Assembly: GCA_030695565.1 (NCBI GenBank)
Contig: JAUYRZ010000120.1
Coordinates: 1 to 32,204, forward strand
Direction: 5' to 3'
DNA length: 32,204 nt
Origin: Archangium sp.
Lineage (GTDB): Bacteria; Myxococcota; Myxococcia; Myxococcales; Myxococcaceae
Position numbers and translations under genes: made by a program. This document shows, piece by piece, positions 1 to 32,204 of the stretch. A model generated the notes under the pieces. The model was not told the origin of the DNA, ran no database searches, and worked only from the letters and a program-made list of their open reading frames with translations. How positions within the stretch are numbered: position 1 is the first letter of the stretch; each line of letters opens with the position of its first letter.

Positions 1-2201
1 TTCACCAACTGCACCCATTCAGCGAACGTCTGACCCTTGGGGAAGCCGGTGTCGATGCGCGCGTCCTGGTTGGCAGCCGACGAGGCGCCCGGGGTGAAGG
101 TCGCCGACGAGGTGAACGAGATCGCGCTGGGCTGGCCGTAGAGCCAGACGTAGGCGAAGTGGCTGGCGAAGATGCGGCCACCGGCGTTCGCGTAGGCCTC
201 CATGTTCTGTCGCTGGAGGAAGGTCTTGGGCTGCTCGCTGCCCACGCAGTCGAGGATGATCATGTCGTGTTTGCGCATCTCGGCGAGGCTGTCGAAGATG
301 GTCGCGGCCGCGGGTGTGGTGCCCGTCGTGTAACGGCCGCCGTTGTCGCGATAGAACTTCACGCGCCCGTTGCCCGAAGGCAGGGAGTACTGATCGGCCG
401 CGATGCCGATCTTCGGCAACACGCACTCGATGGTGTCCACGCTGCCGGTGACCACGGCGATCTTCGGGAGGTTGTCGTTGGGGCTGAACTCACCCTGCTT
501 GCGCGGCAGGCGGGTCTGCTCGGCGGTCAACGCGGTGTTCGCGCAGCACGCGGGCGCCGGCACCGTGACGTAGCGGCGCCACTTGCCCAGCTGAATCACC
601 ACCGGCACCTGCGTGCCCGCGCCGCACGGCACGTTGGTCAGCGTGAAGCTGCCGTTGGTCGCCGAGTAGGTCGAGGTCAGCGGGTTGCCGCTCACGCCAT
701 CGGCGCACTGGTCGCACGTCACGCCGCCATCACCCTCGAGGCTCGCGACGGGCGAGTTGGGAATGTAGATGAGCGCTCCGGGAATGGGGTCGGGCTGGCC
801 GTAGCCGGCGTCGGCCTGGGTCGGCGCGAGCACCACGCCGGTCATCGTGCTGCCGCCGTCGAGGCCGGGGCAGGCCATCTGGTTCTGGCAGAGGTTCACG
901 CAGGTGCCGGCATCGACGCCGACGCTGCCGCAGATGCTGGGCGTGCCCGCGCCGCCGCAGATGTCGGGATTGGTGCAGGTGCCGCAGCTGGCGGTGAGCC
1001 CGCCGCAGCCGTCGGCCACCGGGCCGCAGTTGGCGCCCTGCTGAGCGCAGGTCCTGGGAACGCACGCGGGGGGCGCGCCGCACGCGTTGGCCGTGCCGCC
1101 GCCGCCGCAGGTCTGACCCGAGGGGCAGGTGGCGCCGCAGTTGATGATGGTGCCGCAGCCATCGCTGACCGGGCCGCAGTTCGCGTTGAGGGTGGCGCAG
1201 GTCCTGGGCACGCAGGTGACCGAGCCGCCGCACTGGTTGGGCACGCCGCCGGCGCCGCAGGCCTGGGGGGCCATGCAGGTGTTGCCGCACTGGAGGATGT
1301 TGCCGCAGCCATCGCCGATCGCGCCGCAGGTGGCGTTGAGCTGAGCGCAGGTCTTGGGCACGCACACGGTGCCGCCGCCGCACTGGCTGGGCGTTCCGCC
1401 ACCGCCGCAGACGGCCGGGGCGGTGCAGGTGCCGCAGTTGAGGATGTTGCCGCAGCCGTCGCCGACCGAGCCGCAGGTCGCGTTGGCCTGAGCGCAGGTC
1501 AGCGGCGTGCAGACCGCGCCGCCACCACAACGATAGGGGATGCCGCCGCCGCCGCAGGTCTCGCCGCCCAGGCAGCCCCCGCAGTTGAGCAGGCCGTTGC
1601 AGCCGTCACCGATGACGCCGCAGCTCGCCCCGGCGATGGCGCAGGTGGTGGGGATGCACTGGCCGGCGTCGTTCAGGTTGCTGCCGAGCAGGCCGCAGGT
1701 GCCGGGCACGCCGCCACCGCCGCAGATTTCAGGCAGCGCACAGGCGCCGCAGTTCATCAGGTTGCCGCAGCGATCGGCCATGGGGCCGCACTCCGCGCCG
1801 AGCTGAGCGCAGGTGACGGGGATGCAGCCGGCATCGCCGCCGCACACGCTGGGGGCCGCGGGTCCACCGCCGCCGCAGGTCTGGGGCAAGGTGCACGAGC
1901 CGCAGTTGAGCAACGCGCCGCAGCCGTCGCCGATGGGGCCACAGTTGGCGCCCGCGGTGGCGCAGGTGACGAGGCCGCAGCCGCCGTCCATCGCCATCAT
2001 CATGCCGCCGCCACCACCGGTGCCGCCGCCCGCGCCGCCGCCGCCGTCGTCACCGCCACCGCCGCCCGTGACGACGTTGCCGCCGCCGGTGCCAGCGCCA
2101 CCTCCGTCGGTGTTCACGTTGGGGTCGACGCACCCTTCACAACCAGAGACGGAGATGATCACGCCGAGCATGAGCACGGCACTTCGGAAGGAATTCCGCA
2201 T
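1..2201 (-). CDS. Cys-rich repeat surface lipoprotein, C-terminus cut by window edge
   Basis: The minus-strand frame is open from the ATG at 2201 to the left edge (733 codons), so the gene is incomplete. A second in-frame ATG lies at 2207, but 2201 has the better spacing to a GGGAG Shine-Dalgarno (9 nt). The N-terminus is a lipoprotein signal (hydrophobic LMLGVIISVSGC, lipobox Cys about residue 21), then a poly-Gly linker with GGGG and MMM runs. Residues about 78-440 hold seven Cys-rich repeats of about 50 residues built on TCAQxxAxCG, GDGCGxxxxCGxC and CGGGGxPxxCGG. A carboxypeptidase-regulatory-like segment follows (GNPLTSTYSATNGSFTLTNV). The last part contains IILDCVGSE and MEAYANAGGRIFASHFAYVW, resembling a ThuA/glutamine-amidotransferase-like fold; that is inference. 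Probably an outer-membrane or surface protein of unknown function, divergent from the next gene. Confidence 0.85.
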   Translation of the reverse strand, partial: MRNSFRSAVLMLGVIISVSGCEGCVDPNVNTDGGGAGTGGGNVVTGGGGGDDGGGGAGGGTGGGGGMMMAMDGGCGLVTCATAGANCGPIGDGCGALLNCGSCTLPQTCGGGGPAAPSVCGGDAGCIPVTCAQLGAECGPMADRCGNLMNCGACALPEICGGGGVPGTCGLLGSNLNDAGQCIPTTCAIAGASCGVIGDGCNGLLNCGGCLGGETCGGGGIPYRCGGGAVCTPLTCAQANATCGSVGDGCGNILNCGTCTAPAVCGGGGTPSQCGGGTVCVPKTCAQLNATCGAIGDGCGNILQCGNTCMAPQACGAGGVPNQCGGSVTCVPRTCATLNANCGPVSDGCGTIINCGATCPSGQTCGGGGTANACGAPPACVPRTCAQQGANCGPVADGCGGLTASCGTCTNPDICGGAGTPSICGSVGVDAGTCVNLCQNQMACPGLDGGSTMTGVVLAPTQADAGYGQPDPIPGALIYIPNSPVASLEGDGGVTCDQCADGVSGNPLTSTYSATNGSFTLTNVPCGAGTQVPVVIQLGKWRRYVTVPAPACCANTALTAEQTRLPRKQGEFSPNDNLPKIAVVTGSVDTIECVLPKIGIAADQYSLPSGNGRVKFYRDNGGRYTTGTTPAAATIFDSLAEMRKHDMIILDCVGSEQPKTFLQRQNMEAYANAGGRIFASHFAYVWLYGQPSAISFTSSATFTPGASSAANQDARIDTGFPKGQTFAEWVQLV
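900..1990 (-). repeat. Seven in-frame Cys-rich coding repeats of 147-168 bp
   Basis: The string GCGCAGGT (complement of the codons for TCA in TCAQ) begins at 1045, 1195, 1345, 1492, 1639, 1807 and 1960. The spacings are 150, 150, 147, 147, 168 and 153 bp, all multiples of three, so the array stays in frame. Each unit carries about eight cysteines. Copies are similar but diverged at codon level, which points to old duplication rather than recent expansion. Confidence 0.8.
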
Positions 2202-2366
2202 TTGCATTGACTCCCAGCGGGGAAAGGCTCCGCGAAAGCCTAGCGCGGACTCGACGATGCTCGCCCGTTTCCTTTCTGGGGGTCGCAGACCCACATGGCG
2301 CACCCCGGTTCTGGGGCTACTCGGTGCTTGCGTTCGGGCCCCACATCCACGACCTTCGCCGCGCCC

Positions 2367-3440
2367 ATGCATCTTCGTCTGACGCGGTTGCTGCTGCTCA
2401 GCGCAGCCCTGCTTGCCCTGCTCATCTCGTGTTCCGTCACCTTCAATGACCAGGTGAAGTACGCCTGCAAGTCAGACGCGGACTGCGGGGGTGACGGCTT
2501 CACCTGCGCGATGAGCCCTTCGCGCTCCGTCTGCTGCAAGCCCACCGGCCCCGAGGTGTGCGACAAAGTAGACAACGACTGCGACGGCTTCGTGGACAAC
2601 ACGGGCAAGCAGGAGACCTGCAACGGCCTCGACGACGACTGCAACGATCGCATCGACGATGGCTTCGACCTGCGCACGAACTCGAACCACTGCGGCGAGT
2701 GCAACAAGGCGTGCCCGGGCACTCAGTTCTGCAAGGCCGCCGTGTGCACCATTCGCAAGGAGAGCAGCTGCCTCGACAACTTCGATGACGACGGCAACGG
2801 CAAGACCGACTGCGAAGATGAATCGTGCGACCTGCGGCCGTGTGGCCTCAGCTGCATCTGCGCGGGCGGCAAGAAGTCGGAAGATCGCTGCGACGACATG
2901 GTCGACAACGAAGGCGACATGTTGACCGACTGCGCCGATCCCGACTGCCTGAACAAGTCGTGCCGCGACGGGTGCACCTGCGCCGCCGATGGTGGGCAGA
3001 CAGAGACCGACTGCACCGACGGCGTCGACAACGATCTCGACGCGCTCAAGGACTGCTTCGACCCCGACTGCGTCAGCCAGTTCTGCACGCCGCCCGACAT
3101 CTACTTCCGCTGCACCGCGATGCAGACCTGCCGCTGCAACGGGGGGGTGCAGATCTCGGAGGTGGGCTCGGTGTTGTGCCGTGATGCCATCGACAACGAC
3201 TGTGACGGCGAGATCGACTGCGTCGAAGCCAGTTGCACCGGCCAGAGCTGCGCGCTCGACGGCGGCCTGGGTTGCGAGTGCGGCAACGGCGGCAAAAAAG
3301 AGGTCGGCTGCGGCAACCTGGTCGACGACGACGGCGATGGGCTCATCGACTGCGCCGACCCCGACTGCACCGCGGGCATGGTCTGCATGAAGCCCGACGG
3401 CGGCGGCGCGGGGGTCTGCGGCGCTTCGAACTGCGACTGA
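2367..3440 (+). CDS. MopE-type Cys/Asp-rich lipoprotein
   Basis: A 357-residue secreted lipoprotein. The ATG at 2367 is chosen because it begins a clean signal peptide with lipobox LISC (Cys22); the frame is open further upstream but that stretch looks non-coding. Two MopE-like putative metal-binding motifs lie at about residues 63-78 (EVCDKVDNDCDGFVDN) and 83-100 (ETCNGLDDDCNDRIDDGF). They are followed by five related units with a DNDxDG...DCxDPDC pattern, for example LVDDDGDGLIDCADPDC near the C-terminus. The Asp-rich loops suggest calcium or other metal binding, and the paired cysteines suggest disulfides. No enzymatic domain is visible. It is divergent from the upstream Cys-rich lipoprotein across a 165-bp gap that must hold both promoters. 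No strong Shine-Dalgarno was seen. Confidence 0.85.
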   Translation: MHLRLTRLLLLSAALLALLISCSVTFNDQVKYACKSDADCGGDGFTCAMSPSRSVCCKPTGPEVCDKVDNDCDGFVDNTGKQETCNGLDDDCNDRIDDGFDLRTNSNHCGECNKACPGTQFCKAAVCTIRKESSCLDNFDDDGNGKTDCEDESCDLRPCGLSCICAGGKKSEDRCDDMVDNEGDMLTDCADPDCLNKSCRDGCTCAADGGQTETDCTDGVDNDLDALKDCFDPDCVSQFCTPPDIYFRCTAMQTCRCNGGVQISEVGSVLCRDAIDNDCDGEIDCVEASCTGQSCALDGGLGCECGNGGKKEVGCGNLVDDDGDGLIDCADPDCTAGMVCMKPDGGGAGVCGASNCD

Positions 3441-3459
3441 AGCGCCCTCGCCCCTCAGG

Positions 3460-3473
3460 GGTGACGGGTCACC
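3460..3473. promoter_or_regulatory. Short palindrome abutting the BirA-type operator
   Basis: GGTGAC-gg-GTCACC is a perfect 6-bp inverted repeat with a 2-bp centre, lying directly against the left arm of the biotin operator. It could be an extra operator half or the remains of a terminator for the upstream gene. No known consensus was matched. Confidence 0.3.
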
Positions 3474-3505
3474 TTGTCAACCGAGGTGGCCATCGTGGTT
3501 GACAA
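3474..3505 (+). promoter_or_regulatory. BirA-type biotin operator upstream of bioB
   Basis: TTGTCAACC at 3474-3482 and GGTTGACAA at 3497-3505 form a perfect 9-bp inverted repeat with a 14-bp spacer. This architecture and sequence closely match the proteobacterial BirA operator (TTGTAAACC ... GGTTTACAA with a spacer of about 14-16 bp). It sits 54 bp upstream of the bioB start, so biotin-dependent repression of the operon by a bifunctional BirA is a strong inference. The right arm contains TTGACA (3499-3504), which could double as a -35 box, but no convincing -10 was found 16-18 bp downstream. birA is not in the window. Confidence 0.85.
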
Positions 3506-3517
3506 GCCCGATCCCTG

Positions 3518-3545
3518 ACTGCAAAGAGGAGCAATTCCTCGCAGT
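3518..3545 (+). promoter_or_regulatory. Stem-loop in the bioB leader
   Basis: ACTGC-aaa-GAGGA-gcaat-TCCTC-GCAGT folds into a 10-bp stem with a 3-nt bulge and a 5-nt loop. The AGGGAG Shine-Dalgarno of bioB starts 4 nt after the stem, so folding could affect translation start. An alternative pairing, CTGCAA (3519-3524) with TTGCAG (3545-3550), would cover the edge of the Shine-Dalgarno. No riboswitch family was recognised. Confidence 0.4.
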
Positions 3546-3559
3546 TGCAGGGAGCGTTC

Positions 3560-4600
3560 ATGTCCACCACCGGCTTCACGGGTCACGCCCACACCGCGCA
3601 CGAGCCCGCGCACGTTCACACCGAGATTCCGCTGCGCCACGACTGGACGGTGGCCGAGACCAGGGCGCTCTACGAGCTGCCGCTGCTCGAGCTGGTCTAC
3701 CGCGCCCAGTCGGTGCACCGCTCGGTGTGGAAGGACAACAAGGTTCAGCTCTGCAGCCTGCTGTCGATCAAGACGGGCGGTTGCCCTGAAGACTGCGGTT
3801 ACTGCCCGCAGGCCGCGCGGTACCAGACCGGGGTGAAGGCCGAGAAGCTGATGGCCGTGCCCGAGGTGCTGGAGGCCGCGAAGACGGCGCGTGAAGCCGG
3901 CGCGACGCGCTTCTGCATGGGCGCGGCGTGGCGCGAAGTGAAAGACGGGCCGCAGTTCGACTCGGTGATCGAGATGGTCAAGGGCGTGAAGACGCTCGGC
4001 ATGGAGGCCTGCTGCACGCTGGGCATGGTGACGGACAGCCAGGCAAAGCGCCTCAAGGACGCCGGCCTCGACGCGTACAACCACAACCTCGACACGAGCG
4101 AAGGTCACTACGGCGACATCATCTCCACGCGCACCTACGACGATCGCCTCAAGACGCTCGCGCGCGTGCGCAACGCGGGCATCGGCGTGTGCTGCGGCGG
4201 CATCATCGGCCTGGGCGAGTCGATCGACGATCGCTGCCACATGATGGTCACCCTCGCCAACCAGCCGCAGCACCCCGAGTCCGTGCCGGTCAACGCGCTC
4301 GTTCCGGTGAAGGGCACGCCGCTGGCCGACAACGAGCGCGTCGACTCGCTCGAGATGGTGCGCACCATCGCGGTCGCCCGCATCCTGATGCCGGCTTCGA
4401 TGGTGCGGCTGTCGGCGGGCCGCTCGCAGATGAACGAAGAGGCGCAGCTGCTGTGCATGATGGCCGGCGCGAACTCGGTGTTCTTCGGCGACAAGCTGCT
4501 CACCACCGGCAACCCCGAGTACGAGCAGGACATGAGCCTGTTCGAGCGCGCGGGTTTGAAGCCGCTCGAGCCCAACGTCGACAAGCCGCAGCAACAGTGA
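3560..4600 (+). CDS. bioB: Biotin synthase BioB
   Basis: Radical SAM enzyme that inserts sulfur into dethiobiotin, the last step of biotin synthesis; cytoplasmic, homodimeric in the family. The product is 346 residues, the normal family length. The radical-SAM motif [12 protein letters not shown] places the 4Fe-4S cysteines at Cys75, Cys79 and Cys82. Other family blocks are visible: [26 protein letters not shown] and the C-terminal [13 protein letters not shown]. The ATG at 3560 is preceded by AGGGAG with 5-nt spacing; a TTG 15 nt upstream is also in frame but lacks a site. The N-terminus is His-rich (residues about 9-21), a small oddity. It is first in the operon, 7 nt before bioF. Confidence 0.97.
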
Positions 4601-4607
4601 GCTGAAG

Positions 4608-5807
4608 GTGGCCGGCCTCGTCGACACCTGGGCGCAGGAGAGCTTGAGCGCGCTCGAGCGCCAGCACTTGCGCCGGTATCTCGAGCCGCTGCAAAGCCCT
4701 CAGGGGCCGCACGTGCGCGTGGGCGGGCGAGATTTTCTGAACTTCTCGTCGAACGACTACCTCGGCCTGGCGAACGATCCGGCCGTGATCGAAGCGGGCC
4801 GCGCGGCGTTGCTGAAACACGGTCTGGGTTCGGGTGCGTCGCGGTTGGTGGTGGGTGATTCAGACGCGCACGTCTCGCTCGAGCAGGCCCTGGCGCGTTT
4901 CCACGGCAGCGACGCCGCGGTGTTGTTCAACTCGGGCTACGCGGCGAACGTGGGTGTGCTCTCGGCCTTGTTCGGGCCGGGCGACGTCGTCTTCTCCGAC
5001 GCGCTCAATCACGCCAGCTTGATCGATGGCTGCCGGCTGTCGCGTGCGCAGACGGTGGTGTTCCCTCATCGTGATGTCGAGGCGCTGGAGGCGTTGGTGA
5101 AGCTGCACCCGGGGCGGCGGCGCGCGGTGGTGACGGACACGGTCTTTTCCATGGATGGTGATCGCGCTCCGCTGCGCGCGCTGGACGAGGTGTGCCAGCG
5201 GCACGGGTTGGCGTTGATCGTCGACGAAGCGCACGGCACCGGCGTGTTGGGTGCGGGTGGCCGTGGGCTGGGTGAGCTCGACGACGTCGAGGTGGATCTC
5301 CACGTCGGTACGCTGTCGAAGGCGCTCGGTGGTTTCGGCGCGTACGTGTGTGGCTCGGCGGCGCTGCGCGAGGTGTTGATCAACCTGGCGCGGCCGCTGG
5401 TGTTCAGCACCGCGTTGCCCGCGGCCGTGTGCGCGGCGGCGGAGCGCGCGCTGGGGTTGCTCGCGGCTCCGGAGCGCCGGGCGTCGTTGCAGGCTCGCGT
5501 CACCCAGATGAGCGCGGGGCTTCAACGGCTCGGCTATTCCGCTCGCCCCGACTCGGCCGTGTTCAGCGTGATGTTGGGTGACCCGCAGGTGGCGATGGCC
5601 GCTTCGGCTCGTTTGCGTGAGCAGGGTTTGCTGGTGAAGGCGATTCGGCCTCCCACGGTTCCGCAAGGCACCAGCCGGTTGCGGATCTCGGTGAGCGCTG
5701 CGCATTCGGAGGCTGATGTGGCTCGGTTGCTCTCGTTGGTCAGCCCTCTCCCCCGCAGGGGAGAGGAAGGCACTGGAGAGAAGAGGAAACACCTTGAACA
5801 CCGCTGA
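4608..5807 (+). CDS. bioF: 8-amino-7-oxononanoate synthase BioF
   Basis: PLP enzyme that condenses L-alanine with pimeloyl thioester to give 8-amino-7-oxononanoate (KAPA), the first committed step of ring assembly. The product is 399 residues. Visible blocks are [24 protein letters not shown], the PLP-binding DEAHGTG (from residue 206) and the Schiff-base lysine K238 in [11 protein letters not shown]. The family core ends around LLSLVS; the last about 20 residues ([14 protein letters not shown]...) come from a GC-rich palindromic repeat in the 3' end and look like a non-native tail. GTG start 7 nt after bioB; the stop overlaps the bioA start by 14 nt, implying translational coupling. Confidence 0.95.
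5745..5766. repeat. Palindromic dispersed repeat inside the bioF 3' end
   Basis: CCTCTCCCC-cgca-GGGGAGAGG is a perfect 9-bp hairpin of the same family as the hairpins at 9045, 14131, 17469 and 26939. Here it is translated as part of the bioF C-terminus and lies just upstream of the bioA start, where it could stabilise the upstream mRNA or lower distal expression. Confidence 0.7.
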
Positions 5808-7128
5808 GCTGCTGGCCCTCGACGCCGCGCACGTGTGGCATCCCTTCACGCAGATGCAGGGGTGGCTCGATGATCGGCCGCTGGTGATCGAACGCGCGGT
5901 GGGCAACTGGCTCATCGACACCGAAGGCCGGCGCTGGCTCGACGGCATCTCGTCGTTGTGGGTCACCGTGCATGGGCATCGCAAGCAGGCGATCGACGAC
6001 GCGGTGCGCGCGCAGTTGGACAAGGTCGCGCACTGCACCTTGCTCGGCCAGGCGTCGGTGCCCAGCATCGAGCTCGCTGCGAAGCTCGCCTCGATTGCTC
6101 CGAAGGGGCTCGGCCGCGTCTTCTATTCAGACTCGGGCAGCACCTCGGTCGAGATCGCCGTGAAGATGGCGTACCAGTACTGGCAGCTGAGCGGCCGGCC
6201 TGGGAAACAGAAGTTCGTCGCGCTCAGCGAGGCGTACCACGGCGACACCATCGGCTCGGTTTCGGTCGGCGGGATGGAGCTGTTTCACGAGCGGTTCCGT
6301 CACCTGCTCTTCCCCGTCGAGCGCGTGGCCACGCCGCACGCGTATCGCTGGGCGGGCAAAGATGTGCTGACCGAGTCGCTCGCGCAGCTCGCCGCGTTGT
6401 TCGAGGCGCGCGCTGACGAGCTGGCAGGCTTCGTGGTCGAGCCGCTGGTGCAGGGCGCGGCCGGCATGTTGATGCAGCCGGCGGGCTGGCTCGCCGCGGT
6501 GGCGGCGTTGTGCCGCAAGCACGACGTGCTGCTCATCTGCGACGAGGTGGCCACCGGTTTTGGCCGCACCGGCACGATGTTCGCGGTCGAGCAGGAGAAC
6601 GTGACGCCCGACTTCCTCTGCGTCGCCAAGGGGCTGACCGGTGGGTACCTGCCGCTCGCCGCGACCCTCACCAACGACCGCGTCTACGGCGCGTTCCTCG
6701 GCCGCTTCGATGAGGTGAAGACCTTCTTCCACGGCCACACGTACACCGGCAATCCGCTCGCGTGCGCGGCGGCGTTGGCCAACCTTTCGCTCTTCGAATC
6801 AGAGAAGACGCTCACGACCATGAAGGCCGCAGAGGCCGTGCTCGCTGAAGGGCTCGCGCGCATCGCGGCGCTCCCCCAGGTCGGCGAAGTGCGGCGGCGC
6901 GGCTTCATGATCGGCGTGGAGTTGGTCAAGAACCGCGTCACCAAAGAAGAGTTTCCCTTCGCGCAGCGGGCCGGGTTTCAGGTCTGCCTGGCGGCGCGCA
7001 AACACGGCGTCTTGTTGCGGCCGCTGGGCAACGTGGTGGTGCTGATGCCGCCCCTCTCGTTGACCGTCGACGAAGCGCGCCTGCTCACCGCCGCGTTGGA
7101 AGAGGCCATCGTGGAGACCTTGAAGTGA
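5794..7128 (+). CDS. bioA: Adenosylmethionine-8-amino-7-oxononanoate aminotransferase BioA
   Basis: Class III PLP aminotransferase converting KAPA to 7,8-diaminopelargonic acid (DAPA) with S-adenosylmethionine as amino donor. The start is set at TTG 5794 because a GAGG Shine-Dalgarno lies 7 nt upstream and the resulting N-terminus ([20 protein letters not shown]) matches the family; the open frame upstream encodes the repeat and bioF overlap. The product is 444 residues. Key blocks: HPFTQM (16-21), SDSGSTSVE (112-120), SEAYHGDT (145-152), [11 protein letters not shown] (250-260) and the PLP lysine K279 in [11 protein letters not shown]. It overlaps bioF by 14 nt and bioD by 4 nt. Confidence 0.95.
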
Positions 7129-7790
7129 CGGCGCCGCGTTTCTTCGTCACCGGCACCGACACGGGGGTCGGGAAGACGGAGGTCTCCGCTGCGTTGCTCA
7201 GCTCGATGGTGAAGCGGGGGCTGCGGCCGTTTGCGTTCAAGCCGTGCGAGAGCGGGGGCAACGCCGACAGCGAGAACCTGTGGAAGGCGGCGGGTGGTTG
7301 GCAGTCGCGCAAGAGCGTGTGCCTGTATCGATTTCGCGCGCCGCTGGCGCCTTCACTGGCGGCGCGGGCCGAGCGGAAGCGCGTGAACTGGAAACGGTTG
7401 CTCTCGGGCTTCGCCGAGCTCGGTGACGGGGCAGGGGTGGTGGAGGGCGCGGGTGGGCTCTTCGTTCCGCTCGATGACGAGCACGACGTGATCGATCTCA
7501 TCGAGGCGACGCGGTTGCCGGTGGTGTTGGTCGCCCGGGCGGGGCTGGGCACCATCAACCACACCACGTTGTCGCTCCAGGCGCTGGCGCTGCGGAAGAT
7601 CCCGGTGGCGGGCGTGGTGCTGTCTCAGGCGACCCGCGGCCGTGAGCTCTCGTTGCCGACGAACAGGCCTGAGTTGGAGCGCCGGTTTCCGAAGGTGCCG
7701 TTCTTCGGGCCCGTGACCTTCGTGGCGCATGAAGATCGCCGGCGTGCGTCGATCTCGAAGACGATCGCACCACTGCTCGAGCGCGACTGA
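7125..7790 (+). CDS. bioD: Dethiobiotin synthetase BioD
   Basis: ATP-dependent carboxylase that closes the ureido ring of DAPA to form dethiobiotin, the substrate of BioB. The product is 221 residues, typical for the family. The P-loop GTDTGVGKT occupies residues 10-18, the FKPCESG block about 38-44 corresponds to the substrate-binding lysine region, and EGAGGLFVPL is the conserved second motif. The GTG start overlaps the bioA stop (GTGA), a standard coupling arrangement, and it is the last gene of the operon. No bioC or bioH follows. Confidence 0.94.
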   Translation: MTAPRFFVTGTDTGVGKTEVSAALLSSMVKRGLRPFAFKPCESGGNADSENLWKAAGGWQSRKSVCLYRFRAPLAPSLAARAERKRVNWKRLLSGFAELGDGAGVVEGAGGLFVPLDDEHDVIDLIEATRLPVVLVARAGLGTINHTTLSLQALALRKIPVAGVVLSQATRGRELSLPTNRPELERRFPKVPFFGPVTFVAHEDRRRASISKTIAPLLERD

Positions 7791-7894
7791 CTCACCCGTT
7801 TCGTCCGGGGCGTTCGCATCGAGCGGGTCACCACGTCACATCTCTGACGCCACAATTCTCTGCGGCCTCGCGAGCGTGGCCTTACTCGTTGTCA

Positions 7895-9043
7895 ATGAAG
7901 GTTCTGGTGGCGGACGACACGGATACTCAGCGTCGTATTCTGGTGGGGTTGCTTCAGGAGATGAAGCTCGAGACCGTGGAAGCCTCCACGGGGCAGGAGG
8001 CGCTCGATCACCTGCTGCGGGTCGACGGCCCGTCGGTGGCGTTGATCGACTGGGAGATGCCCACGCTCTCCGGAGTCGAGGTCTGCGCGAGGGTGCGCGA
8101 AGCGACGCTGGAGATCCGCCCGCACCTCATCCTCGTCACGGGCCGCAGCGAACGCGCCGACGTGGTGCAGGCGCTCAAGGCGGGCGCCGACGACTTCCTC
8201 ACCAAGCCACCTCACCCCGCGGAGCTGCAAGCGCGGGTGCAGGTCGGCTTGCGCAACGTGCAGCTCCAGAGCGAGCTGTTGGTGCGCATCAAAGAGCTCA
8301 GTTCGACGCTGCGCCGGCTCGACGTGGTGGGCGGGCTGGCTGCGCAGTCACCGCAGCAGGGTGTGGAGGGCGCGCAGCGTGAGGGCACGCTCCGGCCCCA
8401 GCTCGAGGCGCTCGATGCCGTACGCGGGCTGCACGAACGGTTTTCCTCGGTGTTGGCCAACCTCGGGCCCTCTGATGCCAGCGTTCCCGGGCCTGAGCTG
8501 TGGGCGCATCTCGCGCTGGCGCTCCCGAAGCAGTCGGCGTGGCTCGACGTGACGCTCGAAGTGAGCCGTGCCCTGGCCGCAGCGGCGGTGGAGAAGCTGA
8601 GCGGTCAGCGCGCGACGAGCGATCAAGCCCTGCTCGATTGCGTGAGCGACGTGATGACCCTGGTGGTGCGCGGCTTTCAGCAGCAGTTGGAAACGGCCGG
8701 GGTGGAGGTGCTCAAGCCGATCTCCGGCCGTGGCTTCGTGGGCTCGTTGGCGCTGCCCTCCTCGGCGCACCACCTGCGGATGTCGCGAGGCGGCTGGTCG
8801 ATGCAGGTGGTGGAGACGCCGACCGAGGTGTCGGCCACGCCGTTTGCGCTGCTCAGCCCCGGCAGCATGCTGGTGACGTCGCTGACGCCGCCGAAGCTTC
8901 CCGATGTCGAGGTGCTGGCGAAGGGCACGGTGCTCAAGCCCAGCTATCTGACGCGAGCTGGCAGCTTCTTCCGAGGTGACGCGGCGCAGACGCAGGTCTC
9001 GGTGATGTCAGCGTCGCTGTTCGCGATCGAGCACCGCAGCTGA
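7895..9043 (+). CDS. Response regulator with CheX/CheC-like C-terminal domain (tentative)
   Basis: A 382-residue protein with an N-terminal receiver domain (residues 1 to about 120): acidic pair D7/D8, predicted phospho-acceptor D52 in LIDWEMPTLSG, the conserved Thr in LVTGRSE and the Lys in FLTKPPHP. A short coiled region (LQSELLVRIKELSSTLRRL) links to about 230 residues without a DNA-binding or GGDEF signature. The segment DQALLDCVSDVMTLVVRGFQQQLETAGVEVLKPISGRGF resembles the helix-strand pattern of CheX/CheC-like phosphatase domains; this is inference. ATG at 7895 is chosen over TTG at 7889; neither has a good ribosome site. No partner kinase lies adjacent. It ends 45 nt before a convergent lipoprotein gene. 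Confidence 0.82.
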   Translation: MKVLVADDTDTQRRILVGLLQEMKLETVEASTGQEALDHLLRVDGPSVALIDWEMPTLSGVEVCARVREATLEIRPHLILVTGRSERADVVQALKAGADDFLTKPPHPAELQARVQVGLRNVQLQSELLVRIKELSSTLRRLDVVGGLAAQSPQQGVEGAQREGTLRPQLEALDAVRGLHERFSSVLANLGPSDASVPGPELWAHLALALPKQSAWLDVTLEVSRALAAAAVEKLSGQRATSDQALLDCVSDVMTLVVRGFQQQLETAGVEVLKPISGRGFVGSLALPSSAHHLRMSRGGWSMQVVETPTEVSATPFALLSPGSMLVTSLTPPKLPDVEVLAKGTVLKPSYLTRAGSFFRGDAAQTQVSVMSASLFAIEHRS

Positions 9044-9044
9044 T

Positions 9045-9070
9045 CCCCCTCTCCCTTCGGGAGAAGGGGG
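9045..9070. terminator. Bidirectional hairpin between convergent genes
   Basis: CCCCCT-CTCCC-ttc-GGGAG-a-AGGGGG forms an 11-bp stem with one bulged A and a tight loop, just after the response-regulator stop and before the converging lipoprotein stop at 9089. The adjoining GGGGTCGGGGTGGGG matches the flank of the other dispersed hairpins. There is no T-run, so Rho-independent termination is uncertain. Confidence 0.6.
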
Positions 9071-9088
9071 TCGGGGTGGGGGGCCGAC

Positions 9089-10708
9089 TTAAGGACAACC
9101 CACGAGCGCGAAGTAGATCTCGGTGTTGCCGTTGCGATCGTCACGCCAGCAGAAGGCGAACGTCGTGCCATTCCACAGCGCGGTGGTGAACTCCGACTTC
9201 GAGTTCCCCGTGGAGAGCTTGAGCTCAGCCCCGTTCTTCACGCCGCTCGCCGAGACCTGCGCGAAGTAGATGGCCGGCCGCCCCACGGCGAGCCGATCGT
9301 CTTGCCAGGTCACGCCGTACTGGAACCCGTTCCAGTCGATCGACGGGTAGGCGGAGGTGTTCGCCGCGGTGGTGAGGCGCGCGTCGGGCGCCTGCCGGGT
9401 GCCCTGATCATCGAAGCGCGCGAAGTAGATCTCGGCGTTGCCGGCCCGCGTGTCGCTCCACACGATGGCCCACTCGCGATCGACGTCGTTCCACGACATG
9501 TCGGCCCACGCGGAGTCGCCCGGATCGTTGGTGACCCGCACCTCGGGGCCCACCGGCGACCCGTCAGCGGCCAGGCGGCGGAAGTAGATCTCCCGGTTGC
9601 CGGTGTTCCGGTAGTCGGTCCACACCAGCGCGAAGCTGCTCCCGTTCCACTTCAAGATGGGGCTCGACTGGCGCTCCGCGTTGTTGGTGACGCGCACTTC
9701 GCCGCCGATGCGCGTGCCGCTGCGATCGAAGCGCTGGAAGTAGAGGTCTTGCTTCGAGCCGGTGTTGCGCAGGTCTTCGTACGCCAGCGCGTAGTTGCTC
9801 CCCGTCCACACCAGGTCGGGCCAATCAGAGTCACCGGTGGCGTTGGTCAGGCGCAACGCGGCGCCGGTGGGCTGACCGTTGGCGGCCAGCGGGCGGTACC
9901 AGAGCTCGGAGTCGGCGTTGTTGTCGGACTCCGAATACACGAGGCCCCAGGTCTGACCGTTCCACGCGAGGGCAGGGTGCGACGAGGTGCCGTTGGTGTT
10001 CGAGACGCGGAGGTCGTTGGCCGAGCTGCGCGCGCCCTGCGAGGTGAGACCGGCGAAGTAGATCTGCCCCTTCGGGCCATCGCGCTTGTCCTGCCAGACG
10101 GTGCCGAAACCGGTGTCGCTCTTGGCGATGTAGACGAAGTCGCTGGAGGCGTTGTCGTTGGTGATGCGCAGGTCGCCGGTGGTGTTGCCCACCAGGCCCT
10201 CGTCGACGGTGCCGTCGCAGTTGTCGTCTTTGCCGTTGCAGATCTCGGTGATGCCCGCGCCGGGCATGCAGGCCACGGGCACGCCCGCGTTGCACGACCC
10301 GCCGACCGCCGCGCACTCACCCACGCCGCACATCTGGGGCATCAGGTTGTCGTCGACCGTGCCGTTGCAGTCGTCATCGATGCCGTTGCAGGTCTCGCTT
10401 GAGGGGCCGAAGGGCATGCACATCGCCGGAGCGCCGCCGATGCAGCTGTACACCGTGCGCGCGCAGGCGCCCACGCCGCAGTCGACGGTGGGCAGGTCTT
10501 CGTCGATCGCCTCGTCGCAGTCGTCGTCGACGCCGTTGCAGATCTCAGCGGTGGGGTTGCAGCCGGGGCAATCGCCGCGGTCCACGCAGGTGCCGGCATC
10601 GAAGCCCGGCGGAACCGGGTCGATGGGCTTGATGCGCGTGTCGCCACAAGCACAGCCGGCGAAGAACGACCCGAAGAGAAACAGCGCGGCGAGGCGGTGA
10701 ACCGACAT
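9089..10708 (-). CDS. MopE-motif lipoprotein with seven propeller-like repeats
   Basis: A 539-residue lipoprotein. The ATG at 10708 begins the signal peptide MSVHRLAALFLFGSFFAGC with lipobox Cys19; the longer frame upstream adds residues without a signal. Three MopE-type motifs lie at residues 55-72 (EICNGVDDDCDEAIDEDL), 105-122 and 155-172. Residues about 180-539 contain seven repeats of about 50 residues, each with (D/E)xR(V/L)(T/S)N, a WN(G)xxxxxxW core and (D/N)xEIYFA. This is consistent with a seven-bladed beta-propeller. It is probably exported and surface-attached, with a binding role unknown. It is convergent with the response regulator and divergent from the ankyrin gene. Confidence 0.87.
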   Translation of the reverse strand: MSVHRLAALFLFGSFFAGCACGDTRIKPIDPVPPGFDAGTCVDRGDCPGCNPTAEICNGVDDDCDEAIDEDLPTVDCGVGACARTVYSCIGGAPAMCMPFGPSSETCNGIDDDCNGTVDDNLMPQMCGVGECAAVGGSCNAGVPVACMPGAGITEICNGKDDNCDGTVDEGLVGNTTGDLRITNDNASSDFVYIAKSDTGFGTVWQDKRDGPKGQIYFAGLTSQGARSSANDLRVSNTNGTSSHPALAWNGQTWGLVYSESDNNADSELWYRPLAANGQPTGAALRLTNATGDSDWPDLVWTGSNYALAYEDLRNTGSKQDLYFQRFDRSGTRIGGEVRVTNNAERQSSPILKWNGSSFALVWTDYRNTGNREIYFRRLAADGSPVGPEVRVTNDPGDSAWADMSWNDVDREWAIVWSDTRAGNAEIYFARFDDQGTRQAPDARLTTAANTSAYPSIDWNGFQYGVTWQDDRLAVGRPAIYFAQVSASGVKNGAELKLSTGNSKSEFTTALWNGTTFAFCWRDDRNGNTEIYFALVGCP

Positions 10709-10838
10709 GGACCGCGTGTGCCACAGGTGCGCAGGTGCTGTCACTTCACCTCGGGGTCACAGTCCCATGGCAGTGACATGCCGGTGTTTCTCAGGAAGTG
10801 AGAGCGGCAGGTTTCCTGTACATTCCCGCGCCAACCCC

Positions 10839-11306
10839 ATGACTCTGTACGAGGCAGTCGAGACCGGTGACGTCGAGCAGGTGAAGGCCGCGTTGGCCAT
10901 GAAGCCTGATGTGAACATGCTGGGCCCCGACAAGCGCACGCCGCTGATCGAGGCGGCGGGGCAGGGGGCTCTGGAGATCGTCAAGCTGCTGCTGGCGGCG
11001 GGTGCCGAGCCGCGTTGCCGCGACGCGCACGACGAGACGGCGCTCCTGCGCGCCGCAGCCAATGGTCACCTGGAGGTCGCCCGGGCTCTTTCGCCCCACG
11101 CCGAAGATGAAGAGCGTGAGCTGGCCCGCTCGTTTCTGGCCGCCGCGGGGTTGACCGCGGAGCAGGCAACGGTCGAAGAAGAAGTCGGCCTCAAGCGCAA
11201 GGCCGTGGAGTTCGTGGCGCGCGCTGCCGGGTTCGTCGGCCACGACGACGCCCTCGGCCGGGTGGCCCGGGTCGAGCGGGCCGAAAAGAACGCGAAGAAG
11301 AAGTGA
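10839..11306 (+). CDS. Small ankyrin-repeat protein
   Basis: A 155-residue cytoplasmic protein. The ATG at 10839 is chosen because ankyrin homology starts immediately (MTLYEAVETGDVEQVKAAL); the upstream open frame is unrelated. Ankyrin units are visible at about 1-30, 31-63 (TPLIEAAGQGALEIVKLLLAAGAEP) and 64-92 (TALLRAAANGHLEVARAL). The C-terminal half is charged, with a Lys-rich end. Ankyrins bind protein partners, and none can be named here. Divergent from the propeller lipoprotein; followed 67 nt later by a TetR-type regulator on the same strand. Confidence 0.85.
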   Translation: MTLYEAVETGDVEQVKAALAMKPDVNMLGPDKRTPLIEAAGQGALEIVKLLLAAGAEPRCRDAHDETALLRAAANGHLEVARALSPHAEDEERELARSFLAAAGLTAEQATVEEEVGLKRKAVEFVARAAGFVGHDDALGRVARVERAEKNAKKK

Positions 11307-11373
11307 AGCCGACGACGACGCTTCTGGAGTGGAGCCGCCAGCAGCGGAACGCTGCGCAGATGATGGAGACACA

Positions 11374-12066
11374 GTGAAGGCAGCGATGAAGCACGCGCGA
11401 GGAAGACGGGAAGTCTCCACTCCGAAGGGCCAGGCGTTGAAGCGGCCGGGGCCGGTGGGTGGCGTCAGGGATCTCAACCGGCAGAAGAAGGCCCAGGCGA
11501 TCCGCGACGCGGCGCTGCTGCTGTTCCTCGAGCGGGGCATCGAGGCCGTCTCGGTCGACGACATCATGCAGGCGGCCCAGATGGCGAAGGGCAGCTTCTA
11601 TCGGTATTACGTCGACCAGACGGCGCTGGTGGATGACCTGATGTCGCCCACCAGGGCGCTGCTGATCGGCGCGCTCGAGCTGTGTTCGCGCGAGCTGGAG
11701 ACCGCAGCTTCTCGTGAGGCGATGATCAAGGCGTACACGCGCATCGGCGACGTGCTGGCGACGTTGTTGATGGAGCAGCCAGGCCCGGTGCGGCTGTTTC
11801 TCCAGGAGTCGCGTGCGCCGGCGCAGGGGGCGCGCAGGCCGATCATTCAGCTCTCGCAGCAGGTGTCGCGGTACGCGATCGAGATGACCAAGACGGCGCA
11901 GCGGCACGGCATCTTGAAGCCGATTCCGGTCGCGGTGAGCGCGTTGACCGTGGTCGGAGCGGCCGAGCGGCTTCTCCTGGCGGTGCTGCACGAAGAAGAC
12001 ATCGGCAACGTGCTCGAAGTGCCCGCAGCCCTGACGACCCTCATCCTGGACGGCCTCCGAGTTTGA
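11374..12066 (+). CDS. TetR-family transcriptional regulator
   Basis: A repressor-type DNA-binding protein of about 230 residues. The N-terminal helix-turn-helix is clear: KKAQAIRDAALLLFLERGIE, then VSVDDIMQAAQMAKGSFYRYY, the TetR recognition helix. The ligand domain is not identifiable. The start is uncertain: GTG 11374 has GGAG 5 nt upstream, while ATG 11386 has AAGG at similar spacing. A basic, poorly conserved leader of about 35 residues precedes the HTH. The next gene downstream is about 400 bp away and separated by a gene remnant, so the target is not evident from context. Confidence 0.88.
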   Translation: MKAAMKHARGRREVSTPKGQALKRPGPVGGVRDLNRQKKAQAIRDAALLLFLERGIEAVSVDDIMQAAQMAKGSFYRYYVDQTALVDDLMSPTRALLIGALELCSRELETAASREAMIKAYTRIGDVLATLLMEQPGPVRLFLQESRAPAQGARRPIIQLSQQVSRYAIEMTKTAQRHGILKPIPVAVSALTVVGAAERLLLAVLHEEDIGNVLEVPAALTTLILDGLRV

Positions 12067-12123
12067 ATTGGAGGGAAAGTCGACGGCGCTCTCATTGACG
12101 AGACGCGAGCGCCTCTGCAATAG

Positions 12124-12372
12124 CCGCCGCCGTGCGAAACCACGCCTGGTCTCTCCTCGCTGGGCTCCACTTGCTCCTTCACGGGCCCGTATGGACAGTG
12201 CGGCACCCTCTCGGAGTATCTCTACTGCACCGCCACACAGACGGCGCCGATGGGTGTGTGCGCGAACCAGAAGAGCACCGGCGCAAGCTGCACGCGATTC
12301 CAGGAGTGCAGGACCGGTTGCACGAACGGCACCTGCACGGCTCCCACCTTCTGTCAGGACGAGACGCCCTGA
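12124..12372 (+). pseudogene. Remnant of a Cys-rich secreted protein gene
   Basis: The region 12067-12460 has no intact gene. One frame from 12124 to the TGA at 12370 encodes an 82-residue Cys-rich stretch, including STCSFTGPYGQCGTLSEYLYC and, near the end, SCTRFQECRTGCTNGTCTAPTFC. The regular Cys spacing and Gly/Thr-rich content look like a real disulfide-rich domain of the kind common in myxobacterial surface proteins. There is no usable start codon before residue 60 and the frame is closed by TAG at 12121. I read it as the 3' remnant of a decayed gene; a novel start or an assembly error is possible. Confidence 0.45.
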
Positions 12373-12460
12373 GCATTCGTTCGGACGAAGAGGTTCGCAA
12401 ACGTGACACCTCCGTCGCCCGTCTCGACGCCACCGCACACTTCCGACTAAGCGGCGAAAC

Positions 12461-14101
12461 GTGGCAACCAAACGACTCAGCCTGATCCCGCTGCTGCTCC
12501 TGACGGCCTGCGGCCCTGTCGCCGTCGCAGCCGACGGCGCGGTGATCGACGAAGACGCTGGCCTCGAAGTCGATGCAGGTGACGTCGACGCCGGAGCTGA
12601 TGCAGGCACCAGCACGGACGCCGGAACGCCCGATGCCGGAATGACCGACGCAGGCATGCCCGACGCAGGCCGCCCCGACGCTGGAATGCCCGGCGATGGC
12701 GGCAACCCGATGACCCTGGTGACCGTCTCACACGAGCGCGAGCTGCGCGGTGTCTGGGTGGCCTCGGTGCTGAACCTCGACTGGCCTGCATCGAACAACC
12801 TGAGCGTCGACGCCGGCCGCGCTTCGCTGACTGTCCTCGTCGACTCGATGGCCGACGCCGGCCTCAACGCGCTCTTCTTCCAGGTGCGCCCTGAATCCGA
12901 CGCGCTCTACCCCTCGACCCTCGAGCCCTGGAGCCGCTTCCTCACCGGCACCCAGGGTCAGCACCCGGGCTGGGATCCGCTCGACGAGCTGCTCAGGCTC
13001 GCCCACGCACGGGGCCTCGAAGTGCACGCGTGGGTGAACCCGTACCGCGGGCTGCAGAGCTCGACGGTCACCACCGCGGCGAACCACGTCACGCGCACGC
13101 TCGCGAGCGCCGCCATCACCTACAACGGCGCGGTGGTGATGAACCCGGGCGAGCCCGCGGTGCGGCGGCATGTCGAGGCGGTGGTGAGCGATCTGCTCGA
13201 GCGCTACGACGTCGACGGGCTGCACTTCGACGACTACTTCTATCCGTACCCCGACATGAACGGCACGCCGTTCCCCGACTCGGCCACCTACGCGGGCTAC
13301 ACGGCCGACGGTGGCACGATGAACCTGGGCGACTGGCGCCGCGACAACGTGAACACGCTGGTGCGCGAGGTGATGGGCATCGTGACCAACGATCACCCCA
13401 CGGTGCGGTTCGGCATCTCTCCGTTCGGCATCTGGAGGAGCAACATGCCGGTGCCGGGGCTCGACGCGTACAGCGTGATCTCCTGCGATGCGCCGACGTG
13501 GATGGCCAACGGGTGGGTCGACTACTTGACCCCGCAGCTCTACTGGCGCGAGGGCAGCGCGCAGGACTACTCGACGCTGGCGAGCTGGTGGGCGATGCGG
13601 AACATGGGCGGGCGGCACCTGTTCCCGGGGCACGCGGTGCATCAGCTGTCGAACGTGGGGACAGCGCAGAACTGGCCGCTCTCGGAGATCCGCGACCAGA
13701 TCGCCATCACGCGTTCACTCAAGGCGCAGGGGGCGCAGGGGGCCGTGCATTTCCGCTCGGCCTTCATCCAGAGCAACCTCAAGGGCGTGCACACGATGTT
13801 CAAGACCGAGGCGTACGCGAAGCCGGCCCTGCCTCCGGTGTTGCCGCGTGTTGGAGCCAGCGTGGCGCCGGCGGTGCCCTTCGTGAACGTGGTGGGCAGC
13901 TCGTTGTCGGTGACGAACCCGTTGCCGGCGACGGTGCGGTTCTTCACGCTGTATCGCGAGCTTTCACCCGGCCAGTGGGAGCTGCGGCGCGTGTTGGGCG
14001 GCGCGCAGGTGAGCTTCCCGATCTCCTCGGGGACGTGGGCCGTCAGCGCGATCGGTCGCGGCGGCGCAGAGTCGCAAGGCGTCAAAGTCGTCATCCCCTG
14101 A
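12461..14101 (+). CDS. GHL10 (DUF187/YngK-type) glycosyl hydrolase-like lipoprotein
   Basis: A 546-residue lipoprotein with a GTG start giving MATKRLSLIPLLLLTAC (lipobox Cys17). Residues about 30-82 are a linker of repeated DAG tripeptides (TDAG, PDAG), typical of myxobacterial exported proteins. The catalytic-type domain runs from about 92 to 430 and shows the GHL10 pattern: ELRGVWVASVLNLDWP, FFQVRPESDALYPS, EVHAWVNPYRG, YDVDGLHFDDYFYPYP, RFGISPFGIWR and YLTPQLYW. This family has a TIM barrel and is proposed to act on peptidoglycan or other envelope glycans; the substrate is unproven. The D-D pair in DGLHFDDYF is the likely catalytic site. The C-terminal about 90 residues form a fibronectin-like module. 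Confidence 0.9.
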   Translation: MATKRLSLIPLLLLTACGPVAVAADGAVIDEDAGLEVDAGDVDAGADAGTSTDAGTPDAGMTDAGMPDAGRPDAGMPGDGGNPMTLVTVSHERELRGVWVASVLNLDWPASNNLSVDAGRASLTVLVDSMADAGLNALFFQVRPESDALYPSTLEPWSRFLTGTQGQHPGWDPLDELLRLAHARGLEVHAWVNPYRGLQSSTVTTAANHVTRTLASAAITYNGAVVMNPGEPAVRRHVEAVVSDLLERYDVDGLHFDDYFYPYPDMNGTPFPDSATYAGYTADGGTMNLGDWRRDNVNTLVREVMGIVTNDHPTVRFGISPFGIWRSNMPVPGLDAYSVISCDAPTWMANGWVDYLTPQLYWREGSAQDYSTLASWWAMRNMGGRHLFPGHAVHQLSNVGTAQNWPLSEIRDQIAITRSLKAQGAQGAVHFRSAFIQSNLKGVHTMFKTEAYAKPALPPVLPRVGASVAPAVPFVNVVGSSLSVTNPLPATVRFFTLYRELSPGQWELRRVLGGAQVSFPISSGTWAVSAIGRGGAESQGVKVVIP

Positions 14102-14130
14102 TCAACAAGACGCACCATCTCCACCATCTC

Positions 14131-14155
14131 CCTCTCCCGGCTTCGCAGGGCGAGG
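14131..14155. terminator. Degenerate palindromic repeat between convergent genes
   Basis: CCTC-t-CCC ... GGG-c-GAGG with a 9-nt loop is an imperfect copy of the dispersed hairpin family. It lies between the converging GHL10 and yaeQ stops and ends one base before the yaeQ stop codon. A role as a bidirectional terminator is inferred from position. Confidence 0.4.
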
Positions 14156-14704
14156 TTAGAAGCTGCCGCGCACCAACGGCCCGTCGAGCGTGTTCGTGCC
14201 GGTGTCGACGTAGAAGTGATCGCCCGACAGCGTGACGGTCAACTTGTGGCGCCGCTCTTCCAACGCCGCCAGCTCGCGCAGGAACGTGTTGTCGAGCGCC
14301 GCGAACTCCGCCTTCGCCAGCCGGTTGAGCTTCGCCGCCGCGCCTTCAGCGAGGAACGCCGCCTGCCGCTCCTCGCTCTCGAACAGCACGTTCACCTTGC
14401 CGTTGGCGTTCTGATCCACCGCCTTCTGGATCTTCGCCGGATCGCCTTTGCCCACCCGCACCCAGCGCGTGACCACGTTGGTGTAGTCGAGCGTCTGCAG
14501 ATCCGGCGCGTCGGGATCACTCAGGCCCGGGCCGAACGTGAGGCGCTCTTCCCACAACCAGCAGTAGGCCATCACCTTGAGCCAGGCGCGCTCCATCAAC
14601 TCGGAAGGATGACGGGCGAGCTTGAAGGAGAGCTGCTGCTCGACTTTGCGATCGACGTTCGAGAGAGCGATCTGAAAGTCGTAGAGGATTGCGGTGAGTG
14701 CCAT
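14156..14704 (-). CDS. yaeQ: YaeQ family protein
   Basis: A 182-residue cytoplasmic protein. It opens MALTAILYDFQIALSNVDR and continues with LARHPSE, MERAWLKVMAYC and EERLTFGPGLSDPDAPDL, all characteristic of the YaeQ family, which has a PD-(D/E)XK nuclease-like fold of uncertain activity. Length matches the E. coli homologue. It is last in a minus-strand cluster, starting 12 nt after the acyl-CoA dehydrogenase stop, so it is probably cotranscribed. The link to lipid metabolism is contextual only. Confidence 0.92.
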   Translation of the reverse strand: MALTAILYDFQIALSNVDRKVEQQLSFKLARHPSELMERAWLKVMAYCWLWEERLTFGPGLSDPDAPDLQTLDYTNVVTRWVRVGKGDPAKIQKAVDQNANGKVNVLFESEERQAAFLAEGAAAKLNRLAKAEFAALDNTFLRELAALEERRHKLTVTLSGDHFYVDTGTNTLDGPLVRGSF

Positions 14705-14716
14705 GAACGAAAAACC

Positions 14717-15949
14717 TCAGCGGCCGTGACCGCGTTTCTGAAGCTCCAGCTTTGCGATCAGCCCCTTGTGCACTTCATCGGGGCCGTCGGCCAGCCGCAA
14801 TGAACGCGCCTGCGCGAAGAAGCCGGTGAGCAGGGTGTCTTGCGACACGCCCGCGCCGCCGTGAATCTGAATGGCGTCGTCGACCACCTTCTGCAGCATC
14901 GAAGGAGCGACCACTTTGATCGCTGCGATCTCCGTCATCGCGCCGAGGGCACCCAGCTCATCGAGCTTCCACGCCGCGTGCAGCGTGAGCAGGCGTGCTT
15001 GATCGATCGCCACCCGGGCTTCCGCGATGCGCTCGCGGTTGCCGCCGAGGTTCACCAGCGGCTTGCCGAACGCAGTGCGCTGAGCACCCCGGTCGATCAT
15101 CAGCTCGAGCGACTTCTCGGCAGCGCCGATGCACCGCATGCAGTGATGAATGCGGCCCGGCCCCAGGCGACCCTGCGCGATCTCGAAGCCGCGACCGGGC
15201 CCCGCGATGACGCTGTCCAGCGGCAGGCGCACCTGGGTGAACTGCACCTCGCCGTGGCCGTGCGGCGCGTCGTAGTCGCCGAACACCTTGAGCATGCGGG
15301 TGATCTTCACGCCGGGCGTGTCGAGCGGCACCAGCACCATCGAGTGTTGCGCGTGGCGATTGCCGCTCGCGTCCGGCGTGCGCGCCATGAAGATGGCCAC
15401 CTTCGCGCGCGGATCGCCGAGCCCCGAGGTCCACCACTTGGTGCCGTCGAGCACGATTTCGTTTCCGTCGACGACCGCGGTCGCCTGCATGTTGGTCGCG
15501 TCCGACGAGGCGACCTCAGGCTCGGTCATGCAGAACACCGAGCGGATTTCGCCCGCGAGCAACGGCTCGAGCCAGCGCTTCTTCTGCGCGTCGGAGCCGT
15601 AGCGGTAGAGCACCTCCATGTTGCCGGTGTCGGGGGCGTTGCAGTTGAAGACCTCGGGCGCGAGCAGGCTGCGGCCCGTGGCTTCGGCGATCGGCGCGTA
15701 CTCCAGCGTGCTCAACCCCGCGCCGAGCTTCTCGTCGGGGAGAAACAGGTTCCACAAGCCCGCCGCGCGCGCCTTCGCCTTCAACGTCTCCACCAGCGGG
15801 TGAACGCGCCAACGCGTCCAGTCGCCATCGGAGTTGGTCTGATGCACCTCGTGCCAGTACTTCGCTTCGACCGGCTCGAGGTGATCAGCCATGAAGCGCT
15901 GAACGCGCTCGAGGTATTCGCGACTGCGTGCGCTGGCTTCGAAGTTCAT
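14717..15949 (-). CDS. Acyl-CoA dehydrogenase (ACAD10/11-like)
   Basis: A 410-residue FAD enzyme that alpha,beta-dehydrogenates acyl-CoA, passing electrons to ETF. Visible features are the helical N-domain, FAD/substrate strand FCMTEPEVASSDATN (139-153), DGTKWWTSGLGDP, the C-domain RTAFGKPLVNLGGNRERIAEARV, and IQIHGGAGVSQDTLL near the FAD-contacting end. The terminal DGPDEVHKGLIAKLEL matches the long-chain/ACAD11-type branch, so a typical medium-chain Glu is not expected at the usual place. Substrate length cannot be told from sequence. Its ATG is one base after the stop of the upstream small lipoprotein gene. Confidence 0.93.
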   Translation of the reverse strand: MNFEASARSREYLERVQRFMADHLEPVEAKYWHEVHQTNSDGDWTRWRVHPLVETLKAKARAAGLWNLFLPDEKLGAGLSTLEYAPIAEATGRSLLAPEVFNCNAPDTGNMEVLYRYGSDAQKKRWLEPLLAGEIRSVFCMTEPEVASSDATNMQATAVVDGNEIVLDGTKWWTSGLGDPRAKVAIFMARTPDASGNRHAQHSMVLVPLDTPGVKITRMLKVFGDYDAPHGHGEVQFTQVRLPLDSVIAGPGRGFEIAQGRLGPGRIHHCMRCIGAAEKSLELMIDRGAQRTAFGKPLVNLGGNRERIAEARVAIDQARLLTLHAAWKLDELGALGAMTEIAAIKVVAPSMLQKVVDDAIQIHGGAGVSQDTLLTGFFAQARSLRLADGPDEVHKGLIAKLELQKRGHGR

Positions 15950-15950
15950 C

Positions 15951-16322
15951 TCAACGCACGGGAGGCGCCATGAGCGGCGCCGGCATGTTGTTGGACCGCA
16001 CCGCGATGCCTTGAATGATGGTGCAGTAGCGGCTGACCACGATGAAGTTCTGGTAGTACGTCTCGGCCGTCACCTGGATGAGTGCGTCGCCGCCCATCCG
16101 CTTGATCGCGTCGGCCATCGCGTCCTGCATGTTGTTACCCGTGGTGATGGGAATGACGCTCAGCAGGTACCAGAGGCAGTCGGTCTCTTCGACGGGGCCG
16201 ATCTCCGTGTAGCCGCCCTGCTCGAGCGGCTTGGTCGACGCCATCATCGCCACGGGGGAACGGATGCAGCCGGTGCTCAGCAGCGCAACTGCGGTCGCCA
16301 ACAGCAGGGGTCGGGAGTTCAT
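15951..16322 (-). CDS. Small lipoprotein of unknown function
   Basis: A 123-residue protein. The ATG at 16322 begins the lipoprotein signal MNSRPLLLATAVALLSTGC (lipobox Cys19). The mature part contains GPVEETDCLWYLLSVIPITTGNN and DAMADAIKRMGGDALIQVT, then YYQNFIVVSRYCTIIQGIAVR. The pattern of an Ala/Asp helix followed by GGDALI and a hydrophobic strand resembles small TRL-like or related envelope lipoproteins, but I cannot assign a family. It lies between a Nudix gene (8-nt gap) and an acyl-CoA dehydrogenase (1-nt gap), indicating cotranscription. Confidence 0.83.
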   Translation of the reverse strand: MNSRPLLLATAVALLSTGCIRSPVAMMASTKPLEQGGYTEIGPVEETDCLWYLLSVIPITTGNNMQDAMADAIKRMGGDALIQVTAETYYQNFIVVSRYCTIIQGIAVRSNNMPAPLMAPPVR

Positions 16323-16330
16323 GACCGCGC

Positions 16331-16837
16331 TTATGCCACGCCCGATTTCACGTGAGTATCGATCCAGTCTTGCACCGCGAGCCCGGTGCCCATCGGCCAC
16401 GCGCGCAGTTTTTCCTTCGGGACCAGCTTGTACGCGGCGAGCTCCTGCTCGTTGAGCGTGATGGTGCCCGACGTGCGCACGTGGAAGGCGATGATCAACT
16501 CGTTGCGCATCTCGAAGGGGTAGACGCCGACCAGCGAGACCACTTCGCCGTCGAGGCCGACTTCCTCTTTCACTTCGCGCAGCACGCCTTGTTGCGGGGT
16601 CTCAGCGGCCTCGAGGAAGCCGGTCACGAGCGCGAACATCTTCTCCGGCCAGCTCTTGCCGCGCGCCAGCAGCATCTGCCCTTCGTGTTCGATGATCGCG
16701 GCGACCACCGGCGTGGGGTTGCCCCAGTACACGTAGCCGCAGCCCGCGCCCTCACACAGCTTGCGCTCCTTGCCGTGGTGCTCGCGGGTGCCCAACGCGC
16801 TGCCACAGCGGGGACAGAACTTGAATTCGTCGGCCAT
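16331..16837 (-). CDS. Nudix hydrolase with N-terminal zinc ribbon
   Basis: A 168-residue enzyme. The zinc ribbon uses Cys8, Cys11, Cys28 and Cys33 (CPRCG ... CEGAGC), as in NADH pyrophosphatases. The Nudix box starts at Gly73, with Glu79 and the catalytic block REVKEEVGL at 87-95, matching GX5EX7REUXEEXGU. It probably hydrolyses a nucleoside diphosphate derivative; the missing N-terminal NudC domain makes NADH decapping unsure. The start at 16837 is the ATG that precedes the zinc ribbon. It is the first gene of the minus cluster and divergent from the HAD gene across only 24 bp, so promoters must overlap the coding ends. Confidence 0.9.
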   Translation of the reverse strand: MADEFKFCPRCGSALGTREHHGKERKLCEGAGCGYVYWGNPTPVVAAIIEHEGQMLLARGKSWPEKMFALVTGFLEAAETPQQGVLREVKEEVGLDGEVVSLVGVYPFEMRNELIIAFHVRTSGTITLNEQELAAYKLVPKEKLRAWPMGTGLAVQDWIDTHVKSGVA

Positions 16838-16861
16838 GCGCGTGACATAACGCGCCCCGAG

Positions 16862-17455
16862 ATGTTTCCACGTGCCGTGCTGTTCGACATGGATGGTGTC
16901 CTCGTGAAGAGCGAGGAGGTCTGGTTCAAGGTCTGCGAAGCGGCTGGCGTGAAGTTTCGCGGCAAGGCGCTCAGCCGCGAGGAGTTCTTTCCCACCTTTG
17001 GTCAGGGCACGGCCGCGGACATTCCGGTGTTCGGGCTCGAGTGCACGGTCGCGGAGCTGGATGCGTTCTACGTGAGCGAGTTCGTGAAGCACCTGGATGC
17101 GATGTGGGTGAATCCCGAGGCGCGGCCGCTGTTGGAGTTGCTCGCGGGACAGGGTGTGAAGCTGGCCCTGGTGACGAACACGGTGGGTCCGCTGGCGAGC
17201 GAGATTCTGGCTCGCGCGAAGCTCAGTGGCTTGTTTGGTTCGCTCGCGACCGCAGACCGGGTGGTGCATGCGAAGCCGTCACCGGAGTTGGTGCAGTTGG
17301 CTCTGCGTGAACTTGGTGTTGCTCCTGGTGAAGCCTGGATGGTTGGGGATTCGCGGTTTGATCGCTCTGCGGCTCAAAGCGCGGGTGTGTTTTTTGTGGG
17401 GCTCGGGATTGATGGCGATCGGCGGATCGAACGGCTTTCGGAGCTGGCAGCGTAA
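16862..17455 (+). CDS. HAD-superfamily phosphatase (PGP/beta-PGM-like)
   Basis: A 197-residue hydrolase. Motif I DMDGVLVKSEE gives nucleophile Asp9 and acid/base Asp11; motif II is the Thr in LVTNT; motif III is the Lys in HAKPSPE; motif IV is GDSRFDRSAA. An all-alpha C1 cap lies between motifs I and II, as in phosphoglycolate phosphatase and beta-phosphoglucomutase-like proteins. The substrate cannot be named. The start at 16862 is fixed by motif I lying at residue 9; the open frame continues upstream over the antisense Nudix gene but has no HAD content. Confidence 0.9.
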   Translation: MFPRAVLFDMDGVLVKSEEVWFKVCEAAGVKFRGKALSREEFFPTFGQGTAADIPVFGLECTVAELDAFYVSEFVKHLDAMWVNPEARPLLELLAGQGVKLALVTNTVGPLASEILARAKLSGLFGSLATADRVVHAKPSPELVQLALRELGVAPGEAWMVGDSRFDRSAAQSAGVFFVGLGIDGDRRIERLSELAA

Positions 17456-17468
17456 GCCCTCTCCCCGA

Positions 17469-17492
17469 CCCTCTCCCCCGCGGGGGAGAGGG
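17469..17492. terminator. Perfect 24-bp palindrome after the HAD gene
   Basis: CCCTCTCCCCCG followed immediately by its exact complement forms a 12-bp-arm palindrome 13 nt after the HAD stop and 34 nt before fumC. The preceding CCCTCTCCCCGA is a flank of the dispersed repeat family. With no loop it must open a few pairs to fold as RNA. Either a REP-like element or a terminator. Confidence 0.6.
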
Positions 17493-17526
17493 AGCACCGG
17501 CATGGCGGTGATGTTAGTGGTGGCTC

Positions 17527-18915
17527 ATGACCACGCGCACGGAGAAGGACTCGTTCGGCCCCATCGAGGTTCCGTCGGAGCAGCTCTGGGGGGCGCAGAC
17601 GCAGCGCTCACTGCACTTCTTTCAGGTCTCGGAAGAGAAGATGCCCACCGAGCTCATCGCCGCGCTGGTGTTGATCAAGAAGGCGGCGGCCTCCGTCAAC
17701 GTGAAGCTCGCCGGGCTCGATCCGAAGAAGGAAGACGCCATCCGCCAGGCGGCAGACGAGGTGCTGGAGGGCGAACACCCGGGCGAGTTCCCGCTCTCCG
17801 TGTGGCAGACCGGCAGCGGCACCCAGACGAACATGAACGTGAACGAGGTGCTCGCCAATCGGGCCTCCGAGCTGCTGGGCGGCCCCCGCGGTGAAGCGCG
17901 CCTGGTGCACCCGAACGACGACGTCAACCGCAGCCAGTCGAGCAACGACGTCTTCCCCACCGCGATGCACCTCGCGGCGCTGGAGGCGATCAGCAAGCGC
18001 GTGCTGCCGGCGCTCGACACCCTGGTCGACGCCACGGAAGCGAAGTCCACCGCCTTCAAGGACATCGTGAAGCTCGGGCGCACGCACCTGCAAGACGCCA
18101 CGCCGCTGACCCTCGGCCAGGAGTTCTCCGGCTACGTCTCGCAACTGAAGCACGCGCGGCAACATCTCGAGGCGGCGCTGCCTCACCTCGGAGAGCTCGC
18201 CCTGGGCGGCACCGCGGTGGGCACCGGGCTCAACACGCCTCCCGGCTACGCAGAAGCGGTCGCGCAGGCGATCGCCGCTCTCTCTGAGCTGCCCGTGCGC
18301 ACCGCCGACAACAAGTTCGAGGCGCTGGCCACCTGCGATGCGCTGGTGCACGCGCATGGTGCACTCAAGGGGCTCGCGGTCAGTCTCTTCAAGTTCGCTT
18401 CCGACCTGCGGCTGCTGGGCAGTGGACCGCGCGCAGGCCTGGGCGAATTGTTGCTGCCTGAAAATGAACCGGGCTCGAGCATCATGCCGGGCAAGGTGAA
18501 CCCCACCCAGGCCGAGATGCTCACCATGGTCTGCGTGCAGGTGATGGCCAACGACACGGCCGTGTCTTTGGGCGGCGCCAGTGGCCACCTCGAGCTCAAC
18601 GTGTTCCGCCCGCTGGTGATCAACGCGTTCCTGCAGTCCTGCCGGTTGCTCGCCGACGGCATGGACTCGTTCTGCGAGCACTGCGTGGCCGGGCTCGAGC
18701 CGAACAAAGCCCGCATCGCCCAGCACGTGCAGGAGTCGTTGATGCTGGTCACCGCGCTCGCCCCGCACCTCGGCTACGAGAAGGCCGCGAAGATCGCCGC
18801 GCGCGCGCACCAGGAAGGCAGCACGCTCCGGGCCGCCGCCATCGCCACGGGCTTCGTCACCGCGGCCCAGTTCGACGCGTGGGTGAAGCCCGAAGACATG
18901 GTCGGCCCCCGGTAA
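17527..18915 (+). CDS. fumC: Class II fumarate hydratase FumC
   Basis: Fe-independent, homotetrameric enzyme interconverting fumarate and L-malate in the TCA cycle. The product is 462 residues, standard length. Diagnostic blocks are [32 protein letters not shown], the catalytic-His region [10 protein letters not shown] (about 184-193), and the fumarate-lyase signature [11 protein letters not shown] (316-326). The ATG at 17527 gives the usual N-terminus (DSFGPIEVP). It appears monocistronic: a palindrome precedes it and 145 bp separate it from the next gene. Confidence 0.97.
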
Positions 18916-19060
18916 AACCAACCAGCCGCTCTGGCTTCTGGGTGGCGGTTGCTGTGGGTGACGCGTTGCGGCAGGAGGCAGATTACGGGTTGAGGGGGAA
19001 ACCCGGGCTACGATGCAGCTTCGCGGTTGGGCTCCCCACGCCCTCTCCCCAGGAGCATCC

Positions 19061-21979
19061 ATGCCGTTCTTCTCCCGACTGTCCGTCGTCCTGCTGGCCC
19101 TCGGTCTCGCGTCGTGCACGTGCGGGCGCGCTCCGGTGCAGAACGCGCTCAAGCCCGATGGTCAGGCGTGTGCGGAAGACGAAGAGTGCGAGTCGTCGCT
19201 CTGCGACAAGCTCCCCGGCAAGGAGAAGGTCTGCTTCAAGAAGTGTTCGGCCGGCTGCAAGGCGGGCGACCTCTGCAGCGCGCTGGCGGTGAACGACAGG
19301 TTCGCCTGCGTGCCTGAAGTGCCGGGCCTCTGCCAGCCGTGCGCGCTCAACGTCGACTGCCCGTACCCCGGAGATCGCTGCCTGGAGATCGGCGGCACCA
19401 AGGTCTGCTCGCGTGACTGCAGCTTCGATGGCCAGTGCCCCACCAGCTACCGCTGCGCCGACGGCACCGACACCAACGGCGCCTACGTGACCAAGCAGTG
19501 CCAGCCCACCTCCGGCACCTGCGAGTGCGTGGCGGCGAGCGCGGGGCAGACGCAGCCGTGCTCCGAGACCAACAGCTTTGGTACCTGCAACGGCGTTCGC
19601 ACCTGCCGGCCGCCCAACGGCTACGAGGCCTGCACCGCGCCCGTGCCCACCACCGAGTCGTGCAACGGCCGCGATGACGATTGCAACGGCATGACCGACG
19701 AGAACCTGGGCGACACCACCTGCGGCACCGGCGAGTGCCGCCGCACCGTCACCAACTGCGTCAACGGCGCGCCGCAGCCGTGCGAGCCGGGCCTGCCGGG
19801 CATCGAGATCTGCGACGAGAAGGACAACGACTGCGACTCGGTCGTCGACGAGGGCTTCGACAAGCTGACCTCACTGAACAACTGCGGCACCTGCGGCACG
19901 GTCTGCGCCCGGCCCAACGCCATGCCGGTGTGCATGGGCGGCATGTGCAGCATCGGCGCGTGCAACCCCGGCTTCGTCAACGCCGACGGCATCGATGGCA
20001 ACGGCTGCGAGCTGATGTGCACGCCCACCGGCGCTGAAGTCTGCGATGGCACCGACAACGACTGCGATGGGTTCATCGACGAAGGCTTCACGCTCGCCTC
20101 CGACCCCACCAACTGCGGCGTCTGCGGGCGGGTGTGCAACGTGAACAACGGCAACATCCAGACCTACGCGTGCGTGGCCACCCAGTGCGGCATCATGACC
20201 TGCAACTCGGGCTTCGCGGATTGTGACCAGTCGTACGGCACGGGCTGCGAGCGCAACGTCGCCTCCGACATCAACAACTGCGGCAACTGCAACGAGGTGT
20301 GCACCACCCCCAACGCGACGCCGGTCTGTGCCTCGAGCGCGTGCGCGATCGGTTCGTGCAACGCGGGCTACTCCGACTGCGACACGGTGGTGGCCACCGG
20401 CTGCGAGGTGCAGACGGCGACCAACGTCGACAAGTGCGGCAGCTGCACCAACGTCTGCCCGACCCGCAACAACGCGGCGCGCACCTGCGTGGCCGGAGGC
20501 TGCGGCTTCACCTGCAACCCGGGCTTCGTGAACCTCGATGGCAACGCGGCCAACGGCTGCGAGTACACCTGCGTGGCGAGTGGCGCGGATGATCCCGACG
20601 ACAGCTCGACCGACCAAAACTGCGACGGCATCGACGGCGACGTCTCGCGGGCGATCTTCGTCTCGCTCTCCGGCAACGATCTCAACCCGGGTACGCGCCA
20701 GCAGCCCAAGCGCACCATTCAGGCCGGCATTGCGGCGGCCTCCACCACGCTGCCGCACGTGTACGTCTCGGCCGGTTTCTACGATGAGCCGGTGGCGCTG
20801 CGCAGCGGCGTGTCGATCTACGGCGGGTACGCGCCCACCACCTGGGTGCGCGGGCCGGGCTCGGTGGTCACCATTCGCAACGGGCTCATCAACGCGGGCC
20901 GCATCGTGGCGGTCTCGGGTCTGGGCATCACCGAGCCGAGCACCATCGCGTACGTCACCATTCGTGCGCTCGACACCACCGCCGCGGGGGTGAGCACCTA
21001 CGGTCTGCACTGTGAGAACTGCCCGGCGTTGACTGTGCGCTCCTCGCTGATCATCGCGGGCTCGGCGGGCGCGGGCACGAACGGCTCCAGCACGGGAGCG
21101 GGCGCCAGTGGCTCGGGCGGCTTCAACGGCAACGGTGGCTCTTGCGACAACTCGGCAGGTTCGGGCGGCGCTGCGGGTACCTCGAGCTGTGGCCGCAATG
21201 GTGGCGCAGGTGGATTCGGAGGGCAGGAAGGCCGGAACACCGGTACCCCCGGCGCCACGGGCGTGGTGGGCACCCCGGGAGGTGGAGGTGGAGGTGGCGG
21301 TGGTAGCTGCAACGCGTTCTGCGGCAGCTGCAGCGCGGGCGGCCGAGGTGGTGACGGCTTCAATGGGACTTCGGGCTCGAGCGGGAGCAACGGCGGCGCG
21401 GGCAATGGTGGCGTGGTGGTCGCCAGCTTCTGGGTGGGTTCTTCGGGCGGCAACGGCGCCAACGGCCTGCATGGCAACGGCGGCGGCGGCGGTGGTGGTG
21501 GTGGTGGCCAGGGCGGCGGCTGCGTCGATGACGGCGGCGGCAACGGCGGCGGTGGTGGTGGCGCGGGCGGCTGCGGCGGTGGTGGTGGCCTGGGTGGCGG
21601 CGCTGGCGGCGGCTCGTTCGGCGTCTTCCTGGTGAACTCCAACGGCATCCGTTTCGAGAACGCGGAGATCAGCAGCGGCAACGGCGGCTCGGGTGGTGTG
21701 GGCGCGCCGGGGGCGGGTGGTGGTTCGGGTGGCGGGCGTGGGTTCGGCGCCAACACCTGCACCGGCGAGGTCGGTGGTGGTGGCAACGGTGGCCTCGGCG
21801 GCGATGGCGGCGGAGGTGGCCACGGCGGCGGCGGCGCGGGCGGGTTGTCGTACGGCATCTACCGCGTCAACACGGCGCCCACGCTGGTCGGCGGCTTCAT
21901 CTCGCCTGGTAACGCGGGCAACGGCGGCTTCTCGCCGGGCGCGTCGGGTTCGCCGGGTACGTCGGGCACGATGAACTGA
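19061..21979 (+). CDS. Large lipoprotein: MopE motifs, DUF1565-like region, PGRS-like glycine tail
   Basis: A 972-residue surface protein. AGGAG lies 6 nt before the ATG at 19061, which begins the lipoprotein signal MPFFSRLSVVLLALGLASC (Cys19). Residues about 25-190 are Cys-rich. Three MopE-type motifs follow at about 199, 249 and 326 (ESCNGRDDDCNGMTDENL, EICDEKDNDCDSVVDEGF, EVCDGTDNDCDGFIDEGF). These are interleaved with NCGxCGxVC ... ACNPGFV modules to about residue 520. Around 530-650 there is a pectin-lyase-like DUF1565 signature (SLSGNDLNPGTRQQPKRTIQAGI and GVSIYGGY). From about 667 to the end the protein is roughly half glycine, in GGxGG runs. No enzyme motif is seen; a structural or adhesive surface role is inferred. 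Confidence 0.88.
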   Translation: MPFFSRLSVVLLALGLASCTCGRAPVQNALKPDGQACAEDEECESSLCDKLPGKEKVCFKKCSAGCKAGDLCSALAVNDRFACVPEVPGLCQPCALNVDCPYPGDRCLEIGGTKVCSRDCSFDGQCPTSYRCADGTDTNGAYVTKQCQPTSGTCECVAASAGQTQPCSETNSFGTCNGVRTCRPPNGYEACTAPVPTTESCNGRDDDCNGMTDENLGDTTCGTGECRRTVTNCVNGAPQPCEPGLPGIEICDEKDNDCDSVVDEGFDKLTSLNNCGTCGTVCARPNAMPVCMGGMCSIGACNPGFVNADGIDGNGCELMCTPTGAEVCDGTDNDCDGFIDEGFTLASDPTNCGVCGRVCNVNNGNIQTYACVATQCGIMTCNSGFADCDQSYGTGCERNVASDINNCGNCNEVCTTPNATPVCASSACAIGSCNAGYSDCDTVVATGCEVQTATNVDKCGSCTNVCPTRNNAARTCVAGGCGFTCNPGFVNLDGNAANGCEYTCVASGADDPDDSSTDQNCDGIDGDVSRAIFVSLSGNDLNPGTRQQPKRTIQAGIAAASTTLPHVYVSAGFYDEPVALRSGVSIYGGYAPTTWVRGPGSVVTIRNGLINAGRIVAVSGLGITEPSTIAYVTIRALDTTAAGVSTYGLHCENCPALTVRSSLIIAGSAGAGTNGSSTGAGASGSGGFNGNGGSCDNSAGSGGAAGTSSCGRNGGAGGFGGQEGRNTGTPGATGVVGTPGGGGGGGGGSCNAFCGSCSAGGRGGDGFNGTSGSSGSNGGAGNGGVVVASFWVGSSGGNGANGLHGNGGGGGGGGGGQGGGCVDDGGGNGGGGGGAGGCGGGGGLGGGAGGGSFGVFLVNSNGIRFENAEISSGNGGSGGVGAPGAGGGSGGGRGFGANTCTGEVGGGGNGGLGGDGGGGGHGGGGAGGLSYGIYRVNTAPTLVGGFISPGNAGNGGFSPGASGSPGTSGTMN
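21060..21975 (+). repeat. Glycine-coding low-complexity tract (PGRS-like)
   Basis: About 300 codons dominated by GGN, with short irregular runs such as GGGGGG and GNGGSGG interrupted by Asn, Ser and Ala. Synonymous codons vary (GGC, GGT, GGA), so the tract is not a simple nucleotide repeat. It lies wholly within the preceding lipoprotein gene. Confidence 0.75.
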
Positions 21980-22183
21980 TTCAGGTCTCTCGGTAGCGAC
22001 CCAGAAACCGCACCGGGGAAGGCGGTCAAGGCTGGGGCTGCTTCGGTGCTCGTGCCGCGCAGGCCTCTCGGCTTCGCGCGAAGGCGTTTACGGGGCGAAT
22101 TCGGCGCGTTCAGCCGACCCGGGTCACTTGAGTCGAAGCTGGCCTGTTCGAGGCCTTTCCCGGCTTCCGATTGCGAGTCCTCA

Positions 22184-22271
22184 TGTTGCGGATACTGCAT
22201 CGAGAGCCGATTCTTGCTCGCGGCCGTACGGCAGCTCGGGAAATCCGGCGCTCGATGCAGAATCCGCAACA
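22184..22271. repeat. Long inverted repeat, unit 1
   Basis: Arms at 22184-22204 (starting TGTTGCGGAT) and 22251-22271 (ending ATCCGCAACA) are complementary over 21 bp with a single mismatch. The loop is 46 nt and contains the palindrome CCGTACGG. It could form a strong hairpin in RNA or single-stranded DNA. Confidence 0.8.
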
Positions 22272-22318
22272 CGGCTCGCGAACGACCTGGGTTCAGCGCC
22301 TTCACGCTCGAGTGTTCG

Positions 22319-22407
22319 TGTTACGGATTCTCCATCGACGCCCTGTTTCTGCTCGCAGCCGTACGACGCATCGCAAGATATCGGTGCTCGATGAAGAATC
22401 CGTAACA
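22319..22407. repeat. Long inverted repeat, unit 2
   Basis: Arms at 22319-22338 (starting TGTTACGGAT) and 22388-22407 (ending ATCCGTAACA) pair over 20 bp with one mismatch, with a 49-nt loop containing CAGCCGTACGA. It is homologous to unit 1 with a 135-bp period. The G:C pair in GTTGCGG/CCGCAAC is A:T here on both arms. Confidence 0.8.
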
Positions 22408-22506
22408 GGCCTGCGACCTGCGGGTCCTCGCCCGAGGCCGAGAGCCTGTTCGACGCGACCCCGATGCAGATCCGGAAACCAGCTCGTTCCCCAAGGCCGA
22501 TTGACG

Positions 22507-24114
22507 TCACTGCACCAGGCCCTGCTTCACCAGCCAGCCCACGATGAAGCGCGCCACCCACGGGCGGCGATCGACCAGGCGGGTGATCATCTCGGCCTCG
22601 AGCTCGCCCAGCGTCCGCGGCTCGGTGGTGTTGATCAGCAGCGCTCGCACGTCTTCTTCGACGAAGAGGTGTTTGAGCTCGGGGTAGATGACGAAGTCGT
22701 TCGCCCGCGAGCTGCGCTGCACACGCCGTGATGGGTCGAACGTCGCCGTGGGGAAGTGACCGAAGAAGTCGCCGTAGTCGAGGCGCAGCGGGTGCGGTTT
22801 GCCACTGGGCTTCGCGCCTGTCGCAGCGAGGCGGTGCCACTCGTACTCGTACTTCGGAATCACCACGCTCCAGTCGTAGCGTTCACGTGCACGCCCGGCG
22901 GCCGCCTTGCCGAGGCGTTCACGCCGCGCCGGATCGAGCACCAGCTCACGCAGCGCAGACTCGAGCGGGCCCAGCTCGACCTCGATCGACTGCGCCAACA
23001 CCAGGTGCAGCGGCCGCTCGTACAACAGCGGCGCGAGCTCACTCAGCTCCGACCAATCGACGTTGAGTCGCGTCGGCACGCGCACGCCCACGGTCTCATC
23101 CACCGTGTCGCGGTAGCCGTCGAAGTCGGAGGCCACCACCGGCAACCCCGCGGCGAGCGCTTCGATCACCGACTGACCGAAGGTCTCCTGCACGTTGTCC
23201 ACCGGCGAGACGAAGAGGTCGCTCGCAGCCAGCAGGTCCTTCTTCTCGGCGTCGGTGAAGTCGACCTTGAGGCGCAGGCGATCGTGCACGCCCAGGTGAC
23301 GCGCCCACAGCTCGAGCATCTCGGGCGTCTTCGTGCCCTGCCGCGCACCGGCGAGCAGGAGATAGACGGGCGGCGCTCCGGCGCTCGGCTCGCTCACCAG
23401 CTTCTCCAGCACGCGCAGCACCGGAAAGAGGTCGAGCTTGTCGTACTCTGTGAAGCGCGCGAGGCAGGTGATGAGCACGGCGTTCGAAGGCAGGTTGAGC
23501 GAGGTGCGCGTGGCGGCCCGATTGCCTCCGATCACCGAGTCCAGCTCGACGCCCAGCGGCACGTGCGGCAGATCCCAACGGGGCAGGGTGCCTTGAAATC
23601 CGGCGGTCTGCGCTTCGCTCTCCAGCCGGTTGAAGCTGCGTTCGATGACGCCGCGGCCCGCGGTGGAAGAACAGAACAGCGCGTCGGAAGCGGTGGGGCG
23701 CACGAAGAGGTGGCGCGCGAGCTCCTGGTGAAAACGCGGGTACGACAGCGAGTGGATCTGCCCGGTCACCGGCACCGTCTTCGAGGCGAACCGATCGCGC
23801 GCGGCGAGCAGATCGTAGAGCCGGTCGACGTGAGAGGCGTGGTGCAGCACGTCGAGGCGCCCTCGCGACAACAGCTCAGGCAGTTGCCACACCGTGTACG
23901 CCGCCAGCCGCTCTTCCGGCACGTTCCAGGTCTGCGTGAGCTGCTCGAGCGCGGGGAGGTCTGCGGTCTCTCCGATGAAGAGCGCGATCTCTTCGAAGCT
24001 CGAATGGCGCAGCAGCGCTTTGAGGAACTGCGCGTTGGCCACGGTCCGGCCGACCAGTGGTTGACCTGGAGTGGTCCAGGTTCCCGGTGCGGCCAACATT
24101 CCCAGTGTTCGCAT
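22507..24114 (-). CDS. GT4-family glycosyltransferase with C-terminal extension
   Basis: A 535-residue GT-B fold enzyme. The nucleotide-sugar half shows LNLPSNAVLITCLARFTEYDK, then KKDLLAASDLFVSPVDNVQETFGQSVIEALAAGLPVVASDFDGYRD, which is the GT4 signature with the catalytic ExxFGxxxxEA element. The acceptor half (about 1-215) is not assignable. Beyond the usual end (about residue 425) there is an extra stretch of 110 residues containing FFGHFPTATFDPSRRVQ and LFVEEDVRALLINT, ending LVKQGLVQ, possibly a small winged-helix-like domain; this is unrecognised. Probably makes an exported polysaccharide or glycoconjugate. Stands 37 nt from the next minus-strand gene, so the two could share an mRNA. 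Confidence 0.87.
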   Translation of the reverse strand: MRTLGMLAAPGTWTTPGQPLVGRTVANAQFLKALLRHSSFEEIALFIGETADLPALEQLTQTWNVPEERLAAYTVWQLPELLSRGRLDVLHHASHVDRLYDLLAARDRFASKTVPVTGQIHSLSYPRFHQELARHLFVRPTASDALFCSSTAGRGVIERSFNRLESEAQTAGFQGTLPRWDLPHVPLGVELDSVIGGNRAATRTSLNLPSNAVLITCLARFTEYDKLDLFPVLRVLEKLVSEPSAGAPPVYLLLAGARQGTKTPEMLELWARHLGVHDRLRLKVDFTDAEKKDLLAASDLFVSPVDNVQETFGQSVIEALAAGLPVVASDFDGYRDTVDETVGVRVPTRLNVDWSELSELAPLLYERPLHLVLAQSIEVELGPLESALRELVLDPARRERLGKAAAGRARERYDWSVVIPKYEYEWHRLAATGAKPSGKPHPLRLDYGDFFGHFPTATFDPSRRVQRSSRANDFVIYPELKHLFVEEDVRALLINTTEPRTLGELEAEMITRLVDRRPWVARFIVGWLVKQGLVQ

Positions 24115-24151
24115 GGCGGCGAACCCTAGCCGCGTTCGAAATCAAGAGTCG

Positions 24152-25432
24152 TCACGGACAGCTCGAGGCCGCCCATTGCTGCGCGAGATCCCGGGAGCCT
24201 GCCGAGCCGAGGCCCAGCGTGCGGTAGAGGGCAATCACGGTCGAAGCCACACCGGGCGTCGTGCCGCCGTAGCCCAGCAGTCCCACGAACGGAGCGTCAC
24301 CTTGCTCCGAGGGATTGAAGTCCACGAAGGGGTAGGTGCCGAAGCTGCCCGGGCTCGAATACCGCCGCGCGCTGGCGCATTGAGGCGAGAAACTCGCCGA
24401 GGCGCACTCGGTCCAATTGCCGAGGTTGTAGTGCCACGCTTCGCCGTCATCGAGCAGCGGCGAATATTCGATGCCCACGCCCTGCCGCACCACCTCGTCA
24501 CCGAACAGCTCCGCCACCGTCGCGAGCGGGAGGATCTCGCCGTGCACCAGCTTCACGAGGAAGGGCGTGTAGTCGCCGGCGGTGTAGCGCATCGCACCTG
24601 CAGGCGACGGCGAGTTGCCTGCGCCCGAGGCCGGGAAGAAGCCGCCGGCGCCGAACTGTGCAGGGCCCGGGCTCTCGAGTGGCGTCTGAAAGACTCCGTG
24701 CACTTCCTTGAAGCGTTTGAAGAGCGCGCCCCAGTCGCCCAGACCTGAAGCGTGCACTGCGGCGCGTGCAGCGACGAAGAGATGCGCGCCGCTGTAATAG
24801 AAGGTGCGCGGCGCGCTCCCGTTCGCGTTCTCCGCGAGGTTGGCGTCGACGAGGTTGCTGATGCAGACGTCGGGATCGGTCGTCGAGCTGATGCAGGCGT
24901 GCTCGCGCTCCAGACCTGAGGTGAAGGCGAGCAACTGACGGAGGGTCACGCTCGCCAACCGGTTCGACGCGCTGAGCGTGCCGAGCGTCGGCTTCCACGA
25001 CGGCAGGAAGTCCCTGATGGGGCTGTCCAACGTGAGGGCCCGCCCGTTGACCTGCCCGCCACCCGGGTAGTTGCCCGGGTTGGCGACGACGTCGAGCACC
25101 ACCGTCGCGGCGATCCACTTCGCCGTCGAGGCTGATTGCAGCTGGGTGGTCTCGGTGACGGGCGACTTCCCGGAGATGACCCGGTAGGCGCGGAACACCC
25201 GCCCGTCGGAGTCGCGCCGCAGCTCGAGGTAGAAGCTCTCCGTGGCAGGAGCGGCGGCCAGCGTCGCGCTCATCTTCGCTTCGAGCTCGGCAGTACACTG
25301 CACGCCGCCATCGACGACCTCGGGGCCCCCATCGTTCACCACGGGCAGCTCAGTCGTCGCGGGCGGCAAGCTGCCGCAGCCCATCAGGCTCGCGAGGATC
25401 GCCACGCCCCATCGCCTCGAAGTCACGCTCAT
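24152..25432 (-). CDS. Serine beta-lactamase-like lipoprotein (class C/DD-peptidase fold)
   Basis: A 426-residue lipoprotein. The ATG at 25432 has GGAG 5 nt upstream and gives a signal with lipobox LMGC (Cys19). The SxxK motif is S102-T-A-K105 in QSASTAKW, and SVTLRQLLAFTSGL is the conserved segment that follows in beta-lactamase/esterase proteins. The usual YxN is replaced by Y213-S-G215 (YYSGAHLF), which questions classic activity. A late block GYGGTTPGVAS may stand for the KTG/HxG motif. Likely an envelope hydrolase, either DD-peptidase or esterase; resistance should not be assumed. Upstream of the GT4 gene and divergent from the oxidoreductase. Confidence 0.83.
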   Translation of the reverse strand: MSVTSRRWGVAILASLMGCGSLPPATTELPVVNDGGPEVVDGGVQCTAELEAKMSATLAAAPATESFYLELRRDSDGRVFRAYRVISGKSPVTETTQLQSASTAKWIAATVVLDVVANPGNYPGGGQVNGRALTLDSPIRDFLPSWKPTLGTLSASNRLASVTLRQLLAFTSGLEREHACISSTTDPDVCISNLVDANLAENANGSAPRTFYYSGAHLFVAARAAVHASGLGDWGALFKRFKEVHGVFQTPLESPGPAQFGAGGFFPASGAGNSPSPAGAMRYTAGDYTPFLVKLVHGEILPLATVAELFGDEVVRQGVGIEYSPLLDDGEAWHYNLGNWTECASASFSPQCASARRYSSPGSFGTYPFVDFNPSEQGDAPFVGLLGYGGTTPGVASTVIALYRTLGLGSAGSRDLAQQWAASSCP

Positions 25433-25479
25433 GAATTCTCCAACACGACTGAGTGCATTTGGTTGCGGGGCCATGTGTG

Positions 25480-26925
25480 ATGTGCGCCGTGACTGACAAG
25501 CGCCGCGAGAAGTTACTGCCGGTGCCGCGCTGGCCCACTCGTGAAGAGGCGGCCCAGGCGCGGTGGTTTCAGCCCGTGCAGCTGGGCCCCGTGAGCGCCG
25601 CGACCCGCACCTGGGTGCCCGCGATGGTGCCCTGGCGATCGAATGAAGAAGGCGAGACCACCGCCGAGGTGATCGCCTGGTACGAACGCTTCGCGCGCGG
25701 CCGCCCGGGTGTGCTGGTGGTCGAGGCCACCGGCATTCGCGACGTGCCTTCAGGGCCGCTGCTGCGCGCAGGTGACGATCGATTCGTCGACGGGCTCGCG
25801 CGCCTGGTCGAGGCGGTGAAACGCGCGAGTGGTGGCGAGACGAAGCTGTTCATTCAGCTGATCGACTTTCTCGCCATCAAACGCAGGCCTCAACGCAGTG
25901 CGTATCTTTCGCGTTTTCTGACGGTGACGCCTGCGCTGCGTGCCTTGCGGCCCGAGCTCGATGAAGCGGGCCTGCGCGCGTACCTCGACTCGCTCGACGA
26001 CGACACGCTGGCGGGGCTGCTGCCGAAGCGGGAGCTCGAGGCGCTGCGTTTCGGTCTGCGCGAGCGCGTGACGGACACCCAGTTGCCGCACATCGCTGCG
26101 TTGCCGAAGGTGCTGCCTGAGCTGTTCGCCCGGGCCGCTTCGCGATGCGCTCGCGCTGGCTTCGATGGCGTCGAGTTGCACTACGCGCACGCGTACACGA
26201 TGGCCTCGTTTCTCTCTGCGTTGAACACCCGCCTCGACGGCTACGGTGGTGAACGTGCTTCGCGCGCGCGCTTGCCGCTGGAGGTGTTCGCCGCCACGCG
26301 TGCGGCAGTGCCGGCTTCGTTCGCGGTCGGTTGCCGGTTCCTCGCGGATGAGATCATCGAAGGTGGCAACCGGCCCGATGATGCGGCGTTCTTCGCCGTG
26401 GAGTTCGCTCGTGCGGGGATGGACTTTCTCTCGCTCTCGCGCGGCGGAAAGTTCGAAGACGCGAAGCAGCCGAAGGTGGGCGCGTCGGCGTATCCGTACA
26501 CCGGGCCTTCAGGGCATGAGTGCATGCCGACCACGAAGCTGGCCGCTCCGTGGGGCCGGAATGTGGAGGCGGTTGCTCACGTGAAGCGGGCGTTGGTGAG
26601 TGCGGGGTTCAGCACTCCCGTCGTCACCTGCGGTGGGATCGCGACGCTCGCGCAGGCGGAGGCGATTCTTTCGCAGGGGCAGGCCGACGTCGTGGCGAGT
26701 GCTCGCCAGTCACTCGCGGATCCAGATTGGTTGCTCAAGCTTCGCCTGGGCCGCGGCGATGAGATTCGCCGGTGTCTGTTTACGAACTACTGCGAGGGCC
26801 TCGATCAATCTCACCAGGCGGTGACGTGCCAGCTGTGGGATCGGGTGAAGGGTCTTGCGGATGATGCGACGGTGATGAGGGCCTCCGATCGGCGCCGGTT
26901 GTTGGCTCCCGATTGGGTTGATTAG
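25480..26925 (+). CDS. Old Yellow Enzyme family NADH:flavin oxidoreductase
   Basis: A 481-residue FMN TIM-barrel enzyme. The N-terminal TRTWVPAMVPWRS corresponds to the family NRxVxAPM...R block, and FARGRPGVLVVEATGI is the second strand. The central motif is GFDGVELHYAHAYTMASFLSALNTRLDGYGG, where the family has a conserved HxxH...N...YGG. The phosphate-binding end has VTCGGIATLAQAEA and ADVVASARQSLADPDW. A Cys pair (CLFTNYC) follows. The insert between about 125 and 200 is longer than in simple OYEs. Substrate unknown, probably an alpha,beta-unsaturated carbonyl. The ATG at 25480 is chosen over GTG 25489; neither has a clear ribosome site. Confidence 0.87.
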   Translation: MCAVTDKRREKLLPVPRWPTREEAAQARWFQPVQLGPVSAATRTWVPAMVPWRSNEEGETTAEVIAWYERFARGRPGVLVVEATGIRDVPSGPLLRAGDDRFVDGLARLVEAVKRASGGETKLFIQLIDFLAIKRRPQRSAYLSRFLTVTPALRALRPELDEAGLRAYLDSLDDDTLAGLLPKRELEALRFGLRERVTDTQLPHIAALPKVLPELFARAASRCARAGFDGVELHYAHAYTMASFLSALNTRLDGYGGERASRARLPLEVFAATRAAVPASFAVGCRFLADEIIEGGNRPDDAAFFAVEFARAGMDFLSLSRGGKFEDAKQPKVGASAYPYTGPSGHECMPTTKLAAPWGRNVEAVAHVKRALVSAGFSTPVVTCGGIATLAQAEAILSQGQADVVASARQSLADPDWLLKLRLGRGDEIRRCLFTNYCEGLDQSHQAVTCQLWDRVKGLADDATVMRASDRRRLLAPDWVD

Positions 26926-26938
26926 GCCCTCACCCCGA

Positions 26939-26962
26939 CCCTCTCCCAAGAGAGGGAGAGGG
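26939..26962. terminator. Bidirectional hairpin between convergent genes
   Basis: CCCTCTCCC-aagaga-GGGAGAGGG is a perfect 9-bp stem, 13 nt after the oxidoreductase stop and 12 nt before the stop of the convergent small gene. The upstream CCCTCACCCCGA is the common flank of this repeat family. No T-run follows on the plus strand. Confidence 0.65.
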
Positions 26963-26974
26963 ACTGCAGTGAGT

Positions 26975-27427
26975 TCAGTTGCGGATGAGCTCCGCCATCT
27001 TGAAGGCGGCGAACTGGCTCAGGTTGTAGCGATCGCCCTGCGCGGCAGGGGTCGGGTCGGCCTTGCGCGAGCTCATCAGGCCCTTGACCATGTCGAAGAG
27101 CTGGTTGCTGTTGGTGGCCTTCGAGCCGAGCCCGATGACCGAGCCGAGGCCGGTCTTGCTGAGCAGCGTGCCCGCCTTGCCGAGCAGACCACCGCCGAGG
27201 TTGCCCACGAGGCCGCCGATGATGCCCTTGAGGCCGCCACCGTTGATCACGCTGTTGGCGACGCCGACGATCTTCGCCGCGCCCGCGATGAAGGGGCCCA
27301 CGCCCGGGATGAACGAAGCCAGCTTGCCCAGGGGCCCGTTCAGGATCTTGTTGGCGAACCCGACAGCCTTCTTCGCGAAGCTGCCAATCTTCTTGAACGC
27401 CTTGCCGATGCCTTTGAGGAGACCCAT
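26975..27427 (-). CDS. Small amphipathic, Gly-rich protein of unknown function
   Basis: A 150-residue protein. ATG at 27427 with GGAG 7 nt upstream. The first 35 residues (MGLLKGIGKAFKKIGSFAKK...) are a cationic amphipathic helix pattern like membrane-active peptides. Residues about 37-110 are Gly/Ile/Leu-rich, with IPGVGPFIAGAAKIVG and GGLVGNLGGGLLG, which could insert in membranes. A polar tail ends NLSQFAAFKMAELIRN. No signal peptide or family is recognised; phage-tail-associated or pore-forming proteins share this composition, but that is only a likeness. Lies 94 nt after another small gene on the same strand, so both may be one operon. Confidence 0.75.
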   Translation of the reverse strand: MGLLKGIGKAFKKIGSFAKKAVGFANKILNGPLGKLASFIPGVGPFIAGAAKIVGVANSVINGGGLKGIIGGLVGNLGGGLLGKAGTLLSKTGLGSVIGLGSKATNSNQLFDMVKGLMSSRKADPTPAAQGDRYNLSQFAAFKMAELIRN

Positions 27428-27521
27428 TTTGTAACTCCGGGAAAAAGTGGAACGTTGGATGGTTATCGCCCGCCCACGAGCGCGAGTTGCGCCGCGGGGG
27501 AACATCGAAAACTGAACAGTT

Positions 27522-27947
27522 TCAGCTCTTTCCGCGCGGGCGAGACTTCTTCACCACCGCCTCGAGGTCGGGATTCGAAGCGGCGCTGAGCGCTTTCCCG
27601 CCTGCGTTGGTGATCTCGACCGCGTTTTTCTTCGCCTTGTCGAAGCCGCTGGGCCCCTGGCCGGCCTTGATCGCCTCCACGCTGGCTTTCACGTTGGCCT
27701 CCAGCTCTTCGTTGGTCGGCGCGTGCACGCCCATCTTCTTCAGGTTCGCGTCGCTGACCACCAGGAACGCGGGCTCCACGCCTGGATTGTTCAAGTAGTA
27801 GCCCACGGTGTTCACGAACTCGTCGAGCGACAGCTCGAGCTCGGCGGCCATCTTCGCCACGTTCGGGTCAGAGAGGATCTTCGCGCGCTGCTCGGCGGAG
27901 ATCGGCGGGGGCGCGTCGAGGTTTTCCTGCTCGGTCGTATCGCTCAT
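27522..27947 (-). CDS. Small soluble protein of unknown function
   Basis: A 141-residue, highly charged protein, with the ATG at 27947 preceded by GAGG at 4 nt. The N-terminus is acidic (MSDTTEQENLDAPPP), and a helical part contains AEQRAKILSDPNVAKMAAELELSLDEFVNTVGYYL. The C-terminus is basic (AVVKKSRPRGKS). No signal peptide, membrane segment or recognised domain. Immediately upstream of the amphipathic protein, which suggests a functional pair (chaperone, immunity or co-assembly), but nothing in the sequence proves it. A short 14-bp palindrome AAACTG-aa-CAGTTT (27509-27522) overlaps the first base of its stop codon. Confidence 0.75.
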   Translation of the reverse strand: MSDTTEQENLDAPPPISAEQRAKILSDPNVAKMAAELELSLDEFVNTVGYYLNNPGVEPAFLVVSDANLKKMGVHAPTNEELEANVKASVEAIKAGQGPSGFDKAKKNAVEITNAGGKALSAASNPDLEAVVKKSRPRGKS

Positions 27948-28036
27948 GTGGCCTCGGGGGCTTACTGGAACGCGGGAGTATCGCGAGATCGAGGCACCGC
28001 TGTCGACCAGTTCAGTCACTGGGGTAAGAACAAGCC

Positions 28037-29017
28037 ATGCTCACTGCCGCGCTCGTGCTCTCGCTGGCCGCCTCTCCGGAGGTCGCCGTGCTCAGCTCCC
28101 GGGGCGACGTCGCCGAGCTGCGATTTCAACCGCTGGGCGCCACCGAACTGACCAGCCCCGTCGCCCGCTTCACCCATGCCGAAGGCAGCGCGGTGAAGGG
28201 CTCATTGCTCCCGCGCAGCAAGGTGGTGGTCGCCTCGGCCACCTTGCGTTCGGGCGGAGACCTCTCGTTCGCCAATTCGTTGATCAGGCTGGAGCCCGGC
28301 AAGAGCCCGCGCGTGTTGGCCGATCAGCTCGTCTATGGCTCGCGGCCCCTCGTCACCGCAGAGGGCAGGGTGTTCGTCTCGCGCGGCACTGCGGGCCTCG
28401 AGCCGGTGGATGGCCGTGACGCGTTGCGGGTCGACGCGTTGACCATCGAAGAGATCGATCCCACCACGGCCACGCGCCGGGTCGTCCACTCCACCGCGGG
28501 CTACCTCACCTTCCTCGCGGGCGCTTCGGGGCGAGAGCTGATCATCTACGAAGTGGCCCCGGTGGGCGCGCGGTTGATCAGCGTGCACGTCGACACCTTC
28601 GCCGTGCGAGAGCTGCTCCACACCATGGCGCCGCTCGCGCGTGACTTCGTGGTCGACGTGCCGCGCCACCGGGTGATCTTCACGCAAGGCGTCGCCGATC
28701 GGTGGGTGGTGGAGCAGGTCGATCTGATCAGCGGCGCCTCGTCGCTCCTGGCGGAAGGCACCGAGGTCACCTTGATGCCCGCGGTGCTCGCGGATGGGCG
28801 CGTGCTGATCAACCGAGGCGAGGGCCTGCGCCCGCTCGAGGGTGCGCCCACGCTGCCGGGCTTCACGCGGCTCGCCTTTCAACAGAAGAACCTGATCGTC
28901 GGCCTGCACCTGCGGCCGGGCGACTTCCCCGTGCTCTTCGCAGTGAAAGACGGCGAGGCGCAGGTGCTGGCTGCGCCCCCCGACAGCCGGCTCGACGTGG
29001 CGGGGGTGAGCCCGTGA
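28037..29017 (+). CDS. Secreted repeat protein, probable beta-propeller-like fold
   Basis: A 326-residue protein with a short signal peptide (MLTAALVLSLAASPEVAV). The mature chain alternates short beta-strands with turns such as GRDALRVDALTIEEIDPTTATRRVV, a pattern typical of TolB/WD-like propellers, but no repeat is tight enough to name a family. No catalytic motif is visible. It overlaps the next gene by 4 nt (GTGA), so the two are translationally coupled and probably act together in the periplasm or at the surface. Confidence 0.72.
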   Translation: MLTAALVLSLAASPEVAVLSSRGDVAELRFQPLGATELTSPVARFTHAEGSAVKGSLLPRSKVVVASATLRSGGDLSFANSLIRLEPGKSPRVLADQLVYGSRPLVTAEGRVFVSRGTAGLEPVDGRDALRVDALTIEEIDPTTATRRVVHSTAGYLTFLAGASGRELIIYEVAPVGARLISVHVDTFAVRELLHTMAPLARDFVVDVPRHRVIFTQGVADRWVVEQVDLISGASSLLAEGTEVTLMPAVLADGRVLINRGEGLRPLEGAPTLPGFTRLAFQQKNLIVGLHLRPGDFPVLFAVKDGEAQVLAAPPDSRLDVAGVSP

Positions 29018-30159
29018 TCAGCACCTTCGTCTTGTTGAGCCTGGGCCAGTTCTGCCCGAGCTACACGCTCAACAGCACCAACAACACCGCCAACTGCGGC
29101 GTCTCCGCGGTCAACGGCACCAACCCCACCACCGCGCAGTGGCAGGGCATCTTTCAGCTCGTCTCGCAGGGGCCCTCGGTGTGGGGCAGCGCGGGGCCTT
29201 CGGTGCCCGACCTCGGCCAGGGCTGTGGCAAGCCGATGCCCACGGTGCAGGTCTCCGCGAAGTTTCCCTGCGAGGTGCTCAAGGCCATCGCCATGGTGGA
29301 GTCGGGGTGGCGGCAGTTCTGCGTGCCCACCACGCCCAGTGATCAGGTGGGCGGCGCCTCGCGCACCATCATCTCGTTCGACTGCGGGTACGGCATCGGC
29401 CAGGTCACCAGCGGCATGCACATCGGTGAAGCGCCGAACTTCGATCGCGCGCGCGTGGCCTCAGACCCCACCTACAACCTCGCCACCGGCACCCGCATTC
29501 TCGGGGAGAAATGGCGCGCCACCCGCTGCGTGGGCGACAACCAACCGAGGGTCATCGAGCACTGGTACAGCGCCGTGTGGGCGTACAACGGGCTCGCGTA
29601 CAGCAACAACCCGAACAACCCGAACTTCGACTCGGCCCGCGGGGTGTACCGGCCTTCAGTCGGCGGCGCCGCGCCGTACCAGGAGAAGGTGTTCGGCTGG
29701 ATGGAGTACCCGCCTGCAGCCGGCCAGTGGACCTCGGTCGCGCTCGCGTACCCGAAGCTCTCCGACATCGGCACCACCGGCAGCCCCAACACCTTGCCTG
29801 ATCCTTCCTGCGCTTCTCCGGCCAGCTGCGCTTCCACCCGCTCGACTCACGTCTCGGGTTGTTTCCAGATGAACGCCGATGCCGGCACCGGGGGCGGCGG
29901 TGGCACCACGGGTGGTGGCGCGGGTGGTGGAGGCGGTGCGACGGGTGGTGGCGGCGGGTCGACCCGTCCCGATGCAGGCGCCCCCGACGCAGGGATCCCC
30001 GACGCTGGAGCTGGCGACGCGGGAGTGGAACCGGCCCTGGTGACGCTCCTTCGCGCCGAAGAGACCATCGGCCCGCGCGCGGGGTGCGGCTGCGACAGCG
30101 CCCCCGGTCTGCTGGCGCTGATCAGCCTCGCGCTGTTGCGGCGTCGCCGAGGGCGCTGA
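29014..30159 (+). CDS. Lytic-transglycosylase-like protein with MYXO-CTERM-like tail
   Basis: A 381-residue protein; GTG start overlaps the upstream stop. Its N-terminal segment MISTFVLLSLGQFC is a weak signal. A goose-type/SLT lysozyme-like domain occupies about 85-215: catalytic Glu96 in AMVESGW, GYGIGQV (125-131) in place of the usual GxMQ loop, YNLATGTRILGEKW, and WAYNG (189-193). A Gly-rich and DAG linker (about 285-345) precedes a C-terminal GCGCDSAPGLLALISLALLRRRRGR. That tail (Cys, transmembrane helix, Arg cluster) is the MYXO-CTERM pattern thought to direct sorting to the outer surface. It likely cleaves peptidoglycan or binds it. Confidence 0.82.
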   Translation: MISTFVLLSLGQFCPSYTLNSTNNTANCGVSAVNGTNPTTAQWQGIFQLVSQGPSVWGSAGPSVPDLGQGCGKPMPTVQVSAKFPCEVLKAIAMVESGWRQFCVPTTPSDQVGGASRTIISFDCGYGIGQVTSGMHIGEAPNFDRARVASDPTYNLATGTRILGEKWRATRCVGDNQPRVIEHWYSAVWAYNGLAYSNNPNNPNFDSARGVYRPSVGGAAPYQEKVFGWMEYPPAAGQWTSVALAYPKLSDIGTTGSPNTLPDPSCASPASCASTRSTHVSGCFQMNADAGTGGGGGTTGGGAGGGGGATGGGGGSTRPDAGAPDAGIPDAGAGDAGVEPALVTLLRAEETIGPRAGCGCDSAPGLLALISLALLRRRRGR

Positions 30160-30237
30160 AAACACTGGAAATACAGCTTGGAGCGCTCGCTGGTTCGCGC
30201 CTAGGTTCCGCGCGCTTTTTCCATTCGGAGTCACTCC

Positions 30238-31722
30238 ATGCGCCTGCGTCTTCTGATCGTCTCGACCGCCCTCGTCGCGACCACCTCGTTTGCCGAACAG
30301 GCCGCGGTGAACTTCCACCTCGACCCGATGGTGGGCACCGGGCTCGACAAGTCCATCCTCGTCACCGGCGCATCGCTCAAGTTCGACATCACGTTGCTGA
30401 AGTTCCTCGGCCCCGTGGCACCGCAGCTCGAGTTCTTCGGCGCCTCGGCGGTGAGCAACACGTACCTCGACAGGGGCGCGGTGTTCGGCGGCGGTCTCGG
30501 CGCGCGCGTGCGCTTGTTCAATGACGAGAAGGGCTACCTGTTCAACCCCGGCACCAAGCGCACCGGCAATCTGTGGGGCAATGCGTGGGTCGACGGGCAC
30601 GTGACCCTCAATTCCGGAGGCTTCGGCGTCGGCTTCGACGTCGGCGCGGGCGCCGAGTTCTCGATCATCGAAGGCCTCTCCATCGGCCCCTTCGCGAAGT
30701 TCATGTTCCTCGGTCAGCGCCCGGAAGACGTGGGGGCCCACGCGATGTTGCTGTTCGGTCTCTCCATCACCATCGGCGCGCCACAGACCACGCCGGCTGA
30801 CGCCGACTACGACAATGACGGCATCAAGGGCGACGACGACAAGTGCGTCGACGAAGCGGAAGACTTCGACAAGTTCGAAGACACCGACGGCTGCCCCGAG
30901 AAGGACAACGACAAGGACGGCATCGACGACGACAAGGATCAGTGCCGCGATCAGGCCGAAGACAAAGACGGCGTCGCCGATGAAGACGGTTGCCCTGAAG
31001 GCGACGCCGATGCCGACGGCGTGACCGACGAGAAGGACAAGTGCCCGTTGGTGAAGGGCTCGGCCGGCAACAACGGCTGCCCCGATGGCGACAAAGACGG
31101 CGACACCGTGCTCGACCGCCTCGATGCCTGCATCGACGTGAAGGGTGTGGTCGAGAACAAGGGCTGCCCTGACGCCGATGCCGACGAAGACGGCACCGTC
31201 GACCGCCTCGATGCCTGCAAGACGGAGAAGGGCGCCGCCCGCAACAAGGGCTGCCCGTACCCCGACACCGACAAGGACGGCACCGTCGACAACATCGACA
31301 ACTGCATCAACGAAGCGGGCCCGGTGGACAACCAGGGCTGCCCTGCCGCCCAGAAGCAGTTGGTGGTGATCACCGTCGAGAAGCTGGTGCTCAAGGACAA
31401 GGTCTATTTCGACACGGGCAAGGCCACCATCCAGGCGCGCTCCAATACGCTGCTCGATCAAATCGCCTCGATCCTCGGTTCACACCCCGAGATCGCCCAG
31501 CTGCAGATCGAAGGGCACACCGACAACACCGGCGACGCGGCGTTCAACCGCAGCCTCTCGGCCGATCGCGCGAAGTCGGTGGTCGATTACCTGGTGAAGA
31601 AGGGCGTGGCGGCCGATCGCCTCAAGCCCGTCGGCTTCGGCCCTGATCGCCCGGCGGAAGACAACGCCACCGCGAAGGGCAAAGAAGCCAACCGCCGGGT
31701 GGAGTTCAACATCCTCCCCTGA
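30238..31722 (+). CDS. OmpA-family protein with TSP3 calcium-binding repeats
   Basis: A 494-residue outer-membrane protein. GGAG lies 7 nt before the ATG; the signal peptide is MRLRLLIVSTALVATTSFA. Residues about 20-180 form a beta-barrel-like domain, 185-365 hold Asp-rich TSP3/calcium repeats (DxDxDGxxDxxDxC ... GCP, eight or so), and 385-494 form an OmpA C-terminal peptidoglycan-binding domain (IEGHTDNTGDAAFNRSLSADRA, NRRVEF). It probably links the outer membrane to the cell wall. A weak promoter-like pair TTGGAG/TAGGTT with an 18-bp spacer sits at 30178-30207. Its operon status is separate from the upstream pair (78 nt gap). Confidence 0.93.
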   Translation: MRLRLLIVSTALVATTSFAEQAAVNFHLDPMVGTGLDKSILVTGASLKFDITLLKFLGPVAPQLEFFGASAVSNTYLDRGAVFGGGLGARVRLFNDEKGYLFNPGTKRTGNLWGNAWVDGHVTLNSGGFGVGFDVGAGAEFSIIEGLSIGPFAKFMFLGQRPEDVGAHAMLLFGLSITIGAPQTTPADADYDNDGIKGDDDKCVDEAEDFDKFEDTDGCPEKDNDKDGIDDDKDQCRDQAEDKDGVADEDGCPEGDADADGVTDEKDKCPLVKGSAGNNGCPDGDKDGDTVLDRLDACIDVKGVVENKGCPDADADEDGTVDRLDACKTEKGAARNKGCPYPDTDKDGTVDNIDNCINEAGPVDNQGCPAAQKQLVVITVEKLVLKDKVYFDTGKATIQARSNTLLDQIASILGSHPEIAQLQIEGHTDNTGDAAFNRSLSADRAKSVVDYLVKKGVAADRLKPVGFGPDRPAEDNATAKGKEANRRVEFNILP

Positions 31723-31747
31723 GCCTTCTCGTTTCGAAGTCGTGACG

Positions 31748-31778
31748 CAGCGCCCCAACCTCGAGGGTTGAGGCGCTG
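31748..31778 (+). terminator. Strong hairpin after ompA-like gene
   Basis: CAGCGCC-c-CAACC ... GGTTG-a-GGCGCTG forms a 12-bp stem with one opposed mismatch and a 6-nt loop (tcgagg), 26 nt after the stop. A run of seven T's begins about 22 nt downstream (31800), too far for a textbook intrinsic terminator, so mode of termination is uncertain. Confidence 0.55.
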
Positions 31779-31869
31779 GATTCACCGGCTTCGCTCGTGT
31801 TTTTTTGTCCGCGATCCCGGTAGAAGGGCGTCGTTCGGCCGGCCTCGTTCGACCTGGAAACAGCCTTCA

Positions 31870-32204
31870 ATGACCAATCAGCTGCGTGTTCTCTTTCTCG
31901 GCGTCGCGTGTTGCGCGGCGTTCACGGCATGTCCCAATCCTCGCGCGGTGTGCGGCAACGCGATCGTCGAGACCGGTGAGGCCTGCGACGACGGCAACAC
32001 CAACTCAGGCGACGGCTGCGAGGCTGACTGTCTGAACGAGACGGGCACCGGCGGTGGCGGTGGCGGCTCGATGGGCGGCGGCGGCGGCACCGGCACCGGG
32101 GGCGGCGTGACGGGTGGCGGTTCCGGTGGCGGCGTGACCGGCGGGGGCGCGGGCGGCGGCGTGACGGGCGGCGGTGGCGGCGAAGTGGGCGGCGGCGCGG
32201 GCGG
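31870..32204 (+). CDS. Lipoprotein with Myxococcus Cys-rich repeat, C-terminus cut by window edge
   Basis: The ATG at 31870 opens a frame continuing past the right edge (111 codons). The signal MTNQLRVLFLGVACCAAFTAC has lipobox FTAC (Cys21). The block CGNAIVETGEACDDGNTNSGDGC is the Myxococcus disulfide repeat (CGNG..E.GE.CDDGN...GDGC...C; TIGR02232-type). It is followed by an almost pure Gly linker with Thr/Val/Ser (GGGVTGGG, repeated). Function unknown; export and surface location are inferred from the signal. Confidence 0.8.
   Translation, partial: MTNQLRVLFLGVACCAAFTACPNPRAVCGNAIVETGEACDDGNTNSGDGCEADCLNETGTGGGGGGSMGGGGGTGTGGGVTGGGSGGGVTGGGAGGGVTGGGGGEVGGGAG

Follow-up and report, generated by a model that had tools for sequence, protein, structure and literature searches.

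Paired stem-loops in an Archangium genome as probable REP-like palindromes with an AbiEi–Vsr-fold nuclease partner

Two stem-loops between convergent genes

The window, i.e. the whole stretch of 32,204 nucleotides that was analysed, contains a composite of nested inverted repeats in the spacer between two convergent genes, which encode a protein with MopE-like metal-binding motifs and a group 1 glycosyltransferase (Table 1). When the window was scanned for inverted repeats in 320 tiles, the two inner stem-loops ranked first and second, with scores of 21.0 and 17.5, and the third-ranking repeat reached 12.5. Folding of the DNA strand gave z values of -6.4 for unit 1 and -3.9 for unit 2, none of 200 shuffles folding as well. 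The first-pass annotation had described two homologous units at a distance of 135 bp, with a single arm mismatch in either unit. Both points are borne out: the starts of the 88- and 89-nt units are separated by 135 bp, and the 20-bp arms of each unit contain one mismatch. The compensatory change from GTTGCGG/CCGCAAC to GTTACGG/CCGTAAC, also pointed out at that stage, is real, and the same swap recurs across the repeat family to which the units belong (family 1): the pair is G-C in eight of the 16 copies, A-U in seven and G-U in one.

Table 1. Features of the composite and its flanking genes, in window coordinates
Feature	Position	Strand	Basis or remark
MopE-like metal-binding motif protein gene	19013..21979	+	convergent flank; context
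Spacer of 527 bp holding the composite	21980..22506	.	between convergent genes
Outer repeat, left arm, AGGCCTCTCGGCTTCG...	22061..22080 (AGGCCTCTCGGCTTCG at 22061-22076)	+	second dispersed family, nesting the hairpins
Family-1 palindrome unit 1, 88 nt; arms of ~20-23 bp, TGTTGCGGATACTGCATCGA; loop of ~42-48 nt	22184..22271	.	inverted-repeat scan, fold, family alignment
Family-1 palindrome unit 2, 89 nt; arms TGTTACGGATTCT[C/T]CATCGA	22319..22407	.
Outer repeat, right arm, TCCTCGCCCGAGGCCGAGAGCCTG	22425..22448	-
Recurrent outermost motif TTCCCCAAGGCC; end GCCTTGGGGAA at other copies	22486..22498	.	by eye; probable right edge of the composite element
Group 1 glycosyltransferase gene	22507..24114	-	convergent flank; used in synteny test

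Further copies were located by BLAST, pattern and covariance-model searches, the covariance model being built from 16 family-1 copies. The Archangium-like source genome (G000; 8.5 Mb in 134 contigs, hereafter C with a number; loci and proteins are designated L with a number) contains about 20 family-1 hairpins at 16 sites, corresponding to 41 model matches at E<=1 with both strands taken together. Dispersal of the palindrome to extragenic places in the same genome, which the first-pass annotation had proposed to look for, is thereby established. Among 147 genomes of the class, most of the genomes compared being MAGs, the model matches only G000, G003, G004 and G097. The copies lie mostly at gene 3' ends, and, with an approximate choice of open reading frames, 11 of the 16 sites are bordered by convergent genes. 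In the alignment of the 16 copies, 89% of the pair cells are standard pairs versus 77% in shuffles. Covariation, for which an analysis had likewise been suggested, is present: both sides have changed at nine of the 20 arm pairs, with a score equalled by none of 500 shuffles, and therefore the two arms of one copy change together. The total length is nearly constant within a class of 87-90 nt and another of 99 nt, and units of 120 nt also occur. Ungapped loop identity is only about 54% in the 88-nt class and 46% in the 99-nt class; loop length is nevertheless constant. At L317 (G000:C35:37500-39000), a full 88-nt unit is followed by the right half alone of another one, which suggests that units have recombined.

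The weaker outer inverted pair that had been noted around both units, near 22061 and 22437, proved to be a second repeat family. Many family-1 hairpins of the Archangium genome sit within this outer inverted repeat, AGGCCTCTCGGCTTCGGGCGAGGA and its mirror, and the outer repeat occurs both with and without an inner hairpin. The hairpin is present at most sites of the outer family and absent at C3, C19 and G003:C20. Arms of the outer family are found in inverted orientation on either side of a fourth nuclease gene of the same genome (C78, L096; these genes are described below) and are similarly placed at both flanks of a nuclease gene of G004 (L134). With flank scores of 15.5 and 17 against a background of up to 15, it is only suggestive that the outer repeat is the palindrome of the C78 nuclease and that the composite of the window is one private family nested in another. 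A further palindrome, CCAGCGTACAGC..GCTGTACGCTGG, is present twice upstream of a nuclease gene of G003 (L114, G003:C48), and sequence similar to it lies within the outer-repeat copies at G000:C19, G000:C3 and G003:C20 (L007, L008 and L025).

The first-pass annotation had left the choice between a mobile element of the MITE/REP class and a structured RNA. The mobile-element direction stands, and the RNA does not. Orthologues of the glycosyltransferase were found in G003 (88% identity) and G005 (83%), and in both genomes the neighbouring gene is convergent and of the same repetitive type. Both junctions are free of hairpins: in G005 almost nothing separates the two stop codons (~0 bp), and the spacer of G003 measures about 165 bp. 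The conserved synteny in relatives that would have spoken for an RNA is thus not found. Rfam gave no match anywhere in the window. A conserved structured RNA was rejected on these two grounds, and a structured RNA or 3'-end stabiliser or terminator selected for its folding has barely any probability in our view. The strong covariation of the arms and the position of copies near gene 3' ends would suit such an element, but, besides the empty orthologous junctions and the Rfam result, the loops are variable in sequence and fixed in length, and the copies group by genome and not by locus. A secondary effect of the palindromes on mRNA ends, as for REPs, is possible. Integron attC sites read RYYYAAC...GTTRRRY; they were rejected as candidates because the window units start with GTT and end with AAC, opposite to the ends of attC.

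Nuclease genes and their private palindromes

At two sites of the Archangium genome, on C73 and C79, the hairpins immediately precede genes that are homologous to each other (63% identity). Their products combine an AbiEi_4 domain with a DUF559/MTES_1575 nuclease domain according to Pfam and contain no Transposase_17 domain. In the search of the class, proteins at least 55% identical to the C79 nuclease were found only in G000 (two), G003, G005 and G097. Both at C73 and at the G003 nuclease gene, a further palindrome, of the TGTT[G/C]CG type, has its end 15 nt 5' of the ATG. The copy nearest the gene at C73 has degenerated and does not form a hairpin, but it is still matched by the covariance model; the C79 copy is also weak. 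In G097, which belongs to another genus, the nuclease (56% identity) has TGTCACGGATACTGCCAAC..GTTGGCAGTATGCGTGACA upstream, and the same palindrome is dispersed in that genome, including arrays of two and three units. The G005 nuclease gene, in a genome where the family-1 model has no match, has a palindrome GTTGCGTA..TACGCAAC upstream. G004 contains family-1-like hairpins without a close nuclease in its fragmented assembly. The nuclease gene on C123 of the Archangium genome is flanked on either side by a different palindrome, AATCGGTTGTGACGA..TCGTCACAACCGATT, which also occurs at five other sites. A true Vsr gene beside a cytosine methyltransferase gene (C73:57046) and a short DUF559 protein on C50 were set aside, both being apparently unrelated to the palindromes; at L064 (G000:C73:55546-58674) the conventional Vsr gene next to a cytosine methyltransferase gene has only a 15/18 inverted repeat near it. 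Inspection by eye of the regions beside the C79 and C73 genes showed no toxin gene (DUF1814 nucleotidyltransferase).

Genes for AbiEi–DUF559 nucleases are present in 26 of the 147 genomes of the class, and their linkage to palindromes is established. A palindrome with a score of at least 13 lies within 180 nt upstream of 14 of 65 genes, versus one of 246 control windows taken at these loci, none of 256 gene-interior windows and none of 195 shuffles. For homologues in other phyla (GTDB contigs, mostly Actinomycetota), a score of at least 15 was reached in 8 of 51 cases versus 0 of 356. By the score used, a strong upstream palindrome is lacking at about three quarters of the nuclease genes. In many cases the gene is flanked on its two sides: the same repeat, at a score of at least 18, is present up- and downstream of 17 of 109 genes from several phyla versus none of 600 mismatched gene pairs, examples being L202, from Acidobacteria and with a 46-nt unit, L222, L224, L245, L095 and L215. 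At L202 (Acidobacteria ATN2), near-identical 46-nt units, TGTGAACGCGCGTGGCCCCTATAGGGGCC..GGTTCACA, flank the nuclease gene at distances of 34 nt upstream and 8 nt downstream. This shows that the pairing of palindrome and nuclease extends to Acidobacteria.

For 22 palindromes, picked solely by their score upstream of a nuclease gene, copies were searched in 17 genomes. Among the matches listed, at least 115 distinct places (after merging) were obtained, none of them outside the palindrome's own genome, and at least 17 of the 22 have copies on other contigs of that genome, up to at least 34 for the L222 palindrome in G153. Palindrome and genome are thus paired privately and one to one, and this is so in several phyla. 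For a nuclease of G133, the home genome has five more copies of its palindrome; none of the other 146 genomes gave a convincing match, the weak ones there lying outside the palindrome. Similarity of the nucleases and similarity of their palindromes are only weakly correlated (Mantel r 0.17, p 0.0006), and fast divergence must therefore be assumed. In several tandem arrays of the 46-bp unit in G153 (L326-L345), the outermost arms are complementary and the inner arms are altered (CCACCG, CGGTGG), as if the ends of the array were selected as one unit; L330 and L335 are exceptions to this pattern.

Domain architecture, operator geometry and proposed mechanism

The predicted model of the Archangium orthologue L193 (pLDDT 92.8) resembles the AbiEi antitoxin 6y8q over residues 7-197 (Z 13.6, 183 residues aligned), whereas residues 205-310 resemble the homing endonuclease I-Bth0305I (3r3p, Z 12.3) and Vsr (1cw0, Z 10.9). 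PADLOC also reported AbiEi matches, with E values down to 1e-34. Catalytic residues are conserved: E251 is invariant in 42 homologues, as are T136, R140, T141 and D144, and S205, E208, D240, D253 and H258 are at least 90% conserved. With E251 invariant and E208, D240, D253 and H258 conserved to this degree, the nuclease is probably active. AbiEi binds paired 23-bp inverted repeats in its own promoter, resulting in autoregulation, and the spacing of these repeats is 3 bp for the AbiEi of S. agalactiae and 13 bp for Rv2827c of M. tuberculosis (PMC7319586). Two repeats of 23 bp with a gap of 3 or 13 bp make operators of 49 and 59 bp. The palindromes upstream of the nuclease genes are mostly 46-49 or 57-59 nt long, several being 52-55 nt, and the unit of G153 is exactly 46 bp, i.e. 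2 x 23. The 88.5-, 99- and 120-nt lengths of family 1 differ by about one and about three helical turns, these being few classes. Such fixed lengths suggest binding to double-stranded DNA with a fixed phase and point to a double-stranded, operator-like site.

We consider it likely that the stem-loops of the window are non-autonomous, REP-like extragenic palindromes whose partner is the AbiEi–Vsr-fold nuclease encoded at C79 and C73. Binding of the arms by this protein, cleavage, nuclease-driven copying and mobility are what we infer from the arrangement. Two AbiEi modules would bind the two inverted arms as double-stranded DNA and would in this way set the spacing from arm to arm. The palindrome copy on the side of the gene may be its operator and at once the cognate site that the protein recognises. 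Cutting by the nuclease would then take place at or near palindromes, and repair or copying after the cut could spread the palindrome to extragenic sites, mostly at gene 3' ends. As both arms change together, copying may pass through a folded intermediate or involve a switch of template from one arm to the other.

Two other explanations of the dispersed copies have to be weighed. The nuclease-AbiEi protein could be an autoregulated regulator, or restriction-like, with the gene-side palindromes as its operators. The dispersed copies would then be additional binding sites, forming a regulon or marking the chromosome, and unrelated processes would have spread them. The known autoregulation of AbiEi antitoxins through paired 23-bp promoter repeats (PMC7319586) and the many palindromes of operator-like length placed about 26-63 nt before a start codon agree with this. 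But many genes have the same repeat also just past their stop codon, copies occur in tandem arrays, and family-1 sites are frequent between convergent genes, where a promoter is not expected, so that we regard an operator function alone as unlikely. Nested terminal inverted repeats, extragenic dispersal and the finding of outer arms without the inner hairpin would, for their part, be compatible with ordinary MITEs. In that case, deletions in a classical DDE transposon would have produced the palindromes, or the 300-500 bp composite with the outer arms, and the nuclease genes would be mere hitch-hikers or landing sites. Such an origin leaves unexplained the link to one protein family in many genomes with a different palindrome each time. 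Moreover, the unit elsewhere is the palindrome of 46-60 nt alone, and inspection by eye of 38 aligned G153 units revealed no convincing target-site duplication. None was recognised in the window either, where the flanks of the empty sites in congeners are too diverged. We therefore accord ordinary MITEs little probability. The preferred reading remains that of a palindrome copied with the help of its own nuclease.

Significance and relation to known systems

REP-type palindromes are widespread in bacteria. The pairs described here may represent an undescribed class of self-dispersing element, in which an antitoxin-derived DNA-binding module joined to a homing-endonuclease-type nuclease would recognise its own operator as double-stranded DNA and have it copied genome-wide, giving each genome its private palindromes, in Myxococcota, Actinomycetota and at least one Acidobacteria MAG. 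We find this wider proposal about equally easy to accept and to doubt. In the open-licence literature on DUF559, AbiEi fusions and REP-associated nucleases, preprints excluded, no earlier description of such a system was found. If the proposal is true, the REP-type life style arose more than once, the second time with an unrelated enzyme carrying a double-strand-type nuclease, and a concrete function could be given to many genes annotated as 'AbiEi antitoxin domain / DUF559' and classified as toxin-antitoxin or unknown. It also makes the testable claim that a repressor that gains a nuclease can turn its operator into a mobile element. The pairs would be natural matched sets of a protein and a 2 x 23 bp target for recognition studies.

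The type IV toxin-antitoxin system AbiE resembles the present one in that the N-terminal two thirds of the nuclease protein match AbiEi in fold and sequence, and in the paired repeats of the promoter region. AbiE differs in that the protein here has a nuclease domain fused at its C-terminus and a palindrome dispersed genome-wide. With the Vsr-fold homing endonucleases (EDxHD type), Vsr and DUF559 proteins it shares the C-terminal fold and the conserved acidic residues and histidine. Unlike homing endonucleases of this fold, the genes appear to be free-standing, outside any intron or intein, the recognition module is of the AbiEi type, and palindromes are present on both sides of the gene with no interrupted cleavage site. 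The palindromes are similar to MITEs as small non-coding extragenic elements with inverted ends, probably mobilised in trans, but no target-site duplication was recognised for them.

The closest parallel is with REP and REPIN sequences and their RAYT enzymes, where short extragenic palindromes flank the enzyme gene and each enzyme has its own palindrome (PMC2817692, PMC8266576). The same traits are seen here: short extragenic palindromes dispersed in many copies, with tandem clusters and a frequent location at gene 3' ends; an enzyme encoded by one gene, with palindrome copies on either side of it in the 17 of 109 genes mentioned above and not in most; and for each enzyme a palindrome of its own. 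In contrast to REPs, the units are longer and of operator-like size, and the copy number is mostly lower, from a few to about 40 versus typically more than 100. No GTAG/CGTC tag shared among the 22 private palindromes was seen by eye. The enzyme here combines AbiEi with a Vsr-fold nuclease and is not a HuH tyrosine transposase (IS200-IS605, Transposase_17), and because of this the palindrome-nuclease system is not a member of the REP/RAYT class. To our knowledge, RAYTs are the only enzyme class tied to REP-type palindromes. Since the nuclease is unrelated to them, the system could be categorically new; on a stricter view, it could be a variant of REP-like systems.
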